A stretch of DNA of 64,000 bases from Flavobacterium branchiarum (GTDB lineage: Bacteria > Bacteroidota > Bacteroidia > Flavobacteriales > Flavobacteriaceae): contig NZ_JAUFQQ010000005.1 of NCBI RefSeq assembly GCF_030409845.1, positions 2,046,001-2,110,000 on the forward strand, read 5' to 3'. The notes below the pieces were generated by a model. It was not told the DNA's origin. It worked only from the letters and a program-made list of their open reading frames with translations, and made no database searches. Positions 1 to 64,000 of the stretch are shown one piece after another; position 1 is the stretch's first letter, and each line of letters begins with the position of its first letter. The position numbers and the translations under genes were made by a program.

Positions 1-464
1 AGTTGAGGTCGTACTCCATTCACATTTTGTAAAGCCTCATAAATATTAGCCGTTGGATTTTTTTTAAAGAATACTGGCGTGTAAACTTCTACAGGAACCG
101 CACTTTCTAAGCGTTTTACAGCTTTTAATGTTCCAGATATTACGACTTCGTTAAGTTCGTTTTCATTATTTGTTAATTGAAAATCTAAAGTCAAAGGCTC
201 ATTTTCTTTAAAAACAATGTTTTTTGTTATTGTCTTTTGACCAAGTGATGAAACTTGAATTTTATAATTGCCTAACGGAATAGCTTCTAATTTATAAAAG
301 CCTAAACTATCCGTTTGGGTTTTATAATTAGTTTTCAGTATTTGAACATTTGCTTGTTGCTTTTCTTGATTTTCAATAAATACTCTTCCTGAAATTGATG
401 AGGTATTTTGTGAAAAACCAACCTGAAGTATTGAAAACAGTAGCATTGTAAATAAATATTTCAT
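1..464 (-). CDS. TonB-dependent receptor, N-terminal part (cut by window start)
   Basis: This is the first ~154 residues of an outer-membrane TonB-dependent receptor; the rest lies beyond the window edge. An N-terminal signal peptide (MKYLFTMLLFSILQVGFSQ) is followed by a carboxypeptidase-regulatory-like beta-sandwich (about residues 23-105, with SGRVFIENQEKQQANVQILK and DSLGFYKLEAIPLGNYKI). The start of the plug domain follows (VVISGTLKAVKRLESAVPVEVYTP, then ANIYEALQNVNGVRPQL). These receptors import metal chelates or other ligands using TonB energy. The substrate cannot be read from this part, but a palindrome shared with the Nramp transporter promoter overlaps its -7 box. That makes a manganese- or iron-responsive receptor likely. 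The start codon is the ATG directly before the signal peptide. Confidence 0.9.
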   Translation of the reverse strand, partial: MKYLFTMLLFSILQVGFSQNTSSISGRVFIENQEKQQANVQILKTNYKTQTDSLGFYKLEAIPLGNYKIQVSSLGQKTITKNIVFKENEPLTLDFQLTNNENELNEVVISGTLKAVKRLESAVPVEVYTPVFFKKNPTANIYEALQNVNGVRPQ

Positions 465-479
465 TTTGTATAAATTATA

Positions 480-497
480 TTTTAGACAAATCTAAAA
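480..497. promoter_or_regulatory. Putative MntR/DtxR operator overlapping the TonB receptor promoter
   Basis: A perfect 7-4-7 inverted repeat, TTTTAGA-CAAA-TCTAAAA, lies 15 bp upstream of the receptor start. On the minus strand it contains TAGATTTG, a match to the Bacteroidota -7 box TAnnTTTG, and a TTG lies 18 nt further upstream, so the operator would sit on the promoter. The same motif (14 of 16 positions) precedes the Nramp gene, which is followed by a DtxR-family regulator. The link to that regulator is inference. Confidence 0.6.
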
Positions 498-548
498 ATT
501 ATATTCGACAAACAAAATTCTTTCTCAAAAAATAGTATTTTTTACATT

Positions 549-583
549 AAAAAAGCGGTTCATGGTTTATTATGAACCGCTTA
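549..583 (-). terminator. Rho-independent terminator of the merC/oxidoreductase operon
   Basis: An 11-bp stem (AAGCGGTTCAT pairing with ATGAACCGCTT) with an 8-nt loop is followed on the minus strand by TTTT. It lies downstream of the oxidoreductase gene and upstream of the TonB receptor. Confidence 0.7.
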
Positions 584-653
584 CGTTTTTAACCGTAAAC
601 CAAACAATTACACTAACATAAAATGATACGATTATATATTATGTTTCCGACTG

Positions 654-1562
654 CTAGAAATCTTCTTCTATGAGTTCCTTATTTATGAAAGCACCTGCTA
701 CTGATCCTGATGAAACCGCTAGTGCTACTGAACGACCAAATGTGGAATTGTCACCTGCAGCATATATTCCTTTGATTGTTGTTTTCTGATAAGAATCTAC
801 TTTTATTAAGCCTTGTTCTGTCATTTCGCAGCCCAATTCTTGTGGTAAATGCGAATGTTGCTCAAAAGGAGGTCTAGCATAAAGTGCTTTAATCGCTGTT
901 TTTGTTCCGTCCTTAAAAACAATATTTATAATTTTACCATCATTGTGTTGGAAATAATCTATTTCATTTTCTAAAGTTGCGATGTTGTTCTTTTTTAGTG
1001 TAGCAGTTTGATCTTCGGTCAATGATGATTTTCCATTTGTAAATAGCGTAAGGTCTTTTGTCCAATTTGAAATCATTTTTGTAAAATCATATCCGATATC
1101 ACCGTTTGCGATAATGCCAGTTCTTTCGTTTTTTACTTCGTAGCCGTGACAATAAGGACAATGTAATATCGAAATTCCCCAACATGCTGCGAATCCATTT
1201 ATTTCTGGAAATATATCTTTCAATCCTGTTGCAAAAATTAATTTTCTTGCTATAAAGACTTCTTTTCTTTCTGTTAGTATTTCAAAATCACTTTCTTTTT
1301 TAGATGCTTTAACTGCTTTATCTTCAATAAAACTTATAGTCGGGTACTTTAATACTTGGTTTTTTGCGGTAGCATTTATATCGGACGGTTTTTTACCATC
1401 TTGAGTTATGAAATTGTGTGAGTATGGAGTTTGTTGATTGCATGGATTGCCGCTATCTATAATTAACACTTTTCGCATCGAACGTCCTAATGCCATGGCT
1501 GCTGAAAAGCCGGCATAACTGCCACCAATTATTATAACATCGTATTCGTTACTTTTTTTCAT
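654..1562 (-). CDS. NAD(P)/FAD-dependent oxidoreductase, thioredoxin reductase-like
   Basis: A 302-residue pyridine nucleotide-disulfide oxidoreductase of the small, thioredoxin reductase-like type. The N-terminal FAD-binding loop reads GGSYAG (residues 13-18), a variant of GxGxxG. A CPYC redox pair sits at 135-138, and the C-terminal FAD motif YAAGD is at 267-271. The length is normal for the family (about 300-320). It lies 18 bp downstream of the merC-like gene on the same strand, so the two are probably co-transcribed. The pairing with a MerC-type membrane protein and a Fur-type repressor suggests a role in metal or redox stress rather than classical thioredoxin reduction. That role is inference; the fold assignment is firm. 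Confidence 0.85.
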   Translation of the reverse strand: MKKSNEYDVIIIGGSYAGFSAAMALGRSMRKVLIIDSGNPCNQQTPYSHNFITQDGKKPSDINATAKNQVLKYPTISFIEDKAVKASKKESDFEILTERKEVFIARKLIFATGLKDIFPEINGFAACWGISILHCPYCHGYEVKNERTGIIANGDIGYDFTKMISNWTKDLTLFTNGKSSLTEDQTATLKKNNIATLENEIDYFQHNDGKIINIVFKDGTKTAIKALYARPPFEQHSHLPQELGCEMTEQGLIKVDSYQKTTIKGIYAAGDNSTFGRSVALAVSSGSVAGAFINKELIEEDF

Positions 1563-1580
1563 GATTTTTGTTTTTAAGCG

Positions 1581-1967
1581 TTACAAAGTGTTTTTAGTTT
1601 GGAGTAGCTTTTTGTTAGTATCTATTTTTTTGTGAATTAGGTAATTTAGAATATGACCAATTATCATCCCAATTCCACCAATAAAGATTAGGACGGTGTG
1701 TACATCTAGTATTATTTCTATAATTATGCTTATAAAAATTAGGGTTATTGATAAAAGCAGAATACTACTTACAAGTAGAGTCGCTTTTTTTACTATTTTT
1801 ATAACTGCAAAAAATCCGATGGATGCAAAAAGTAAATCGATTATAGGATTATGGGTTATACCAAGTGGAACTATTGTTAATATAGGCAACACCAAACAAT
1901 GCACGAGGCATATTGTTGCGCTTGAAATTCCTAAAATGTCCCAATTAAAAGTTGTTTTTGTCTTCAT
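1581..1967 (-). CDS. MerC-domain membrane protein
   Basis: A 128-residue integral membrane protein with about four hydrophobic segments. The first carries paired cysteines in CLVHCLVLP (C20, C24), which resembles the metal-binding helix of MerC. MerC proteins carry mercuric or other thiophilic metal ions across the inner membrane. In Bacteroidota such proteins often lie beside Fur-family regulators without other mer genes, so the physiological metal may be zinc rather than mercury. The gene is transcribed divergently from the Fur-family gene, and the 84-bp gap between them holds two palindromes that probably control both. No merA, merT or merP is present here. Confidence 0.8.
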   Translation of the reverse strand: MKTKTTFNWDILGISSATICLVHCLVLPILTIVPLGITHNPIIDLLFASIGFFAVIKIVKKATLLVSSILLLSITLIFISIIIEIILDVHTVLIFIGGIGMIIGHILNYLIHKKIDTNKKLLQTKNTL

Positions 1968-1986
1968 AATGTGTATATTAGCTTAA

Positions 1987-2038
1987 TGCAATAATGTTGC
2001 AAATATAGAAAATTATTCTAAACGCAACAATGTTGCGT
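1987..2038. promoter_or_regulatory. Two palindromic operators between merC and the Fur-family gene
   Basis: Two related palindromes share the core GCAAyAATGTTGC. The first is TGCAATAATGTTGCA (1987-2001). The second is ACGCAACAATGTTGCGT (2022-2038), a perfect 8-1-8 inverted repeat. Both lie in the divergent intergenic region next to a Fur-family gene, as expected for an autoregulated Zur- or Fur-type repressor. Binding by this particular regulator is inferred from position. Confidence 0.65.
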
Positions 2039-2051
2039 AAATATTTTATTC

Positions 2052-2429
2052 ATGAAAGTTACCCGTAATACTGTGGCCAAAGGAGCCATTCTAGATTTAA
2101 TTACTAATTCAGATTCGGCATTGTCACATTCTGAGATTCATAAATTAACTCAGGATTTATGTGATCGTGTTACGATTTATAGAATTTTAGACCGTTTGGT
2201 CAATGAAGATGTCATTCATAAAATTGTAAATCTTGATGGAACTATTAAATATGCTAAATGTCATCATGCAAATCATGTGCATATTCATAATCATGTACAC
2301 TTTAGTTGCGAAAAATGTTTGAAAGTTACTTGCATGGAAAACGTGCAACCAAGCTATATAATTCCCCGTAATTACAAGGTTAACGATGTAAATTTTACTC
2401 TTTCGGGATTGTGTCCGAATTGTTTATAA
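2052..2429 (+). CDS. Fur-family transcriptional repressor (Zur-like)
   Basis: A 125-residue Fur-family metalloregulator. The N-terminal winged helix includes LCDRVTIYRILDRLVNED (about residues 36-53). A histidine-rich metal site follows (HHANHVHIHNHVHF, 71-84), and a structural zinc site is formed by C86-x2-C89 and C121-x2-C124. It is shorter than typical Fur (about 140-150). Such proteins bind DNA as metal-loaded dimers and repress uptake or efflux genes. It is divergent from the merC-like gene, with palindromes in between, so it likely regulates both. Zinc is the most likely effector from the His/Cys pattern, but this is not proven by sequence. Confidence 0.85.
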   Translation: MKVTRNTVAKGAILDLITNSDSALSHSEIHKLTQDLCDRVTIYRILDRLVNEDVIHKIVNLDGTIKYAKCHHANHVHIHNHVHFSCEKCLKVTCMENVQPSYIIPRNYKVNDVNFTLSGLCPNCL

Positions 2430-2441
2430 TTTCCTTTAACA

Positions 2442-2457
2442 TTTAGACAAGGCTAAA
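2442..2457. promoter_or_regulatory. Putative MntR/DtxR operator upstream of the Nramp gene
   Basis: TTTAGACAAGGCTAAA is an imperfect palindrome (TTTAG/CTAAA arms). It matches 14 of 16 positions of the perfect palindrome in the promoter of the TonB receptor at the window start. It lies just upstream of the -33 element of the Nramp promoter. The DtxR-family gene immediately downstream of the transporter is the probable binder. Confidence 0.65.
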
Positions 2458-2465
2458 AATAATGT

Positions 2466-2494
2466 TTGAGCAATGCAATTTTTGTATATATTTG
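2466..2494 (+). promoter_or_regulatory. Bacteroidota-type promoter of the Nramp gene
   Basis: A TTG (-33) is separated by 18 nt from TATATTTG (consensus TAnnTTTG, -7). Transcription would start around 2500, downstream of an in-frame TTG at 2466. This rules out that TTG and places the real start at the ATG at 2514. Confidence 0.65.
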
Positions 2495-2513
2495 CTTTAA
2501 TAATTTTTATGAA

Positions 2514-4385
2514 ATGACTAAATCTCTAGAAGAAGTTAACCAATCGGTTCAAACGCAAAATAAAAAATCTGTTTTTAGAAAAATATTAGCTTTTCTTGGT
2601 CCTGCTTATTTAGTGAGCGTTGGATACATGGATCCAGGAAACTGGGCGACAGATATTGCGGGTGGAAGCCAATTTGGGTATGCTTTACTTTGGGTTTTGT
2701 TAATGAGTAACTTAATGGCTTTGTTATTGCAAAGTCTTAGTGCTAGATTAGGAATTGTAACCCAACGTGATTTAGCACAAGCATCAAGAGAAACCTATTC
2801 TAAATTCATCAATTATATATTATACATTCTTGCCGAAGTCGCCATTGCTGCTTGTGATCTTGCTGAGGTACTGGGAATGGCAATTGGTATTAATTTATTA
2901 TTTGATATTCCGCTGATTGAGGGTGTCTTAATTACTGTATTAGATACTTTTTTATTGCTTTTCTTGATTAATAAAGGCATTCGAAAAATGGAAGCTTTCA
3001 TTATTGTCTTAGTTGCTATTATTGGGTTTTCTTTTGTTTTTGAAATGATTTTTGCTGAACCTGAACTAGATAAGGTAATGTATGGATTGATTCCATCACT
3101 TCCTAATTCTGCAGCTTTATACATTGCAATCGGTATTATCGGAGCAACAGTAATGCCTCATAATTTGTATCTGCACTCTTCTTTGGTACAAACCAGAAAA
3201 TTTGATAGAAGTCCTGCAGGAATCAAACAGGCATTAAAATACAATCTGATAGATTCAACGATTGCTCTTAATCTCGCCTTTTTTGTAAACGCCGCTATCT
3301 TAATTCTTGCTGCTGCAACCTTTCATCGAAATGGAATGTTTGAAGTTGCTGAAATTCAGGATGCGCATAAGTTTTTAGAACCGCTTTTAGGAACCAAGTG
3401 GGCACCTGTGCTCTTTGCAGTTGCTTTAATCGCAGCAGGTCAGAGCTCCACAATTACTGGAACTTTAGCGGGGCAAATCGTTATGGAAGGGTATTTAAAT
3501 TTAAGAATCCAACCTTGGGTTCGTCGAATAATAACACGTTTAATTGCTATTGTTCCCGCCGTAGTAGTTATTATGATTTATGGCGAAAGTGTCACAGGAA
3601 AACTGCTTATTCTGAGTCAGGTAATCCTGAGTTTGCAATTAGGATTTGCAATTATACCATTGATACATTTTGTGAGTGATAAAACAAAGATGAAAGGGTT
3701 TCATATTAGCAGATTAACTCAGGTTACAGCATGGGTTATTGCTTTGATTATTGTATCGCTTAACGGAAAATTAGTGTATGATGAAATAACGGGTTGGTTA
3801 GATGCTTCTGAGAATCCAATTGTGTTATGGGTTACTGTTGTTCCTCTGGCAATAGCTGCTTTAGTTTTATTACTTTATATCGTTTTTAAACCATTTATTG
3901 CTCGAGCAAAATCTGATATACAAAATCATTCCCCTCATAGCCTTGCTTTGCGCTTTTCTGTAAAAGAAGGATATAGTAAAAAGAACATTGCTATTTCTGT
4001 AGATTTCTCTAATGCCGATGAAGCAGCTATTAACAGTGCATTCGAATTAGGAGGAATTGATGGTAACTACACTTTAATTCATGTGGTTGAGACAGTTGGC
4101 GCACTTATGTATGGTCAAAATGTTGATGACCATGAAACAACAATCGATGAAAAACTGTTATTAGAATACAAAGAGATGCTTACGGCAAAAGGATTTAAGA
4201 TCGAGACAGAACTTGGATTTGGTAAGCCAAACAATATTATTCCGATTATTGTAAACAAAGGAGGTTTTGATATTTTGGTTATGGGAACGCACGGACATAC
4301 TGGCTTTAAAGATTTAGTTTTTGGAACAACAGTCGATAAATTGCGTCATAAAATTTCGATACCTTTGTTTATCGTTAAAAAATAA
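2514..4385 (+). CDS. mntH: Nramp-family divalent metal transporter fused to a universal stress protein domain
   Basis: A 623-residue protein. Residues ~1-460 form an Nramp (MntH-type) proton-coupled Mn2+/Fe2+ importer with the canonical DPGN metal-binding motif (D40-N43) on TM1 and MPH (214-216) on TM6, in about 11 TM segments. Residues ~488-623 are a UspA-like domain with the ATP-site signature MGTHGHTGF near 590 and the terminal strand PLFIVKK. Ordinary MntH is about 400-450 residues, so this is a genuine fusion; the USP domain would be cytoplasmic. The start is the ATG at 2514, because the longer reading from a TTG overlaps the promoter. An MntR-like operator precedes it and a DtxR-family gene follows. 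Confidence 0.92.
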   Translation: MTKSLEEVNQSVQTQNKKSVFRKILAFLGPAYLVSVGYMDPGNWATDIAGGSQFGYALLWVLLMSNLMALLLQSLSARLGIVTQRDLAQASRETYSKFINYILYILAEVAIAACDLAEVLGMAIGINLLFDIPLIEGVLITVLDTFLLLFLINKGIRKMEAFIIVLVAIIGFSFVFEMIFAEPELDKVMYGLIPSLPNSAALYIAIGIIGATVMPHNLYLHSSLVQTRKFDRSPAGIKQALKYNLIDSTIALNLAFFVNAAILILAAATFHRNGMFEVAEIQDAHKFLEPLLGTKWAPVLFAVALIAAGQSSTITGTLAGQIVMEGYLNLRIQPWVRRIITRLIAIVPAVVVIMIYGESVTGKLLILSQVILSLQLGFAIIPLIHFVSDKTKMKGFHISRLTQVTAWVIALIIVSLNGKLVYDEITGWLDASENPIVLWVTVVPLAIAALVLLLYIVFKPFIARAKSDIQNHSPHSLALRFSVKEGYSKKNIAISVDFSNADEAAINSAFELGGIDGNYTLIHVVETVGALMYGQNVDDHETTIDEKLLLEYKEMLTAKGFKIETELGFGKPNNIIPIIVNKGGFDILVMGTHGHTGFKDLVFGTTVDKLRHKISIPLFIVKK

Positions 4386-4392
4386 TTGTTGC

Positions 4393-4424
4393 GGTTTTAA
4401 GTTGCTAGATTTTCAACTTAAAAC
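4393..4424 (+). terminator. Hairpin between the Nramp gene and the DtxR-family gene
   Basis: An 11-bp stem (GTTTTAAGTTG pairing with CAACTTAAAAC) with a 10-nt loop follows the transporter stop directly. The 3' U-run is poor, so it may be an attenuator or processing hairpin rather than a complete terminator. Confidence 0.4.
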
Positions 4425-4462
4425 ACAGAATCTTTAAAGCTTTGAACCTGAAAAATACACAA

Positions 4463-5116
4463 ATGACCTTCTCAGAAGAAAACTACCTAAAAGCTATTTA
4501 TCATTTAACCACTTCTTCTGAAGCTGAGGTTAGTACCAATGCTATTGCCGAAATGATGGAAACAAAAGCATCATCGGTTACCGATATGCTTAAGAAATTA
4601 TCCGAAAAGGATTTGATTAATTATAAAAAATACCAAGGAGTTTCGCTTACAGAAAACGGAAAGTTAGCTGCCAAAATGATTGTTCGAAAACACCGTTTAT
4701 GGGAAGTTTTTTTAGTAGATAAACTTGATTTCTCTTGGGATGAGGTTCATGATATTGCCGAACAATTGGAACATATTAAATCGGAACAATTAATTAATAA
4801 GCTGGATGATTTTCTAGGTAATCCAACAGAAGATCCGCACGGAGATCCAATTCCAGATGCTCAAGGACGAATTATTAAAGTTGAAAAGCAACTGCTTTCA
4901 GAACTTAGTGAAAAACAAACTGGAGTGTGTGTTGGTGTAAAAGATACTTCATCTGAGTTTTTACAATATTTGGATAAACAAGGAATTGCTTTAGGTTCTA
5001 AAATAGAATGTCTATCAAAAGAAAGCTTCGATTTGTCTCTAAAAATTAAAGTAAACGAACAAGAACTTACTATTTCGAATAAAATAGCTTCAAACTTATT
5101 CGTCAAGTTGCTTTAG
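4463..5116 (+). CDS. DtxR/MntR-family metal-dependent transcriptional regulator
   Basis: A 217-residue DtxR-family repressor. The N-terminal winged helix begins MTFSEENYLKAIYHL and contains the recognition region MMETKASSVTDMLKKLSEKD. The dimerization and metal-binding helices follow (VRKHRLWEVFLVDKLDFSWD, then HDIAEQLEHIKSEQL). A PHGDPIP segment precedes a C-terminal FeoA/SH3-like domain (about 145-217). The start is the ATG giving MTFSEEN, the usual N-terminus of the family; a TTG 21 nt upstream is less likely. It lies downstream of the Nramp gene and probably represses it, and the TonB receptor, when Mn2+ or Fe2+ is sufficient. Manganese specificity is inferred from the Nramp linkage. Confidence 0.88.
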   Translation: MTFSEENYLKAIYHLTTSSEAEVSTNAIAEMMETKASSVTDMLKKLSEKDLINYKKYQGVSLTENGKLAAKMIVRKHRLWEVFLVDKLDFSWDEVHDIAEQLEHIKSEQLINKLDDFLGNPTEDPHGDPIPDAQGRIIKVEKQLLSELSEKQTGVCVGVKDTSSEFLQYLDKQGIALGSKIECLSKESFDLSLKIKVNEQELTISNKIASNLFVKLL

Positions 5117-5260
5117 GAAACGCACAGAAGCTTAATTAAAGCCTGAAAACGGATGTAATTGAGTATGTTCTCAGTTTTTAAGAAAAAACTTCTCAAGCCT
5201 TGTTATTTTAGTCTAGAGTAGTGGCTCGATTACTGAGATTTCAATTTCAATATAAATTTA

Positions 5261-5318
5261 AAAGGTTCAAAGGTTGTCCAGTTTATAAATAAACGGAGCA
5301 ACTTTTGAACCTTTGTTT
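5261..5318. terminator. Bidirectional terminator between the DtxR gene and the feo operon
   Basis: A long inverted repeat (AAAGGTTCAAAGGTTG pairing with CAACTTTTGAACCTTT, one mismatch, 22-nt loop) has an A-rich left flank and a T-rich right flank. It lies between convergent genes. Confidence 0.6.
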
Positions 5319-5348
5319 CTTTTTATCTTAGTACCTCAGTGCCTTTTC

Positions 5349-5471
5349 TTAATGACAACCACAGTCATTGTCTCCGCAATTTTTCTTGTTTTTAGGCTTC
5401 CAAAAAAACTTACGAATTAAGAAGGCAATTGCTATTGCTAAAATTGCAAAAGCTATAATTTCTTGTACCAT
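5349..5471 (-). CDS. FeoB-associated Cys-rich membrane protein
   Basis: A 40-residue protein. One N-terminal transmembrane helix (EIIAFAILAIAIAFLIRKFF) is followed by a basic linker (KPKNKK) and a cysteine-rich tail ending CGDNDCGCH. This matches the small FeoB-associated proteins found after feoB in Bacteroidota and Firmicutes. They are thought to act with the FeoB ferrous iron channel, perhaps handling iron on the cytosolic side like FeoC, but this is not established. It follows feoB by 6 bp on the same strand, so it belongs to the operon. Confidence 0.85.
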   Translation of the reverse strand: MVQEIIAFAILAIAIAFLIRKFFWKPKNKKNCGDNDCGCH

Positions 5472-5477
5472 AATGCA

Positions 5478-7577
5478 TTATTTTAAGAATTGATAAGCTA
5501 CTAAAGCTGTGACATAAGCCAATCCGCTCATTAATACGAGCTGAACCATTGGCCATTTCCATGAGTTTGTTTCCTTTTTGGTAATTGCAATTGTACTTGC
5601 ACATTGTAAAGCAAACGCATAAAATAGTAACAATGAGATTCCTGAAGCCAAATTGAAGATTTTTTCACCAGTCTGAGGGTTAATTTCTTCTTGCATTTTG
5701 CTTTTTATAGTAGACTCGTCATCTGTGCCACCTACACTGTAAATGGTTGCTAATGTACCAACAAAAACTTCTCTAGCAGCGAATGAACTTATAATTGCAA
5801 TACCAATTTTCCAATCGTATCCTAAAGGTGAAATAACAGGTTCAATAGTTTTACCCATTATTCCAATGTAAGAGTTCTCTATTTTTTGTGAAGCAACAGC
5901 TTCTTCATATTCAAACTCACTTAGAGGTTTGTCTTTGTGCCTTTCTGTTACAATAGCTTCCGCTTCATTAAATTTCTCTCCAGGACCGTACGAGGCTAAA
6001 AACCATAAAACAACAGATATTGCTAATATTATTTTTCCTGCACCCAAAACAAATGCTTTTGTTTTTTCGACTACATTAATAAAAACGTTCTTGAACAATG
6101 GTGTTTTGTAGCTTGGCATTTCAACTACGAAATATGTTTTGTTCTTGATTTTTAGAATTTTATTTAAAACATAAGCCGATAAAATAGCCATTCCAAAACC
6201 TAAAAGATACAATAACATCAAGGTTAAACCTTGTAGGTTAAGGAATCCGAAAAGGCGTTCATCTGGAATAACCAGTGCAATGATAATCGTATAAACTGGT
6301 AATCTAGCCGAACAGGTAGTAAATGGTGTTACCAAAATAGTGATTAAACGCTCTTTCCAGTTTTCGATATTACGTGTTGCCATAATTGCTGGAATGGCAC
6401 ACGCTGTTCCCGAAATTAAAGGGACAACACTCTTTCCTGATAAACCAAATTTGCGCATTATTTTATCCATAAGGAAAACAACACGGCTCATGTAACCACT
6501 TTCTTCAAGTACAGATATGAATAGGAACAAGAAGGCAATTTGCGGAATAAATATTAAGATTCCTCCAATTCCTGGGATAATTCCTTGAGAAATTAAATCG
6601 GTTAAGATACCACTTGGTAATTTTTCAGATGCTAATGAACTTAGCGTTGCAAATGAACTATCTATAAAATCCATTGGAACAGCGGCCCATTGGAATATTG
6701 CTTGAAATATAATAAATAATATAGCAAAAAACACAGCATAACCCCATACTTTATGAGTTAATATTTGGTCTAGTTTTGCACGGAAATCGGTAGCTATTGT
6801 ATGGTCTACTTTTAATCCTTCTTTTAAAACATCATTTATAAATTGATATCTCTTTATTGTTTCTTTCTGTTGCAGACGTTTTAATTCAGAGTGCGATTTT
6901 GTAAACGTACTTCTGACTTCATTTCTGTCAAGATTCAAAAAGTTAACATCTTGAGTGATAACCAACCATAATTTATACAATAGTTGATTAGGAAAAGCAT
7001 GTTGTAAACTTTTAAAATATTCTGGATCAATAACCGATGCGTTTAAACACGGTTCAGTTGGAATGTTTTTGTAGTCAACTATTATATTTTTAAGCTCTTC
7101 GATTCCCTGTCCTTTACGAGAACTGATTAAAGCAATTTTTGTCTTTAAGTGTTCTTCCAAATAAGGAATGTCTAGAGTGATTCCTTTAGACTCCATTCTA
7201 TCAGCCATATTAATAACTAATATCGTTGGAATTTCAAGGTCTTTTATTTGAGTATAAAGAAGTAAGTTTCGTTTTAGATTCTCAACATCGGTAACAACAA
7301 GTGCTACATCTGGATATAATTTGTCGTTTTTATTCAGCAAAAGTTCAATAACCATATTCTCATCAATAGAGCTGGCATTTAAACTGTATGTTCCTGGTAA
7401 GTCAAGAATGTTGGCTTTGATATTGTTTGGCAATTTACAGAAGCCCATCTTTTTTTCAACAGTAATTCCTGGATAGTTTCCTACTTGTTGGTTAAGACCT
7501 GTTAATTGATTAAAAACTGAAGTTTTTCCCGTATTTGGATTACCTATTAAGGCTACATTTATATTTTGAATACTCAT
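5478..7577 (-). CDS. feoB: Ferrous iron transport protein B
   Basis: A 699-residue polytopic GTP-gated Fe2+ importer. The N-terminal G domain has G1 GNPNTGKT (12-19), G3 DLPG (59-62) and G4 NMAD (123-126), with a G5-like ISSRKGQG. A helical linker domain (about 180-270) precedes the membrane part (from ~275), which includes the paired gate regions with FLFLFISVLEESGYMSR and the conserved SGTACAIPAIMATR and FTTCSARLPVY segments. The length is normal. It is translated 8 bp after feoA and precedes the small Cys-rich partner. No Fur-type box was identified upstream. Confidence 0.97.
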   Translation of the reverse strand: MSIQNINVALIGNPNTGKTSVFNQLTGLNQQVGNYPGITVEKKMGFCKLPNNIKANILDLPGTYSLNASSIDENMVIELLLNKNDKLYPDVALVVTDVENLKRNLLLYTQIKDLEIPTILVINMADRMESKGITLDIPYLEEHLKTKIALISSRKGQGIEELKNIIVDYKNIPTEPCLNASVIDPEYFKSLQHAFPNQLLYKLWLVITQDVNFLNLDRNEVRSTFTKSHSELKRLQQKETIKRYQFINDVLKEGLKVDHTIATDFRAKLDQILTHKVWGYAVFFAILFIIFQAIFQWAAVPMDFIDSSFATLSSLASEKLPSGILTDLISQGIIPGIGGILIFIPQIAFLFLFISVLEESGYMSRVVFLMDKIMRKFGLSGKSVVPLISGTACAIPAIMATRNIENWKERLITILVTPFTTCSARLPVYTIIIALVIPDERLFGFLNLQGLTLMLLYLLGFGMAILSAYVLNKILKIKNKTYFVVEMPSYKTPLFKNVFINVVEKTKAFVLGAGKIILAISVVLWFLASYGPGEKFNEAEAIVTERHKDKPLSEFEYEEAVASQKIENSYIGIMGKTIEPVISPLGYDWKIGIAIISSFAAREVFVGTLATIYSVGGTDDESTIKSKMQEEINPQTGEKIFNLASGISLLLFYAFALQCASTIAITKKETNSWKWPMVQLVLMSGLAYVTALVAYQFLK

Positions 7578-7585
7578 TGCAAATT

Positions 7586-7816
7586 CTATTTGATTATTTC
7601 TACTTCAATTACACGTGCTGTTTCTATTCGAATAGCTACATGTGAACCATTAATATTCAAATATAAAGGACCTCCAAAAGGAGCAATTTGAAGCAATTCG
7701 ACCATGTTACCTGGTAAGCAACCCATTTCTAATAATTTCAACGGAACTAGATCAATATCAAATTCTTTGATAGTGGCTTTTTCGCCTTTTTTAAGGGAGT
7801 GGATAGAATGTTTCAA
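7586..7816 (-). CDS. feoA: FeoA, SH3-like partner of FeoB
   Basis: A 76-residue FeoA protein (LKKGEKATIKEFDI, then LLEMGCLPGNMVELLQIAPFGGP) with the usual small SH3-like beta-barrel that regulates FeoB. It is the first gene of a feoA-feoB-accessory operon. The start codon is TTG: an in-frame stop lies 6 nt upstream and there is no nearby ATG, while the protein starting at this TTG aligns with full-length FeoA. On the minus strand, TAATATTG about 20 nt upstream of the start resembles a -7 box with one mismatch. Confidence 0.93.
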   Translation of the reverse strand: MKHSIHSLKKGEKATIKEFDIDLVPLKLLEMGCLPGNMVELLQIAPFGGPLYLNINGSHVAIRIETARVIEVEIIK

Positions 7817-7999
7817 GTTTATTTAGATTGAATTAATATTGCAATATTAGTCATTTAATATTTATTAAAAGCCCTTTTATACTACGGTTTCAATGTTTTA
7901 AGATATAATTCACATATGAAATGAGATTCCTCAAAAGTTAAATGAAAACTGTTTATTCATGGAATTAACTATTTTACGTGGAATTTTAAAACAGATAAG

Positions 8000-8665
8000 T
8001 TATTCCGTACATAAAAAGTTAATGTCTTCAATTAGTTTTTGCATATCTTCCTTTTTAGTTCCGTCATAAAAACCACGAACGCGTCTTTTTTGATCCACTA
8101 AAATAAAGTTCTCCGTATGCACCATATCGTATAATTGATCAGGTCTTCCTAGTTTTACAGCCAAATATGATTTTCGAGCCATGGTGTAAATCTCTTTTTT
8201 GTCACCCGTAACAAGATTCCACTTGCTGTCTACAACGCCGTTTTTTATAGCATATGCTTTTAGAACAGGAACACTATCCGTTTCAGGAAATACAGTATGT
8301 GAAAGTAATTTTACTTTTGGGTTGTTTAAAACTGCTTTTTGAACTTCGGCAAGATTAGCTGTCATTTTAGGACAGATAGAACCACAAGTTGTAAAAAAGA
8401 AATCGGCAACGTATATTTTTCCATCATAATCTTTTTGAGTAATCGTATCTCCGTTTTGATTTACAAAAGCAAAATCAGCAATTGTATGGTATTTGCTTTT
8501 GTATTGCATCGTGCTATCAACCAGTTCTGGATTTACATCGGCTGGATTATAAATTGGTAAAGTCTTACTAGGTTTTAATGCAGAATAAAACAAGGAAATT
8601 GTAATTGCAGAAAATACGAATAGTACCAAGAAAAATTTCCTGTATTTGTAAAGTAAAGATTTCAT
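8000..8665 (-). CDS. SCO1/SenC-family copper chaperone-like protein
   Basis: A 221-residue SCO-family protein. An N-terminal membrane anchor (FFLVLFVFSAITISLFYSAL, about 11-30) precedes a periplasmic thioredoxin-like domain with the copper-binding motif CGSIC (C94, C98) and a downstream His in VHTENFILVD. Family members deliver copper to cytochrome oxidase CuA or act as thiol oxidoreductases. I start at the internal ATG because a good -7 box (TACTTTTG, minus strand) lies just upstream of it, inside the 17-residue longer reading. It is a single gene, convergent with nothing and divergent from the M13 peptidase gene. Confidence 0.9.
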   Translation of the reverse strand: MKSLLYKYRKFFLVLFVFSAITISLFYSALKPSKTLPIYNPADVNPELVDSTMQYKSKYHTIADFAFVNQNGDTITQKDYDGKIYVADFFFTTCGSICPKMTANLAEVQKAVLNNPKVKLLSHTVFPETDSVPVLKAYAIKNGVVDSKWNLVTGDKKEIYTMARKSYLAVKLGRPDQLYDMVHTENFILVDQKRRVRGFYDGTKKEDMQKLIEDINFLCTE

Positions 8666-8856
8666 AAAAATAATTTGGTGCAAAAGTACAAAACCTCTTT
8701 TTAAATAAGGTAACATTGTTTTTTTTAACCAAATTATAGGATATGCTTTTCTGTTGTAGGTATTTGGCTGTTTTGTTTTTTAAGAATCTTTGAGTTTTTT
8801 GAGTTTTGAAATGAAAAATCTTGTTGTGCTTAACATTATATTCAAAATAATAACAA

Positions 8857-8864
8857 TAAGTTTG
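8857..8864 (+). promoter_or_regulatory. -7 box of the first M13 peptidase gene
   Basis: TAAGTTTG fits TAnnTTTG and lies in the stretch AATAATAACAATAAGTTTG, which recurs before the second paralog. It covers an in-frame GTG, so translation starts at the ATG 24 nt downstream. The -33 element is degenerate here. Confidence 0.6.
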
Positions 8865-8887
8865 TGAATACTAAACCAAAATTAATT

Positions 8888-10948
8888 ATGAAAAGACAAA
8901 TTAATAAGCATTTGTTGTTTGCTATTCCTGCAGTGTTAGGATTTTCAATGGGTCAAGCTCAAACTATGTCTTCTAAGACATCGGGTATTGATGTTTCTTT
9001 AATGGACAAAAGCGTTAAACCAAGCCAAGATTTTTTTCGTTATGTAAACGGAACTTGGGTAGATAAAACAGAAATTCCTAGCGATAGAAATGCATGGGGA
9101 AGTTTTAATGAACTACGTCAGAAGACTGATAATGATGCTTTGGCAATTTTAAAGGAAGCTTCAAAAAGTAAAAAATATAATTCAACTACAGAGCAAGGAA
9201 AAGCAATTGCGCTTTTTAATACAATTCTAGATACTATTGGAAGAAACAAGCAGGGAATTAAACCACTAAAACCTTATTTGACTAAAATTGACGCTATCAA
9301 AAACGTAGCAGATTTACAGAATTTTTTAATAGAAATGGAACCTTTAGGTGGGGCTGGTTTTTTCGGTATTTATGTTAGCGCCGATAAAAAGAACAGTAAT
9401 ATTAATACGCTTAGCTTAGGTGTTGGTAGATTAGGATTGTCTGATAAAGATTATTATGTATCTGAAGATAAGGATTCTAAGGAGAAGCGCGCAAAGTATG
9501 AACTTCATATTGCAAGAATGTTGCAGTTTATAGGCGAATCTCCTCAAAAAGCAAAAGAGAGCGCTGCACAAGTTCTAGCATTAGAAACAGCTATGTCGGC
9601 ACCAAGATTAGATCGTGTTGAACGTAGAGATGGAAGATTACAATACAACCCAACTGCAGTTACTGATCTTAAAAAGATGACACCAGCAATTCAGTGGGAT
9701 AAATATCTTGCAGGTATTGGATTGGCAAAAGCAGATACAATTATTGTAACACAACCTCGTTACATGAAAGCATTGCAAACAATCCTTACCGAAAATAAAG
9801 TTCCAGCTTGGAAAGAATATTTAAAATGGTGTGCTTTAAATAGAGCAACTTCGCAATTAACGACAGAAATAGAAGATGCTAGTTTTGATTTCTACGGAAA
9901 AACATTAACGGGAGCAATCAAACAGCGCCCAAGTGAAGAAAGAGCGCTTCAGGTGATAAACCAAGTTATTGGAGAGTCTTTGGGTAAATTGTATGTTGAA
10001 AAAATGTTTCCTGCTGAAGCAAAAGTAAAAGCGGAAAAAATGATCCAAAATATTGTTTTGGCTTTCCAAAACCGTATTAACAATTTGACATGGATGTCTG
10101 CCGAAACTAAAGTGAAAGCAGTTGAAAAACTTAATAAAATTGCCATAAAAATTGGTTATCCTGATAAATGGAAAGATTATAGTGCTTTAGTTATTAAAGA
10201 TGTACAAGAGGGTGGTAGCTATTTTGATAATAGTCTTAACCTAGCGAAATGGAGTTACAATGATAATATTTCTAAATACAAAAAGCCTGTTGATAAGACC
10301 GTATGGGGAATGTCGCCACAAACGGTAAATGCATACTATAGCCCATCTTATAATGAGATAGTTTTTCCAGCAGCTATCTTGCAACCTCCGTTCTATAATT
10401 ACCAAGCAGATGAAGCTGTAAATTACGGTGGAATTGGAGCTGTAATTGGACATGAAATTTCTCATGGATTTGATGATTCTGGAGCGCGTTACAACGCAGA
10501 TGGAAATCTTGTTGATTGGTGGACAGCAGACGACTTGAAACAATTTACAGCTTTAGGAACTGCATTGGCAAATCAATATAGCGCATTAGAGCCTTTGCCG
10601 GGAATTCATGTAGATGGTAAATTTACATTAGGAGAAAACATTGGTGACTTAGGTGGTATAAATGCTGCTTATGACGGATTACAATTATATTTAAAAGCAA
10701 ATGGAAGCCCTGGATTAATAGATGGATATACTCCTGAACAACGTTTCTTTATATCGTGGGCTACTGTTTGGAGAACCAAAAGCCGTGATGAAGCTATAAA
10801 AAGTCAAGTTAAAACAGATCCACACGCTCCAGGAATGTACCGTGCTTATGTACCGTTACAAAATGTAGATGCTTTTTACGAAGCTTTCTCAATTAAACCA
10901 GGTGATGGAATGTATATAGAACCATCTAAACGAGTTAAAATTTGGTAA
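8888..10948 (+). CDS. M13-family zinc metallopeptidase (neprilysin/PepO-like), copy 1
   Basis: A 686-residue secreted M13 endopeptidase. A signal peptide (about residues 1-25, ending SMGQAQ) is followed by the helical N-terminal M13 domain (DFFRYVNGTWVDKTEIPSDR) and the catalytic C-terminal domain. Zinc ligands are H522 and H526 in HEISH and E583 in GENIGDLGG. NAYYSPSYNEIVFPAAILQP is the family substrate-binding segment, and the protein ends in the usual W (RVKIW). The protein probably cleaves oligopeptides in the periplasm or outside the cell. A paralog follows in tandem. The start is chosen from the signal peptide and the promoter position. Confidence 0.95.
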   Translation: MKRQINKHLLFAIPAVLGFSMGQAQTMSSKTSGIDVSLMDKSVKPSQDFFRYVNGTWVDKTEIPSDRNAWGSFNELRQKTDNDALAILKEASKSKKYNSTTEQGKAIALFNTILDTIGRNKQGIKPLKPYLTKIDAIKNVADLQNFLIEMEPLGGAGFFGIYVSADKKNSNINTLSLGVGRLGLSDKDYYVSEDKDSKEKRAKYELHIARMLQFIGESPQKAKESAAQVLALETAMSAPRLDRVERRDGRLQYNPTAVTDLKKMTPAIQWDKYLAGIGLAKADTIIVTQPRYMKALQTILTENKVPAWKEYLKWCALNRATSQLTTEIEDASFDFYGKTLTGAIKQRPSEERALQVINQVIGESLGKLYVEKMFPAEAKVKAEKMIQNIVLAFQNRINNLTWMSAETKVKAVEKLNKIAIKIGYPDKWKDYSALVIKDVQEGGSYFDNSLNLAKWSYNDNISKYKKPVDKTVWGMSPQTVNAYYSPSYNEIVFPAAILQPPFYNYQADEAVNYGGIGAVIGHEISHGFDDSGARYNADGNLVDWWTADDLKQFTALGTALANQYSALEPLPGIHVDGKFTLGENIGDLGGINAAYDGLQLYLKANGSPGLIDGYTPEQRFFISWATVWRTKSRDEAIKSQVKTDPHAPGMYRAYVPLQNVDAFYEAFSIKPGDGMYIEPSKRVKIW

Positions 10949-10960
10949 AATATAAATGCA

Positions 10961-10995
10961 AAAATGGCTGTCTTATTTAAGACAGCCATTTTTTT
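10961..10995 (+). terminator. Rho-independent terminator of M13 copy 1
   Basis: A strong hairpin (AATGGCTGTCTTA pairing with TAAGACAGCCATT) is followed by a T-run. Confidence 0.85.
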
Positions 10996-11086
10996 AAGTA
11001 TTAAGTATTAAGTATTAAGTATTAAGTATTAAGTATTAAGTATTAAGTATTAAGTATTAAGTATTAAGTATTAAGTATTAAGTATT
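10994..11086. repeat. 7-bp tandem repeat (TTAAGTA), 13 copies
   Basis: Thirteen uninterrupted copies of TTAAGTA plus two bases start inside the T-run of the upstream terminator. The perfect array indicates slippage or recent expansion and a likely copy-number polymorphism between strains. The rest of this 368-bp intergenic region up to the second M13 gene is low-complexity A-rich DNA (CTAAAAATCCAAAAATC-type), then a DtxR-like box and the promoter of the next gene. Confidence 0.95.
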
Positions 11087-11217
11087 GTTGTGCTTAAAAT
11101 CAAAAAAAAAAATGAGTGATCTAAAAATCCAAAAATCCAAAGATCTAAGCAGTCTAAAAATCAAACAAATCGCTTTGATTATAAGTTTTATTCTAAATAT
11201 GTAACATTTTTTTTAAA

Positions 11218-11233
11218 TTTAGACCAATCTAAT
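11218..11233. promoter_or_regulatory. Third MntR/DtxR-like palindrome, upstream of M13 copy 2
   Basis: TTTAGACCAATCTAAT matches the perfect palindrome of the TonB receptor promoter at 14 of 16 positions. It lies about 30 bp upstream of the -33 element, so it does not overlap the promoter core. It could be an activator-type or distant site, or a chance match. Confidence 0.35.
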
Positions 11234-11263
11234 TGCAAGCTTAAATCTAACAAAAAACAGCAT

Positions 11264-11291
11264 TTGATTAAAAATAATAACAATAAGTTTG
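11264..11291 (+). promoter_or_regulatory. Promoter of M13 copy 2
   Basis: TTG, a 17-nt spacer and TAAGTTTG form a clear Bacteroidota -33/-7 pair. The -7 region is nearly identical to that of copy 1. Confidence 0.7.
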
Positions 11292-11316
11292 TGGAACTAT
11301 AAAACCTTATTTAAAA

Positions 11317-13377
11317 ATGAAAAAACACAATAGTAAGAATTTGCTATTTGTAATTCCTGCAATGTTAGGATTTGCAATGTGTCAGGCACAAAGTCAGACA
11401 CCTTCAGTATCAGGTATTGACGTATCTTTAATGGATAAGAACGTTAAGCCAAGCGAAGATTTTTTCCGTTATGTAAATGGAACTTGGTTGGCTAAAACTG
11501 AAATTCCTAGTGACAGGACAACATGGGGAAGTTTCAATGAGTTGCTGAAGAAAACCGATGCAAATTCATTAGCTATTTTAAAAGAAGCATCAAAGAATCC
11601 TAAATACAAATCAAATACAGATCAAGGAAAAGCAATTAATCTTTTTAATGCAATACTAGATACTGTTGGAAGAAATAAGCAAGGGATAGCGCCATTAAAA
11701 CCATATCTTAAAAAGATTGATGCTATAAAAAATGTTGCTGATTTAGAGAAGTTCTTAATTGAAATGGAACCTATCGGCGGAATTGGTTTTTTCGGGGTAT
11801 ATGTAAGTGCTGATGATAAAAACAGTACCAAAAATTCGGTTAGTCTTGGTTTAGGTGGATTAGGTTTGCCAGATAAAGATTATTACACAGCAGAGGATAA
11901 AGACTCTAAAGAAAAACGTGAAAAATATGTACTTCATGTAGCTAGAATGTTGCAATTTGTGGGTGAAACTCCTGCAGTTGCCAAACAAAATGCTGCAAAA
12001 ATATTAGCATTAGAAATCGAAATGTCTAAACCAAGATTAGATAGAGTAGAACGTAGAGATAGCAGATTGCAATACAATCCGACTGCTATTGCTGATTTGC
12101 AAAAAATGACACCTACCATAAACTGGAAAAATTATCTTTCAGGAATCGGAATGGCAAAAGTTGATACTGTTATCGTATTACAACCAAGATACATGAAAGC
12201 TTTAGAAACTATTTTTAAAGAAAACAAAGTAGCAGATTGGAAAGAATATATGAAATGGTCATTGTTGAGCGCAACAGCATCGCAATTGTCTACAGAAATT
12301 GAAAAAGCAAACTTTGATTTTTACGGAAAAACTTTAACTGGAGCAATTAAACAACGTCCACGTGAAGAAAGAGCCCTTCAAGTAGTAAACCAAACAATTG
12401 GAGAAGCATTAGGAAAGTTATATGTAGAGAAATTATTTCCAGCTGAAGCGAAAGTAAAAGCGCAGAAAATGATTCAAAATGTAATCTTAGCGTACCAAAA
12501 CAGAATAAACAATTTAACTTGGATGTCTGCTGATACTAAAGTTAAAGCAATCGAGAAATTAAATAAGATTACAGTAAAAATTGGTTATCCAGACAAATGG
12601 ATAGATTATTCGGCTTTACAAGTTAAAAGTCTTCCAGAAGGAGGAACTTATTTTGATGACATGAGAAGTTATTCTAAATGGAGTTTTGAAAAAGGACTTT
12701 CAGATTTGAATAAACCAGTAGATAAAACTGAATGGGGAATGTCACCACAAACAGTAAATGCATATTACAATCCATCGTATAACGAAATTGTATTTCCAGC
12801 TGCAATACTACAACCACCATTTTATAATTATGAAGCAGATGAAGCTGTAAATTATGGTGGAATCGGTGCGGTAATTGGACATGAGATTTCTCATGGTTTT
12901 GATGATTCTGGAGCGCGTTATAACGCAGAAGGAAATCTTGTTGACTGGTGGACAGAAAATGATTTGAAAGAATTCACAAAATTAGGAGACGCACTTGCAG
13001 CTCAATATAGCGCATTAGAACCACTTCCGGGAGTTCATGTAGATGGTAAATTTACATTAGGTGAAAACATAGGAGATTTAGGTGGTGTAAATGCTGCTTA
13101 CGACGGATTACAATTGTATTTAAAAGCAAACGGGAATCCAGGATTAATCGACGGATTTACTCCAGAGCAACGTTTCTTTATATCATGGGCAACAGTTTGG
13201 AGAACCAAAAGCCGTGATGAAGCTTTAAAAAATCAGGTGAAAACAGATCCACACTCTCCAGGAATGTATCGTGCTTATGTACCAGTTCAAAACATGGATA
13301 CATTTTATGAAGCATTCTCTATTAAAAAAGGAGATAAAATGTATGTAGAACCAGAGAAAAGAGTAAAAATCTGGTAA
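11317..13377 (+). CDS. M13-family zinc metallopeptidase (neprilysin/PepO-like), copy 2
   Basis: A 686-residue paralog of the preceding gene, the same length and clearly similar throughout. It has a signal peptide (ending MCQAQ) and the same catalytic set: H522/H526 in HEISH and E583 in GENIGDLGG, with the C-terminal RVKIW. Differences are spread over the protein and are densest near residues 425-450. It has its own promoter and terminator, so the two are separate transcription units. Unlike copy 1 it carries a DtxR-like palindrome upstream, which may mean different regulation. Substrate differences cannot be read from sequence. Confidence 0.95.
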   Translation: MKKHNSKNLLFVIPAMLGFAMCQAQSQTPSVSGIDVSLMDKNVKPSEDFFRYVNGTWLAKTEIPSDRTTWGSFNELLKKTDANSLAILKEASKNPKYKSNTDQGKAINLFNAILDTVGRNKQGIAPLKPYLKKIDAIKNVADLEKFLIEMEPIGGIGFFGVYVSADDKNSTKNSVSLGLGGLGLPDKDYYTAEDKDSKEKREKYVLHVARMLQFVGETPAVAKQNAAKILALEIEMSKPRLDRVERRDSRLQYNPTAIADLQKMTPTINWKNYLSGIGMAKVDTVIVLQPRYMKALETIFKENKVADWKEYMKWSLLSATASQLSTEIEKANFDFYGKTLTGAIKQRPREERALQVVNQTIGEALGKLYVEKLFPAEAKVKAQKMIQNVILAYQNRINNLTWMSADTKVKAIEKLNKITVKIGYPDKWIDYSALQVKSLPEGGTYFDDMRSYSKWSFEKGLSDLNKPVDKTEWGMSPQTVNAYYNPSYNEIVFPAAILQPPFYNYEADEAVNYGGIGAVIGHEISHGFDDSGARYNAEGNLVDWWTENDLKEFTKLGDALAAQYSALEPLPGVHVDGKFTLGENIGDLGGVNAAYDGLQLYLKANGNPGLIDGFTPEQRFFISWATVWRTKSRDEALKNQVKTDPHSPGMYRAYVPVQNMDTFYEAFSIKKGDKMYVEPEKRVKIW

Positions 13378-13392
13378 TATCAAATATTATAA

Positions 13393-13432
13393 AAATAGGC
13401 TGTTCACATAGTGAGCAGCCTATTTTTTTTTG
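13393..13432 (+). terminator. Rho-independent terminator of M13 copy 2
   Basis: The hairpin AATAGGCTGTTCAC/GTGAGCAGCCTATT (one mismatch) is followed by a run of nine Ts. Confidence 0.85.
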
Positions 13433-13452
13433 CTCAAAAACCAAAACTGAGT

Positions 13453-13480
13453 CTGTCCTTCGACTTCGCTCAGGATGACA
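13453..13480. repeat. REP-like palindromic element
   Basis: GTCCTTCGACTTCGCTCAGG followed by ATGACA contains a short inverted core (CCTTCGACTTCGCTCAGG). As I recall it, this kind of sequence recurs as a dispersed repeat in many bacterial genomes. Only one copy is in this window. Confidence 0.45.
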
Positions 13481-13502
13481 CTGCTGATTATTGTTATTTG
13501 TA

Positions 13503-13802
13503 ATCACAAACTGAGCCTATGACTGCAAACTGAGCTTGCGACTTCAAACTGCGACTGCAATTTATAACCACAAACTGAGCCTGTGACTGCAAACCGAGAC
13601 TGCAAACTGAATACCACAAACTGAATACCACAAACTGAGCCTGCGACTGCAAACTGCGACTGCAATTTATAACCACAAACTGAGCCTGCGACTGTAAACC
13701 GAGACTGCAAACTGAATACCGCAAACTGAGCCTGTGACTGCAAACCGAGACTGCAAACTGAATACCGCAACTAAGCCTGCGACTGCAAACCGAGACTGAA
13801 AA
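13503..13802. repeat. Degenerate minisatellite (ACTGCAAACTGAG-type units)
   Basis: About 300 bp are built from short modules such as CACAAACTGAGCCTGYGACT, GCAAACCGAGACTGCAA and ACTGAATACC in varying order, forming a higher-order repeat of roughly 100 bp that includes CGACTGCAATTTATAACC. Long reading frames on the minus strand are produced by the repeat itself and are not genes. It lies between convergent transcription units. Confidence 0.9.
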
Positions 13803-13809
13803 CTAAATA

Positions 13810-14634
13810 CTACGGTTTCCTGGTAAAAGTATATCCCAATATGTTTTCAATTTTATCACTTGATATTACCTTTTTTGTGCTTGTGTTTTCGTGATTGAAT
13901 TTAGGTAAAGGCAAATTGTTTTCTCTAGCCTTTAGAGTGTAATATTCTTCGCGAGAAGGATGAAAAGGAGCAACGGCATTATAGGTTTCATTCCATGAAT
14001 TAGATTCTATTATTTTTAGGATGATAGCCATGCAGTCTTCTAGATGGATGAAGTTAATAGGTGCTTCAGGATTCTGAATATTTACTTTACCGGCAAGAAA
14101 CTTTATAGGATTTCGGTCCTCACCAATTAAACCGCCGAAACGTAGAATTGTAGTCTTAAAATTGCTGTTTTCTTGCAAAAGAGCTTCGGTAATTAATAGT
14201 TGTTTGCCACTTTCTGTTTCAGGATTTGGTTTAGTTTCTTCAGTAATTAGTGAATTATTTTCACCATAAACAGAAGTAGAACTTATAAAAAGCACTTTTT
14301 CGATAGTTGATTTTTCGATAAACGGAATTAAAAAAGCGATTTTATCTACAAAACTTTCCGTGTTTTCGCCGCGCAATTTGGGTGGGATATCGATAATTAA
14401 AACAGAACTTCCATTTAAAAAAGCTTCAATCTCGGCAGATGTACTTTTGCCGAAAGGCGAATCAGAATCATTGAGACTGATGTTTATTAAAAACGGATTA
14501 ATCCCAGAATCTTTTAATATCGAGATTTTCTCTGTTGAGGTTGTAGAACCGTTAATTGAAAATCCTTTTGCTATCATTGCTTTTGCTAAAGGAAATCCAA
14601 GCCATCCACAACCTAAAATGCTAATTTTTGTCAT
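13810..14634 (-). CDS. NAD(P)-binding SDR-like protein (YeeZ type)
   Basis: A 274-residue Rossmann-fold protein of the extended SDR/epimerase group. The N-terminal dinucleotide motif reads GCGWLGFPLA (8-17), and the Ser-Tyr part of the active-site region is visible in SSTSVYGE. It resembles YeeZ-type NAD(P)-binding proteins annotated as putative epimerases or dehydratases. The substrate is unknown. The 3' end abuts the minisatellite, and the gene is followed upstream by an independent GNAT gene on the same strand 86 bp away. Confidence 0.8.
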   Translation of the reverse strand: MTKISILGCGWLGFPLAKAMIAKGFSINGSTTSTEKISILKDSGINPFLINISLNDSDSPFGKSTSAEIEAFLNGSSVLIIDIPPKLRGENTESFVDKIAFLIPFIEKSTIEKVLFISSTSVYGENNSLITEETKPNPETESGKQLLITEALLQENSNFKTTILRFGGLIGEDRNPIKFLAGKVNIQNPEAPINFIHLEDCMAIILKIIESNSWNETYNAVAPFHPSREEYYTLKARENNLPLPKFNHENTSTKKVISSDKIENILGYTFTRKP

Positions 14635-14720
14635 TAATTGTTTCTTGTAATAAGTTTATATTTGTTTTTTAAGTTGATTTTGCCTTGTTTATGTGTTTTT
14701 GCCAAAAAGAATAATAAATA

Positions 14721-15170
14721 TTATAAAGTCAAAGAAAAACGAACTTTATCTTTTCCGCTCGCGCCGATACGGTTATAAAATTTTACAGCTCTTGTATTGA
14801 ATGTAGGCGTTTGCCATTGTATGTTGATGCAGTTTTTCTCAATTGCAATTTGTTTTAGTTTCTCTATAATTGCTTCGCCAATTCCAAATCCGCGAGCAGT
14901 ATCTTCAAGATATAAACAATCCATGTACATAAAATCGGCGGCATCCCAAGTAGAGTAATCGATGGTATAAGTGGCATAACCAATAATTGCTGTGTTTACT
15001 TCTACGATCAGACAATATAATTTTGGATTTTTAGAAAATAAAGCCTGTGTTAAACGTTCCTTTTTTTCATCCTGATTATAAGTTGCTTGCTCATATTCGG
15101 CATGTTTCTGGCATAATTTGACTAATGTCGTTAAGTCATTAGTTTCGCAATCTCGTATTATATATTCCAT
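14721..15170 (-). CDS. GNAT-family N-acetyltransferase
   Basis: A 149-residue single-domain GNAT acetyltransferase. The acetyl-CoA binding motif A appears as LYLEDTARGFGIGEAIIEKL (R/Q-x-x-G-x-G/A type), followed by motif B near WQTPTFNTRAVKFYNRIGA. Members acetylate amines such as polyamines or aminoglycosides; the substrate here is unknown. Its start overlaps the end of the upstream LysR-family gene by 13 bp, which implies co-transcription and possible translational coupling. Confidence 0.87.
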   Translation of the reverse strand: MEYIIRDCETNDLTTLVKLCQKHAEYEQATYNQDEKKERLTQALFSKNPKLYCLIVEVNTAIIGYATYTIDYSTWDAADFMYMDCLYLEDTARGFGIGEAIIEKLKQIAIEKNCINIQWQTPTFNTRAVKFYNRIGASGKDKVRFSLTL

Positions 15171-16057
15171 TGAAGGTGAATTTCAGTTTGCAAAAAAGTT
15201 ATAAAATGATTGAAATAATCTGGATATTCTTTGCTTTGACGGATAGCGATGAAATGTTTTCTTTTTAAACCGTTTCTACCAATTTTTACAGCTTTTAAAG
15301 GACTAGTTTTTAAATACGGTTGCAAAGCCCATTTTGCCATCGACATTACTCCCATATCTGCTTTAATCATCTCAAGAGAGGCCTCGGTAAGGGGCAACGG
15401 AGTTACTTTTCTCGGAAATACTTTAGCAGGAGCCAAAACCATTTGATGAATTGTAACACTTTCCATCGGTAGGGAATGAATAATTAAATGTTCATTGATA
15501 AAATCTTCGGCTACAACATATTTTTTATCTGCCCATGAATGATTTTCAGAGACAACCATCACCATTTCATCCTGAAAAAGCTCAAGGTATTTTATTTTGT
15601 CATCTTGTATGTTGTCACTTACAATGCCGATATCTATTACATTATCAAGTAATTTTCTAATTGGTTGTTGCGTGGCTTCGGTTACAATTTTGAGTTCAAT
15701 ATTTGGATATAAAAAATGGAATTGCTTTAAGACCGAAGGTAACCAATGATAACTGGAGAAACATTCGGTACTAATACGGATTTCGCCATATTCGCCAAAA
15801 ACCATTTGTTTAATTTCTTGTTCTGTATTTGATATTTTGTTCAGAATTTCATTAGAAATCCCATATAATTTTTCACCAGCTTTGGTTAAAAGCAGTTTTT
15901 TGTTAGCTCTCAAAAATATTTTGGTACCCAATTGATATTCTGCTTCTTTTAGTTGGTGGCTTAATGCCGATTGAGTGAGATGTAATTTATCAATTGCTTT
16001 GGTAATACTCCCTTCTTCGACAATTGCTTTTATTAATCGTAAATGTCTTATTTCCAT
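15158..16057 (-). CDS. LysR-family transcriptional regulator
   Basis: A 299-residue LysR-type regulator. The N-terminal winged helix-turn-helix starts MEIRHLRLIKAIVEEGSIT and continues TQSALSHQLKEAEYQLGTKI; the periplasmic-binding-like effector domain covers about residues 88-295. The start is the ATG giving MEIRHLRL, the normal LysR N-terminus, 30 nt inside a longer frame. The gene is divergent from the rhodanese gene, so that gene and the downstream EamA exporter are candidate targets, a common arrangement for LysR regulators. The co-inducer is unknown. Confidence 0.9.
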   Translation of the reverse strand: MEIRHLRLIKAIVEEGSITKAIDKLHLTQSALSHQLKEAEYQLGTKIFLRANKKLLLTKAGEKLYGISNEILNKISNTEQEIKQMVFGEYGEIRISTECFSSYHWLPSVLKQFHFLYPNIELKIVTEATQQPIRKLLDNVIDIGIVSDNIQDDKIKYLELFQDEMVMVVSENHSWADKKYVVAEDFINEHLIIHSLPMESVTIHQMVLAPAKVFPRKVTPLPLTEASLEMIKADMGVMSMAKWALQPYLKTSPLKAVKIGRNGLKRKHFIAIRQSKEYPDYFNHFITFLQTEIHLQWNI

Positions 16058-16204
16058 TTCTTGAGCCTTGTTTACACAAAGAAACAAAAAATTATACTTG
16101 AATTTGCATGAAAAAAAGTAATGGAATAGATGAATTCTTTTCGTTTTTATTGGAGTTGCAGTTATCCTAATTTTGAATCGTTAATAATTAAAACAATACT
16201 ATAA

Positions 16205-16600
16205 ATGGAAACGCAAATTAAGCATTATGAAAATAAACTAGCATTCGAAATGGATCCTTCAGACTTATTCGATGCTTTAAATAATGGAGAAAAAGTAATC
16301 GCATTGGATGCGAGAAAATTTTTTGGATACGAAGCCGAACATATACCAAGTGCAATTAATATTCCGCATCGTGAAATGACTATTGAAAGTACAAAACATC
16401 TCGATGTAGCTGTTTTATATGTAATCTATTGTGATGGGATTGGTTGTAATGCCTCGACAAAAGGAGCTCTTAATATGACCAGATTGGGTTTTAAAGTAAA
16501 AGAATTAATTGGTGGAATTGAATGGTGGAAATTTGACGGTTATGCTACCGAAGGGATAAATGGAAAACAAACGGGATTGAAATTTGAGTGTGCTTGTTAG
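16205..16600 (+). CDS. Rhodanese-like domain protein
   Basis: A 131-residue single-domain rhodanese. The fold shows VIALDARKFFGYEAEHIPSA (31-50) and the active-site loop YCDGIGCNAS with C76 as the sulfur-accepting cysteine. Such proteins carry persulfide or act in sulfur transfer and signalling. The gene is divergent from the LysR gene and followed 174 bp downstream by an EamA transporter. A reaction partner cannot be inferred. Confidence 0.85.
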   Translation: METQIKHYENKLAFEMDPSDLFDALNNGEKVIALDARKFFGYEAEHIPSAINIPHREMTIESTKHLDVAVLYVIYCDGIGCNASTKGALNMTRLGFKVKELIGGIEWWKFDGYATEGINGKQTGLKFECAC

Positions 16601-16774
16601 TGAATAATTGATTTTTAAATAGGTAGCACCTATAAAAAGTGGGCATATTAATATTCTACAACGCTTTACCTAATAAACGTTTAACATAAGAGAAAAACAT
16701 ATACACGTAATATACTTTGCGTCTTAGGGAGAAAATCACACTAAATATTTATTTAAAAACATAATTTCATTACA

Positions 16775-17707
16775 ATGAAACAGCGTATAGATTACAAATT
16801 ATTTTTCTGTTTAGCGACAGTAGGAATTGTATGGGGGACAACCTTCTTAGGAATTAAAGTTGCGGTAGAGACAATTCCTCCTTGGTTTGTTACATCTATT
16901 CGGCAAGGTTTTGCAGGACTAATAGTATTGGTCATTCTGTTGTTTAAAAAAGAACTAAAATGGATTGGCTGGACAAGTTTCAAACATCAGTTAATTCCAG
17001 CTTTATTAATGATTGTTATTGCAAATGGATTTACGACAATAGCCGAACAAACTTTGCCAAGTGGGTTAGCTTCTATAATGACTGCATTATCGCCTATACT
17101 TATTTTTATTGGTAGCGTTCTGATAGGTTTGCAAAAAGCAAGTATAAGAGGATTTCTTGGGGTTGTGATTGGCTTTTCGGGAGTTGTTTTTATATTTAAA
17201 GATGGACTTGGGGCATTTTTGGATTCAAATTATCAACATGGACTTATATTTATAAGTTTAGCAATTTTTGGATGGGCATTTGGAACACTTTATACCAAAA
17301 AACAGGCTCATAAATCTAATGCTATCGTACTGAATTTATTTTATCAATTTGCTATTGCAACGGTAGTTCAGTTAGTTTTGGCTTTTCTTTTTTCTCCCAA
17401 TCCAGATTTGAATTCATGGAGTTTAAGAAGCTTTTTTGCAGCTTTATATTTGTCAGTTTTTGGATCGGTCATTGCTTTTCTCTCTTACCATTATGCGATA
17501 AAGCGAATAACGGCAGTTCAAATTTCGATTTTGTCTTACATCAATACTATAATTGCTGTGTTTTTGGGTTGGATATTGCTAGATGAAGTAATTACAGTTG
17601 ATTTTATTATTGCAACTGCGCTAATTATTTTGGGAGTTTTTATTATCAATTATAAAAAGAAAGAAAAAGAGATTACAATAAAGAAAGGAACATTAGCTTG
17701 TAGTTAA
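16775..17707 (+). CDS. EamA-family (DMT superfamily) transporter
   Basis: A 310-residue inner-membrane protein with ten hydrophobic segments and two EamA repeats. The first repeat begins GIVWGTTFLGIKVAVETIPP; the second includes ISLAIFGWAFGTLYTKKQ and FGSVIAFLSYHYAIKRITAV, and ends in ILGVFIINYKKKEKE. RhaT/YdcZ-like members export amino acids or other metabolites. Substrate is unknown. The 174-bp gap to the rhodanese gene makes co-transcription uncertain. Confidence 0.9.
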   Translation: MKQRIDYKLFFCLATVGIVWGTTFLGIKVAVETIPPWFVTSIRQGFAGLIVLVILLFKKELKWIGWTSFKHQLIPALLMIVIANGFTTIAEQTLPSGLASIMTALSPILIFIGSVLIGLQKASIRGFLGVVIGFSGVVFIFKDGLGAFLDSNYQHGLIFISLAIFGWAFGTLYTKKQAHKSNAIVLNLFYQFAIATVVQLVLAFLFSPNPDLNSWSLRSFFAALYLSVFGSVIAFLSYHYAIKRITAVQISILSYINTIIAVFLGWILLDEVITVDFIIATALIILGVFIINYKKKEKEITIKKGTLACS

Positions 17708-17710
17708 TAA

Positions 17711-17747
17711 AAAATCCCAAACTATTAATTTGATAGAATGGGATTTC
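17711..17747. terminator. Bidirectional terminator between EamA and M28 genes
   Basis: AAATCCCA pairs with TGGGATTT around an inner ACTAT/ATAG stem, between two convergent genes. Confidence 0.6.
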
Positions 17748-17772
17748 TTGTTTATTTAAATTTTTATATACT

Positions 17773-20169
17773 TTATGGTACTACAATTGTGCTTGGTTTC
17801 AAACTATCGTTTGCTACATTCAAGCTGTCTTGAGCAACACTTGCGGTTGGAGTAGAATCTAAAACTACTTTCGTAGGTTTTATTTTTTCTCTAATAACAA
17901 CAGCATCATTTAAAACAAAAGGAGTTGGCATCATCCAAGAAGCCCTTTTCTGAACATTAAGTGCTGTGTTACTCAATAAATCAAAAGAACTTTCTATCAA
18001 ACTCATGTCAAAAACAGTTTTAGCATCGATACTAAATTGCATTATAAGCGGTTCGTTATTAATAACATAATAGCTTAAAATTTTAGCTCCTTTACGTTTC
18101 AATTGACTTCCTTTTTGTCCAAGGGGCGCTACTCCGTTTGCTTTAAAGTTATTGAAATCCATTTTTGTATCGCCAAAAATATCGTAACGATTCACATTTC
18201 TGTTAGGTGTAATTTTAATTTTTAAAAACCTCGTATTCCCTCTAATACTATCTTGAAGAAAGGCAATTGTAGGTTTAGCTAGAGTTATTTTTGGAGCATC
18301 GGCGCTGTAGCTAAATCCAGAACTGTATTTACTAAATAGCGGAAGATCATTTAAGGCAATGGCATCTTTTGGCTCCTGACCTAAATATTTTTTAGTCCAT
18401 TCGTCTAAGTTAACATCATAGGTTGCCCATTTGTAAGTGTTATTGTCTGCATTATAGACGTATAACAAGCTATTCGATTTTGCTTTTCCGTTCTCATAAC
18501 CAGAAGTATAACCTCCCCATGCAAAACATGTTATAGAAGCCACAAAAAAGATTAGAGCCCAAATTCCCTTTTTTAGGAATGAACCAAAAACAGGAAGTAG
18601 TAATCCAAAGGCTAGAACAGTTAGAATAGCACTTCCAAAAAGTACTTTCAGTCCCAAACCAATTGGAAACATATGAATAAATGGAGCAATAATAAGTAAA
18701 GTAGGGATACCAAACAAAAGACTAATTATTAGATTTGCCTTTTGTGTAACTACATAAATAGCAAATAAAAACAGTCCAAAGTAAACAGGGATAATCAAGA
18801 AACCAGCACCTCTTAAGCTATATGCAACAATTGCATTAATGATTATCCATAAAAATAGAGGCGCAACAAAATGATTCATCGTCAATTTTGCATCAGAGAA
18901 ACTGTTGTAAAATGCAAAGCAAATAGCGATTGTCAATAATACAAAAGCGGCAATATAGACATGTCCGTTGTAGGTAAAACCGTTTAGTAAGTCATTGTAC
19001 TGAGGATAAACTTGTAAAATAATCTTCCATCCTAAAAAAGTAACAAGACCACCAATTACAATAGCTCCAAGTAAAGGAACAAACCCTCGGAATATTTCGC
19101 TGAAAGTGATAATTCTCTTAGCCTTTCCGATAAAAATCAGTACTATAAAAAGACCTAATGCAATGAGAGTCATTGGTAGAACCCATGCAAAAGGATAGTT
19201 TATAAATGTAAACGGAACAGTAAAATAAACAAAGTCTTCTTTAGTTGGAGCTTCCTTTAAGTTAGTATTCGAAAAATATTTCATCAGTGGCATCAAGTAG
19301 CTTCCCTGATGCGTAAGGCTAGTTTTATTTAAATGAGCAAGATCATCTTGTTGGGTATGATAATTAAAATGATCGTCTATAAAAGCGAAATTAAAACCTT
19401 GGATGTCGCCTTGTTCTCTAAAAACAGTCAAATCGGTATCGTTAGGCAACATCTTGTAAATGCTGTACATAAGTGAGTTTGATACAGGATAGGTAGTTTT
19501 AGCATTAGCAAATTCTTTAACTAGTTCGGCGTTTCCGCTATTGGTTTCCATAAGCATATAGCTAGGGCCCGATGTACCGCGTGCTTCAAAGTTGATTACC
19601 AAACCAACATCTTTAGCCCATTGATGTTCTGTTACAAAAAGCGCAGCACCGTTTAGACCTAATTCTTCGGCATCAGTAAAAAGAATAATAATATCATTTT
19701 TATGTTTTTCCTTGCTGTATAAAAAAGCACGAACACCTTCTAGAATCGTTGCTACTCCCGATGCGTCATCACTCGCACCATGCGAAGAAGAGTGAGGCGC
19801 GCTATCATAGTGTGATAGTAATAATAACGCTTTGGTGTTATTAGACCCTTTAATACGTGCCATAATATTTTTAGATTTTACCAGATTTCCCCAGTCGCTC
19901 ATCGTGAAACCTTCTTGAACAGAAGTTTCAAGTCCAAGTTCCTTTAATTCTGATTCAAGATATTGTGCAACTACTTCATGATTAGCCGAACCCACATAAT
20001 GGGGTTTTTGAGCAATTTCTTTTACATGAGACAAAGCCCTGTCGGTCGAAAACTCGGCAAGCGCTTCTTCTCCCTTAGAAACCCATTGTGGTTTGAGAGT
20101 TATATAAATAAAAGCTAGTACAGCAATAATGACTAGAATAGATAAGACGGAATGGATGTTTTTTTTCAT
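17773..20169 (-). CDS. Membrane-anchored M28-family metallopeptidase
   Basis: A 798-residue protein. One N-terminal TM anchor (8-26) leads into an M28 aminopeptidase domain (about 40-320) with the di-zinc ligands visible: H120 in LSHYDSAP, D134/D135 in GASDDASG, E168/E169 in TDAEELG and E195 in INFEARG. Residues ~330-570 form about eight TM segments, and the C-terminal ~200 residues are a beta-rich extracytoplasmic domain. This layout resembles the eukaryotic vacuolar Pff1/ERMP1 type. It probably trims peptides on the periplasmic side. The protein is longer than soluble M28 enzymes because of the membrane and C-terminal parts. Confidence 0.9.
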   Translation of the reverse strand: MKKNIHSVLSILVIIAVLAFIYITLKPQWVSKGEEALAEFSTDRALSHVKEIAQKPHYVGSANHEVVAQYLESELKELGLETSVQEGFTMSDWGNLVKSKNIMARIKGSNNTKALLLLSHYDSAPHSSSHGASDDASGVATILEGVRAFLYSKEKHKNDIIILFTDAEELGLNGAALFVTEHQWAKDVGLVINFEARGTSGPSYMLMETNSGNAELVKEFANAKTTYPVSNSLMYSIYKMLPNDTDLTVFREQGDIQGFNFAFIDDHFNYHTQQDDLAHLNKTSLTHQGSYLMPLMKYFSNTNLKEAPTKEDFVYFTVPFTFINYPFAWVLPMTLIALGLFIVLIFIGKAKRIITFSEIFRGFVPLLGAIVIGGLVTFLGWKIILQVYPQYNDLLNGFTYNGHVYIAAFVLLTIAICFAFYNSFSDAKLTMNHFVAPLFLWIIINAIVAYSLRGAGFLIIPVYFGLFLFAIYVVTQKANLIISLLFGIPTLLIIAPFIHMFPIGLGLKVLFGSAILTVLAFGLLLPVFGSFLKKGIWALIFFVASITCFAWGGYTSGYENGKAKSNSLLYVYNADNNTYKWATYDVNLDEWTKKYLGQEPKDAIALNDLPLFSKYSSGFSYSADAPKITLAKPTIAFLQDSIRGNTRFLKIKITPNRNVNRYDIFGDTKMDFNNFKANGVAPLGQKGSQLKRKGAKILSYYVINNEPLIMQFSIDAKTVFDMSLIESSFDLLSNTALNVQKRASWMMPTPFVLNDAVVIREKIKPTKVVLDSTPTASVAQDSLNVANDSLKPSTIVVP

Positions 20170-20183
20170 GTGGTATTTGGTGG

Positions 20184-20531
20184 CTAAAGTTCTTTCTTAA
20201 CAAGCATAAAATAATCGTTCTCCAAAGAACGGTATCCTTGATCATATAAAAAATAGTAGGTGTTTCCGGTTTTGGTTTCCAGGATATTAGTAAAAAATTC
20301 AAAATCAAATCCTTTACTTAGCAACTTACTTCTTGTAGTATTTGCTTTTCCTTCGGGATTAAGTTCCGCTAATATGCGGTAATTCTTTCGCAACTTGTTG
20401 TTTACGTTGCGCATAAAATTGGTACTGTCTTTGTTTATTTTGTTATTATAAGCATTACGGCAGTTGTCCGAGCAGAATTTCTTATCCTCTCGACCTACAA
20501 TTTTTTCAGCGCATTCCAAGCATGTTCTCAT
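20184..20531 (-). CDS. Small zinc-ribbon protein, conserved hypothetical
   Basis: A 115-residue cytosolic protein. A four-cysteine zinc knuckle (C4-x2-C7 and C20-x3-C24) lies in CLECAEKIVGREDKKFCSDN, resembling DUF2116-type treble-clef ribbons that open with C-x2-C and close with CSDxC. The rest is basic and helical (NNKINKDSTNFMRNVNNKLR), with a C-terminal segment rich in aromatic residues (NTYYFLYDQGYRSLENDYFM). Its function is unknown. It lies 14 bp upstream of the M28 peptidase gene on the same strand, so the two are probably one transcript. Confidence 0.7.
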   Translation of the reverse strand: MRTCLECAEKIVGREDKKFCSDNCRNAYNNKINKDSTNFMRNVNNKLRKNYRILAELNPEGKANTTRSKLLSKGFDFEFFTNILETKTGNTYYFLYDQGYRSLENDYFMLVKKEL

Positions 20532-20616
20532 GGATTTACTTTTTTTTGATAGTAATTCAGCTCAATTTATTTTGTTATTTGGAGCGAATTAATAGTTTTT
20601 TATTTGTTGACATTGT

Positions 20617-20674
20617 TCCTGCTTTCGCCTTTATCTCTCCACTAGGTTGCGAGGATGCCGGCTCTATCAGGGCT
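20617..20674 (-). repeat. Candidate dispersed structured element
   Basis: On the minus strand this reads AGCCCTGATAGAGCCGGCAT through GGAGAGATAAAGGCGAAAGC to AGGA. It is far more GC-rich than its surroundings. From memory, similar AGCCCTGATAG...AAAGCAGGA segments recur between genes in Flavobacterium genomes; I could not verify this here. It lies in the 3' region of the GNAT-nitrilase gene. Only one copy is in this window. Confidence 0.35.
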
Positions 20675-20717
20675 AATGAGGGTTAATAGTTTTTTTGTTT
20701 GTAACATCCTGATAGTA

Positions 20718-22247
20718 TCAAGATTTTAGTTTTTTAATTTCATATAAATCATGTCGACGATCTTTTAAAATTCGAACACTACCATGTTCGTGAATATCCT
20801 TCAATAAATTTAAATCAACATCAACAATCAAAGTCATTTCAGTATTAGGCGTTGCTTCGGCTTTTATTCCGTTGCTAGGAAATGCAAAATCCGAAGGGGT
20901 AAAAACAGCCGCCTGAGCATACTGAATATCCATATTGTTTACCTTTGGCAAGTTACCAACACAACCAGCAATTGCTACATAGCATTCGTTTTCGATAGCT
21001 CTGGCCTGAGCACAATGTTTTACTCTAACATAAGCATTTTGAGTATCAGTCAAAAAAGGAACGAATAAGATATTCATACCTTCATCAGACATGATTCTCG
21101 AAACCTCTGGGAATTCGACATCATAACAAATCAAAATTCCAATTTTGCCACAATCAGTATCAAAGGTTTTAATTTCAGAGCCTCCTTTCATTCCCCAATG
21201 TTGCACCTCGTTGGGAGTTATGTGTATTTTGCTGTACATTTCGGATGTTCCATCACGTTTACACAAGAAACCAACATTGTATAAATTGCCGTTTTCTAAA
21301 TAAGGCATACTTCCGGTAATAATGTTGATATTATAAGAAATAGCAAATTCCTGAAAACGTTTACGAATGGGTTCAGAATATCTTGCTAATTCGCGTATCG
21401 CTTCGGCTTCAGACAGATGATTGTAATCGGCCATTAGCGGGGCAATGAAAAGTTCTGGAAACAAAGCAAAATCACTTCCGTAACCAGAAACCACATCTAT
21501 AAAAAATTCCGATTGCTCAAAAAGAGCTTCTACATTATTCAATTGGCGCATTTGCCATTGTATTAATCCAAGTCGGATAATGCTTTTGTCTAGATTTATT
21601 AACTTCGGACTTTCATCATAATAAACATTATTCCATTCTAGCAAAACAGCAAATTCCATAGAATCTTCATCTCCTTCCAAATAATTTTTCATGATTCGGA
21701 TAACGTGAAAATCATTGCTTAACTGAAACGAAAGCACAGGATCATGCAGTTCTTTATGTTTTACCTTATCAATATAATTTTTGGGAGACAGTTTCTTAGC
21801 ATGTTGCGCATAATTTGGAATTCTGCCAGCAAAAACAATTGCTTTTAAATTCAGTTGTTCGCACAATTCTTTTCTAGCATCGTATAAACGTCTGCCCAAG
21901 CGTAAGCCACGATAATTTGGATGTATAAAAACATCGATGCCGTATAAAATTTCACCGTTTTTATTGTGAGTCGAAAAGGTGTAGTTGCCTACTATTTGGA
22001 GATAGTTGTGTTTTTTGTCTACTAGTTTTTCATCTACAATCAGCGATAATGCCGATCCAACAACGATTCCGTCTACTAGAATCACCAACTGACCTTCGGG
22101 GAAAACATCAAGTAATTTCTCAATATGTTCAATCCTCCAATACGAGTCGACCATTGCAGGGTAAGATTCCACCATAGAATTCTTGAGTTGCTTATAGTCT
22201 TCAAGTTCTAAATTTCGTAATTCTACTTTATTGATTTTTGCCTGCAT
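20718..22247 (-). CDS. Bifunctional GNAT acetyltransferase / nitrilase-superfamily amidohydrolase
   Basis: A 509-residue two-domain protein. Residues ~8-200 are a GNAT fold (FIHPNYRGLRLGRRLYDARK is the acetyl-CoA loop). Residues ~225-505 are a carbon-nitrogen hydrolase with the catalytic triad E265 (FPELF), K340 (YSKIH) and C374 (ILICYDVEFPE). This fusion is an established family. The hydrolase half probably cleaves an amide or nitrile-like C-N bond; the acetyltransferase half may act on the same small molecule. Substrates are unknown. The full length of both domains suggests an intact enzyme. It appears to be transcribed alone. Confidence 0.9.
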   Translation of the reverse strand: MQAKINKVELRNLELEDYKQLKNSMVESYPAMVDSYWRIEHIEKLLDVFPEGQLVILVDGIVVGSALSLIVDEKLVDKKHNYLQIVGNYTFSTHNKNGEILYGIDVFIHPNYRGLRLGRRLYDARKELCEQLNLKAIVFAGRIPNYAQHAKKLSPKNYIDKVKHKELHDPVLSFQLSNDFHVIRIMKNYLEGDEDSMEFAVLLEWNNVYYDESPKLINLDKSIIRLGLIQWQMRQLNNVEALFEQSEFFIDVVSGYGSDFALFPELFIAPLMADYNHLSEAEAIRELARYSEPIRKRFQEFAISYNINIITGSMPYLENGNLYNVGFLCKRDGTSEMYSKIHITPNEVQHWGMKGGSEIKTFDTDCGKIGILICYDVEFPEVSRIMSDEGMNILFVPFLTDTQNAYVRVKHCAQARAIENECYVAIAGCVGNLPKVNNMDIQYAQAAVFTPSDFAFPSNGIKAEATPNTEMTLIVDVDLNLLKDIHEHGSVRILKDRRHDLYEIKKLKS

Positions 22248-22423
22248 AATGTGCGATTTTCCTCAAATATAATGAATTATATCCATTTACAAACGCTTAC
22301 AAGTAGTTACAGTCGAAAGTAAGCAGTTACTAACCGAATAAGGATTGCTTCATGTCGCATCTTTGCCCTGTTGATTTCAAAGAGATTTCAACAATATATA
22401 TAACCATTTAAAGAGTATAAGCC

Positions 22424-22759
22424 ATGAGTTCATTAAGAAACAAAGTACAGTTAGTTGGAAACGTAGGAAACGATCCAGAAGTTAGAGAATTTGAAGGAGG
22501 TAAAAAATTAGTCAATTTAGTAATTGCTACAAATGATAGGTTTACCAATGACAAAGGCGAAAAGGTAGAGCAAACAGAATGGCATCGTCTTGTGGCTTGG
22601 GGTAAAACTGCCGAAATTATCGAGAGATATGTTGTTAAGGGAAAAGAAGTAGCTATCGAAGGAAAATTAACCCACCGAAGCTATGATGATAAAAATGGAG
22701 AAAAACGATTTATAACCGAGGTGGTTATAACCGAGCTTCTTTTATTAGGAAGCAGATAG
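22424..22759 (+). CDS. ssb: Single-stranded DNA-binding protein
   Basis: A 111-residue SSB consisting of the OB-fold only (NKVQLVGNVGNDPEVREF, then TEWHRLVAWGKTAEIIERYV, GKEVAIEGKLTHRSYDD). It lacks the glycine-rich linker and the acidic C-terminal tip through which canonical SSB (about 150-180 residues) recruits repair proteins; the protein ends ITELLLLGSR. It is therefore a short SSB paralog, perhaps specialised, rather than the main replication SSB. It has its own terminator. Confidence 0.92.
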   Translation: MSSLRNKVQLVGNVGNDPEVREFEGGKKLVNLVIATNDRFTNDKGEKVEQTEWHRLVAWGKTAEIIERYVVKGKEVAIEGKLTHRSYDDKNGEKRFITEVVITELLLLGSR

Positions 22760-22776
22760 TATAGATTCAAAATAAA

Positions 22777-22816
22777 GAAAGTTCCATGACATTCGTTTCG
22801 TGGAACTTTCTTTTTT
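22777..22816 (+). terminator. Rho-independent terminator of ssb
   Basis: GAAAGTTCCA pairs with TGGAACTTTC and is followed by TTTTTT. Confidence 0.85.
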
Positions 22817-23046
22817 AGGCTAATCAGTCCCGATTTAGTTTTTTATGGTAAATATTTATTTCGTTTTAGTCTTACTGATTAAAGAAAAAAAGCTACCTTT
22901 AATCAAAATACCGCGTAAATCTGTAAATGTTTATACCTACAAAACAGGTGTTATTAGCAGGAATCCCCTCCATTATAAGTTTGGTCATTTATTTAAGAAT
23001 TTAATTGCTTACTAATTTTTTAATAATCACTTTAAAATTTAATAAA

Positions 23047-23622
23047 ATGAATACAAGAAGAAAAGCCTTATTTATACTCCCAATAATGATATTGGGTTTA
23101 CTTTACAGCTGCGGTCCAACTGTAAAAGTGACAACTGATTATGATCATTCAGTTAATTTTTCACAATACAAAACATTTGCGGTTTATGATCTAAAAGCAC
23201 TAGAAGGGCAAATGAGTCAGTTAAATGCAGATCGAGTTACAAATGCAATTCGTGTAGAAATGATTAACAAAGGGTTTAAAGAAGTGACTAGTAATCCTGA
23301 TTTGAAAGTTAATGCAGTTACAATTTTAAAAGATAAACAACAGGTTACATCAAATACCGACTACTATGGATATGGTGGCTTGTATCGTCCTTATGGATTT
23401 TGGGGAGGTGGTATGGCATCTGGTTCAACAACATATAATACATATGATTACGTAGATGGATCTTTGATCATAGATATTGTATCTTCAAAAACACAAAAAT
23501 TAGTTTGGCAAGGAATAGGTAATACCGCACTTGATAAAAGACCTGATAACCCAGTTGAGTTTATAAACTCTTCTGTTAAGAAAATCTTAGCTGGATTCCC
23601 TCCAGGATTAGTTGTTAAATAA
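23047..23622 (+). CDS. DUF4136-family lipoprotein
   Basis: A 191-residue lipoprotein. A signal peptide with lipobox ends LLYSC (C at about residue 21), followed by a DUF4136 domain (VKVTTDYDHSVNFSQYKTFA, then SLIIDIVSSKTQKLVWQGIG and INSSVKKILAGFPP). A Tyr/Gly-rich insert (YYGYGGLYRPYGFWGGGMAS) sits in the middle. Members are outer-membrane-associated and of unknown function. I start at the ATG directly before the signal peptide (MNTRRKALF); the longer frame adds an unlikely hydrophobic segment. Confidence 0.85.
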   Translation: MNTRRKALFILPIMILGLLYSCGPTVKVTTDYDHSVNFSQYKTFAVYDLKALEGQMSQLNADRVTNAIRVEMINKGFKEVTSNPDLKVNAVTILKDKQQVTSNTDYYGYGGLYRPYGFWGGGMASGSTTYNTYDYVDGSLIIDIVSSKTQKLVWQGIGNTALDKRPDNPVEFINSSVKKILAGFPPGLVVK

Positions 23623-23649
23623 TTGGTTAAAGAAAAAGCGTTGTAAACC

Positions 23650-23690
23650 CAAGGCTGTCCGGAAAGTAATTTTTGGATAGCCTTTTTCTT
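23650..23690 (+). terminator. Terminator after the DUF4136 gene
   Basis: The hairpin AAGGCTGTCC/GGATAGCCTT (one wobble) is followed by a T-rich stretch. Confidence 0.6.
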
Positions 23691-23828
23691 TTGTAATCTT
23701 TTACTCCTTAATGAAAAAATTATAGAAATATTAACGGTTTAATTCCAAAGAATCTGTTTTATATTTAATTGATTTGTAACAAAAATAAATTATCACTACT
23801 AATTTATTAAAATCATTAAATAAGCATT

Positions 23829-25025
23829 ATGTATAAATTTTCAATGAAATCAGTATTCGCTGCATCTGCCTTTATGGTAGGAGTGAGTGGCTGTTTTGCG
23901 CAAGACGTATTAGTAAATTCACTTAAATTAAACGCTAGCGAAAAAAGCAAAGAGAACTTTAAATTTACCGAAGTAATTAACTTAGGAACAACATCAGTAA
24001 AAGCTCAAGGTTCATCTGGAACATGTTGGAGTTATTCTACAAACTCGTTTCTTGAGTCAGAAATGATTCGTTTAGGAAAGCAGCCAGTAGAATTGTCTCA
24101 AATTTTTTCTGCAAGAAATGTATATGTAGATAAAGGAGTGAATTACGTTCGTATGCACGGAGCAATTACTTTAGGTGATGGTGGTGCTTTGCATGATGTA
24201 ATTAATATGTACAAAAAATACGGAACTGTACCTAGAGAAGTTTATACAGGATTAAACTACGGTACAGATAAAAATAAATTTGGAGAAATGGGAGCGCTTA
24301 TCGAAGCAGTTTTAACAGCTGTGGTTAAGAATCCAAACGGAGAATTAACACCAAACTGGCAAAAAGCCTATGCTGCAGTTATTGATTCTTACTTAGGAAA
24401 AGTACCAGAAAACTTTGCTTACAAAGGGAAAAATTATACACCACAATCTTTTGCAAAAGAGGTAGTAGGAATTAATCCTGATGAATATATAGAAATGTCT
24501 TCGTTTACAACTTCTCCATATTACCAAAAAACAACCATGATGGTTCCTGACAACTGGTCATTAGATCAAGTTTATAATGTAAAAGTAAATGATATGACAG
24601 ATGTTATTGACAATGCTTTGAAAAAAGGATATACAGTTGCTTGGGCTACAGATGTAAGTGAAAAAAGCTTCAGTTGGAAAAACGGAGTTGCTTATGTACC
24701 AAATAAAAAATTCGATGATATGTCTGCAGATGAAAAAGCAAACATGTTTAACGGACCAAAAGAGGAGCCAGAAATAACTGCTGAAATGCGTCAGACTGCT
24801 TTTGATAATTATACAACAACAGATGATCACGGAATGCACATTATTGGTTTAGCAAAAGATCAATCTGGTAAAGAATATTATATCGTGAAAAACTCATGGG
24901 GAGAAACAAACGACTACAAAGGCTTCTTGTTTGTGACTAAAAATTTCGTGAAGTATAAAACTACTGCACTGTTGGTAAACAAAGGTGGAATCCCATCTGA
25001 AATCGCTAAAAAATTAGGGGTTTAA
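23829..25025 (+). CDS. C1-family cysteine peptidase (aminopeptidase C/bleomycin hydrolase-like)
   Basis: A 398-residue papain-fold peptidase with a signal peptide (about 1-24, ending GCFAQ). The catalytic residues are visible: Cys66 in SSGTCWSYS, His337 in DDHGMHIIG and Asn355 in VKNSWGE. The overall layout matches the bleomycin hydrolase/PepC group, which are usually cytosolic hexamers of about 440-450 residues. This one is shorter and exported, as is common in Bacteroidota. It probably trims peptides in the periplasm or outside the cell. It is transcribed alone with its own terminator. Confidence 0.92.
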   Translation: MYKFSMKSVFAASAFMVGVSGCFAQDVLVNSLKLNASEKSKENFKFTEVINLGTTSVKAQGSSGTCWSYSTNSFLESEMIRLGKQPVELSQIFSARNVYVDKGVNYVRMHGAITLGDGGALHDVINMYKKYGTVPREVYTGLNYGTDKNKFGEMGALIEAVLTAVVKNPNGELTPNWQKAYAAVIDSYLGKVPENFAYKGKNYTPQSFAKEVVGINPDEYIEMSSFTTSPYYQKTTMMVPDNWSLDQVYNVKVNDMTDVIDNALKKGYTVAWATDVSEKSFSWKNGVAYVPNKKFDDMSADEKANMFNGPKEEPEITAEMRQTAFDNYTTTDDHGMHIIGLAKDQSGKEYYIVKNSWGETNDYKGFLFVTKNFVKYKTTALLVNKGGIPSEIAKKLGV

Positions 25026-25050
25026 GTTTATTGCCACTTTAGATATATTG

Positions 25051-25088
25051 AAAAAGCGCTACAATTAATTTGTAGCGCTTTTTTTTTG
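25051..25088 (+). terminator. Rho-independent terminator of the C1 peptidase gene
   Basis: AAAAAGCGCTACA pairs with TGTAGCGCTTTTT and is followed by more Ts. Confidence 0.9.
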
Positions 25089-25144
25089 GTTTTATCCATT
25101 TGAGTTATAAAGTTTGAATATGCCTTTACAGCTCTTGTTTTGTA

Positions 25145-25412
25145 TGTTAAACAATCGCAAGCTTGTTTCTCTGAGGAACGAAGACTCTTTGTTAGTAGCT
25201 CGACAATCTATAAATGCTTTGTATTGGTTTTTTTTACGCGTTAAACAATCCTAGTCTTGTCACTATGAGGAACGAAGAGTCTCCGTTGGTGGCTCGACAA
25301 TCTATAAATGCTTTGTGTTAGTTTCTTGTGGAGGCTCTTCGTTCCTCATAGTGACAATATTGGGGTAATATTGGGGTGCAAAAAAAAAGACCATCATTTC
25401 TGATAGTCTTTT
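25145..25412. repeat. Intergenic repeat cluster with inverted GAGGAACGAAGA elements
   Basis: Two direct copies of a ~85-bp block (GTTAAACAATC ... GAGGAACGAAGA ... GCTCGACAATCTATAAATGC) begin near 25147 and 25245. The second is followed by an inverted copy (GGCTCTTCGTTCCTCATAGT), so TTGTCACTATGAGGAACGAA and its complement face each other across ~90 bp. The segment from about 25306 to the XRE terminator is repeated on the other side of the XRE gene. These look like REP/MITE-like elements with no coding content. Confidence 0.7.
25386..25412 (-). terminator. Terminator of the XRE gene
   Basis: AAAGACCATCA pairs with TGATAGTCTTT. An identical hairpin follows the first tRNA-Asn gene, as part of a duplicated segment. 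Confidence 0.75.
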
Positions 25413-25426
25413 GCTTCTTTTCTTGG

Positions 25427-25816
25427 TTATTTCTTTTTTAATAGTTTTTCCAAGTATTCATTTTTTTCTTTTTCGGCCAAAACCAAACGTTCGTAAAGCT
25501 CTATTACTTTATCAAGCGGGTTGAAATTACAGTTATATGCGTTTCCATTAATAACGCTGTTGTCATTTAATGTGTTTCCGATAATATTTAAAACTGCTTC
25601 TTCTGAAAAGTTTTTAATAGCTTCTGCAGATACACCTAATGCTTCTGCAATTGCTTGTAGTTTTTCATCATCTACCATTTCGCTTCCTTCAATATTAGAA
25701 ACAGATTGTTGCGTTGTGCCAATTGCTATTGCAAGTGCTTCTTGTTTCATTCCTTTAAGCTCTCTGATTCGGCTTATGTTTCTTCCAATATGTTTTGGTT
25801 TTGTTGCTGTGCTCAT
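25427..25816 (-). CDS. XRE-family helix-turn-helix regulator
   Basis: A 129-residue regulator. An N-terminal HTH_3 domain (about 12-70: ISRIRELKGMKQEALAIAIG, then TQQSVSNIEGSEMVDDEKLQ) is followed by an acidic linker with NDNSVINGNAYNCNFNPLDK and a C-terminal helix (ELYERLVLAEKEKNEYLEKL) that probably dimerises. It is not adjacent to any toxin gene. The gene is bracketed by direct copies of a ~100-bp segment that includes its terminator, and it lies next to a tRNA-Asn gene, suggesting that it arrived by insertion. Confidence 0.85.
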   Translation of the reverse strand: MSTATKPKHIGRNISRIRELKGMKQEALAIAIGTTQQSVSNIEGSEMVDDEKLQAIAEALGVSAEAIKNFSEEAVLNIIGNTLNDNSVINGNAYNCNFNPLDKVIELYERLVLAEKEKNEYLEKLLKKK

Positions 25817-25877
25817 AGTTCAAAGATATTTAAAATTTTTGAGAAATTACATGCGTTGTAAAATACAAGCTTTTTAG

Positions 25878-25973
25878 AAATGCTTTGTGTTAGTTTCTTG
25901 TGGAGACTCTTCGTTCCTCAGAGTGACAAGGATTGTGGGTGAAAAAAAAAGACCATCATTTCTGATAGTCTTT
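25878..25973. repeat. Second copy of the XRE-flanking repeat
   Basis: AAATGCTTTGTGTTAGTTTC through TTCGTTCCTCAGAGTGACAA to the hairpin AGACCATCATTTCTGATAGT closely matches 25306-25412, with a gap in the middle. It forms a direct repeat around the XRE gene. Confidence 0.8.
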
Positions 25974-25976
25974 TTT
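25945..25976 (-). terminator. Terminator of the tRNA-Asn transcript
   Basis: The hairpin AGACCATCA/TGATAGTCT has an A-run on the plus strand (a T-run for minus transcription) and lies directly downstream of the tRNA 3' end. Confidence 0.75.
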
Positions 25977-25977
25977 G

Positions 25978-26051
25978 CTCCCTCTCTTGGGCTCGAACCA
26001 AGGACCCTCTGATTAACAGTCAGATGCTCTAACCAACTGAGCTAAGAAGGA
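25978..26051 (-). tRNA. tRNA-Asn (GTT), copy 1
   Basis: A 74-nt cloverleaf on the minus strand. The acceptor is TCCTTCT pairing with AGAGGGA (one T:G wobble) plus discriminator G. The D arm is AGCTCAGTTGGTTAGAGC, the anticodon loop CTGTTAA has anticodon GTT, and the T arm is CTTGGTTCGAGCCCAAG. CCA is not encoded. Confidence 0.97.
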
Positions 26052-26090
26052 ATCACCTTAAAGGTAAATATGTTTGCTAAAAAAAAGTTG

Positions 26091-26164
26091 CTCCCCCTCT
26101 TGGGCTCGAACCAAGGACCCTCTGATTAACAGTCAGATGCTCTAACCAACTGAGCTAAGGAGGA
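26091..26164 (-). tRNA. tRNA-Asn (GTT), copy 2
   Basis: A 74-nt cloverleaf identical to copy 1 except in the acceptor stem (TCCTCCT pairing with AGGGGGA). It lies 39 bp upstream of copy 1, so the two probably form one transcript. The anticodon is GTT and CCA is not encoded. Confidence 0.97.
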
Positions 26165-26247
26165 AGATGTTGTTCTTTTTAGCGAGTGCAAATATAGAAG
26201 GTTTTTTGCTTTATAAAAAACTTTTTAGCACTTTTTTTTATTTATTT

Positions 26248-27591
26248 TTACTTCCCAACAATTGCTTTATAAATATCGTTACCGTTAGCAAACAAAAGCA
26301 ATGTTATAAGTAAAACAAACCCAACCATTTGTGCATTTTCAAGGAATTTATCGCTTGGTTTTTTGCCACTAATGATTTCGTATAATAAAAACATCACATG
26401 GCCACCATCTAGTGCCGGAATAGGTAATAAATTCATAACTCCAAGCATAATTGATAAAAGTGCAGTGATAGACCAGAACACTTCCCAACTCCAAGTACTA
26501 GGAAAAATGTTGTAAATAGCAGCAAAACCTCCTACTTGTTTGTATGCTTTTGTTTCTGGATTAAAAATCATTTTTAATTGTTTACCATAACCTACTAATT
26601 GATCTTTCCCTTTTTCAATTCCAACAGGAATCGATTCAAGGAAACTAAATTCTTTAGTACTTACTTTATAGTAACCTAATTTCTCTAATGAGTCCATTCC
26701 TAATCCACCAGTATTTACACCGAGTTTACCATCTTTAGATACAATAAGGTTAACTGGAATTTCTTTTTGATTTCTTAAAACAGTTGCAGGAACAGTTTTT
26801 CCTTTGTTGTTTTCTAGGATGGCTCTTACTTCATCATAATATTTTACCGGTTGTCCATTGATAGAAATAATTAAATCTTTTGGTTGCAAAGCAGTATTTT
26901 CAGACTCAGCTATAACAGCTCCAATTACAAATGGCATTCTTATAGAAACAAGCGGACTTTTTTCATGTTTCGATAATTGGTCAACAAGATCATTAGGCAT
27001 ATTGATAGTTTGTTCAGCTCCATTTCTTTCAATAAGTACTTGTTTTGACATAACTAAGTTCATGTTTAGCTCATTGTCAAAGTTCTCTACTTTTTTACCA
27101 TCGATAGCAATGATTTTGTCGCCTGTTTTAAAACCAGCTTTAACCATAACTGGGTTTTCAATCAAAAGACCGTCTTTTATATCGGCATTAGCAACATAGG
27201 TTTCGCCATAAACAAAAGCCATTCCTATATATATAATGAATGCAAGGATAAAGTTTACAGTAACTCCACCAAGCATAATGATTAAACGTTGCCAAGCTGG
27301 TTTAGAGCGGAACTCCCAAGGTTGTGGCGGTAAAGCCATTTGTTCCTTGTCCATACTTTCGTCGATCATTCCAGAGATTTTTACATAACCACCTAGAGGT
27401 AACCATCCGATTCCGTATTCGGTATCTCCGATTTTCTTTTTTAGAAGAGAAAATTTCACATCAAAAAACAAATAGAATTTTTCGACTCTTGTTTTAAATA
27501 GTTTTGCAGGGATAAAATGCCCTAATTCGTGAAGAATAATAAGTAATGATAAACTCAATAAAAATTGAGAAAGCTTGATAACTATATCCAT
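26248..27591 (-). CDS. rseP: RIP metalloprotease RseP (site-2 protease)
   Basis: A 447-residue membrane zinc protease. TM1 carries the catalytic HELGH (H21, E22, H25). A second conserved segment near the C-terminus, NLLPIPALDGGHVMFLLYEI, supplies the aspartate ligand. The central periplasmic part contains two PDZ-like domains (around 120-215 and 215-300, with LIENPVMVKAGFKTGDKIIA and LQPKDLIISINGQPV). RseP cleaves anti-sigma factors and signal-peptide remnants within the membrane. Length and motifs are normal. On the minus strand TACTTTTG about 30 nt upstream fits a -7 box. Confidence 0.96.
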   Translation of the reverse strand: MDIVIKLSQFLLSLSLLIILHELGHFIPAKLFKTRVEKFYLFFDVKFSLLKKKIGDTEYGIGWLPLGGYVKISGMIDESMDKEQMALPPQPWEFRSKPAWQRLIIMLGGVTVNFILAFIIYIGMAFVYGETYVANADIKDGLLIENPVMVKAGFKTGDKIIAIDGKKVENFDNELNMNLVMSKQVLIERNGAEQTINMPNDLVDQLSKHEKSPLVSIRMPFVIGAVIAESENTALQPKDLIISINGQPVKYYDEVRAILENNKGKTVPATVLRNQKEIPVNLIVSKDGKLGVNTGGLGMDSLEKLGYYKVSTKEFSFLESIPVGIEKGKDQLVGYGKQLKMIFNPETKAYKQVGGFAAIYNIFPSTWSWEVFWSITALLSIMLGVMNLLPIPALDGGHVMFLLYEIISGKKPSDKFLENAQMVGFVLLITLLLFANGNDIYKAIVGK

Positions 27592-27742
27592 TGTTTAGTT
27601 TTTGTTCTTAAATAACGCACAAAAGTAACGTTTTCTATTTTAATTCGTAGCGCAAGATAATCTATTAAGTTTTTAAATATTTGTTAATAATTTGGTCTTA
27701 TTTGTTTTAGGCTTAATTAATAGTGTTTCTGCGAAGAAAAAG

Positions 27743-27833
27743 GTTAATAGCCATTGATTTCTCGTAGTGTTCTTTGCTTTTGTTCAATCTTAAAGCGAGA
27801 TATGGCTTATCATGATATTTTTTAAATTTATCA
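27743..27833. repeat. 91-bp direct repeat, left copy
   Basis: This 91-bp segment (GTTAATAGCCATTGATTTCT ... TTTTTTAAATTTATCA) recurs without any mismatch I can see at 34956-35046. It contains a partial inverted repeat (TAGCCAT...TCTCG facing CGAGA.ATGGCTTA), so it could fold as an RNA or be a protein-binding site. It lies about 100 bp upstream of the HTH gene that opens the leader-peptide island. The rest of this 344-bp intergenic region is AT-rich with no other recognisable element. Confidence 0.95.
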
Positions 27834-27935
27834 CAATCGGTTTATTGTAAAATTTTATAGAATTTAGTTTTAATATAAAAATCGGAATATTATTTTAAAA
27901 ATTTCAATGTCTATTATCTTTATTTAATACTAGTT

Positions 27936-28253
27936 ATGAATTTTATTAAACATATAGAGCGTATCAAAAAAATGCATCGATTAATTACTACTGAAAAAAC
28001 AGGAACTCCAAGTGCTTTTGCGAGAAAATTAGGCTTGAGCAGAAGTCAGCTGTATAATGAATTAGATTTGATTAAAGATTTTGATGCTCCTATTAAATAC
28101 TGCAAAAAGAGGGAGAGTTATTATTATGAAACCTTTTTTGATATAGAATTAAATTACTCACTTAAGATAATTATAGTGGAGGAGACAAAGAAAATTTTTG
28201 GTGGATCACATTTCGATCCAATTTTATTGGACGCAACTATGATAATTTTGTAA
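27936..28253 (+). CDS. HTH regulator of the peptide-export island
   Basis: A 105-residue protein. A helix-turn-helix sits at about residues 12-50 (MHRLITTEKTGTPSAFARKL, then GLSRSQLYNELDLIKDFDAP), and a wing-like segment follows (IKYCKKRESYYYE). The C-terminal 35 residues end DPILLDATMIIL. It resembles the HTH part of DeoR/WYL-like regulators but lacks any effector domain. It is the first gene after the left 91-bp repeat and lies 66 bp upstream of a double-glycine peptide gene. Two partial copies of its 3' end occur downstream, each placed like a unit start. A regulatory role in the island is inference. Confidence 0.7.
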   Translation: MNFIKHIERIKKMHRLITTEKTGTPSAFARKLGLSRSQLYNELDLIKDFDAPIKYCKKRESYYYETFFDIELNYSLKIIIVEETKKIFGGSHFDPILLDATMIIL

Positions 28254-28319
28254 TAACAAAAAAGTTCTCGAGACAAAGATTTTGTTAGAATTTATTAATA
28301 TTTTAAAAATTTAGAGATT

Positions 28320-28508
28320 ATGAATTTAGAAAATTTAAATTTAGTAGAGTTAAATGCTCAAGAAGTACAAGAAGTTGAAGGAGGTAATATTTTTCGAGCT
28401 GTACAATACTTACTTGAGTTTGCATCAATTTATGATGCAGTTAGTGATTTTAAAGAAGGATGGAATTCTGTTCCATCCACACAACGAGGAGCTCAAGGAA
28501 GCTGGTAA
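28320..28508 (+). CDS. Double-glycine leader peptide 1 (bacteriocin-like precursor)
   Basis: A 62-residue precursor. The leader (residues 1-22, with LNLVELNAQEVQEVEGG) shows the hydrophobic spacing and terminal Gly-Gly of substrates of C39-peptidase ABC exporters. Cleavage after GG would release a 40-residue product starting NIFRAVQYLLEFASIYDAVS and ending RGAQGSW. The product is amphipathic, contains no cysteine, and shares a WNSV motif with peptide 2. The leader is nearly identical to that of peptide 3. Activity as bacteriocin or signal is inferred from architecture and from the exporter downstream. Confidence 0.8.
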   Translation: MNLENLNLVELNAQEVQEVEGGNIFRAVQYLLEFASIYDAVSDFKEGWNSVPSTQRGAQGSW

Positions 28509-28535
28509 TTTAAAGTCAGAAACTAACAGAATGAA

Positions 28536-29153
28536 ATGATTTATAAATCGGAAGTTTTATCAAAAAAAAATATTGCATACCTATTTATATATTTAATTTT
28601 AGCCTTAGTATTTATATTAGGAATAGAATTAGTGAGGTATTTGCTAGATATTAAAGATCCTGATAGTAATAAGCTAAAAGATGCTTTTCTGTCTAATTTT
28701 ACTTTTGCTTTTTTTAGTGCTGTAATTTTAAGTCCAATAATAGAAGAAGTCGGTTTTAGGCTTTCATTAAAAAGAAATAAACATTATTGGTTAAGTATTG
28801 TTTTTTGTTTGGTGTTTCTCTTATCAACTAATTTTATGGTAACAAAAATTATTTGTTTACTATACATTGGGATTACAATTTTGCATCAATTTAATAATAA
28901 AACGAATCTAATTAAAGATATTGCTATTGTCTTGTCTGTACTCACATTTTTGTGCGTGCATTTTGATAATTACAACGAGAACGAATTAAGAGCTTTAGGT
29001 AGTTTAGATCTTTTAATGCTTTTTCTTCCTCAATTTGTTATAGGTTTGATAATAACTAAAATAAGGTTACAAACATGTTTTTTGAATTCGATTATCTTTC
29101 ATTCATTCTATAATTTTTTTATTTTGTCATTAGCATTATTATTTAATTATTAA
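28536..29153 (+). CDS. CPBP-family intramembrane metalloprotease, copy 1
   Basis: A 205-residue membrane protein with about six hydrophobic segments. CPBP/Abi motifs are present: EExxxR in SPIIEEVGFRLSLKRN (E near residue 70), a helix with conserved His (LCVHFDNY) and the third motif FHSFYNFF. Family members are CAAX-like membrane proteases. In Gram-positive bacteriocin loci they often serve as immunity proteins. Here the gene lies between two double-glycine peptide genes, 27 bp after the first, so immunity or peptide maturation is a reasonable inference. A second CPBP gene lies at the far end of the island. Confidence 0.82.
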   Translation: MIYKSEVLSKKNIAYLFIYLILALVFILGIELVRYLLDIKDPDSNKLKDAFLSNFTFAFFSAVILSPIIEEVGFRLSLKRNKHYWLSIVFCLVFLLSTNFMVTKIICLLYIGITILHQFNNKTNLIKDIAIVLSVLTFLCVHFDNYNENELRALGSLDLLMLFLPQFVIGLIITKIRLQTCFLNSIIFHSFYNFFILSLALLFNY

Positions 29154-29163
29154 AATCATTATT

Positions 29164-29337
29164 ATGAAAAAAATTGAAATAAATTTAGAAGAATTAAGTA
29201 ATTTAGAATTAGAAGAAATTACTGGGGGAGGCTTTTTTTATGACATGGGGGTTGCTGCGCACGAAGCGTGGAATTCTGTAAACGATTTCTTTAATTCACA
29301 TCCTAATTTGAAATCACACAGTCGTCAAGGAATTTAA
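29164..29337 (+). CDS. Double-glycine leader peptide 2
   Basis: A 57-residue precursor starting 10 bp after the CPBP gene. The leader is MKKIEINLEELSNLELEEIT followed by GG (cleavage after residue 22). The mature product of about 35 residues begins GFFYDMGVAAHEAWNSVNDF and ends KSHSRQGI. Like peptide 1 it contains WNSV and ends with a basic, Gln/Gly-containing tail, so the two may be a related or two-component pair. The gene is followed by a hairpin terminator, which would define a transcript running from peptide 1 or the HTH gene to here. Confidence 0.8.
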   Translation: MKKIEINLEELSNLELEEITGGGFFYDMGVAAHEAWNSVNDFFNSHPNLKSHSRQGI

Positions 29338-29348
29338 TTTTTAGAGTT

Positions 29349-29381
29349 AAGCTGATTGTTACAAGTAACAATCAGCTTTCT
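29349..29381 (+). terminator. Hairpin after leader peptide 2
   Basis: A 13-bp perfect stem (AAGCTGATTGTTA pairing with TAACAATCAGCTT, loop CAAG) is followed by TCTT. Confidence 0.75.
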
Positions 29382-29394
29382 TAAAAAGGAAAGA

Positions 29395-29484
29395 ATGAAA
29401 AACAAAAGTGTTTATTCTACACTAATTAAGTTTATTAGTTATTTAATTATTGCCATTTTAAATAGCTATTTATTTGTAGTTTAA
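29395..29484 (+). CDS. Short membrane peptide (29 aa)
   Basis: A 29-residue frame, MKNKSVYSTLIKFISYLIIA then ILNSYLFVV, forms a single hydrophobic helix with a basic N-terminus. It begins right after a terminator hairpin. Similar single-helix frames follow other leader-peptide genes in this island (37, 49 and 25 residues), which argues against chance. It could be an immunity-type or toxin-like peptide; the function is unknown, and expression is not supported by a clear promoter. Confidence 0.35.
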   Translation: MKNKSVYSTLIKFISYLIIAILNSYLFVV

Positions 29485-29708
29485 ATTTTCCTATATATAT
29501 CAATAAAAAGCACCCAAGTATCTTGTTTCTCTTAGGGTAATACATCTAAATAATCTTGGCTAGTCTATGTTACTAACTTGTTTAAAAAATCCTTCTAGCT
29601 ATAATACATACAATCCAGTTCCCTTAATTGACATATAATTTTTTTTGCAATTACTATTGTATTACAATTCCTGAAAATAGTATCGATATTCCCGAATCCC
29701 GATAACAA

Positions 29709-29842
29709 TTATTATTATGAAACCTTTTTTGATATAGAATTAAATTACTCGCTTAAGATAATTATTGAGGGAGAGACAAAAGAAATTTTTGATGGATCAT
29801 ATTTTAATCCAATTTTATTGGACGCAACTATGATAGTTTTGT
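29709..29842 (+). pseudogene. 3' fragment of the HTH regulator gene (duplicate)
   Basis: This region encodes YYYETFFDIELNYSLKIIIE and ends NPILLDATMIVL-stop. It aligns with the C-terminal third of the 105-residue HTH protein and continues with the same downstream sequence (TAATAACAAAAAAGTTCTCG) into the next leader-peptide gene. The HTH-coding 5' part is missing. It is the left part of a duplication of roughly 270 bp that covers the HTH 3' end, the spacer and the leader of peptide 1. The stretch 29485-29708 before it shows nothing recognisable. Confidence 0.85.
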
Positions 29843-29911
29843 AATAACAAAAAAGTTCTCGAGACAAATATTTTGTAAAGACTTATTAATCAATGTTTTA
29901 AAATTAAAGTT

Positions 29912-30079
29912 ATGAATTTAGAAAATTTGAATTTAGTAGAGCTGAATGCTCAAGAAGTACAGGAATTTGAAGGAGGGAATTTTGCATATGCCTTAACTAT
30001 AATAGGAATGTGTGGCGCAGGTGCTGCATGGGTTTTCGATAAAGGAGAAGCTTATGGTAAATATTTAGCGGGAAAATAA
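29912..30079 (+). CDS. Double-glycine leader peptide 3
   Basis: A 55-residue precursor. The leader (1-22, LNLVELNAQEVQEFEGG) is nearly identical to that of peptide 1. Cleavage after GG gives a 33-residue, hydrophobic, glycine-rich product (NFAYALTIIGMCGAGAAWVF then DKGEAYGKYLAGK), with one Cys and small-residue spacing typical of pore-forming class II bacteriocins. It is followed 17 bp later by peptide 4, so the two may form a two-peptide system. Confidence 0.82.
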   Translation: MNLENLNLVELNAQEVQEFEGGNFAYALTIIGMCGAGAAWVFDKGEAYGKYLAGK

Positions 30080-30096
30080 TCATTAATTTTATTATT

Positions 30097-30231
30097 ATGA
30101 AAACAATCGAATTAAAAGAGTTGAGTCAAAAGGAATTAATTGAAATTGAGGGAGGTTTTGGACCAATGTATTATGCCATTGTTGGTATATGGTCTTTAGG
30201 TGTTAGCTATGGCTATCTAACTAATATATAA
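30097..30231 (+). CDS. Double-glycine leader peptide 4
   Basis: A 44-residue precursor. The leader MKTIELKELSQKELIEIEGG (20 residues) ends in Gly-Gly, and the predicted product is 24 residues (FGPMYYAIVGIWSLGVSYGY then LTNI), hydrophobic and glycine-containing with no charge. It lies 17 bp after peptide 3 and 6 bp before a short membrane peptide. Very short, but the leader fits the same pattern as its neighbours. Confidence 0.72.
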   Translation: MKTIELKELSQKELIEIEGGFGPMYYAIVGIWSLGVSYGYLTNI

Positions 30232-30237
30232 TGCCAA

Positions 30238-30351
30238 ATGGAAACTAAAAAAAAATATTGCATCCTATTATATGCATTAGTAATTTTCATATTGTTTAGT
30301 ATTTATATCTTTGAAAAAGGGGTGTTTTTTGGTAAAGCTTTGGCACGTTAG
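30238..30351 (+). CDS. Short membrane peptide (37 aa)
   Basis: A 37-residue frame: a basic N-terminus (METKKKYC), one hydrophobic helix (ILLYALVIFILFSIYIF) and a basic tail (GKALAR). The gene starts 6 bp after leader peptide 4, and a T-rich terminator-like hairpin follows. Its position after peptides 3 and 4 is that of a bacteriocin immunity gene; this is inference from position only. Confidence 0.5.
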   Translation: METKKKYCILLYALVIFILFSIYIFEKGVFFGKALAR

Positions 30352-30359
30352 AATAAAAA

Positions 30360-30399
30360 AGAGTGTGTCTCTAAATGATGAAACACACTTTTTTTAACA
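30360..30399 (+). terminator. Terminator after peptides 3 and 4
   Basis: AGTGTGT pairs with ACACACT across a ~14-nt loop and is followed by seven Ts. Confidence 0.6.
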
Positions 30400-30446
30400 T
30401 AGAATTAAAATAAAAAATATGAGATTTAGCAGGTATTTTAAAAGTT

Positions 30447-30587
30447 TGGATAAAAGATTTTGGAGGATGAGCTTAAGTTTAAAACTCAAGAAATAGAAGG
30501 TTTTCTTTACCGTTATTGCTCCTTGCGGCTTGTCTAGTGCTTAGCGGTTGTGGTTGTGCAGCTGCAAAAGATAGAAGACCACGCTAA
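30447..30587 (+). pseudogene. Decayed, frameshifted double-glycine peptide gene
   Basis: One frame reads ILEDELKFKTQEIEG without a start codon and resembles a leader ending just before Gly-Gly. In a shifted frame right after, LPLLLLAACLVLSGCGCAAA then KDRRPR-stop reads like a complete hydrophobic core with two Cys. A frameshift at the GG position and loss of the start explain both halves. An ATG at 30420 is in a third frame. No intact gene can be reconstructed without two changes. Confidence 0.45.
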
Positions 30588-30594
30588 GAAGTCT

Positions 30595-30626
30595 AAATTT
30601 TACCCCGAGAAATTGGGGTAAAATTT
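30595..30626 (+). terminator. Strong hairpin upstream of the 189-aa membrane protein
   Basis: A 12-bp perfect stem (AAATTTTACCCC pairing with GGGGTAAAATTT) with an 8-nt loop. It ends 25 bp before the next gene. It could terminate the decayed unit or act as an RNA element in the 5' region of the next gene. Confidence 0.55.
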
Positions 30627-30651
30627 AATTCAATAAAAATTATTAATCATT

Positions 30652-31221
30652 TTGAAAAACAGATATAGTATTATTAGTAAAAGTGTGTTGTTACTTTTTG
30701 TTAGAATTATGGACTTATATACAACAGATTTAGCTGTCACCAATTTTAAGGAGCAAGAGCAAAATTTAATAGTTAAAATTTTCGATTTAAATCAGGATAT
30801 GTTTTTTATGATAGAAATAGTATTGGCAATTATTCTTATCCTTGTTTATTTGTTTTCAATTGCAAACGAGGACAAATTCATAATTAAATCCCGAAATCTT
30901 AACGATTACATCAAGTGTTTTTTATTTAACAAAATAAATTTGCGGTTTAATGATTATTTCCATCCGTTACTTTTGAGGAATTGTATTGTTTTATATGGTT
31001 CAATTATTCCTGTTTTTGTTATTTCTACTAGTTTGCTGTTTTGTCTTAATAATTTTTGGGTGTATTTAAATATAAATAATAATATCGCTTTTGAATATTA
31101 TGTTTTATTGGATGATTTTTATTTTTTTGATGTGATTATATTTATTGTTCCTCCAACGTTGTTATTGTTTCTCCTGTTTAAAAAGTTAAAGATGAAATAT
31201 TTAAGTTATAATGACTTGTAG
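30652..31221 (+). CDS. Island membrane protein of unknown family, copy 1 (189 aa)
   Basis: A 189-residue protein with four hydrophobic segments (about 10-25, 52-68, 108-127 and 155-177). It aligns over its length with the 189-residue protein encoded near 35.3 kb: both have RxxDLxTTxLAxxNFxxQEQN near the N-terminus and VIxTSxLFxLNNxWVYL in the middle. The D-x-x-T-T and E-x-N pattern in the first helices recalls DUF5658 proteins, but that link is weak. The start is probably the TTG giving MKNRYSIISK, which matches the length of the paralog. An immunity or accessory role for exported peptides is a guess from context. Confidence 0.6.
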   Translation: MKNRYSIISKSVLLLFVRIMDLYTTDLAVTNFKEQEQNLIVKIFDLNQDMFFMIEIVLAIILILVYLFSIANEDKFIIKSRNLNDYIKCFLFNKINLRFNDYFHPLLLRNCIVLYGSIIPVFVISTSLLFCLNNFWVYLNINNNIAFEYYVLLDDFYFFDVIIFIVPPTLLLFLLFKKLKMKYLSYNDL

Positions 31222-31622
31222 TCTCTTAAAATAGAATCTGTCAGATTTTGAAAAACAACTTAAATTGGTAGTACTGTATTTATCTTATACAACAATGATG
31301 CTTATTTAATATGTCAATGTTATTGTCAAAAGAATATTATGTTGCTTGTAATGTGTTGTTTATTGTGAAATTTCGTTATTTGATAAACACGAAGCCTATG
31401 TGTTTTTTTATAATATTAAAATATGAATATGCAGAAGTAGTTGAATGTTTATTACAACCCTATTTTACTTGAAAAAAAAATATTTAAGAACCGATGATTT
31501 ATTTTAAAACAGTATAAAATTATCCATTTTTTATAACGCCTATTCGTGTTCTATAAATTGTGTGATATAGCTGGCTAAAGAGAAAACTTTTCTTTTGAAA
31601 AAAATCAATTAAATTTTTGCAC
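31222..31622. other. Non-coding AT-rich stretch before the exporter genes
   Basis: About 400 bp with no frame longer than a few dozen codons on the plus strand and no repeat seen elsewhere in the window. Runs of A and T dominate. The exporter promoter must lie here, but I cannot point to a convincing -33/-7 pair; the best candidate -7 (TAAATTTTTG) has two extra bases and is too close to the ATG. Confidence 0.5.
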
Positions 31623-32765
31623 ATGAACTTCAGTTCAGATCCAATAAATACCCTTGAAAATCTCATTGCAAGAAACAAAACCAAAAGTATATCCATATAC
31701 TTAATACTCGTTTTGGCAATTATTGTTTTTTTAGTTTTGCTACCCATTATAAAAGTTGATATTAGCAGTCAGAGTCGTGGTATCATACGTAGTAAAACCG
31801 ATAATGTACCTGTTGCAACAATTGTAAGTGGTCGGGTTACTTGGTTGGCTTTAAAAAATAATACTGTTGTACAAAAAGGTGACACACTTATTAAAATATC
31901 CAAGCAAAAACTGGAAAGTGATAAAAAAACGCAGGATACCTTATCCAGCTCCGTTTTGGTACTACTTAAAGATATCACTTATCTATTGCAAAACAAATCC
32001 TCTCATATACTAACATCTACTGCTCGAGAAGATCTATTTAAATTTCAAGCACGCAAAAATGAGTTACAAAGTAAAGTCTCACAAGCGGAAATTAATCATA
32101 CTCGAAACATAAACTTGTATGATAAAGATATTATTGCAAAAGGCGAATATGAAAAATACGAATATGAATTGCGTTTTGCCAATCAAGCATTACAAAGTTA
32201 CATAACCCAACAAAAAGCAACTTGGGAAAATCAAAAAAGAGATTTAGAAGAACGATTAAAAAACTTGAATGGCACAGTTGATAAAATAAATATAGAGTCA
32301 ACTAATTATTTTGTTTTAGCTCCTATTTCAGGTACTGTCGAAAATTTTTCTGGTATTCAGGTAGGTTCTTATATTAATGCTTCTCAGTCCATCGCATCAA
32401 TCTCGGCAATTGATTTTCTTATTGTAGAGAATAACGTTTCACCAAATGACATCGGACTTATACAAAAAAATCAAAAAGTAAAATTTCAATTAGACGCCTT
32501 TAATTACAATCAGTGGGGATTATTAGAAGGAAAAGTAATTGATATCGATCGAAATATAACAATGCAAGGCGAGCAAGCCTTTTTTAAAGTACGTTGCGCA
32601 TTGAACTCGACAGCTATGCAATTACAATCTGGTTATAAAACCAATGTTTCGAAAGGAATGACATTAACAACAAGGTATATCATTACACGCCGTAGTCTAT
32701 TCGATTTACTATTTGATAAAATCGATGATTGGCTTAATCCAAAACAATTAGAAAATAGTAATTAA
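31623..32765 (+). CDS. HlyD-family secretion adaptor
   Basis: A 380-residue membrane fusion protein. A short cytosolic N-terminus (MNFSSDPINTLENLIARNKT) leads to one TM helix (about 23-44). A lipoyl/barrel-sandwich half-motif follows (VSGRVTWLALKNNTVVQKGD), then a coiled-coil hairpin (about 135-225) and the second lipoyl half with beta-barrel (FVLAPISGTVENFSGIQVGS). It bridges the inner-membrane ABC exporter to an outer-membrane channel. The exporter gene starts 1 bp after its stop, so the two are co-translated. The ATG is preferred over a TTG two codons upstream. Confidence 0.92.
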   Translation: MNFSSDPINTLENLIARNKTKSISIYLILVLAIIVFLVLLPIIKVDISSQSRGIIRSKTDNVPVATIVSGRVTWLALKNNTVVQKGDTLIKISKQKLESDKKTQDTLSSSVLVLLKDITYLLQNKSSHILTSTAREDLFKFQARKNELQSKVSQAEINHTRNINLYDKDIIAKGEYEKYEYELRFANQALQSYITQQKATWENQKRDLEERLKNLNGTVDKINIESTNYFVLAPISGTVENFSGIQVGSYINASQSIASISAIDFLIVENNVSPNDIGLIQKNQKVKFQLDAFNYNQWGLLEGKVIDIDRNITMQGEQAFFKVRCALNSTAMQLQSGYKTNVSKGMTLTTRYIITRRSLFDLLFDKIDDWLNPKQLENSN

Positions 32766-32766
32766 T

Positions 32767-34917
32767 ATGTCTTCAATTAAAATAAAGCAACATGATATTA
32801 AAGATTGTGGTGCGGCTTGTTTGGCTTCTATAGGAAATCATTTCAAAGTCAATCTTCCTATAGCCAGAATTCGTCAGTATGCAAATACCGATAAAAGAGG
32901 TACAAATGTATTAGGTATTATTGAAGCTGCTGAAAAAATGGGTTTTACTGCCAAAGGAGTTAAAGGCGGTATGGATTCTTTAGACAAAATACCACTTCCT
33001 ACTATTGCTCATGTAATTACAAAAGAACAATTGCATCATTATGTAGTTATTTATAAAGTTGAAAAGTTAAAAATAACTGTTATGGATCCTGGCTTAGGAA
33101 AAATGGAAAGTTATACTTTAGAAGACTTTAAAGAAACATGGTCGGGAGTATTAATTCTTTTTGCTCCTAATGACGATTTCAAAACGTACAATGAAAAGAC
33201 TTCTCCTATAATACGTTTTTGGCAATTAATACAGCCACACAAAACGATTTTAATACAAGCATTAGTTGGTGCAATTTTATTTACAGTTTTAGGATTAGCA
33301 ATGTCTATTTACATTCAAAAAATAACTGATTATGTTTTAGTGGATGGTAATAGAAATTTACTCAATTTATTAAGTATCTCTATGATTGCAATAATAGTAT
33401 TGCAAGCCTACATTGGTTCGAAGAAAAGTGTCTTTGTAATGAAAACAGGGCAATTAATAGATGCTAAATTAATACTTGGATATTATAAACATTTGTTTCA
33501 TCTGCCACAGCGCTTTTTTGATACTATGCAAATTGGCGAAATTACATCAAGAATAAATGATGCTGTGAAAATCCGGTCGTTTATAAATGATGTTGCTATC
33601 GAAATGATTGTAAATATTTTTATAGTAATTTTTTCATTTGCACTAATGTTCACGTATTACTGGAAATTGGCTCTAGTTATTTTACTTGTAATTCCTTTTT
33701 ATGTAGCAATCTATTTTGTTCTAAACAAATTCAATAAAAAAGTAGAACGGAATATTATGGAAAATGGTGCTGAACTACAAACGCAATTAGTTGAGAGTGT
33801 TACCCATATAAGAACCGTTAAAGAATTTGGTATTGAAGAATTTTCAAATTTAAAAACGGAGAACAAATTTGTAAAATTACTGTTCACAACATATAAATCA
33901 GGATTGAATAGCATTTTTGCAAATACTTCTACCCAATTTTTGGCTTCTATATTTACTGTTATTCTTATGTGGATTGGCTCAGGCTATGTCATAGATAGAG
34001 CTATTACTCCAGGGGAGTTATTCTCGTTTTATGCTTTAATTGGATATTTTACATCGCCTGTTGCTTCTTTGATAGGCATGAACAAAACGGCTCAAAATGC
34101 TATGATTGTAGCCGATAGACTTTTTGAGATAATGGATTTAGAACGTGAAGAAACAGAAAATAAAATTGAGTTACAAAGAGAAAATATAGGAGATGTAAAA
34201 TTCGAAAATGTTTCTTTTCGCTATGGGTCTCGAGTTGAAGTTTTTAAAAACTTTAATGCTGTATTCAAACAAAATGAAACAACTGCCATTGTTGGTGAAA
34301 GTGGAAGTGGCAAAACTACATTAATCTCCTTGCTCCAAAATTTGTATCCTATAAAAGAAGGGAAAATTTATATTGGAGAATATGACACACAATTTATCCA
34401 TTATCAAAGTTTGAGAAATTATGTAGGTGTAATTCCACAACAGCTTAATTTGTTTTCTGGAAATATCATAGAAAACATTGCCCTAGGAGATTCTTTTCCA
34501 AACATTCAGCGTGTTATAGATTTAGCGAAACAACTAGGAATAACAGAATTTGTAGAAAAATTACCCAATGGTTTTGAAACTCAAATAGGTGAAAATGGGA
34601 CTATGCTTTCCGGCGGACAGAAACAGCGCATTGCCATTGCAAGAGCTTTATATAAAAATCCAGAAATTTTATTAATGGATGAAGCAACGTCATCATTAGA
34701 TACTAACTCTGAAAAAATTGTACAACATGTTATTAATGATTTTAAATCACAAGGAAAAATAGTTATTGTGATTGCTCATAGATTAAGTACGATTGCTAAT
34801 GCCAATACAATTCTAGTTATGAAAGACGGAATTATTGTTGAATCAGGAAATCACAACAGCTTATTAGAATCAAAAGGCGAGTATTATAATCTATGGAACA
34901 AGCAAAATCTATTCTAA
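32767..34917 (+). CDS. C39-peptidase ABC exporter (peptide maturation and export)
   Basis: A 716-residue PCAT-type exporter. An N-terminal C39 cysteine peptidase (1-~135) has C14 in KDCGAACLA, H91 in HHYVV and D107 in MDPG. A six-helix ABC membrane domain follows (about 155-440), and the nucleotide-binding domain is C-terminal: Walker A GESGSGKT near 510, signature LSGGQKQR, Walker B ILLMDEATS, H-loop IAHRLS. The peptidase cleaves leaders after Gly-Gly while the transporter exports the product, exactly matching the four leader peptides upstream. The catalytic Cys is intact, so this is a real peptidase and not a CLD-type pseudo-peptidase. Confidence 0.97.
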   Translation: MSSIKIKQHDIKDCGAACLASIGNHFKVNLPIARIRQYANTDKRGTNVLGIIEAAEKMGFTAKGVKGGMDSLDKIPLPTIAHVITKEQLHHYVVIYKVEKLKITVMDPGLGKMESYTLEDFKETWSGVLILFAPNDDFKTYNEKTSPIIRFWQLIQPHKTILIQALVGAILFTVLGLAMSIYIQKITDYVLVDGNRNLLNLLSISMIAIIVLQAYIGSKKSVFVMKTGQLIDAKLILGYYKHLFHLPQRFFDTMQIGEITSRINDAVKIRSFINDVAIEMIVNIFIVIFSFALMFTYYWKLALVILLVIPFYVAIYFVLNKFNKKVERNIMENGAELQTQLVESVTHIRTVKEFGIEEFSNLKTENKFVKLLFTTYKSGLNSIFANTSTQFLASIFTVILMWIGSGYVIDRAITPGELFSFYALIGYFTSPVASLIGMNKTAQNAMIVADRLFEIMDLEREETENKIELQRENIGDVKFENVSFRYGSRVEVFKNFNAVFKQNETTAIVGESGSGKTTLISLLQNLYPIKEGKIYIGEYDTQFIHYQSLRNYVGVIPQQLNLFSGNIIENIALGDSFPNIQRVIDLAKQLGITEFVEKLPNGFETQIGENGTMLSGGQKQRIAIARALYKNPEILLMDEATSSLDTNSEKIVQHVINDFKSQGKIVIVIAHRLSTIANANTILVMKDGIIVESGNHNSLLESKGEYYNLWNKQNLF

Positions 34918-34955
34918 ACTCTATTACAATTTAGTTGTGGTTTTTTTATCTATTT

Positions 34956-35046
34956 GTTAATAGCCATTGATTTCTCGTAGTGTTCTTTGCTTTTGTTCAA
35001 TCTTAAAGCGAGATATGGCTTATCATGATATTTTTTAAATTTATCA
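34956..35046. repeat. 91-bp direct repeat, right copy
   Basis: Identical over 91 bp to 27743-27833, in the same orientation. It lies right after the exporter gene and just upstream of a decayed leader-peptide gene. In the left copy the same element precedes the HTH-peptide unit, so it appears to be the upstream part of a duplicated unit. Confidence 0.95.
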
Positions 35047-35070
35047 GTTAGCATTTTTAAAATTATAATT

Positions 35071-35253
35071 CTGAATTTTCCAAAGTCAAATTTACTAGAG
35101 CTTAACGCTTAAGAAGTAATAGAGATTAAGGGTGAATATGTTAGAACATGTTTCCTTTTTGAAGGTTGTGCAACTTCTAAATCAACAATAATTCAGCACA
35201 AAACGGAAATAGATATTAATTTTAAGGGACTTGTTAGTATCCTTATGTTTTAA
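35071..35253 (+). pseudogene. Decayed double-glycine leader peptide gene
   Basis: Read from a CTG in place of the ATG, the frame gives LNFPKSNLLELNA-stop-EVIEIKGEYV and continues for 61 codons. NLLELNA/EVIEIKG aligns with LVELNAQEVQEVEGG of peptides 1 and 3: Gln has become a TAA stop and GG has become GE. With no start, an internal stop and no Gly-Gly it cannot yield an exportable peptide. It follows the right 91-bp repeat. Confidence 0.7.
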
Positions 35254-35262
35254 AGTTTTTAA

Positions 35263-35832
35263 ATGAATGTAAAAGCGATAGTAGTAAGTGTGATAATCTT
35301 TGTTTTTAGGATGATTGACTTGGTCACAACAAAATTAGCTTTAAAGAATTTTGAAATGCAAGAACAAAATATAATTGTAAAAATGACTTCTATGAGTATG
35401 GTAACATTTTTTATTTTAGAAACTGTTTTAGCATTTTTTCTTGCGTTACTTTATTTGTATTATTCCCAAAATAGGTCTTTATTTTCTATAAACACATCTA
35501 GTCTGAAAGAGTATATCAGTTTGTATTTTTTTGATAAATCTAAATCTAAAATGAAAGATTGGTTTATTAGTTTAAACTTAAGAAAAACACTTGTTTTGTT
35601 TGGGGCTATTGCTCCTGCTTTTGTAATAACGACAAGTACATTGTTTTCATTAAACAATTACTGGGTCTATCTATTTGATGAAGGAGATGAACTTGCGATT
35701 AAATATTATCGATTATTTAATCGTCTTTATTTGTTTGATTTTATAATTTCTGTTTTTCCGGTTCTTTTTATTCTTGTTTTACTGGTACGAAAAATACGTC
35801 TCGAATACTGGTTTAGCCAGAAGGCTACATGA
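35263..35832 (+). CDS. Island membrane protein of unknown family, copy 2 (189 aa)
   Basis: A 189-residue paralog of the protein at 30.65 kb, with the same four hydrophobic segments. Shared blocks are RMIDLVTTKLALKNFEMQEQ at the N-terminus and RKTLVLFGAIAPAFVITTST, then FSLNNYWVYL in the middle. The gene begins at an ATG 9 bp after the decayed leader-peptide frame. Both copies thus follow decayed or intact peptide genes, which fits immunity or accessory functions. No named family can be assigned with confidence. Confidence 0.65.
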   Translation: MNVKAIVVSVIIFVFRMIDLVTTKLALKNFEMQEQNIIVKMTSMSMVTFFILETVLAFFLALLYLYYSQNRSLFSINTSSLKEYISLYFFDKSKSKMKDWFISLNLRKTLVLFGAIAPAFVITTSTLFSLNNYWVYLFDEGDELAIKYYRLFNRLYLFDFIISVFPVLFILVLLVRKIRLEYWFSQKAT

Positions 35833-35981
35833 AATTGTAAAAGTCAGGATAAATCTAATTTAAGAAACGAAACCTATCAAATGGACTTGTTTTGTAATTA
35901 AAATAGTATATATTTACGGTTAATAGTTTCTATTGATGCTTGTTTGAAGGAAATCTTATAAATAATAAAACGCTACATAAA

Positions 35982-36158
35982 ATGAAAAAAATCCGAATCA
36001 TACTGTACATAATTACTATTGTCTATGGATTATCAATTGCATTTTTTCATATAGACTTTGTATACAAGAAACCTGTTCTTTACTTTTTAATAGGTGCTCT
36101 AATTGTTTTTGATTTAATCATTCCAAATCTTAAGAAAAAGTCGGAGCATGTAGAGTGA
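35982..36158 (+). CDS. Small two-helix membrane protein (58 aa)
   Basis: A 58-residue protein, MKKIRIILYIITIVYGLSIA then FFHIDFVYKKPVLYFLIGAL and IVFDLIIPNLKKKSEHVE. It has two hydrophobic helices joined by a short loop with a Lys-Lys turn, and a basic/acidic tail. The ATG is preferred over a TTG 42 nt upstream. It has no recognisable family. Size and topology resemble many bacteriocin immunity proteins, but this is only a resemblance. Confidence 0.5.
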   Translation: MKKIRIILYIITIVYGLSIAFFHIDFVYKKPVLYFLIGALIVFDLIIPNLKKKSEHVE

Positions 36159-36183
36159 TGAATCATAATTCATATTTGGATGA

Positions 36184-36231
36184 TATTATTTCTGTCCAAT
36201 TTTAGCGGGCGTAAGTATGATAAGTTTGTAA
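36184..36231 (+). pseudogene. Remnant of the HTH gene 3' end (third copy)
   Basis: YYFCPILAGVSMISL-stop aligns with the last residues of the HTH protein (HFDPILLDATMIIL-stop), and the bases after the stop (GAGAACAAAGTCCTTGAAAT) still resemble the spacer that precedes the leader-peptide genes. Only about 16 codons remain. No intact leader peptide follows. Confidence 0.6.
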
Positions 36232-36308
36232 TGAGAACAAAGTCCTTGAAATAATTACGTTGTTGAAATTTAAAAATTACCTTTTAAACTTAGAAATAGT
36301 ATAAAAAC

Positions 36309-36458
36309 ATGAAAAAGCAAAATAGTTTAGAGAAGATAGTCCTTGGGAACAGAGATAAAAAACTATTATTCATAGTGTTATTGTCAATAGCATATCTTTT
36401 TTTTGTTTATTTCCTTGGGAAAATATCAGGAGAATATCTATATCATTTTATTAATTAA
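36309..36458 (+). CDS. Short membrane peptide (49 aa)
   Basis: A 49-residue frame: a charged N-terminus (MKKQNSLEKIVLGNRDKK), one hydrophobic helix (LLFIVLLSIAYLFFVYFLG) and a short tail (KISGEYLYHFIN). It stands where a leader-peptide gene would be expected after the HTH remnant, but it lacks Gly-Gly. It could be an orphan immunity-type peptide. Its function is unknown. Confidence 0.4.
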   Translation: MKKQNSLEKIVLGNRDKKLLFIVLLSIAYLFFVYFLGKISGEYLYHFIN

Positions 36459-36509
36459 TGGCAATAGATAAATAGTTGATTATTTAGATATTAATTATAA
36501 AACCAACCA

Positions 36510-36896
36510 ATGCAAACTAATAAGGACTTAATTCTTAGGAATATTAAAAAACTTTCAGATTTTTTAATGGTATTGACAAAGCAAAAGCCATCAGAAATAG
36601 AAAACATTGTTGATTATATTAATGAATTCAACATAGAAACTTTTAATCTTTCTACAGAATCTCTTTTAGAGAAAGAAACGGCTGAAATATTAGAAATAGT
36701 AGGAAGCAATAATCTGGAAGATATTAAAGATTTTGCGGATTTATTGTTTTTTAATTTCTCACTTGAACATGATAAACCAAAATGGTTGCAACAATCTGAA
36801 AAAATAATTGAACTATATCGTGGTTATGAGAAGCTGTCTCTAGTGTACTCATTTGAAATTCAATCAAAAATCAATATTCTGAAGAAAGATTCTTAA
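36510..36896 (+). CDS. Hypothetical helical protein (128 aa)
   Basis: A 128-residue soluble, acidic, almost entirely helical protein (MQTNKDLILRNIKKLSDFLM at the start, then KQKPSEIENIVDYINEFNIE and AEILEIVGSNNLEDIKDFAD). It has no signal peptide, membrane segment or catalytic motif. I do not recognise the family. It lies inside the island among membrane peptides and may be an accessory or immunity gene. Coding bias looks normal for the region and the start ATG is clear. Confidence 0.6.
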   Translation: MQTNKDLILRNIKKLSDFLMVLTKQKPSEIENIVDYINEFNIETFNLSTESLLEKETAEILEIVGSNNLEDIKDFADLLFFNFSLEHDKPKWLQQSEKIIELYRGYEKLSLVYSFEIQSKINILKKDS

Positions 36897-37061
36897 TTTA
36901 TTGTCTTTTAAAAAGCCTTTAAGCGATTAAATAAAAGGATAATAAATTTTAGATAAGATCATATCATTCAATAGAAGTTAGTGGTTTTCGAAACTTGTAG
37001 TTCAGTAAATCTTAGATAGGGGAATTTACTTTTGAACAGCATATTAATTAAAAATATAATT

Positions 37062-37139
37062 ATGTTATACAAAATTACAATTGATGCGGTCTGTTTTCTT
37101 ATAACATTCGGAATTTATGCAATCTCAATTGCTTTATAA
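37062..37139 (+). CDS. Very short membrane peptide (25 aa), coupled to CPBP copy 2
   Basis: A 25-residue frame (MLYKITIDAVCFLITFGIYA then ISIAL) forms one hydrophobic helix. Its stop overlaps the start of the CPBP gene by one base (TAATG), a sign of translational coupling. It may be a real micropeptide or a leader frame for the CPBP gene. There is nothing else to support it. Confidence 0.35.
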   Translation: MLYKITIDAVCFLITFGIYAISIAL

Positions 37140-37855
37140 TGTCAATTTTGAAGAACTCTTTTTCAAATTACTTAGAGATTAACTTAGAGAATATAAGTTA
37201 CTTCATCTCTAAAATTAAGGAATTGTTATTAGTTTATCTTAAAATGATGCTTGTAATTCTTCTTATCGTATTTTTAATAAATTTTATAGATTTAATCATT
37301 TTTCAGCAATCTAATTTTTCTTTTTTTAAGAGTGTAAAAAAGCTACAAGATTTAAATTTCAATAAATTACCTGTCTTTTTTATTGTCTTTTTGGGGCCTT
37401 TTATGGAGGAAATAATTTTTAGATTGCCCCTAAGATTTAAAAAGAGAAACATTGTTTTATCATTGTCTTTTTTGTCTATTTATTTTGTCGGAGATAAAGT
37501 GGTAGATATTAATGTTTTCAGCTTGTATACTTGGATTAAAATAGTTCCAATTGTTTTTATAATTATCCTTTTCTATACATGTATTAAAGATTCATTACTA
37601 GAATCCATCAATAAGAAGTATTTTAAAACTATTTTTTACTTATTTACGATTTCTTTTGGGTTAATACACATTGTAAACTTTTACAAAATTGTGCCTGTGA
37701 ATTTAGTGTATCTTGCTCCTATATTTGTCTTACCACAAATTACTTTGTCTTTTTTTGTAGCATATTTTAGAATGAAAAACGGTTTTATTTGGGGCTTTTT
37801 TTTGCATTCTTTATACAATTTACCAATTACTCTATTTTATTTTTTAAAGACCTAG
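37139..37855 (+). CDS. CPBP-family intramembrane metalloprotease, copy 2
   Basis: A 238-residue membrane protein with about seven hydrophobic segments. CPBP motifs are present: EExxxR in GPFMEEIIFRLPLRFKKR (E near 86), the His in FGLIHIVNF, and FLHSLYNLP near the C-terminus. It is longer than copy 1 (205 residues) because of an N-terminal helix. It closes the island. As in copy 1, immunity or peptide processing is possible; the family also includes general membrane proteases. Confidence 0.82.
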   Translation: MSILKNSFSNYLEINLENISYFISKIKELLLVYLKMMLVILLIVFLINFIDLIIFQQSNFSFFKSVKKLQDLNFNKLPVFFIVFLGPFMEEIIFRLPLRFKKRNIVLSLSFLSIYFVGDKVVDINVFSLYTWIKIVPIVFIIILFYTCIKDSLLESINKKYFKTIFYLFTISFGLIHIVNFYKIVPVNLVYLAPIFVLPQITLSFFVAYFRMKNGFIWGFFLHSLYNLPITLFYFLKT

Positions 37856-37941
37856 AATTAAATAATGTCATTCGTTTTAAATGCATTGTTTAAACTAGTT
37901 TTGATTAAATTAAATATAGTTTATTTTTATAGAAACCAAAA

Positions 37942-37980
37942 TTATTCAGTTCAGACCCAATAAGCAAAATTGATTTCAGT
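37942..37980 (+). pseudogene. Trace of a second hlyD gene
   Basis: TTCAGTTCAGACCCAATAA matches the start of the intact HlyD gene (TTCAGTTCAGATCCAATAA) at 18 of 19 bases. In frame it reads LFSSDPISKIDFS, compared with MNFSSDPINTLEN. Nothing else of the gene is left before the next housekeeping gene. It suggests that a second exporter cassette once stood here. The match is short, so chance cannot be excluded. Confidence 0.45.
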
Positions 37981-38127
37981 GTTTGCCACGGCAAAAGTTG
38001 TCAGTTTTTAAATGTTTGTTAATTAATAAACATTTGAATTTCTTGTTTTGTCAAGATACTGTAACTTTACTTTTTCGAACGCTATGAAAAGTATTTATAG
38101 TGTAAAAACCATTAAAAGTTACATCTT

Positions 38128-39195
38128 ATGGCATCAGTATTATTTTCTCCACTTACTATAAAAAAAATCACTTTAAAGAACAGAATCGTTATTTCGCCCA
38201 TGTGTCAATACTCAGCTGTTGATGGCTTTGCTAATGATTGGCATTTGGTACATTTAGGAGCTCGTGCCACTGGTGGTTCGGGACTAATCATCCAGGAGGC
38301 AACTGCGGTTTCGCCCGAAGCAAGAATCTCACCTGCAGATTTAGGGTTGTGGAATGATGAGCAAATTGAAAAATTAAAAGTAATTAATCAGTTTATAGTT
38401 TCTCAAAATGCAATTCCAGGAATTCAGATTGCGCACGCAGGAAGAAAAGCAAGTGTTTCTCCTCCTTGGGAAGGAAATAAAAAGCTAGACATCGCTCAAG
38501 GCGGATGGCAAACAGTTGCACCAAGTACCGTTGGTTATCACGATAACGAAACAGCACCAGTAGCATTGGATAAAGCTGGGATTCAAAAAGTAATTAGTGA
38601 TTTTAAAGCTACTACCAAAAGAGCTGTTGTAGCAGGATATCAGGTTTTAGAAATTCATGGAGCACATGGGTATTTGTTACATCAATTTTTGTCACCATTG
38701 TCTAATTTTAGAACAGACGAATATGGAGGGAGTTTTGAAAACAGAATCCGACTTACTCTTGAAATTGTAGATGCAGTTCAATTAGAATGGCCTGCTGATT
38801 TGCCTTTGTTTGTTCGTATTTCGGCAACCGATTGGGCAGAAGGAGGATGGAGTGTCGAAGAATCAGTTCAACTTTCGAAGATTCTAAAAGATAAAGGAGT
38901 AGATGTTGTAGATGTTTCTTCAGGGGGTTTGGTTTCTCACCAAAAAATTACATTAGGTCCCAATTATCAAGTTCCTTTTGCAGAAAGAATTAAAAAAGAA
39001 ACAGGAGTCTTAACAGGTGCAGTTGGTTTAATTACAGAAGCAACTCAAGCTGAAGCTATTTTAAATTCAGGTCAAGCTGATTTGATTTTGTTTGCTCGTG
39101 AATCTCTTCGTGATCCAAATTTAGGATTGCATTTTGCATCGGACTTAAACTCAGATATTCAATGGCCGAAACAATACGAAAGAGCAAAAATCTGA
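38128..39195 (+). CDS. namA: NADH:flavin oxidoreductase, Old Yellow Enzyme family (YqjM/NamA-like)
   Basis: A 355-residue FMN-dependent TIM-barrel oxidoreductase of the YqjM class. Diagnostic features are the N-terminal SPMCQYSA with the redox-tuning Cys, the substrate-binding HGAHGYLLHQFLSPLSNFRT (His-His type) and the FMN phosphate-binding C-terminal region (VGLITEATQAEAIL, then ADLILFARESLRDPNLGLHF). These enzymes reduce activated C=C bonds of enones or nitro compounds using NADPH. It is followed 79 bp later by a Gfo/Idh/MocA oxidoreductase, possibly in the same transcript. The natural substrate is unknown. Confidence 0.92.
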   Translation: MASVLFSPLTIKKITLKNRIVISPMCQYSAVDGFANDWHLVHLGARATGGSGLIIQEATAVSPEARISPADLGLWNDEQIEKLKVINQFIVSQNAIPGIQIAHAGRKASVSPPWEGNKKLDIAQGGWQTVAPSTVGYHDNETAPVALDKAGIQKVISDFKATTKRAVVAGYQVLEIHGAHGYLLHQFLSPLSNFRTDEYGGSFENRIRLTLEIVDAVQLEWPADLPLFVRISATDWAEGGWSVEESVQLSKILKDKGVDVVDVSSGGLVSHQKITLGPNYQVPFAERIKKETGVLTGAVGLITEATQAEAILNSGQADLILFARESLRDPNLGLHFASDLNSDIQWPKQYERAKI

Positions 39196-39274
39196 TAAGT
39201 CACAAGAATCAAAAATAAATTATACCGTTTGAGGATAGTAGTTTGCTCGCTTAACAGTAAAAAAAACAAATACA

Positions 39275-40315
39275 ATGCAAAAAATAAAAACAGCACTATT
39301 ATCATACGGAATGTCGGGAAAAGTTTTTCACGCACCATTTATAGCCATTCATCCCGGATTTGAACTTGTAGGTTCTTGGGAGAGAAGTAAGAAATTAATA
39401 CAAGAAGATTATCCAACAGTTAAAAGTTATCCAACTCTAGAAGATGTTCTTACTGATGATGTTGATTTGGTAATTGTAAATACGCCCGTTGAAACACATT
39501 ATGAATATGCTAAAAAAGTTTTGGAAGCTGGAAAACATGCCATAGTCGAAAAAGCATTTACAACCACAGTAGCTCAGGCACAAGAATTAGCTGATTTAGC
39601 TAAAGCAAAAGGATTAAAATTAGCTGTTTTTCAAAACAGAAGATGGGATAGTGATTTTAAAACCATTCAAAAAGTTGTTAAAGATGGAATTCTAGGAGAT
39701 TTAGTTGAAGCCGAATTTCACTTTGATCGCTATAATCCTTTATTGAGTATTAAAACTCATAAAGAAACAGCCAATTCTGGAGCTGGAATTCTAAAAGATT
39801 TAGGGCCACATTTAATAGATCAAGCGTTGCATTTGTTTGGCTTTCCAAAATCGGTTTTTGCAGATATCAGAACTACACGTGAGAATTCATTAGTAGATGA
39901 TTATATAGACTTGCTTTTATATTACGATGATTTTAGAGTTCGATTGAAAGCGAGTTTCTTTGTTAGAGAAGCTAATCCAGCTTATGTAGTTCATGGAAAG
40001 AAAGGATCATTTTTAAAGCCTCGTGGTGATGTTCAGGAAGATGATTTAAAAGAGGGTAAAATTCCAAATTTAGATTGTTGGGGAACAGAGTCCGAAGATT
40101 TAAAGGGGATTTTGCATACCGAAATTGAGGGTAAAATCGTGAAAGAAAAAATTCCAACATTTCAGGGTAATTATTATGATTTTTTTGATGGAGTTTACTC
40201 ATCGATTATTAATAATACAATAGCGCCCGTAACGGCAGAAGATGGTGTAAAAACAATGAAAATAATCGAAGCTGCTATTGTGAGTAGTGCGCAGCGTGAA
40301 GTTGTCAATTTATAA
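39275..40315 (+). CDS. Gfo/Idh/MocA-family oxidoreductase
   Basis: A 346-residue NAD(P)-dependent oxidoreductase. The N-terminal Rossmann domain carries LLSYGMSGKVFHAPFIAIHP, a dinucleotide loop of the Gfo/Idh type, and EKAFTTTVAQAQELADLAKA, the conserved EKP-like motif here reading EKA. The C-terminal domain has the catalytic-region GAGILKDLGPHLIDQALHLF. The GKVFHAPF segment is typical of the YdgJ/YvaA subgroup of scyllo-inositol-type dehydrogenases. The sugar substrate is not determined by sequence. Confidence 0.9.
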   Translation: MQKIKTALLSYGMSGKVFHAPFIAIHPGFELVGSWERSKKLIQEDYPTVKSYPTLEDVLTDDVDLVIVNTPVETHYEYAKKVLEAGKHAIVEKAFTTTVAQAQELADLAKAKGLKLAVFQNRRWDSDFKTIQKVVKDGILGDLVEAEFHFDRYNPLLSIKTHKETANSGAGILKDLGPHLIDQALHLFGFPKSVFADIRTTRENSLVDDYIDLLLYYDDFRVRLKASFFVREANPAYVVHGKKGSFLKPRGDVQEDDLKEGKIPNLDCWGTESEDLKGILHTEIEGKIVKEKIPTFQGNYYDFFDGVYSSIINNTIAPVTAEDGVKTMKIIEAAIVSSAQREVVNL

Positions 40316-40410
40316 ACAATAACGTTATAATTTATAGGAATTGATTGGGTTGAATTAATCGAATGAATGATTTTCGTAATTTTGCCCAATCAAACCCTAA
40401 ATAATTCATT

Positions 40411-41634
40411 TTGATAGATTTAAACTTCCTTGGCAGATTTAAGACCAAAGCAAAATTCAAAAAAACGTATAAAAATGTAAAAGCATCGTATTTAAATCGA
40501 ATTCGCTTTGCAGTAGGTATGTTTTATTTTGCAATGGGTTTGTGTTTTGCTACTTGGGCAAGCCGAATTCCAGATATTAAAACGGCTTTAAGTTTAAGTG
40601 AAGGACAATTAGGGTCTATTTTGTTTGCATTGCCATTAGGGCAATTGGTTGTTATGCCTTTTTCAGGTAAACTTGTGACTAAATTCGGAAGTCACAGAAT
40701 TCTTATTCTTTCATTATTATTTTATGCCTTTAGTTTAACCAATCTTGGTTTAGCTACTGCGTCATGGCAATTATCGCTTGCGTTGTTTGTATTTGGAATA
40801 TTTGGGAACTTAGCCAATATTGCTGTAAATACTCAAGGAGTTTATACCGAAGTTCTTTTTAAGAAAACAATAATGTCTTCCTTTCATGGTATGTGGAGTT
40901 TTGCAGGTTTTTCTGGTGCAATAGTTGGATTAGGAATGCTTGCTTTAAATCTTACACCGTATTATCATTTTGTAATTGTAGCCGCAATAGTATTGGTTAT
41001 GATTGCTTTTAATTATAAATTCTTGATAAAAGCCAAAGAAAAAAGTAAAGTTATAACCGAAGAGAAGAAAAAGAAATTATTTACAAAACCCGATAGTTCA
41101 TTGATTTGGTTGGGAGTAATTGGTTTTTGCTGTATGGCAAGTGAAGGTGTTATGTTTGACTGGAGTGGCGTTTACTTTAAAGATGTTGTAAAAGCTCCTG
41201 GAGCATTGGTCATTTTAGGATATACATCGTTTATGATTATGATGGCCGGAGGTCGTTTTCTTGGTGATGGATTCATTCTTAAATTTGGAAGAAAGAGAGT
41301 ATTACAAGTAAGCGGATTGGTTATATCAATTGGACTTTTTACCTCAGTATTGTTTCCATATATAATTCCTTGTACGATCGCTTTTATGTTTGTAGGACTT
41401 GGTGTTTCTACAGTTGTACCAACATTGTATAGCGTAGCAGGAAAAAATCCTACTGTTCCTGCAGGAGAAGCTTTAACGATAGTTTCGAGTGTGAGTTTCT
41501 TAGGTTTCTTAATGGGCCCTCCTGTTATTGGCTATATCGCTGAAGCTTTTGGGCTTCGTTTTTCTTTTGCATTTATTGGAATCTTCGGATTTTTAATTGC
41601 TTTTATGGTTTCTAGGATAAAAGCTATAGACTAG
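40411..41634 (+). CDS. MFS transporter
   Basis: A 407-residue major facilitator with about twelve TM segments. The first helix and loop read FAVGMFYFAMGLCFATWASR then IPDIKTALSLSEGQLGSILF, typical of a group of FucP/YbjJ-like MFS proteins; the loop 2-3 motif appears as GKLVTKFGSHR. The start is a TTG; no ATG lies before TM1, and a -7 box (TAATTTTG) about 25 nt upstream is compatible with it. The hydrophilic N-terminus of ~36 residues is a little long. Substrate unknown. Confidence 0.9.
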   Translation: MIDLNFLGRFKTKAKFKKTYKNVKASYLNRIRFAVGMFYFAMGLCFATWASRIPDIKTALSLSEGQLGSILFALPLGQLVVMPFSGKLVTKFGSHRILILSLLFYAFSLTNLGLATASWQLSLALFVFGIFGNLANIAVNTQGVYTEVLFKKTIMSSFHGMWSFAGFSGAIVGLGMLALNLTPYYHFVIVAAIVLVMIAFNYKFLIKAKEKSKVITEEKKKKLFTKPDSSLIWLGVIGFCCMASEGVMFDWSGVYFKDVVKAPGALVILGYTSFMIMMAGGRFLGDGFILKFGRKRVLQVSGLVISIGLFTSVLFPYIIPCTIAFMFVGLGVSTVVPTLYSVAGKNPTVPAGEALTIVSSVSFLGFLMGPPVIGYIAEAFGLRFSFAFIGIFGFLIAFMVSRIKAID

Positions 41635-41877
41635 ACTTTTTTTAATACCATTGTTGTTCTAGAGTGTCTTCTCTTTTTGTTTTAAATTAATATAAGAAAA
41701 ATAGCATATTTTGTTTTTCTTGTCTATATTTGATGCATTCAAGTATAGTGTAATTCTTACTTTACCTTGTTTTAAAGTACCACTTTTATTAAAACGCTTT
41801 TTCAGAAACATCTTTTTGATTGTTGTTGTGAGTTTATAATTCATTATTTCAAATTATAACAAAGTCAAATTTTAATC

Positions 41878-41904
41878 CTAAGATTTCATAGTTAAGAATC
41901 TTAG
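41878..41904 (+). promoter_or_regulatory. Inverted repeat before the TonB receptor gene
   Basis: CTAAGATT and AATCTTAG form a perfect 8-bp inverted repeat with an 11-nt spacer, ending 10 bp before the start codon. It could be an operator or a 5' RNA hairpin controlling translation. No second copy was seen in the window. Confidence 0.4.
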
Positions 41905-41914
41905 AAAGTTAAAA

Positions 41915-44766
41915 ATGATATTCTGTTTTATAAAAAAGTATGCAACTATAATTTTACTCATATCACAAGCTGGGATTGCTTTTGCGCAAAATGAGACTGG
42001 TTTCCGAGGAAAAATTATTGATTCTAAAACACAAAATGCGCTTCAATATGTTGTGGTTAGTATTCAGAATTCTACAATTCTGCAACTAACCTCAAGTGAT
42101 GGGACATTTAAGTTAGTTTTACAATCAGAAGGAAATCAATTGTTATTACTACACAGTCAGGGATATAAAGATTTATTGTTTCCGGTCAAAGTAGTTTCTG
42201 GTGAAATGATAGATTTAGGTGTTTTAGTTTTAGAAGAAGATCATCAAATTGGATCAGAAGCTTCTGTAATTGCATTGTCAGAAAGTGATTTAACAGAGGA
42301 TAATTCTAGTTCCGATAGTACCTCAGGACTTTTGCAATCCTCACGAGATGCTTTTATGCAAGCATCGGCTTTTAATTGGGGGCAAGCACGTTTTAGGATG
42401 CGAGGATTAGATAGTGAGCATGCTAAGTTGACTATCAATGGAATCACAATGAATAAAATGTATGATGGACGACCACAATGGGGAAATTGGGGAGGTCTAA
42501 ATGATGCTACGCGAAATCAAGAATTCTCAGTAGGGGGAGCCACTTCAGATTATACTTTTGGAGGTATTTTAGGAGCGCAACAAATTAATACACGAGCTTC
42601 AATCTATAGAGCAAGTTCTCGAATTACATTTTCGAGTAGTAATACAAACTATAGCCATCGCGTAATGGGAACTTATGCCACAGGTTTAATGTCTACGGGA
42701 TGGTCTTATGTTATTTCAGCAGCTAAAAGAAAGGCAAATGAAGGTTTCTTTGAAGGAACTAACTACGACGCTGATTCTTTTTTTATGAGTATTGAAAAAA
42801 AAATAAATACGCAGCATTCTTTCAATTTTACAGGATTCTATACGCCAAATTCAAAAGGGAAGAATTCACCAAATACAGCTGAGGTCACACAACTTACTAG
42901 TGAGAAATATAATTCTTATTGGGGGTGGCAAAATGGAAAGAAAAGGAATGCGAGAATTAAAAAAGTAGAAGAACCTATTTTAATCTTGAATCATTTTTTT
43001 AAAATAGATGATAAAATAACACTGAATTCTAGTGTAGCATATCAGTTTGGTAAAGTAAGCAATAGTAATATAGATTATCAAAATGCGAATAGTCCCGACC
43101 CAATTCATTATCGTAAATTACCGAGTTTTTATAGTTCAATTTATACAAAAGACAAGGGAGAACACTCAGGCGATTTTACTCCAGATTATGAAAATTCCAA
43201 GAATAATAAATTGCTTTTTCTAGAAAATTCGCAAATAGATTGGAATGAATTATATCGGACAAATCAAACGCTATTACCAAATTCTAGTGGTATGGGTGCT
43301 AATTATAGTCCTGCAAAAAGTCATTATGTTTTATATGAAGGTAGAACCGATGACATAACGATTGCTTTTAATTCAAATATAAATTCTCAATTAACAGAAA
43401 ATATAATTTTTAACGGTGGATTTACTTTTAGAAAATTAAAATCACATAATTACCAGTTACTCACGGATTTATTAGGGGGTTTGTATTATGAGGATGTCGA
43501 TTTGTTTTACAAAGGAGATCAGTCGCAATCTGATTTAATTAATCCGAATAGGAAGGTTGGAGTTGGAGATTTTTACCGATATAATTATAATTTTCTTGCT
43601 AATACAATTGACTTTTTTACACAATTTAAATTTGCGTATCGTAAAGTCGACTTTCATCTTGCTCAAGCTTTCTCTAGTTCAACCTATCAAAGAGAAGGTT
43701 TGTATCAAAACGGAATTTATGCTAATAATTCTTTTGGGAAAAGCAAGAAAGTGAATTTCGAAAACTTTGCTTTCAAAGGAGGTTTGACTTATAAAATATC
43801 AGGAAAACAATGGTTATTTTTTAATGGGGTCTATTTAACTCAAGCACCTACAATTAGAAATACATTTCCTAATGCTCGACTCAATAATAGCATCGTCGAC
43901 GGCATAGAGAGTACTAATGTTAGTAGCGTTGAGGGGAATTATATTTTTCGCTCACCTAAGATCAAAGCGCGACTAACAGGATATTATTCTTTGATAAAAA
44001 ATGCAACGCAGACTTCTTTCTTTTATGCTGAGGGTATTTTTGATATGGGTGCAGGTTCTAGTAATGCCAACGCCTTTGTAAGCCAGATATTAACCCATTT
44101 TAATAAAAAAAACATTGGTGGAGAATTGAGTTTTGAGTATCAAATTTCGCCAATTTTAAAAACAATTCTGTCTGTAGCTTACGGGCAATATACATATGAT
44201 AGTAATCCCAATGTTATAATTACAAATGATGCAAGAGCTTCTGTAGAAAATAGTAATCCCGTTTTTAATTTTGGGACTGCGATATTAAAGAATTATAAAC
44301 AGCCAGGAATGCCTCAACAAGCTTATTCGTTTGGAGTTGAATATCGAAATCCTAAGTATTGGTGGCTCGGAAGCAATATAAATTATCTTTCAAATTCTTA
44401 TATAGATGTTTCTCCTATTTCTAGAACAGCACAGTTTTATATTAACCCTAAAAACAGTTTTCCTTTTCCTGAAGCATCAAAAGAAAGAGCTAAGGTGTTA
44501 TTAAAACAAGAAAAGTTTAGTCCTATTTCTTTATTAAATATTACAGGAGGCAAATCTTGGCGTATCCGGGAAAATATGTATCCCTATTTGTAAGTATTAA
44601 TAATGCATTGAATAAAACGTATAAAACTGGTGGTTTTGAACAGGCAAGAAATGCCAATTTTCGCCGATTAGATCAGCAAGAAGCAAGTGGTACGCCTTCA
44701 TTTGGACCAAAATATTTTTACGGATATGGTAGAACTTATTTTGGGAATTTAGCAATTAACCTATGA
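41915..44766 (+). pseudogene. TonB-dependent receptor with an apparent 1-nt frameshift near its 3' end
   Basis: An outer-membrane receptor of about 950 residues: signal peptide (ending GIAFAQ), carboxypeptidase-like domain (GFRGKIIDSKTQNALQYVVV), plug (FRMRGLDSEHAKLTINGITM), then a long beta-barrel. The main frame stops at 44593 after GGKSWRIRENMYPYL. The missing C-terminus continues in another frame (PGKYVSLFVSINNALNKTYK ... YFGNLAINL-stop at 44766). Restoring one T in CGTATCCGGG near 44563-44567 would join them as SWRIPGKYVS. Without this the protein loses its last barrel strands and the terminal aromatic. The downstream lipoprotein overlaps the restored stop by 4 bp. It could be a real mutation or a sequencing error. 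Confidence 0.85.
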
Positions 44767-46139
44767 ATTTTAAAAAAGTAATAATGATGAAAATCAGATA
44801 TAGCTCTTTAGTTTTTTTTATAATAACTCTTGTTCTTTTAGGCTGTGTTGGAGAGGAAACAGCGATACCGGAATTGAAGTGTAATCAGACCGATTTAGTT
44901 GTAAATACATCGGCCGTTGAGGTTCGTAATAATATTAAGCCTGTTCCTACTAAGTATTTGTATGATGATATTATCGTAGGGTATGTAGTCTCAAGTGATG
45001 AATCGGGAAATTTTTTTAAAACAATATCTTTTCAAACACTTCCTACCGATACTGTTGCAGCACAAGGATTTAGTGTCGGAATTGATGCCTCTAATACATA
45101 TGTGAGTTATAAAGTTGGGAGAAAGGTATTTGTTAGATTAAAGAATCAATTTACAGATATTAATTTTGGGAGTTTACGAATAGGAAGCTTGTTTGTAAAT
45201 GCTTATGGGGATGCTTCAGTTGGTCGCATTGCACAAAATGATTATTTTAATGTGCTCCATGCTTCTTGTGAAGTTATTGATGAGAGTAAGTTGGTCCGCT
45301 CACTTTCAATCTCAGAATTATTAAATGATGACAATATAAATACTTTGGTTGAATTGTCTGATGTTCAATTTTCAGATGCAGCTATGGGAAGGCATTATTT
45401 TGAAGAAACAAATAAGATTGGCGGTGCTACCAATTGGAATTTGCGTGATAAAGATGGGAATCAGGTAATTTTTAGAACCAGTAGTTACGCCAAATTCGCA
45501 ACAAGTTTTGTGCCGAAAGGCAGTGGAAGAGTTCGTGGGATTTTAACTAAATACGGTTCAGATTATCAAATTATGGTTCGATCAGAGAAAGATATAATAA
45601 TGGATGGAAAACGTACTGTTCCTTTCTTCTCAGAAGATTTCCAATTGATGCAGAACAATGTGAATTTCAGTCTCCCAGGTTGGAGCAATATCGTAGAGAA
45701 AGGAACCAAACTATGGAAGAGTATTGTTTATGCGGGTAATGGTTATGCTGAATTTAATACAACAGCTACAACTGCTACTGAAATTGTAGCATGGTTGGTA
45801 TCTCCCAAAATAAATTTAAATGATTATAAAAATGCAGTATTGTCTTTTAGAAGTGCACAACATGATTTAAAAGTTGATTCTCCATTGAATTCTCTAGAGG
45901 TTTATGTGTCGGATAATTTTGATGGTTCTAACGTAGCTAAAGCAAAATGGACTAAACTAGAAGCTACATTCCCTACATTATCAACTCCAGTTCGTCAATT
46001 TATAAGTTCAGATCGAATCGATTTGTCTTCGTATTCAGGTGATATTTATATTGCGTTTAAGTATGTGGGATCGGGAAAAGATAAAGTTCTTAACGGTGCC
46101 TTTATGGTAGATGATGTTGTTATTGTAGGAGATAAGTAA
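44763..46139 (+). CDS. DUF5689-domain lipoprotein
   Basis: A 458-residue lipoprotein. The signal peptide has lipobox LVLLGC (Cys at about residue 28). A DUF5689 domain (about 60-285, with VGYVVSSDESGNFFKTISFQ and GRVRGILTKYGSDYQIMVRS) is followed by a C-terminal beta-sandwich typical of choice-of-anchor or carbohydrate-binding modules (FFSEDFQLM, then YIAFKYVGSGKDKVLNGAFM). It overlaps the stop of the TonB receptor (ATGA), so the two form a translationally coupled pair, as for a receptor and its surface-exposed ligand-binding partner. The ligand is unknown. Confidence 0.85.
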   Translation: MNFKKVIMMKIRYSSLVFFIITLVLLGCVGEETAIPELKCNQTDLVVNTSAVEVRNNIKPVPTKYLYDDIIVGYVVSSDESGNFFKTISFQTLPTDTVAAQGFSVGIDASNTYVSYKVGRKVFVRLKNQFTDINFGSLRIGSLFVNAYGDASVGRIAQNDYFNVLHASCEVIDESKLVRSLSISELLNDDNINTLVELSDVQFSDAAMGRHYFEETNKIGGATNWNLRDKDGNQVIFRTSSYAKFATSFVPKGSGRVRGILTKYGSDYQIMVRSEKDIIMDGKRTVPFFSEDFQLMQNNVNFSLPGWSNIVEKGTKLWKSIVYAGNGYAEFNTTATTATEIVAWLVSPKINLNDYKNAVLSFRSAQHDLKVDSPLNSLEVYVSDNFDGSNVAKAKWTKLEATFPTLSTPVRQFISSDRIDLSSYSGDIYIAFKYVGSGKDKVLNGAFMVDDVVIVGDK

Positions 46140-46309
46140 GGATGGTGTATCTGGTGTGATTTTTATGTTAAGTGTAAGTTCTTGGTATTCAATTGATATG
46201 TTGCTGTTTTTGTTGAATGTATATGATTCGGTTTAGTTTTATGGTCAAGAAAATAATATTCTTTCTATGTTTTTTGTATTTTGGCCATCCCAAATTGATA
46301 TAAAATACC

Positions 46310-47170
46310 ATGACGAAAAATTACTTCATCGCCATTTTTACAATGGCTTTTTCATGTTTGATCCATAGTCAAGATCAACCAGTTAAGTTAAAACAAATAA
46401 ATGTCGTTAAGACAAATTACCGCGATTCCAAAAGTGGAGAGATAGAAAATAAAACTGTTTTGTTTCAGGACGGTAAACTTCTGACTATAAAAACATCCGA
46501 TGTTGTGCATAGTTTTTTTTACAATCCAAAAGGACTTTTGGATATGACTGTAAAAGAGAGAGTAGGTAGTAACTGGAAAGAAGTTGTAAAATATAGTTAC
46601 GACAAAGACGATAGAATTACTAAGTTCATGAAGAAGTACGATGAAAATGGTGAGACTGTAACTAAGACAGTAACTATGGCTTATGAAGGAGCAAGAATAA
46701 AAGTAATAACCAAAAAAAGTAATATACATACCGTACTTGAGGACATTGAGTATGTAGTTGAAAAAGGACTTGTCATAAGACGTTCTTCTAGAGATAGAAA
46801 TCAGCAGATTTTCAATAAAATTGAATATGCATATTTTAATGATAATGTAGTGCGTCACAAAGGAGTGCTGGGTGAAAAAATGATTAATAGTTTTACTTTT
46901 GATGACAAAAAATCGGTTGATTTATTGATTGTACAAAACTTATTTGGTCCTAATTACAAAGTAATTGTACCTTTAATTTCTTTTCACGAAGATGAATTTA
47001 GTTTTGAATCTATCTCTTATAATAATGAATTGGCATTTGCTCCTTCTATAACAAATTACACTGGAGTATCAGGAAAATACAAGTATAATGTACTAAATTA
47101 TCCTATATCATCTTCTTTTTTAGAGCAAAATGGAATTGTGAAAATTGATAAAACGTATATTTACGAATAG
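46310..47170 (+). CDS. Exported hypothetical protein (286 aa)
   Basis: A 286-residue protein with a signal peptide (MTKNYFIAIFTMAFSCLIHS, cleavage near residue 20). The remainder is beta-rich with YD-like strands (KEVVKYSYDKDDRITKFMKK, then NKIEYAYFNDNVVRHKGVLG), suggesting a beta-meander of RHS/YD or sugar-binding type. There is no lipobox and no T9SS tail, so it is probably periplasmic. I do not recognise the family. It is separated from the DUF5689 gene by 170 bp and may be an independent unit. Confidence 0.7.
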   Translation: MTKNYFIAIFTMAFSCLIHSQDQPVKLKQINVVKTNYRDSKSGEIENKTVLFQDGKLLTIKTSDVVHSFFYNPKGLLDMTVKERVGSNWKEVVKYSYDKDDRITKFMKKYDENGETVTKTVTMAYEGARIKVITKKSNIHTVLEDIEYVVEKGLVIRRSSRDRNQQIFNKIEYAYFNDNVVRHKGVLGEKMINSFTFDDKKSVDLLIVQNLFGPNYKVIVPLISFHEDEFSFESISYNNELAFAPSITNYTGVSGKYKYNVLNYPISSSFLEQNGIVKIDKTYIYE

Positions 47171-47228
47171 GAATTATTACCGAATAGTAACTAAAGTCTT
47201 TGATTTTGTATTTAAAAAAATACATCAA

Positions 47229-47261
47229 TTGGCTTTAGTACCTTGCAAATCACTAAATTTG
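47229..47261 (+). promoter_or_regulatory. Promoter of hflX
   Basis: TTG, a 22-nt spacer and TAAATTTG form a Bacteroidota -33/-7 pair, 17 nt before the start codon. Confidence 0.55.
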
Positions 47262-47277
47262 TAGCTTATTTAAAGTT

Positions 47278-48510
47278 ATGTTAGAAAAAGAAGTACTAAA
47301 TTTTGAGAAAACAGCCATTGTTGGGATTGTAACTCAAAATCAAAGTGAAGAGAAGTTAAATGAATATCTGGACGAGTTAGAGTTTCTGACTTATACTGCT
47401 GGCGGAGAAGTTATAAAACGCTTCACGCAAAAGATGGAACGTCCGAATCCTAAAACTTTTGTTGGAACTGGTAAAATAGACGAGATCAATCTTTTTGTAA
47501 AAGAGCACGGTGTTTCGACTTTGATCTTTGATGATGAATTGTCTCCTTCGCAACAAAAGAATATCTCTAAAATTATAGATTGTAAAATCCTAGATAGAAC
47601 GCACTTAATTCTTGATATTTTTGCTCAAAGAGCTGAAACTTCTTATGCAAGAACTCAGGTTGAATTGGCACAATGCCAATATCTATTACCTAGACTTTCT
47701 GGAATGTGGACTCACCTTGAGCGTCAAAAAGGGGGTATCGGAATGCGTGGGCCTGGAGAGACTGAAATCGAGACAGATAGACGTATCGTTCGTGACCGTA
47801 TTGCTTTATTGAAAGAGAAAATAAAAACTATCGATAAGCAAATGGGTGTGCAACGAAGTAATCGTGGTGCAATGGTTCGTGTGGCTTTAGTAGGATACAC
47901 AAATGTTGGGAAATCAACATTAATGAATGCTATTGGAAAAAGCGATGTTTTTGTAGAAAATAAGCTGTTTGCTACATTAGATACAACAGTTCGTAAAGTA
48001 GTAATTAAAAATTTACCTTTCTTACTCTCTGATACAGTTGGTTTTATACGTAAGCTACCAACTCAATTAGTTGATTCGTTTAAGAGTACACTTGATGAGG
48101 TTCGTGAAGCAGATTTGTTATTACATATTGTAGATATCTCTCACCCAGATTTTGAAGATCATATTGCATCTGTCAATCAAACCTTATTAGATATTAAGGC
48201 TAATGATAAGCCGGTTATTATGGTTTTTAATAAAATAGATGCTTACAAGCATTTAACGATTGATGAGGATGATTTAATTACCGAGAAAACACCTAGACAT
48301 TACACGTTAGAGGAGTGGAAGTCAACTTGGATGCATCGATTAGGTGAGCAAAACGCTTTGTTTATTTCGGCAACAAACAAAGAGAATTTCGAAGAATTTA
48401 GAGAGCGAGTATATGAGTCGGTTAGACAAATTCATATTACAAGATTTCCTTATAATAAATTTTTGTATCCTGATTATAAGGATGCAGTTGAAAAAGAAGA
48501 TGAAGAATAA
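47278..48510 (+). CDS. hflX: GTPase HflX (ribosome-splitting factor)
   Basis: A 410-residue HflX GTPase. The N-terminal HflX domain (about 10-190) contains KTFVGTGKIDEINLFVKEHG, the RTHLILDIFAQRAETSYART segment and GGIGMRGPGETEIETDRR. A coiled linker leads to the G domain: G1 GYTNVGKST, G3 DTVGFI, G4 NKID, G5 SATN. HflX binds and splits stalled 70S ribosomes during stress. Length and motifs are normal. It has its own promoter and terminator. Confidence 0.96.
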   Translation: MLEKEVLNFEKTAIVGIVTQNQSEEKLNEYLDELEFLTYTAGGEVIKRFTQKMERPNPKTFVGTGKIDEINLFVKEHGVSTLIFDDELSPSQQKNISKIIDCKILDRTHLILDIFAQRAETSYARTQVELAQCQYLLPRLSGMWTHLERQKGGIGMRGPGETEIETDRRIVRDRIALLKEKIKTIDKQMGVQRSNRGAMVRVALVGYTNVGKSTLMNAIGKSDVFVENKLFATLDTTVRKVVIKNLPFLLSDTVGFIRKLPTQLVDSFKSTLDEVREADLLLHIVDISHPDFEDHIASVNQTLLDIKANDKPVIMVFNKIDAYKHLTIDEDDLITEKTPRHYTLEEWKSTWMHRLGEQNALFISATNKENFEEFRERVYESVRQIHITRFPYNKFLYPDYKDAVEKEDEE

Positions 48511-48539
48511 AAAAAAGCGCTTTAAAGCGCTTTTTTTTA
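48511..48539. terminator. Bidirectional terminator of hflX and the DUF3078 gene
   Basis: The perfect palindrome AAAAAAGCGCTTTAAAGCGC continues into a T-run, with A- and T-runs on both sides, between convergent genes. Confidence 0.85.
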
Positions 48540-48543
48540 TGTT

Positions 48544-49476
48544 TTAAAATATGTAATTTATACCTAAACCAAAAACTTCTCTGGTTTGAAAACCTTGAAA
48601 TGCATTGTCGTCATAAATTGCTTGAAATGATAAGTTAGTCGACAAGAATTTATTTATTTTCATTACAATATTTAAGGAGTAGTCAATATCGACATTTTGT
48701 GGGTCTTCGAGATAATTTGAATATAAGTTTAAAATGTTCTCTGCAGAAACATTTGTCATGATATCCAGCTTATAATATGCCGAAGCATAAAAACCTAATT
48801 CGTAACGCATCGTTTTGTTTGCTTTAACACCAAAATAAGACTCGTCTACGTATCCAATTTGAGAAGTGTAGTATTTGTCTACAAAAGTCATTTTAGAGGT
48901 TAGAGGGGCGAAATTTAGTTTTAAATTGTCGTGCTTCTTCCAGAAAATACCAGGACCAAAGGTGAGATACCCTGGAGACAAGAAATTGGTGTTTTCAGTT
49001 CGTATTTCGGCACCATTTACATCTTTACCATATACGTATCCTTTAGTGAATTGTGTTCTGAAATTTACAAAGAAGGAATAGTACCAATTACCAAATGCTC
49101 TTTTCCCATAAATAGAATTAATCTCTAATCGGTCATCGGTTTTTTTCTCAAAGTCTGAATTCTCCGTTTGTAAAATACCATATGAAGCTAGAATTTTGTT
49201 ATCCCAACTAATGTCGTCTTTCTTGTAATTGATGTTGTAGTTAAGGCCTAAATTCCCTGAGATGTTATTCTCTCCTCCTGCAATCCAATTGTTGAAATTT
49301 GACTGATTAAAAAGGAATGAAATATTCCCTGTACTTTTCCATCCATTTGCTGTAGTATCGGATATGAATTTAACAGCTTTTTCGGTGTTCTTTACTAATT
49401 CTTTTTCGGTGTTTTGTGCCTGTACTAGCGAAAAGCTTGCTAGAAAGATTAAAAGGACTTGAAGACAATTTTTCAT
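48544..49476 (-). CDS. DUF3078-family outer membrane beta-barrel-like protein
   Basis: A 310-residue exported protein: signal peptide (ending SLVQAQ, about residue 20), then alternating beta-strands with the DUF3078 signature (WKSTGNISFLFNQSNFNNWI, then AGGENNISGNLGLNYNINYK) and a C-terminal aromatic end (GLGINYIF) as in outer-membrane barrels. The function is unknown. It lies at the downstream end of the SUF-linked gene series on the minus strand, 81 bp after the DUF2480 gene, but there is no reason to tie it to Fe-S assembly. Confidence 0.85.
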   Translation of the reverse strand: MKNCLQVLLIFLASFSLVQAQNTEKELVKNTEKAVKFISDTTANGWKSTGNISFLFNQSNFNNWIAGGENNISGNLGLNYNINYKKDDISWDNKILASYGILQTENSDFEKKTDDRLEINSIYGKRAFGNWYYSFFVNFRTQFTKGYVYGKDVNGAEIRTENTNFLSPGYLTFGPGIFWKKHDNLKLNFAPLTSKMTFVDKYYTSQIGYVDESYFGVKANKTMRYELGFYASAYYKLDIMTNVSAENILNLYSNYLEDPQNVDIDYSLNIVMKINKFLSTNLSFQAIYDDNAFQGFQTREVFGLGINYIF

Positions 49477-49557
49477 ACGTTCCTTGTTTAGTGTTGATTA
49501 ACACAAATATACTAAAAACCATGAAGTTGTTAAAAAAATCCTAATTTTAATTGTAAA

Positions 49558-50067
49558 TTATTTCTTGCTCTCTTTGTATAAAGGCACGGCAGAACATGCT
49601 TCTCCATACATTATACTTCTGGCAAAAGGCTGTAAATAATGAGCAGCCAAAATATAAGCACGTGTAGGAACTGGTTTTTTAGAACAGCCTTTTATGATTA
49701 CAGGTTTACTTTTGTATACTGAAAAATCGATATTACGTAGAATTTCTTCGTAAAGGCTAGAGTCTAGATCTTCTAGTGTGCCATCGACAATTTTTTTTGC
49801 AAATGGTGCTAATTGTACAGCTACGAGTATAGAAGCCCAAGCAGGAACTATTGCATCGGTACTACAATTAATAGCGACATAAGCGTCTTGGTATTGTGAC
49901 CAATTATGATTTTTAAGGTGCTCGCGAAAGTCCTTTTCTTTCAAAAGAAATCCTTCGAGAAGCCATTGTGAAATGTCAATCTGAGCACGAAGTCCTTTTG
50001 GATAATAATCCTCAAGGTCAAAAACTTCTAAGGCGCTATTGGCAACTTTATTGATTATTTCTTCCAT
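49558..50067 (-). CDS. DUF2480-family protein
   Basis: A 169-residue cytosolic protein matching DUF2480, a family limited to Bacteroidota (EEIINKVANSALEVFDLEDY, then GLRAQIDISQWLLEGFLLKE, AINCSTDAIVPAWASILVAV and GCSKKPVPTRAYILAAHYLQ). Two conserved cysteines are visible (in INCSTD and KGCSKK). It regularly sits in suf gene clusters in this phylum, and here follows the MIP18-like gene by 67 bp, so an accessory role in Fe-S metabolism is likely but undefined. Confidence 0.82.
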   Translation of the reverse strand: MEEIINKVANSALEVFDLEDYYPKGLRAQIDISQWLLEGFLLKEKDFREHLKNHNWSQYQDAYVAINCSTDAIVPAWASILVAVQLAPFAKKIVDGTLEDLDSSLYEEILRNIDFSVYKSKPVIIKGCSKKPVPTRAYILAAHYLQPFARSIMYGEACSAVPLYKESKK

Positions 50068-50134
50068 TATATTTTGTTTGCAGTATTTAGTCTCAGTAAA
50101 ATTGTAATGACTGAGACTGAATACTGTATACTTT

Positions 50135-50458
50135 TTAAAGCATTCCTAATTCTAATTTAGCTTCTTCGCTCATTAAATCTTTGCTCCAAGGTGGATCAAA
50201 AGTTATCTCTACTTCAGCATCTTTTACGTTGTCTATAGATTTTACTTTTTCTTCAACTTCCCTTGGTAAACTTTCTGCTACTGGGCAGTTTGGCGATGTT
50301 AATGTCATTAAGATTTTTACTTCGTAATCAGTGTTTACCATTACGTCATATATTAATCCTAATTCGTATATATCTACAGGAATCTCAGGGTCGTAAATTG
50401 TTTTTAAGATTTTTACGATTGATTCTCCTAATTCGTTAGTATCTATTTCTTGTTCCAT
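50135..50458 (-). CDS. SUF-associated MIP18/DUF59 protein (SufT-like)
   Basis: A 107-residue single-domain MIP18/DUF59 protein (IVKILKTIYDPEIPVDIYEL then GLIYDVMVNTDYEVKILMTL and TSPNCPVAESLPREVEEKVK). The DPEIPVDIYELGLIY and TSPNCP motifs are those of the SufT/PaaD group, with the conserved Cys in SPNCP. These proteins assist Fe-S cluster maturation of target enzymes. It lies between sufE and the DUF2480 gene in the same orientation. Confidence 0.9.
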   Translation of the reverse strand: MEQEIDTNELGESIVKILKTIYDPEIPVDIYELGLIYDVMVNTDYEVKILMTLTSPNCPVAESLPREVEEKVKSIDNVKDAEVEITFDPPWSKDLMSEEAKLELGML

Positions 50459-50543
50459 AATATAGTGTTATCTCTTTAGTCATATAGTTGTTTTAAGAAA
50501 ATATAAATAAAATCTTAAATTGTATTATATGAGTTGTTTTTGT

Positions 50544-50969
50544 TTATTTTTTGTTTTTTGTATCGAATGCTAAGGCGTACATTTTAATGTTTTTTATCAT
50601 CGAGACTAAGCCGTTTGCACGAGTTGCAGATAAATGTTCTTTCAAGCCAATTTCATCAATAAAATCTACATCCGCTTTTAAGATATCTTCTGCTTTTTGA
50701 TTAGAGAAAGCTCTAATTAAGATTGCAATGATTCCTTTGGTTAAAATAGCATCGCTATCGGCTGTAAAAACAATCTTGTCACCATTCTGTTCTCCTTGAA
50801 GCCATACTTTAGACTGACAACCTTTAATCAAGTTCTCTTCAGTTTTGTATTCTTCTTTTATTAATGGTAGATTTTTTCCTAGTTCGATTATATACTCGTA
50901 ACGTTGCATCCAGTCATCGAACATTGAGAATTCTTCGACTATTTCGTTTTGTATTTCTTTTATTGTCAT
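50544..50969 (-). CDS. sufE: SufE sulfur-acceptor protein
   Basis: A 141-residue SufE. It shows FDDWMQRYEYIIELGKNLPL and the sulfur-accepting cysteine loop LIKGCQSKVWLQGEQNGDKI (Cys at about residue 51). SufE takes persulfide sulfur from SufS and passes it to the SufBCD scaffold. The gene lies 3 bp after a small lipoprotein gene that separates it from sufS, all on the same strand. Confidence 0.94.
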   Translation of the reverse strand: MTIKEIQNEIVEEFSMFDDWMQRYEYIIELGKNLPLIKEEYKTEENLIKGCQSKVWLQGEQNGDKIVFTADSDAILTKGIIAILIRAFSNQKAEDILKADVDFIDEIGLKEHLSATRANGLVSMIKNIKMYALAFDTKNKK

Positions 50970-50972
50970 GTT

Positions 50973-51398
50973 TTATTCTTGAGTAAAAGCAACTAATAAA
51001 GTCACTAGTTTTTCTATTTCTGCTGGAGGAAAACCATCGTCAAAACCATTGGTTTCGTATTTTTTTCCATTTTTTATTATTCTTAAATTCGCAACGGCAG
51101 CTCCGTCATAAAAGCGCTTTTCGGTTGGTGCTTTAAGTTGCGGAATGCTTTCTAAATTTATTTTTTTTAATTCAGAGACGATTCTTGCCCAATGTGCTCC
51201 ACTGATTTTGTTTGTAACAGCTTCCTCACCTCTGGCTTTGGTAATCGATACCATCTGATTTTTAACTACTACCTTTTGGTAATAACCACGAGAAACAGCA
51301 GAATATACTATCTCTACAGTGTTCATGTCTACATTTTTCTGGCTTGCACAACTGCTTCCAATAAAAAGTGTCAGAAATAATAATGATAGTATTTTCAT
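50973..51398 (-). CDS. Small lipoprotein between sufS and sufE
   Basis: A 141-residue lipoprotein: signal peptide with lipobox FIGSSC (Cys at residue 17), then a beta-rich domain (VEIVYSAVSRGYYQKVVVKN, then KISGAHWARIVSELKKINLE and KKYETNGFDDGFPPAEIEKL). The family is unknown to me. Its gene is packed between sufS (13 bp) and sufE (3 bp), so it is co-transcribed with Fe-S assembly genes, although a membrane lipoprotein has no obvious role there. Confidence 0.78.
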   Translation of the reverse strand: MKILSLLFLTLFIGSSCASQKNVDMNTVEIVYSAVSRGYYQKVVVKNQMVSITKARGEEAVTNKISGAHWARIVSELKKINLESIPQLKAPTEKRFYDGAAVANLRIIKNGKKYETNGFDDGFPPAEIEKLVTLLVAFTQE

Positions 51399-51411
51399 AG
51401 TTTTGGTTAGA

Positions 51412-52626
51412 TTAAGATAACATTGTTTTGGCTTTTTTAACTGCTTCGACCATTAAATCAATTTCTTCTTTTGTATTGTAAAAAGAAAAAGAAGCTCTTA
51501 CAGTTCCAGGGATTCCAAAATAATTCATTATTGGTTGTGTACAATGGTGACCAGTACGTACTGCAATTCCTAATTTATCAATTATTGAACCAATGTCAAA
51601 AGGATGAATTCCATTGATATTAAATGATATAACTGAAGCTTTTTCTTTACCAGTTCCGTAGATTTTTAAACCTTCAATTTCAAGTAATTGTTTAGTAGCA
51701 TGTGCTAGTAATTCTTTTTCTTGTTGTTGAATGTTCTCAAAACCTATACTATTCATGTAGTCTACCGCAGTTCCTAGCACAATTCCCCCCGCTATATTTG
51801 GAGTTCCTGCTTCAAACTTGTGTGGTAAATCAGCATAAGTGGTTTTTTCGAAAGTAACTTCTTTTATCATTTCACCACCACCTTGATAAGGAGGTAATTT
51901 GTTTAACCAGCTTTCTTTTCCGTATAAAATACCTGTTCCTGTTGGTCCACACATTTTGTGGCCTGAAAAAGCATAAAAGTCACAATCTAAATCCAATACG
52001 TCTGGTTTTAAATGTGGTACGGCTTGTGCGCCGTCAATTAAAACGGCTGCGCCTACAGCATGCGCTTTCTCAATCATATGTTTTATAGGATTGATGGTTC
52101 CCAATGCATTAGAAATATGATTTACAGTAACGATTTTTGTTTTTTCTGATAACAACGATTCGTATTCGCTTATGATAAGCTCTCCGTCTTGATTCATAGG
52201 AATCACTTTCAGAATAGCGCCTGTTTTCTCACATAACATTTGCCAAGGCACAATATTACTATGATGCTCTAATGCTGAAACGATTACTTCGTCTCCTGGT
52301 TTTAATATAGCAGCAAAACCGTTTGCAACTAAATTGATTCCGTGCGTTGTACCTGAAGTAAATAATACTTCGTGTAAATGTTTGGCATTTATATGATGTT
52401 GGATTTTTACTCTTGAAATTTCGTAAGCATCTGTTGCTAACTGGCTTAAAGTGTGTACTCCTCGGTGTATGTTTGCATTAATTTCTTGGTAATATTTTGA
52501 AATAGCATCAATCACAACTTGTGGTTTTTGTGATGTAGCTCCATTGTCAAAATATACCAAAGGTTTCCCATTTACTTTTTCTGAAAGTATCGGAAACTCT
52601 GCTCTTATTTTATGAATATCTAGCAT
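51412..52626 (-). CDS. sufS: Cysteine desulfurase SufS
   Basis: A 404-residue PLP-dependent class V aminotransferase of the SufS (group II) type. The PLP lysine is in FSGHKMCGPTG, and the catalytic Cys lies in VRTGHHCTQPIM near residue 360. The N-terminus IRAEFPILSEKVNGKPLVYF and HRGVHTLSQLATDAYE are typical. It removes sulfur from cysteine for Fe-S assembly with SufE. A TACTTTTG -7 box lies about 30 nt upstream on the minus strand, so sufS-lipoprotein-sufE-MIP18-DUF2480 is probably its own operon, separate from sufABCD. Confidence 0.95.
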   Translation of the reverse strand: MLDIHKIRAEFPILSEKVNGKPLVYFDNGATSQKPQVVIDAISKYYQEINANIHRGVHTLSQLATDAYEISRVKIQHHINAKHLHEVLFTSGTTHGINLVANGFAAILKPGDEVIVSALEHHSNIVPWQMLCEKTGAILKVIPMNQDGELIISEYESLLSEKTKIVTVNHISNALGTINPIKHMIEKAHAVGAAVLIDGAQAVPHLKPDVLDLDCDFYAFSGHKMCGPTGTGILYGKESWLNKLPPYQGGGEMIKEVTFEKTTYADLPHKFEAGTPNIAGGIVLGTAVDYMNSIGFENIQQQEKELLAHATKQLLEIEGLKIYGTGKEKASVISFNINGIHPFDIGSIIDKLGIAVRTGHHCTQPIMNYFGIPGTVRASFSFYNTKEEIDLMVEAVKKAKTMLS

Positions 52627-52651
52627 ATCTTATTTAGAAAAATTCTACGTA

Positions 52652-52659
52652 CAAAAGTA
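52652..52659 (-). promoter_or_regulatory. -7 box of the sufS operon
   Basis: TACTTTTG on the minus strand matches TAnnTTTG, about 26 nt upstream of the sufS start. A clear -33 TTG was not found at ideal spacing. Confidence 0.45.
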
Positions 52660-52846
52660 CTAAAACTAAATTGGTTTATCCAGTAATTGATAAATTTCCT
52701 TTTTCCTTTTAGATAATCCTATAAAAAACTATATTGTTTTGCATATTTGATATTTTTATGCTTCTTGTCTTTGATTTTGAGTGTTTTAAAAGTTAATTTG
52801 TGAAAAAATTATGGTTATATTGCAGTGTATATAAATCGGTACTAAT

Positions 52847-54190
52847 ATGAAAAAAATCTTAAAATTACTTGTTCTTCTTCTGGTTGTCATAATTATTTAT
52901 TTCAGATTTACTACTTATCCCAAACTTGATTTAATTTCTGGCTTCACCTCAAAAAGTATTGCTTCGTGTCATTTTATAGATAATCGGACTCTGGAATCAA
53001 TAGAACAAGGAGATAATGATATTCCTTTGCTTAACTTGGCAACTAGTAAGATTAATGAAGAAGGGAAATTTGCAATATCTAATGTTTATGGGTTAAAAGA
53101 ACGTAAAGCAATTTATAGAGAGGGGATTGGCGCTACTTTAATTAATGATAATTTCGATACATCTAAACCGTACTTGGTTCCCAAAAGAACAAAATTGGTT
53201 AACGATTTGCCTTTTCCTTATGGAGATAAAGAACCTAAAGATACTGTGTTCGCTACTGTTGATTATGCCAAATTAGAAAAAGCGGTTGTAAATGCATTTG
53301 ATGTGGCGGGTGAAAAAAATAAAAGAACAAGATCTGTTTTAGTATTGTATAAAGACAAACTGATAGCTGAAAAATATGATACAGGATTTTCTAAAAACAG
53401 CAAGTTACTCGGATGGTCTATGACCAAAAGTATAACAGGAACAATGTTTGGTGTGCTTCAAAAACAAAAGAAATTTGATATTTATAAACCTGCTCCAATT
53501 GCTGAATGGCAAAATGATGAACGCAAAATAATAACTACTAACGATTTGCTTCATATGAATTCTGGTTTAGAATGGGTAGAGAATTACAATACGATTTGTG
53601 ATGCAACCATTATGCTTTTCGAATCAGAAGATATGGCAAAAGTACAACTAGAAAAGCCGGCTTTGTTTAAACCTGATACACATTGGAATTACTCTTCGGG
53701 CACAAGTAATTTGTTGTCCGCTATTTTGAGAAAGCAATTTAAGACACATCAGGAATATCTTGATTTTTGGTATGCTGCTTTGATAGATAAAATCGGAATG
53801 AATTCTACTGTTATTGAAACTGATATGGTTGGGAATTATGTGGGGTCTTCTTATGCTTGGGCTACTACTAGAGATTGGTCTAAATTCGGTTTGTTGTATT
53901 TGCATAAAGGTAACTGGCAAGGAGAGCAAATTCTTGATGAAAGTTGGGTGAAATATGTATCTACTCCAACCAATACTTCAAAAGGGGATTATGGTGCTCA
54001 ATTTTGGCTTAATGCAGGCGGTAAGTACAAAGACGCTCCTAAGGATATGTTTTATTGTAGCGGATTTCAAGGACAAAAAGTGTTTATTATTCCGTCTCTA
54101 GATTTAGTGATAGTAAGAATGGGTTTAACGGATGATCTTGATTTTAATTTTAATACTTTTTTGAAGGAGATAGTTTCTTCTATTAAGTAG
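52847..54190 (+). CDS. Serine hydrolase, beta-lactamase class C-like, membrane-anchored
   Basis: A 447-residue protein. A N-terminal TM anchor (KILKLLVLLLVVIIIYFRF) is followed by a linker and a class C beta-lactamase/DD-peptidase fold (about 145-445). The SxxK motif is S191-M-T-K194 in GWSMTKSITG, the Tyr motif is YSS in HWNYSSGTSN, and the third motif region reads YCSGFQGQKVF. Such proteins are peptidases or esterases, seldom true beta-lactamases. The gene runs opposite to the suf genes and sits between sufD and sufS, so it interrupts the suf cluster. Confidence 0.88.
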   Translation: MKKILKLLVLLLVVIIIYFRFTTYPKLDLISGFTSKSIASCHFIDNRTLESIEQGDNDIPLLNLATSKINEEGKFAISNVYGLKERKAIYREGIGATLINDNFDTSKPYLVPKRTKLVNDLPFPYGDKEPKDTVFATVDYAKLEKAVVNAFDVAGEKNKRTRSVLVLYKDKLIAEKYDTGFSKNSKLLGWSMTKSITGTMFGVLQKQKKFDIYKPAPIAEWQNDERKIITTNDLLHMNSGLEWVENYNTICDATIMLFESEDMAKVQLEKPALFKPDTHWNYSSGTSNLLSAILRKQFKTHQEYLDFWYAALIDKIGMNSTVIETDMVGNYVGSSYAWATTRDWSKFGLLYLHKGNWQGEQILDESWVKYVSTPTNTSKGDYGAQFWLNAGGKYKDAPKDMFYCSGFQGQKVFIIPSLDLVIVRMGLTDDLDFNFNTFLKEIVSSIK

Positions 54191-54434
54191 ATAATTTAAT
54201 CGAAAAGTTCATTTAACTCATTGACGATGTTGGTTTTTTATGGAAAATTACCGCAAAGTTCACAAAGTCCAGTTGATTTGTTGTTGTAGTTAAGTTTTAT
54301 GAAAAATTTAATCGCAAAGTTCGCTAAGTAGGGCTGAGTCATTATTATAGATAAGTTTTATGTGAAATTACCGCAAAGTTCGCAAAGTGAAGAAATCGCA
54401 AAGTGCGCTAAGTCCAGTTGACTTATTGTTGTAG
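54191..54434. repeat. Degenerate CGCAAAGTTCGC-type repeats
   Basis: Several copies of ACCGCAAAGTTCRCAAAGT or TCGCAAAGTTCGCTAAGT are interleaved with the spacer GTTGTAGTTAAGTTTTATGA. The cores (CGCAAAG/CTTTGCG) also form the hairpins in the adjacent 159-bp units. No coding potential. Confidence 0.8.
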
Positions 54435-54834
54435 TTAAGTTTTTTATAAAAAAAAGTCCGCAAAGCATATAAACTTTGCGGACTTTGCGAAAACCCTCGC
54501 GAACTTTGCGGTCAAATTTTCACAAGACTTTCGGTTAAATTTTTCATAAATCAATTCCCCTTTTCACGCCTAATTTACTAGCTCATTGTAGGGTTAAGTT
54601 TTTTATAAAAAAAAGACCGCAAAGCATATAAACTTTGCGGACTTTGCGAAAACCCTCACGAACTTTGCGGTTAAATTTTCACAAGACTTTCGGTTAAATT
54701 TTTCATAAATCAATTCTCCTTTTCACGCCTAATTTACTAGCTCATTGTAGGGTTAAGTTTTTTATAAAAAAAAGACCGCAAAGCATATAAACTTTGCGGT
54801 CTTTGCGTAACCCTCGCGAACTTTGCGATTATGT
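54435..54834. repeat. 159-bp tandem repeat derived from the sufD 3' end
   Basis: Two full 159-bp units start at 54435 and 54594; a third, diverged one starts at 54753 and runs into sufD. Each has a strong hairpin (CCGCAAAG...CTTTGCGG plus further CTTTGCG copies) with a flanking T/A-run, then AAATCAATTC-CCTTTTCACG and CCTAATTTACTAGC. On the minus strand the latter reads as the sufD tail (VKRGIDL-stop in units 1 and 2, VKMGFDL-stop in the true gene). The hairpins would act as stacked terminators for sufD and the serine hydrolase. Confidence 0.92.
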
Positions 54835-54835
54835 A

Positions 54836-56152
54836 TTATAAATCAAAACCCATTTTCACGCCTAATTTGCTAGCGATAATTGTGGTGATTCGTTTTTTTA
54901 ATTCTGGTATTTTGATGCTTTCGATAACGGCATTTGAGAATGCATACATTAGTAAAGCTTTTGCTTCTTTTTGAGGAATTCCACGTGATTGCATGTAGAA
55001 CATAGCTGTTTCATCTAGTTGTCCAATTGTACAACCGTGAGAACATTTAACATCATCTGCAAAAATCTCTAGTTGTGGTTTAGCATTTATACTTGCTTTA
55101 TCACTTAATAAGATATTGTTACTTTTTTGGAATGCATTTGTTTTTTGAGCTATTTTTTCAACCAATACTTTTCCATTAAAAACTCCTACCGAACGGTCTG
55201 TGAAGATTCCTTTGTAATCTTGGAAGCTTTCGCAATTTGGAGTAGAATGTTTAACTAATGTATAGTGATCTACGTGTTGTTTCTCACCTATAATAGTTAT
55301 TCCGTTTAATGTACTTGTTAGTCTTTCACCAAAGTGATAAAAATTCAAGTTGTTACGAGTTAAATTTCCACCAAATGAAAACGTGTGAACCGATGCATGA
55401 CTTTCTTGTTGTTGTGAAACGTAAGTATTGTCAATTAAATTAGCTTCGCTATTGTCATTTTGGATTTTGTAATAATCGATAATGGCACGTTTTTGAGCAA
55501 AAATCTCGGTAACTGAATTAGTTAAAACAGGATTTTCGTTTAAGCTCTGGTGACGCTCAATAATTTGTACGTGAGAATTCTCTCCTACAATTACTAAGTT
55601 TCTTGGTTGAACCATTAGTGCTGTTTCAGTTCCTGTTGAGAAATACATAATCTCGATAGGTTTATCAGCAACTTTCTTTTTTGGAATATTGATATACGCT
55701 CCTTCAATAGCAAATGCTGTATTTAGAGAAGTTAAACTATCTTCTGTATTAGCAATTTGATTGAAGTATTTATCAATTATCATTTTATACTTAGGTTTGG
55801 TCAATGCCGAAGACATTAAGCAAACGTCGATTCCATCATGAGTTGTAGAAGATAAATGCGAACTAAAAACACCATCAATAAATACTACTTTATAGGTGTC
55901 TATTTCATGTATAAAATATTTTTTTACATGATTAAATTCGATTGCATTTTCTTGTTTTGGAAATACGGAAAAGTCATTTTTTAAGATGGCATTTAACGAT
56001 GTATATTTCCAAGCTTCTTCTTTTTTGGTTGGAAAACCTTTATTCTCGAAGTTTTTTATCGCTTGTGTTCTGATTTCGTGAAGGTCTGTATGGACATCTA
56101 CACGTTCTTCAAAAGCCATAAAAGACGATACTAATTTTTCTTTTAAATCCAT
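54836..56152 (-). CDS. sufD: SufD, FeS assembly scaffold subunit
   Basis: A 438-residue SufD. The N-terminus includes GFPTKKEEAWKYTSLNAIL, the core beta-helix contains INIPKKKVADKPIEIMYFST and NLNFYHFGERLTSTLNGITI, and the C-terminal helices hold the conserved VKCSHGCTIGQLDETAMFYM and RGIPQKEAKALLMYAFSNAV. SufD pairs with SufB and SufC (SufBC2D) to build Fe-S clusters. Its 3' end has been copied into the downstream tandem repeat. A broken gene separates it from sufC. Confidence 0.95.
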   Translation of the reverse strand: MDLKEKLVSSFMAFEERVDVHTDLHEIRTQAIKNFENKGFPTKKEEAWKYTSLNAILKNDFSVFPKQENAIEFNHVKKYFIHEIDTYKVVFIDGVFSSHLSSTTHDGIDVCLMSSALTKPKYKMIIDKYFNQIANTEDSLTSLNTAFAIEGAYINIPKKKVADKPIEIMYFSTGTETALMVQPRNLVIVGENSHVQIIERHQSLNENPVLTNSVTEIFAQKRAIIDYYKIQNDNSEANLIDNTYVSQQQESHASVHTFSFGGNLTRNNLNFYHFGERLTSTLNGITIIGEKQHVDHYTLVKHSTPNCESFQDYKGIFTDRSVGVFNGKVLVEKIAQKTNAFQKSNNILLSDKASINAKPQLEIFADDVKCSHGCTIGQLDETAMFYMQSRGIPQKEAKALLMYAFSNAVIESIKIPELKKRITTIIASKLGVKMGFDL

Positions 56153-56225
56153 TTTTAATTTTTAGTCTTAAAGTCGCATGTCTTAAAGTCTTAATGTCAA
56201 GTGCCCTTATGGTAATTTTTGACTT

Positions 56226-56600
56226 TTAAACTCTACGGCTAGATTCTAAGTATTTAATGAAACCACTTAATAATTTCGATATTTCGGTTACCGACTCTAA
56301 TAAAGTTTCAAATTCTTTTTTTTAATGTATTCTAAATCAAAAGCTAAATATAATTGAGAACGAACTTCTCCTGCTGAAGCTTTTGCTACGTATAAGAAAT
56401 AGACAAACTCTTTGTCTGTATTTCTTTCAAAACCTTATGCTATATTTGATGATATAGAGATTGTTGCTCGTCTAATTTGTCTAACAAAATCAAAGTCTTT
56501 CTTGAAGTTAGAGTTTTCGGTAATTTGGTAAATTCTTTTGTTGAGGATTCTTGATTTTTGCCAAGAATTAATTTCTTCGAAAGAGTTAAATTTACTCATA
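56226..56600 (-). pseudogene. Broken four-helix-bundle (S23/IVP-type) protein gene
   Basis: The frame begins MSKFNSFEEINSWQKSRILN and carries RRATISISSNIA-stop-GFERNT. Intact family members have NIAEGFER at this place, so a GAA-to-TAA change made the stop. It continues [20 protein letters not shown] to LEYIKK, where a length change in a run of As shifts the frame to [20 protein letters not shown] and LESSRRV-stop. About 125 codons in total, normal for the family. These genes move about and often lie in rRNA spacers or between operon genes. It now interrupts the sufC-sufD spacing as a remnant. Confidence 0.9.
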
Positions 56601-56641
56601 ATCTTCTTTTGACTTTATGACTTTCGACTTTAAAAACTAAT

Positions 56642-57388
56642 TTAGTTCTCCGCTTTAATCCAGTCGTATCCTTTTTCTTCAAGCTCGTAAGCAAGTTCTT
56701 TTCCTCCCGATTTTACAATTTTACCATTGTAAAGAACGTGAACAAAATCAGGAACGATATAATCTAATAAACGTTGGTAGTGTGTGATAACTATAATTGC
56801 ATTTTTGTCGCTTTTTAGTTTGTTTACACCGTTAGCAACAATTCTTAATGCATCGATATCAAGACCTGAGTCAGTTTCGTCAAGGATTGCTAATTTTGGC
56901 TCCAACATAGCCATTTGAAAAATTTCATTACGTTTTTTCTCTCCACCTGAGAATCCTTCGTTAAGAGAACGTGATAAAAATTTACGATCGATTTCTAATA
57001 ATTCTGATTTCTCACGAATTACTTTTAGCATTTCGTTAGCCGGCATTTCTTCTTGACCGTTTGCTTTACGAGTTTCGTTGATTGCAGTTCTCATAAAGTT
57101 AGTTACGCTAACTCCTGGGATTTCTACTGGATATTGAAATGAAAGAAAAACACCTTTGTGTGCTCTTTCTTCTGGTGCTAAATCAGCTAAATCTTCTCCG
57201 TCAAGGAAAACGTCACCTTGTGTTACTTCATAGTTTTCGTTTCCAGCAATTACTGCTGAAAGAGTACTTTTTCCAGAACCATTTGGTCCCATGATGGCAT
57301 GTACTTCGCCAGCTTTAACTTCTATGTTTATTCCTTTAAGGATTTCTTTGTCACCAATTGAGGCGTGAAGGTTTTTTATACTTAACAT
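56642..57388 (-). CDS. sufC: SufC, FeS assembly ATPase
   Basis: A 248-residue ABC-type ATPase: Walker A GPNGSGKST (35-43), Q-loop FSFQYP-like segment in GVFLSFQYPVEIPGVSVTNF, signature GFSGGEKKRNEI, Walker B LAILDETDSGLD and switch ITHYQRLL. It drives conformational change in the SufBC2D scaffold. Full length and intact. It is followed downstream by the broken four-helix gene and then sufD. Confidence 0.97.
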   Translation of the reverse strand: MLSIKNLHASIGDKEILKGINIEVKAGEVHAIMGPNGSGKSTLSAVIAGNENYEVTQGDVFLDGEDLADLAPEERAHKGVFLSFQYPVEIPGVSVTNFMRTAINETRKANGQEEMPANEMLKVIREKSELLEIDRKFLSRSLNEGFSGGEKKRNEIFQMAMLEPKLAILDETDSGLDIDALRIVANGVNKLKSDKNAIIVITHYQRLLDYIVPDFVHVLYNGKIVKSGGKELAYELEEKGYDWIKAEN

Positions 57389-57559
57389 ATTATTTTTGTT
57401 TAAAATTTAAAGTTCCAAGTTCTTTGTTTTATTAAGAATGGCTACTTTAAAATTTTTCTTGTTTAAACTATTTATTTTCAATTTAGGTTATAGTGAACAG
57501 TTTCTATTATGAAGTAAAAAGTATGTTTTGTAGACTTTAAACCTGAAACTTTAAACGTT

Positions 57560-59008
57560 TTAACCCACAGAACCTTCCAAAGAAATTTCTAATAATTTTT
57601 GTGCTTCTACAGCAAATTCCATCGGCAATTTATTTAAAACATCTTTACTAAATCCGTTTACGATTAATGCAATTGCTTTTTCAGTTGGAATTCCACGTTG
57701 GTTACAGTAAAATACTTGGTCTTCACCAATTTTACTTGTTGTAGCTTCGTGTTCTATTTTTGCAGAAGGGTTTTTGCTTTCGATATAAGGGAAAGTATGT
57801 GCGCCACAATTGTTCCCCATTAAAAGGGAATCACATTGCGAAAAGTTTCTTGCATTATCTGCACGAGCACTTATTTGTACTAATCCACGGTAGCTATTTT
57901 GTGATTTTCCAGCCGAAATACCTTTAGATATGATAGTTGATTTAGTGTTTTTTCCTAAATGAATCATTTTAGTTCCAGTATCTGCTTGTTGGAAGTTATT
58001 GGTAACAGCAATTGAATAAAATTCACCTACTGAATTGTCTCCTTTTAATACACAAGAAGGGTATTTCCAAGTTACAGCAGAACCAGTTTCTACTTGAGTC
58101 CATGAAATTTTTGCGTTAGTTTCGCATAAACCTCTTTTGGTCACGAAATTAAAAACTCCACCTTTTCCTTCTTTGTTACCTGGGTACCAATTTTGAACTG
58201 TTGAGTATTTAATCTCTGCATCGTCAAGAGCAATTAGCTCTACAACAGCAGCGTGTAATTGGTTTTCATCACGACTTGGTGCAGTACATCCTTCTAAGTA
58301 AGATACATAACTTCCTTCGTCAGCAATAACTAATGTTCTTTCGAATTGACCAGTTCCTGCTTGATTGATTCGGAAATAAGTAGAAAGTTCCATTGGACAA
58401 CGAACTCCTTTTGGAATATAACAGAATGATCCATCAGAGAAAACTGCAGAATTTAATGCTGCGTAAAAATTATCTTTTTGTGGTACAACTGTTCCGAGAT
58501 ATTTACGAACTAATTCAGGATGTTCTTTTATTGCTTCAGAAATCGGACAGAAAATAATTCCTTTTTCTCCTAATGTCTTTTTGAAAGTAGTAGCAACAGA
58601 AACAGAGTCAACTACGATATCCATAGCGACATTGTTCATCATTTTTTGTTCGTCGACAGAGATTCCTAACTTTTTGTACATTTCTAGAAGTTCTGGATCG
58701 ACATCGTCTAATGTTTTATTTGGATCTACTTGTTTTGGAGCAGAGTAGTAAGAGATAGCCTGAAAATCGGGTTTTTGATAATGTACATTTGCCCATTCTG
58801 GTTCAATCATTTCTTGCCATGCACGAAAAGCCTCAATACGCCAGTCGGTCATCCATTGTGGTTCTTCTTTTTTTAGAGAAATGGCACGAACAATATCTTC
58901 GTTTAGCCCAATAGGAAACGTTTCCGATTCTATATCTGTATAAAATCCGTATTCGTATTCTTTAGTTTCGAGTTCGATTTTTAAATCGTCTTCAGTGTAT
59001 TTACTCAT
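57560..59008 (-). CDS. sufB: SufB, FeS assembly scaffold
   Basis: A 482-residue SufB. Conserved segments are [60 protein letters not shown] (scaffold Cys in EGCTAP) and the C-terminal [20 protein letters not shown]. SufB is the site of cluster assembly with SufD. It lies 171 bp upstream of sufC and 190 bp downstream of the A-type carrier gene; the spacings are larger than in compact suf operons. Confidence 0.97.
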
Positions 59009-59198
59009 TGTATAAATTTAAAGATTGAAAAACTCAAATTTTGAATAATGCTTTTGAAATTTTTTAATCATTTATTTGATTCGAATTTTCGAATTTAATC
59101 CTTCTATAAAGTGTTTCAGTTTTTTAAAGAATTCGTTTTAGATTATTTGTCGATTTTGTAAACCTTAAATAATTTAATTTTAAAATTCTTTAACTGAT

Positions 59199-59528
59199 TT
59201 ATAGAGAAAAAGATTCACCACAACCACAAGTTCTACTCGCGTTTGGATTATTAAATACAAAACCTTTTCCGTTTAATCCACCTGAAAACTCTAATATTGT
59301 TCCAGCTAAATATAGAAATGATTTTTTTTCGACAGCAATAGTTATGTCGTTATCTATGAATATTTTATCGTCGTCCCCTTTGGTTTTGTCAAATTTTAAG
59401 TCGTATGATAAACCGGAGCACCCACCACTTTTCACGCCTACTCTTACGTAGTCATGTGCGGCATCAAAACCATCGTCTTTCATTAAGTCGATAATTTTCT
59501 TTTTGGCAGAATCAGAAACCTTTATCAT
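59199..59528 (-). CDS. sufA: A-type Fe-S carrier (SufA/IscA/HesB family)
   Basis: A 109-residue HesB-domain protein with the three cluster-binding cysteines: C37 in KSGGCSGL, and C101 and C103 in RTCGCGE. These proteins receive clusters from SufBCD and pass them to targets. It is the first gene of the suf series on the minus strand. A TATCTTTG -7 box lies about 30 nt upstream of the start. Confidence 0.95.
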   Translation of the reverse strand: MIKVSDSAKKKIIDLMKDDGFDAAHDYVRVGVKSGGCSGLSYDLKFDKTKGDDDKIFIDNDITIAVEKKSFLYLAGTILEFSGGLNGKGFVFNNPNASRTCGCGESFSL

Positions 59529-59558
59529 TGTTATATAGATTATTGTCTAAATTGTTCG

Positions 59559-59566
59559 CAAAGATA
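59559..59566 (-). promoter_or_regulatory. -7 box of the suf operon
   Basis: TATCTTTG on the minus strand fits TAnnTTTG, 30 nt before the sufA start. No -33 TTG was found at normal spacing. I saw no IscR- or Fur-like palindrome here. Confidence 0.45.
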
Positions 59567-59805
59567 ATATATAAAAACCTTTTTCCATAGCGGTTCACAT
59601 TATTATAACAAATGTTAAAATAGATAATACTTATTTAGGATAGTGAATTTGTAAGACATTGTTTCAGGCTAAGAAATAGATTTTCTAATTTTTAAGTTAA
59701 AAACACTAGTTAGTATTGTTTATTTATTAAGTAAAAACACGTATTTATACGTAGTAATTAATGATTGGAGTAGGATACTTTTGCAAAAAAAAACACGGTG
59801 TAAGC

Positions 59806-60729
59806 ATGAGAGAAAAAGGTCTAAATAATTGGTTGAAATTTTTTGTAATAGTATTGATTTCTGGCTTGGGTGTTGCTTTTGTTGTCAAGAATGATTCGGA
59901 TGAACTTGCTGAAAACGATACAAAGGCTTTAGAGAATACAACAAACGTAGGTAAGGTAAATCAGAAAGACAGCAACAAACAAAACATATTAGATTCTTTA
60001 ACCTCTCTGAAATTAGATTATGATGTTGCAATTTTAGAAAAAACCGCATTATCAGAACAATTAGAGTTAGAGAGGAAAAATGTCGAAAATTTAATGGAAA
60101 TTGTTAAGGCTTCAGAAAAACCTTCTTCTTCTCAAATTGAAGTTTACAGGAAACAACTTTTGGGATTGAAAAGTATGTTGAATGCTAAAGTTTTAGAAAT
60201 CAATCAACTTAAAAATCATAATAAAAAATTATTGACAGAGATTGAAGGCCAAAATGTTAGAATAGATAAGAATAAGCGAGTATACGATACATTGGTGTCA
60301 AAACAAAAAGAACTTGAATCGACTTTAAAAACTGCTTCAAAATTAACTTTAAGTAATTTTAAGGTTGTAGCATTAAGAGATAAAAGATCAGGAGAAGAAT
60401 TAGAAACGAATAAAGGAAGCAAGGCCGAAAAGCTGAAAGCTAGTTTCTCTATTAATGGAAATTCTATTGCTAAAACAGGAAAGAAAGTTTTTTATGTTCA
60501 AGTTTTAGATCAGGATAATTTTGTTCTTGGTGAGAATAAACTAATTGAGTTTGATGAGAATTCGGCTTTGGTTTATAGTTTTATAGTTGCTGTAGATTTT
60601 CAACACAAGCCTGTTTCTGTTTATGGAATTTTAAATACAAGAGGCAGGAAGTTTCAAAAAGGAGTTTATTTTGTTAACTTTTTTGATAAAGACGAACTTG
60701 TGGGAACGGCTTCGATAGTGTTGGGATAA
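59806..60729 (+). CDS. Membrane-anchored coiled-coil protein, hypothetical
   Basis: A 307-residue protein: one N-terminal TM helix (WLKFFVIVLISGLGVAFVVK, about 8-27), a low-complexity linker, a coiled coil (about 65-180: SLTSLKLDYDVAILEKTALS then QLELERKNVENLMEIVKASE), and a C-terminal beta domain (LSNFKVVALRDKRSGEELET, FYVQVLDQDNFVLGENKLIE). The domain would be periplasmic. I start at the internal ATG because a TACTTTTG -7 box lies within the longer frame about 22 nt upstream. The family is not one I can name. Confidence 0.75.
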   Translation: MREKGLNNWLKFFVIVLISGLGVAFVVKNDSDELAENDTKALENTTNVGKVNQKDSNKQNILDSLTSLKLDYDVAILEKTALSEQLELERKNVENLMEIVKASEKPSSSQIEVYRKQLLGLKSMLNAKVLEINQLKNHNKKLLTEIEGQNVRIDKNKRVYDTLVSKQKELESTLKTASKLTLSNFKVVALRDKRSGEELETNKGSKAEKLKASFSINGNSIAKTGKKVFYVQVLDQDNFVLGENKLIEFDENSALVYSFIVAVDFQHKPVSVYGILNTRGRKFQKGVYFVNFFDKDELVGTASIVLG

Positions 60730-60801
60730 TTTTGATCCCTGTTTTTTAGTAAAAGGGATTTTGATTTCCTAGCTTTGTTTTATCTTATAAATTGATATAC
60801 A

Positions 60802-61659
60802 ATGAAGCTTTACCCAATAGAATCAGGAAATTTTAAATTAGATGGAGGTGCCATGTTTGGTGTTGTGCCTAAAACAATTTGGAATAAAACGAATCCTGCC
60901 GACGCAAATAATTTGATTGATATTGCTGCAAGATGTTTGCTTATCGAAGATGGCGACCGACTTATTTTGATTGATACAGGAATGGGAGATAAACAGTCAG
61001 AAAAGTTTTTTGGCTATTATTCGCTTTGGGGAAATCATTCGATAGATAAATCGTTGGCAAAATATGGTTTTCATCGTGATGATATAACAGATATATTCAT
61101 GACTCATTTGCATTTTGACCATTGCGGTGGAAGTGTACAGTGGAATTCTGATAAAACGGGTTATGAACCAGCTTTTAAAAATGCTAAATATTGGAGTAAC
61201 GACAGTCACTGGGATTGGGCAATAAAACCGAATGCTCGTGAGAAAGCTTCTTTTTTGTCTGAAAATATTTTGCCAATGCAAGAAAGTGGACAATTGAATT
61301 TTATAAAAAGACCCGAAACAGATTTTCTTTCAACGTCTGAACTTGGTTTCGGAATTTTCTTTGCCGATGGACATACCGAAAAGCAAATGATTCCGCACAT
61401 CCAGTATCAAGATAAAACGATTGTTTTTTGTGCCGATTTATTGGCAACAGCTGGACATATTCCGTTGCCCTATGTTATGGGATATGATACAAGACCATTA
61501 TTGACGATGCCTGAAAAATCAAAATTTCTGAACGCAGCAGCTGATAATAATTACTATTTATTTCTAGAACATGATGCACATAACCAGATAATAACAGTAG
61601 AGCATACTGAAAAAGGAGTTCGATTAAAGAATGTTTTTATTTGTGAAGAGATTTTTTAA
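60802..61659 (+). CDS. MBL-fold metallo-hydrolase
   Basis: A 285-residue metallo-beta-lactamase-fold protein with the metal motif THLHFDHCGG (H102, H104, D106, H107), further ligands in FFADGHTEKQM and VFCADLLATAGHIP, and a final His in FLEHDAH. The group includes lactonases and thioesterases of the quorum-quenching type, as well as many of unknown substrate. There is no signal peptide. It is followed by a strong terminator. The function cannot be narrowed further. Confidence 0.9.
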   Translation: MKLYPIESGNFKLDGGAMFGVVPKTIWNKTNPADANNLIDIAARCLLIEDGDRLILIDTGMGDKQSEKFFGYYSLWGNHSIDKSLAKYGFHRDDITDIFMTHLHFDHCGGSVQWNSDKTGYEPAFKNAKYWSNDSHWDWAIKPNAREKASFLSENILPMQESGQLNFIKRPETDFLSTSELGFGIFFADGHTEKQMIPHIQYQDKTIVFCADLLATAGHIPLPYVMGYDTRPLLTMPEKSKFLNAAADNNYYLFLEHDAHNQIITVEHTEKGVRLKNVFICEEIF

Positions 61660-61677
61660 TGTAACTATTAAATATTA

Positions 61678-61720
61678 AAAAAATCCCGTTTTCAAACTTT
61701 GAAAACGGGATTTTTTTATT
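61678..61720. terminator. Bidirectional terminator after the MBL-fold gene
   Basis: AAATCCCGTTTTCAAA pairs with TTTGAAAACGGGATTT (4-nt loop region) with A- and T-runs on both sides, between convergent genes. Confidence 0.9.
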
Positions 61721-61736
61721 ATGTTTTTTGTTTTTA

Positions 61737-62435
61737 TTAATTGGATTTAAACTTCCATACCTGACCAACAGTTTCTCCTCCTTTATTGTCTTTTACAATA
61801 ACTCTCCAAAAATATTCTTTTGTAGGTTCTAATGTTACATCAAGTACCTTTGCTGCTATGTTTTCAGCTATTTTTTTGGTAGGTGGGTTTGTAGTTCCGA
61901 AATAGACATCATAAGTTAGAATATCTGTTGCATCAACATCTGTTGCATCCCATTTTAAGGAAGCAGTAGCAGTGCTCAGAGTGCTGTTTAAGGTTGGATG
62001 CAGTAAACTTGGTGCAAAAGGTAAATGATTTACCACAGCATCTCCCGCGGTATAAAATTTGTAAACTGTAGAATAAGCACTTGCTAATCCTTTGTTATCA
62101 AATGCTTTTATCCTCCAATAATAGGCTGTGTTTTTGTCTAATACAAGCGAGGTGTTATTATCGGCTCCTTCAAAATTTTTATCAATTTTAGCAAAAGTAT
62201 TGTCTTTTGAAATTTGAATTTGATAGGTTATAGCGTCATTGTTTGCATCTGTAGCTTTGTCCCATTTAAAAGAAACGGTATTGTCTACGCACAATTTATT
62301 ATCAGCAGGACTAGTTAAAGCTGGTACAGTAGGTGCTACGTTTACAACTCCTGGAGTTACAGGATCGTCTTCACCACCGCCACCGCAAGAAATAAACAAA
62401 ATACTGATGATTGATAAGTATATTAAATTTTTCAT
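61737..62435 (-). CDS. Fibronectin type III-like lipoprotein
   Basis: A 232-residue lipoprotein. The lipobox is FISC, with Cys at about residue 17 followed by GGGGEDD, a surface-export-type lipoprotein sequence in this phylum. Two Ig/FnIII-like repeats follow (about 35-128 and 138-232), each with FKWDKATDANNDAITYQIQI- or LKWDATDVDATDILTYDVYF-type strands and a YYWRIKAFDNKG or YFWRVIVKDNKG strand. It lies 2 bp after the leucine-rich T9SS protein gene, so the two are co-transcribed and may act together at the cell surface. Confidence 0.85.
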   Translation of the reverse strand: MKNLIYLSIISILFISCGGGGEDDPVTPGVVNVAPTVPALTSPADNKLCVDNTVSFKWDKATDANNDAITYQIQISKDNTFAKIDKNFEGADNNTSLVLDKNTAYYWRIKAFDNKGLASAYSTVYKFYTAGDAVVNHLPFAPSLLHPTLNSTLSTATASLKWDATDVDATDILTYDVYFGTTNPPTKKIAENIAAKVLDVTLEPTKEYFWRVIVKDNKGGETVGQVWKFKSN

Positions 62436-62437
62436 TT

Positions 62438-64000
62438 TTATTTTTTTATAATTTTAATGTATTCTGGAGTGTCTAAATAGATTTTAACAGCATAAATTCC
62501 AGAAGCTTGGTTTTCGATATTTAAATATGCTTTTCCATCTTCGATGTTATAATTTTTAGTAGAAACCAATTGACCTCCGAAATTGTAAACTTCTATTTTG
62601 ATTTCCTTTTTATTCGTTGGGACATCGATTTCAAAATTTCCAGATGTTGGATTGGGATAAGCAGCTAAACTTCTTATAGCATCCAATGACGTAATTCTTT
62701 TAGAAAATACACCTTCACAAACTTTAGCTGTTGCTACTTCTATTAAGCCACCTTTGTTTAAATCTAAAGAGAAATTAGGATCGGTTGTCTGAAACTGCGC
62801 TTGACCATCTACAAAAACGGTGAAAGGCGCTGTTCCTGCTGTAATTTCAACATCAACTTTTCTAGCGGTTATGTTGGATGTTCCAGAAATGGTTGTTGCC
62901 TTGGCGATACTAACATTAAAGCTTTGTTCGTATTTTTCTCCAGCTATTGAGATAATAATATTGTAAGCTCCAGGGCTAAGGTTAGAAGCAGTTAAAGTGT
63001 TGTTTGTAAAAGTGTATGGTTTTCCATTTATACTAGCGGTGTAAGGTAACTTAGCATTTGCTGTTATACTAATTTCACCGTTGTTTTCGTTAACGCAAGA
63101 TTCTCCTTTTGACTCAATAGTATAGTTATTTGAAGGAAGGCTAAAATCGCATTGAGTGTTATAACTAGCGCTTGCGTCTTTATATTTAGCCCAAGTATTA
63201 TTAGAGTATGTAACGTCATCAACTGTTATGCAAGATAAATTAGGGTTGTTGGCAAAACTGTTATAATAAGAATTATTAAATTTAGCATTGCCTCCATTCT
63301 TTATGTTTAGTTTCATTAAGTCATTACTACTACAAATAAGTTGTTTTAAATTAGGATTACTTGAAAAGTCTAAAGATGTTAACATATTATCAGAAACATA
63401 TGCGATTTCTAATAATGGATTCTTGCTGAAATCTATATTAGTTAGGCTCATACGTTCACCATGCAATTGCTTTAAATTTGGCAATGCCTTAGTCTCTAAA
63501 TAGTTTATATCATTGTTTCCACAGAATAATTTTTCTAATTGAGGATGTTTAGTAAGGTCTAAGGTTTTTAGTAAATTAGCTTCGCAGTTAAGGTATGTTA
63601 GTTTTTTGTTTGCCGTAAAATCAATCGTTGTTAGGTTGTTGTAGCCTACTGATATAGAGGTTAAATTTATATTATTTGATAGATCAAAACCTTTAATGTT
63701 TTTATTTTGACTAGCATTTAAATATTCTAATGCGATATTTTTTGAAAGATCCAAGCTTGTTAGTGTACTCTGACTTGAATTTTCATTATTACTACCAGCC
63801 GCTGAACAATGTAAGTTCGTCAAGGCTAAATTTTTAGTAACATCTAAAGTTGTTAATTTATTATAAGTGACATTTAGCTCTGTTAAAGCTAAGTTTTTAG
63901 CAACATCTATGTTTGTTAATTTGTTATAAGAGACATTTACCTTTGTTAAAGCTAAGTTTTTAGAAATATCTAAAGTTGTTAATTTATTATAATAGACATT
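62438..64000 (-). CDS. Leucine-rich-repeat T9SS cargo protein (5' end beyond window)
   Basis: The C-terminal 520 residues of a larger protein; the frame stays open to the window edge. The N-terminal part shows leucine-rich repeats of 21 residues (LTTLDVTKNLALTELNVTYN-type units, with LEKLFCGNNDINYL and LKQLICSSNDLMKL further on). A beta-sandwich region follows (about 235-375), then a C-terminal type A T9SS sorting domain (LAAYPNPTSGNFEIDVPTNK ... ASGIYAVKIY ... KIIKK). It should cross the outer membrane by T9SS and be anchored on the surface or secreted, probably for adhesion. The apparent start at 63823 is only an internal TTG. Confidence 0.92.
   Translation of the reverse strand, partial: NVYYNKLTTLDISKNLALTKVNVSYNKLTNIDVAKNLALTELNVTYNKLTTLDVTKNLALTNLHCSAAGSNNENSSQSTLTSLDLSKNIALEYLNASQNKNIKGFDLSNNINLTSISVGYNNLTTIDFTANKKLTYLNCEANLLKTLDLTKHPQLEKLFCGNNDINYLETKALPNLKQLHGERMSLTNIDFSKNPLLEIAYVSDNMLTSLDFSSNPNLKQLICSSNDLMKLNIKNGGNAKFNNSYYNSFANNPNLSCITVDDVTYSNNTWAKYKDASASYNTQCDFSLPSNNYTIESKGESCVNENNGEISITANAKLPYTASINGKPYTFTNNTLTASNLSPGAYNIIISIAGEKYEQSFNVSIAKATTISGTSNITARKVDVEITAGTAPFTVFVDGQAQFQTTDPNFSLDLNKGGLIEVATAKVCEGVFSKRITSLDAIRSLAAYPNPTSGNFEIDVPTNKKEIKIEVYNFGGQLVSTKNYNIEDGKAYLNIENQASGIYAVKIYLDTPEYIKIIKK

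Follow-up and report, generated by a model that had tools for sequence, protein, structure and literature searches.

Class IIb bacteriocins, such as lactococcin G and the plantaricins, are two-peptide toxins. The locus of Flavobacterium branchiarum described here lies within an analysed stretch of 64,000 nucleotides (hereafter the window) and resembles them in its tandem peptides with Gly-Gly leaders, its GxxxG motifs, its neighbouring candidate immunity genes and its C39 exporter with an adaptor. It differs from them in its Gram-negative host, in its near-invariant A leader, in the apparently swappable cassettes occupying one shared site, in its putative orphan immunity genes and in precursors that mostly score below the cut-off of the TIGR03949 model.

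Genome mining has led to the prediction of class II bacteriocins in Bacteroidota (PMC12648078). The bacteroidetocins of this phylum also combine Gly-Gly leader peptides with a double-glycine peptidase ABC transporter, but they are described as single, four-cysteine, class IIa-like peptides associated with a thiol oxidoreductase, and that account found no immunity protein for them (PMC6671954); the four cores of the window contain 0, 0, 1 and 0 cysteines. The CdzC/CdzD system of Caulobacter is likewise Gram-negative, two-peptide, secreted by a type I pathway and rich in glycine zippers, and has a small membrane immunity protein, CdzI; its peptides are set apart, as described, by their size (84–86 aa) and by forming surface aggregates, and the text consulted says nothing of mimicry (PMC5380434). 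In the Moraxella mcb locus, also Gram-negative, the gene of a Gly-Gly leader bacteriocin is immediately followed by a short gene for cognate immunity, but the locus is presented as a four-gene operon with one peptide of 101 aa (PMC2761928). Finally, immunity by mimicry or interference has been proposed, from models, for GIP of gallocin A, a small immunity peptide resembling both toxin peptides (PMC10100652). Gallocin A is Gram-positive, with disulfide hairpins, a likeness seen in structure models and immunity established by experiment (PMC10100652), whereas the peptides resembling toxins in our loci have one helix, belong to several families and show their likeness at the level of sequence.

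We found no published description of this locus type in literature searches. The original prediction had called it undescribed-looking, which holds for the locus but not for all of its peptides, as some homologs of the precursors already carry the database name "class IIb bacteriocin, lactobin A/cerein 7B family". We interpret the island as a multi-cassette two-peptide (class IIb-like) bacteriocin locus, with a probability of about 0.75.

Anatomy of the island

All the parts originally listed (four precursors, an exporter, an adaptor, two CPBP proteins and two membrane paralogs) were recovered in the window. The HTH gene, the two decayed precursors and the duplicated promoter segment given in the lists below were missing from that inventory. 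The precursor, promoter and export features are:

27743–27833, no strand: 91-bp direct repeat, copy 1, 100% identical to 34956–35046
27936–28253, plus strand: HTH protein, 105 aa, probable regulator; its 3' end contains the cassette promoter
28217–28273, plus strand: putative promoter and box region of pair 1
28320–28508, plus strand: precursor A1, 62 aa, Gly-Gly leader; homologs in loci L027, L098 and L172
29164–29337, plus strand: precursor B1, 57 aa, second leader type; homolog in L081
29395–29484, plus strand: hydrophobic peptide, 29 aa, in which no mimicry was seen
29709–29890, plus strand: copy of the HTH 3' end and promoter upstream of pair 2, 91% identical to 28118–28299
29912–30079, plus strand: precursor A2, 55 aa; homologs in L101 and L106
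30097–30231, plus strand: precursor B2, 44 aa; TIGR03949 score of 25.2 over 21.5 bits; homologs in L101 and L106
31617–32765, plus strand: HlyD-type adaptor (PF13437, PF16576)
32767–34917, plus strand: C39 peptidase ABC exporter (PF03412, E 2.8e-36; PF00664; PF00005)
34956–35046, no strand: 91-bp direct repeat, copy 2, matching copy 1

The four precursors were intact and of the Gly-Gly type, as expected. A shared leader with varied cores had also been claimed: the cores indeed vary, but a near-identical leader was present only in precursors 1 and 3 (A1 and A2), precursors 2 and 4 (B1 and B2) carrying a second type. The genes of pair 2 are adjacent, and those of pair 1 are interrupted by a CPBP gene, an order (A-CPBP-B) that recurs in L098 and L172. 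The TIGR03949 (lactobin A/cerein 7B) cut-off was passed by one of the four window precursors and by three of the nine tested from relatives. The 91-bp direct repeat was absent from the other loci fetched.

As in class IIb systems, a dedicated C39 exporter is accompanied by an accessory protein, the adaptor being encoded upstream of it. The catalytic residues of the exporter, Cys (DCGAAC), His (HHYVV) and Asp (DPG), could be read directly in the sequence, and its score against TIGR01193 (514.7 bits) was slightly below the cut-off of 523.85. All A-type precursors that we detected in the genome adjoin this exporter, which points to it as their natural partner.

Precursor cassettes across the genus

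The adaptor was present in 50 of the 398 genomes of the genus. The loci fetched contained 77 precursor units (leader matches with E ≥10 and cores of less than 12 residues being excluded from unit counts), among which 41 were tandem pairs of the class IIb type, 35 of them with gaps between 10 and 38 nt. The other 36 units were single, partly because they are split pairs such as A1/B1; in a second set, corresponding to 80 named loci minus the 39 already in the first, 38 of 60 units were single. Conserved leaders with variable cores, as anticipated in relatives, were recovered: A leaders had a mean identity of 69% and cores of 18%. The leader profile of the first set, applied to 41 other loci oriented by their adaptor, gave 96 matches on the plus strand and 1 on the minus strand. 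Precursor families that could be tested exhibited dN/dS values of 0.12–0.34, pairs below 55% identity being excluded.

The tandem units could correspond to one-peptide bacteriocins or microcins placed side by side by chance and acting separately. The single units would fit such a reading, as would one single-precursor family with an ABC-type permease gene downstream at 7 of 7 loci. However, A and B families co-occur (P37 with P38 in 3/3 cases, P46 with P47 in 3/3, P29 with P50 in 3/4), and GxxxG motifs (glycines at i+4) were enriched in the cores, with a count of 42 over 64 core clusters against 19.5 expected (sd 4.0), a value reached in none of 500 shuffles. We thus consider independent action of the peptides unlikely.

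The pairing of peptides with membrane proteins was also borne out in relatives. The downstream gene family was common to both members in 70 of the 77 comparisons between homologous units and in 285 of 2524 other comparisons, the permutation maximum being 23. Part of this linkage is due to shared descent. The sharing of a downstream family by homologous units supports the view that they would form swappable toxin-immunity cassettes.

Candidate immunity genes and regulation

The following features of the window are candidate immunity genes or remnants of precursors:

28536–29153, plus strand: CPBP protein, 205 aa, probable immunity gene of pair 1 (PF02517, 27.8 over 22.4 bits)
30238–30351, plus strand: leaderless one-helix peptide, 37 aa, candidate mimic immunity peptide copying the A2 tail
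30465–30594, plus strand: decayed precursor, frame-shifted remnant recognised from its frames and a core piece match
30652–31221, plus strand: first 189-aa membrane protein, candidate orphan immunity gene requiring a TTG start
35069–35250, plus strand: decayed precursor with an internal stop, recognised from piece scores; D2 repeat
35263–35832, plus strand: second 189-aa membrane protein, candidate orphan immunity gene, 42% identical to the first
35982–36158, plus strand: membrane peptide, 58 aa, cluster C27, putative orphan; 5 loci, dN/dS 0.27
36309–36458, plus strand: membrane peptide, 49 aa, cluster C6, putative orphan mimic of P20-type cores, from core alignments
36510–36896, plus strand: 128-aa protein, cluster C26, putative orphan; 5 loci, dN/dS 0.20
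37139–37855, plus strand: second CPBP protein, putative orphan, in the CPBP cluster by BLAST

Both CPBP proteins were confirmed, the second by BLAST clustering and by EEIIFR and HS motifs read by eye, its Pfam search giving no match. The two 189-aa proteins are indeed paralogs. The second was predicted to be all-helical (mean pLDDT 76.6, pTM 0.71, in a model built from 7 sequences, the other four models scoring from 65.3 to 45.0). A fold search with the 189-aa model gave no match (best E 1.8), the sole family hint, DUF5658, was below cut-off, and PADLOC gave no match on six proteins.

Both 189-aa genes follow decayed precursors. The core piece of the first remnant best matched an intact core of locus L025 (score 58, shuffled mean 29.2), its leader piece being weak (p 0.057), and in L025 the counterpart of the first 189-aa protein lies after intact precursors. 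The second remnant scored 62 for its leader piece (shuffled mean 25.8) and 42 for its core piece (26.0). The 189-aa proteins thus probably represent immunity genes that persisted after the loss of their toxins, and the region from 34.9 to 37.9 kb looks like an orphan-immunity array. By eye, we noticed a lipobox-like LxxC in L025 and in the window remnant, within the cores that accompany 189-aa proteins.

Conserved promoter boxes precede the units. In pair 1 we recovered TCCAAn5TTGGA at 28217, TAnnTTTG at 28243 and TTCTCGAGA at 28265, and in pair 2 TAnnTTTG at 29834 and TTCTCGAGA at 29856. Sigma-70-like sites were at background level (65 found, 68.0 expected), so we based the promoter analysis on the Bacteroidota motif TAnnTTTG. 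One pattern combining all promoter elements gave 0 matches, and we relied on single elements instead. The HTH protein matched HTH_11 weakly (E 0.0075, 16.6 bits, below the cut-off of 25), and homologs 66–70% identical to it are encoded upstream of precursors in three relatives.

These boxes would also suit peptide signalling, in which the Gly-Gly peptides would be cues for relatives and the membrane proteins their receptors or processing proteases. A TPR-AraC regulator adjoining 13 of 53 adaptor loci and weak matches of the leaders to the ComC and BlpC models point in the same direction. However, the cores seem too variable for cues, and are paired; a separate membrane gene goes with each core family, such genes are retained beside decayed precursors, and neither a histidine kinase nor a response regulator was detected among the 16 window proteins scanned. 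Signalling thus appears quite improbable, and antagonism is favoured by the tandem pairs, the GxxxG motifs, the pair-specific membrane genes, the decayed toxins with retained partners and the lack of kinase or response regulator in that scan.

Leaderless mimic peptides

In 10 of the 41 paired units, the gene after the pair encodes a one-helix peptide that has no leader and copies the C-terminal part of a cognate core. When the first downstream peptides were ranked for mimicry, 10 of 35 ranked first (0 of 5000 permutations), no best-ranking mimicry being observed in the other 25. Mimicry recurred in the second locus set (5/12; 5 and 8 of 12 without the precursor-like rows L189 and L163, 6 and 9 of 14 with them) and was found in none of the 39 large candidates used as a control. 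A pair of F. davisii with a likely 36-aa mimic (L172) enters none of these counts.

The 37-aa peptide of the window, whose tail reads KGxxxGxxLA, is one of these mimics. It had rank 0 of 72 non-homologous units, and its three best cores among 210 were the three members of the A2 family, although its score of 42 falls inside the shuffled range (maximum 46) if the best match over all cores is used. The best cores for the 49-aa C6 peptide were those of L186 (47), L077 (44) and L091 (39), with a shuffled maximum of 42. No mimicry of cores was seen for the 58-aa C27 peptide. Such sequences are short and single alignments, like those of the window itself, are weak, so that short AT-rich ORFs and hydrophobic helices could have produced false precursors and false similarities by chance. 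The strand bias of leader matches, the dN/dS values and the rank and shuffle controls make this explanation extremely improbable. A general likeness of glycine-rich helices is disfavoured by the ranks among non-homologous units and by the large-protein control.

The mimics could have roles other than immunity: they may form a third component of the toxin, be toxins without a leader, derive from precursors whose leader was lost, or resemble the cores because both bind the same target. Likeness by itself does not prove function, and a common origin with the precursors is conceivable. Against these roles, no member of C6, C16 or C17 had a GG leader in its first 35 residues, the mimics lie right after the pair, at the usual site of an immunity gene, orphan copies are retained without toxin, and C16 and C17 (these two clusters, not C6) are under purifying selection (dN/dS 0.31–0.34), which for them also disfavours mere decayed precursors. 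We regard a role outside immunity as possible, if the less probable option; a shared target may still account for the likeness. Against our main reading, GxxxG in C16 was missing in 7 of 9 mimics, and the N-in charge pattern was missing.

In the bacteriocin mechanism that we infer, the small HTH protein and the conserved TAnnTTTG promoter would drive cassettes made of two Gly-Gly precursors (A and B) and a cognate immunity gene. The C39/HlyD exporter would remove the leaders after GG and secrete the cores, which probably pair through their GxxxG faces as membrane helices and would make the inner membrane of related bacteria permeable. Protection of the producer may come either from a pair-specific membrane protein (the CPBP protein for pair 1) or from a one-helix, leaderless copy of the C-terminal part of A or B (the 37-aa peptide for pair 2), which would hold the partner peptide in an inactive complex. 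The 189-aa proteins and the genes at 35.2–37.9 kb would be immunity genes retained after toxin loss. More tentatively, and at slightly less than even odds, self-mimicry may serve generally as an immunity strategy among Gram-negative two-peptide bacteriocins, in which leaderless, membrane-anchored helix copies of several origins form inactive dimers with the partner peptide and orphan arrays record past toxins.

The survey provides many candidate two-peptide bacteriocins of Gram-negative Bacteroidota that lend themselves to testing, with putative toxin and immunity partners matched by comparison. Little is understood of how producers withstand the two-peptide bacteriocins that they make, and mimicry visible in the sequences points to residues to probe. 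The mimicry hypothesis would thus widen from models of one streptococcal toxin to a broader prediction, and orphan arrays might allow one to predict the resistance of a strain to given neighbours.

Genomic setting of the island

The source genome comprises 5.0 Mb in 5 contigs, the window being C5:2046001-2110000. The four precursors, C39 exporter, HlyD adaptor, two CPBP proteins and 189-residue paralogs of the original prediction were all confirmed. The island is flanked by rseP on one side and by an FMN oxidoreductase gene on the other, with a G+C content (2-kb windows) of 0.25-0.30 within vs 0.32-0.35 outside. The oxidoreductase gene was recovered in 9/10 relatives without the adaptor, and rseP lay ~200 nt from it in all nine of these, an empty site. 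Among 53 adaptor-bearing stretches, rseP was present in 24 and both flanks in 22; 13 carried a large regulator at another site, typed as TPR + AraC from one member. A direct repeat, confined to this genome among the loci compared, could allow the block that it frames to be lost or gained:

27743-27833 and 34956-35046, the two identical 91-bp copies, on either side of 7.2 kb that begin with the HTH gene and end with the exporter

Precursor A1, used as query against its own genome, matched only A1 and A2. The same genome has two further C39-like places ~190 kb away, beside Cys-rich Gly-Gly peptides with a different leader. This second array (C5:2260000-2278000) includes about nine such peptides (leader MLKxILNLxGxQ...NGG), and its C39-like genes appear incomplete or broken.

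Conserved leaders, variable cores and promoter boxes

The adaptor was detected in 50/398 genomes of the genus, own included (E 1e-80 or better), the nearest named ones (87%) being those of F. frigoritolerans, F. sp. ALJ2 and F. shii. In a first set of 55 stretches, 53 with the adaptor, an iterated leader profile recovered 77 precursor units. Of these, 41 are tandem pairs and the other 36 are single, with A1 (28320-28508) and B1 (29164-29337) of the window counted as two singles because a CPBP gene separates them. Gaps within pairs ranged from -26 to 67 nt (10-38 nt in 35/41). The leader-motif search proposed in the original prediction bore out conserved leaders with varied cores, mean identities being 69% for leaders and 18% for cores in the A-type (n=69), and 48% and 17% in the B-type (n=49). 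With the profile frozen, a second set of 41 further loci gave 96 leader matches on the plus strand vs 1 on the minus strand, and 60 units, of which 22 contain at least two precursors and 38 only one. This set includes Winogradskyella, Mesonia, Cellulophaga, Psychroflexus and Aquimarina, as well as a few records with labels outside Flavobacteriaceae. One Aquimarina locus encodes a single precursor (SEETYNAGHAAGEAIHDAV...) in six identical copies at a regular 193-nt spacing.

Pair 2 of the window (A2, 29912-30079; B2, 30097-30231) has homologous pairs in two relatives (L101, L106). The A-CPBP-B order of pair 1 was found again in L098 and F. davisii, and would also occur in F. araucananum provided that its two contig ends adjoin. 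Behind this cassette, F. davisii has an A-B pair and then a peptide of 36 aa that is probably a further mimic.

The motif TAnnTTTG was present in the stretch examined for 25/26 units directly behind an HTH gene, vs 11% of random windows; in 22 of these 25 it lies 11-14 nt short of where the HTH gene ends, which places the promoter within the 3'-terminal part of the regulator's own coding sequence. The sequence TTCTCGAGA occurred ≤130 nt upstream of 50/77 units vs 147/20000 random windows (35/43 in HTH loci, 13/21 in TPR-AraC loci, 2/13 elsewhere). In the window, a 91% identical duplicate of 182 nt carries both boxes again ahead of pair 2. The HTH protein, whose HTH assignment is weak, may bind at these boxes.

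Downstream cassettes and mimic peptides

The pairing of peptides with membrane proteins, looked for in relatives as originally proposed, was recovered: units with homologous precursors had a downstream gene family in common in 70/77 comparisons across loci vs 285/2524 for other units, with a maximum of 23 in 2000 permutations. Part of this sharing reflects the common descent of whole loci. Among the downstream families are CPBP proteins, DUF3267 zincins, small membrane peptides, an ABC permease with its ATPase, and proteins that match no Pfam family. The 41 paired units were followed by a gene of at least 90 aa (22), a mimic peptide (10, 2 of them also with a large gene), a small membrane peptide in which no mimicry was detected (8) or the adaptor (1), and the 36 single units by a large gene (23), a small membrane peptide without mimicry (10) or nothing within 450 nt (3).

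The first small membrane peptide behind a unit is often a copy of the C-terminal part of its own A or B core. In the first set, 10/35 first peptides ranked their own unit above all 70-76 non-homologous units (12/35 in the top 5%), and the summed mimicry score was reached by 0/5000 permutations. A score of 38 was reached by 10 real peptides vs 0.05/35 residue-shuffled ones on average. Peptides farther from the unit ranked it first in 1/22 cases (top 5%, 2/22) and large immunity candidates in 0/39 (top 5%, 1/39). The second set gave 5/12 and 8/12 (6/14 and 9/14 before two precursor-like rows were dropped). Since both sets contain mutual relatives, the independent cases are fewer than these rows; by eye, we recognized six mimic families: C17/P37, C6/P20, C16/P73, WDxFER (L118, L146), L157/L161 and L175. 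The alignment ended ≤4 residues from both C-termini in 7/10 of the best first-set cases, and earlier in C16 and L080. GxxxG was retained in 28/30 C6, 7/7 C17 and 2/9 C16 peptides, and charge was more positive before than after the helix in 21/30, 5/7 and 2/9, respectively; this charge distribution suggests an N-in topology for C6 and C17, which C16 does not fit. Two mimics are present in the window:

30238-30351, cognate mimic of 37 aa
36309-36458, orphan mimic of 49 aa

The cognate mimic scored 42, inside the shuffled-peptide range (best of all cores: mean 30.9, maximum 46), and its top three among 210 cores were all three A2 family members. Orphan mimics were also observed in L025 (11083-11241, 52 aa, like the WDxFER cores) and L090 (oriented 11686, 47 aa, like P22 cores), the corresponding toxin being adjacent in neither.

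Candidate orphan immunity genes and relation to two-peptide bacteriocins

The orphan 49-aa peptide is preceded at 36172-36277 by a stretch that copies part of the promoter segment with 73% identity, without a Gly-Gly precursor, and the leader profile search found no intact precursor ahead of the genes at 35.2-37.9 kb. The 189-residue proteins have rare relatives: 4 proteins, own included, among 5.8 billion searched (close relatives only), 1/99 other genomes, and a single locus (L077) in the later set. In L025, the 189-residue gene sits behind two intact precursors with LLxxC cores; both window copies sit behind decayed precursors whose pieces match these cores, and the precursor ahead of the L077 gene is also broken. 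In cores paired with the 189-residue protein, a lipobox-like LxxC follows the Gly-Gly site at L025:9596-9914, window 30465-30594 and L077 oriented 8901-9200, the precursor being broken at two of these three places. Two families of the genes at 35.2-37.9 kb were under purifying selection in relatives (dN/dS 0.20 for C26, 0.27 for C27).

G-x-x-x-G occurred 42 times across 64 core clusters, each represented by one core, vs 19.5 (sd 4.0) in shuffled cores, a count reached by 0/500 shuffles; spacing i+8 was slightly raised (30/500), and i+2, i+3, i+5, i+6 and i+7 were not. Precursor families that allowed a comparison had dN/dS of 0.12-0.34. TIGR03949 was passed by B2 and by 3/9 relatives' precursors, and failed by A1, B1 and A2. 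Some homologous precursors are already named class IIb bacteriocins in databases. The known kind is thus the two-peptide bacteriocin; the literature compared includes work on Cdz (PMC5380434), bacteroidetocins (PMC6671954) and Moraxella mcb (PMC2761928), and a review (PMC7616364). In the parts available, a commentary on IIBacFinder has Bacteroidota predicted to hold class II bacteriocins (PMC12648078), and the gallocin A immunity peptide GIP is described as resembling the toxin peptides in models, with competition as proposed action (PMC10100652). The accessible part of the F. columnare genome paper has the searched terms in a reference only (PMC5524665), and neither this locus type nor sequence-level immunity mimics were found described in the open-licence literature, which leaves most subscription papers outside. 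The present loci differ from the known two-peptide kind in their host group, in combining cassettes with candidate orphan immunity genes, and in the mimic peptides as candidate immunity factors.
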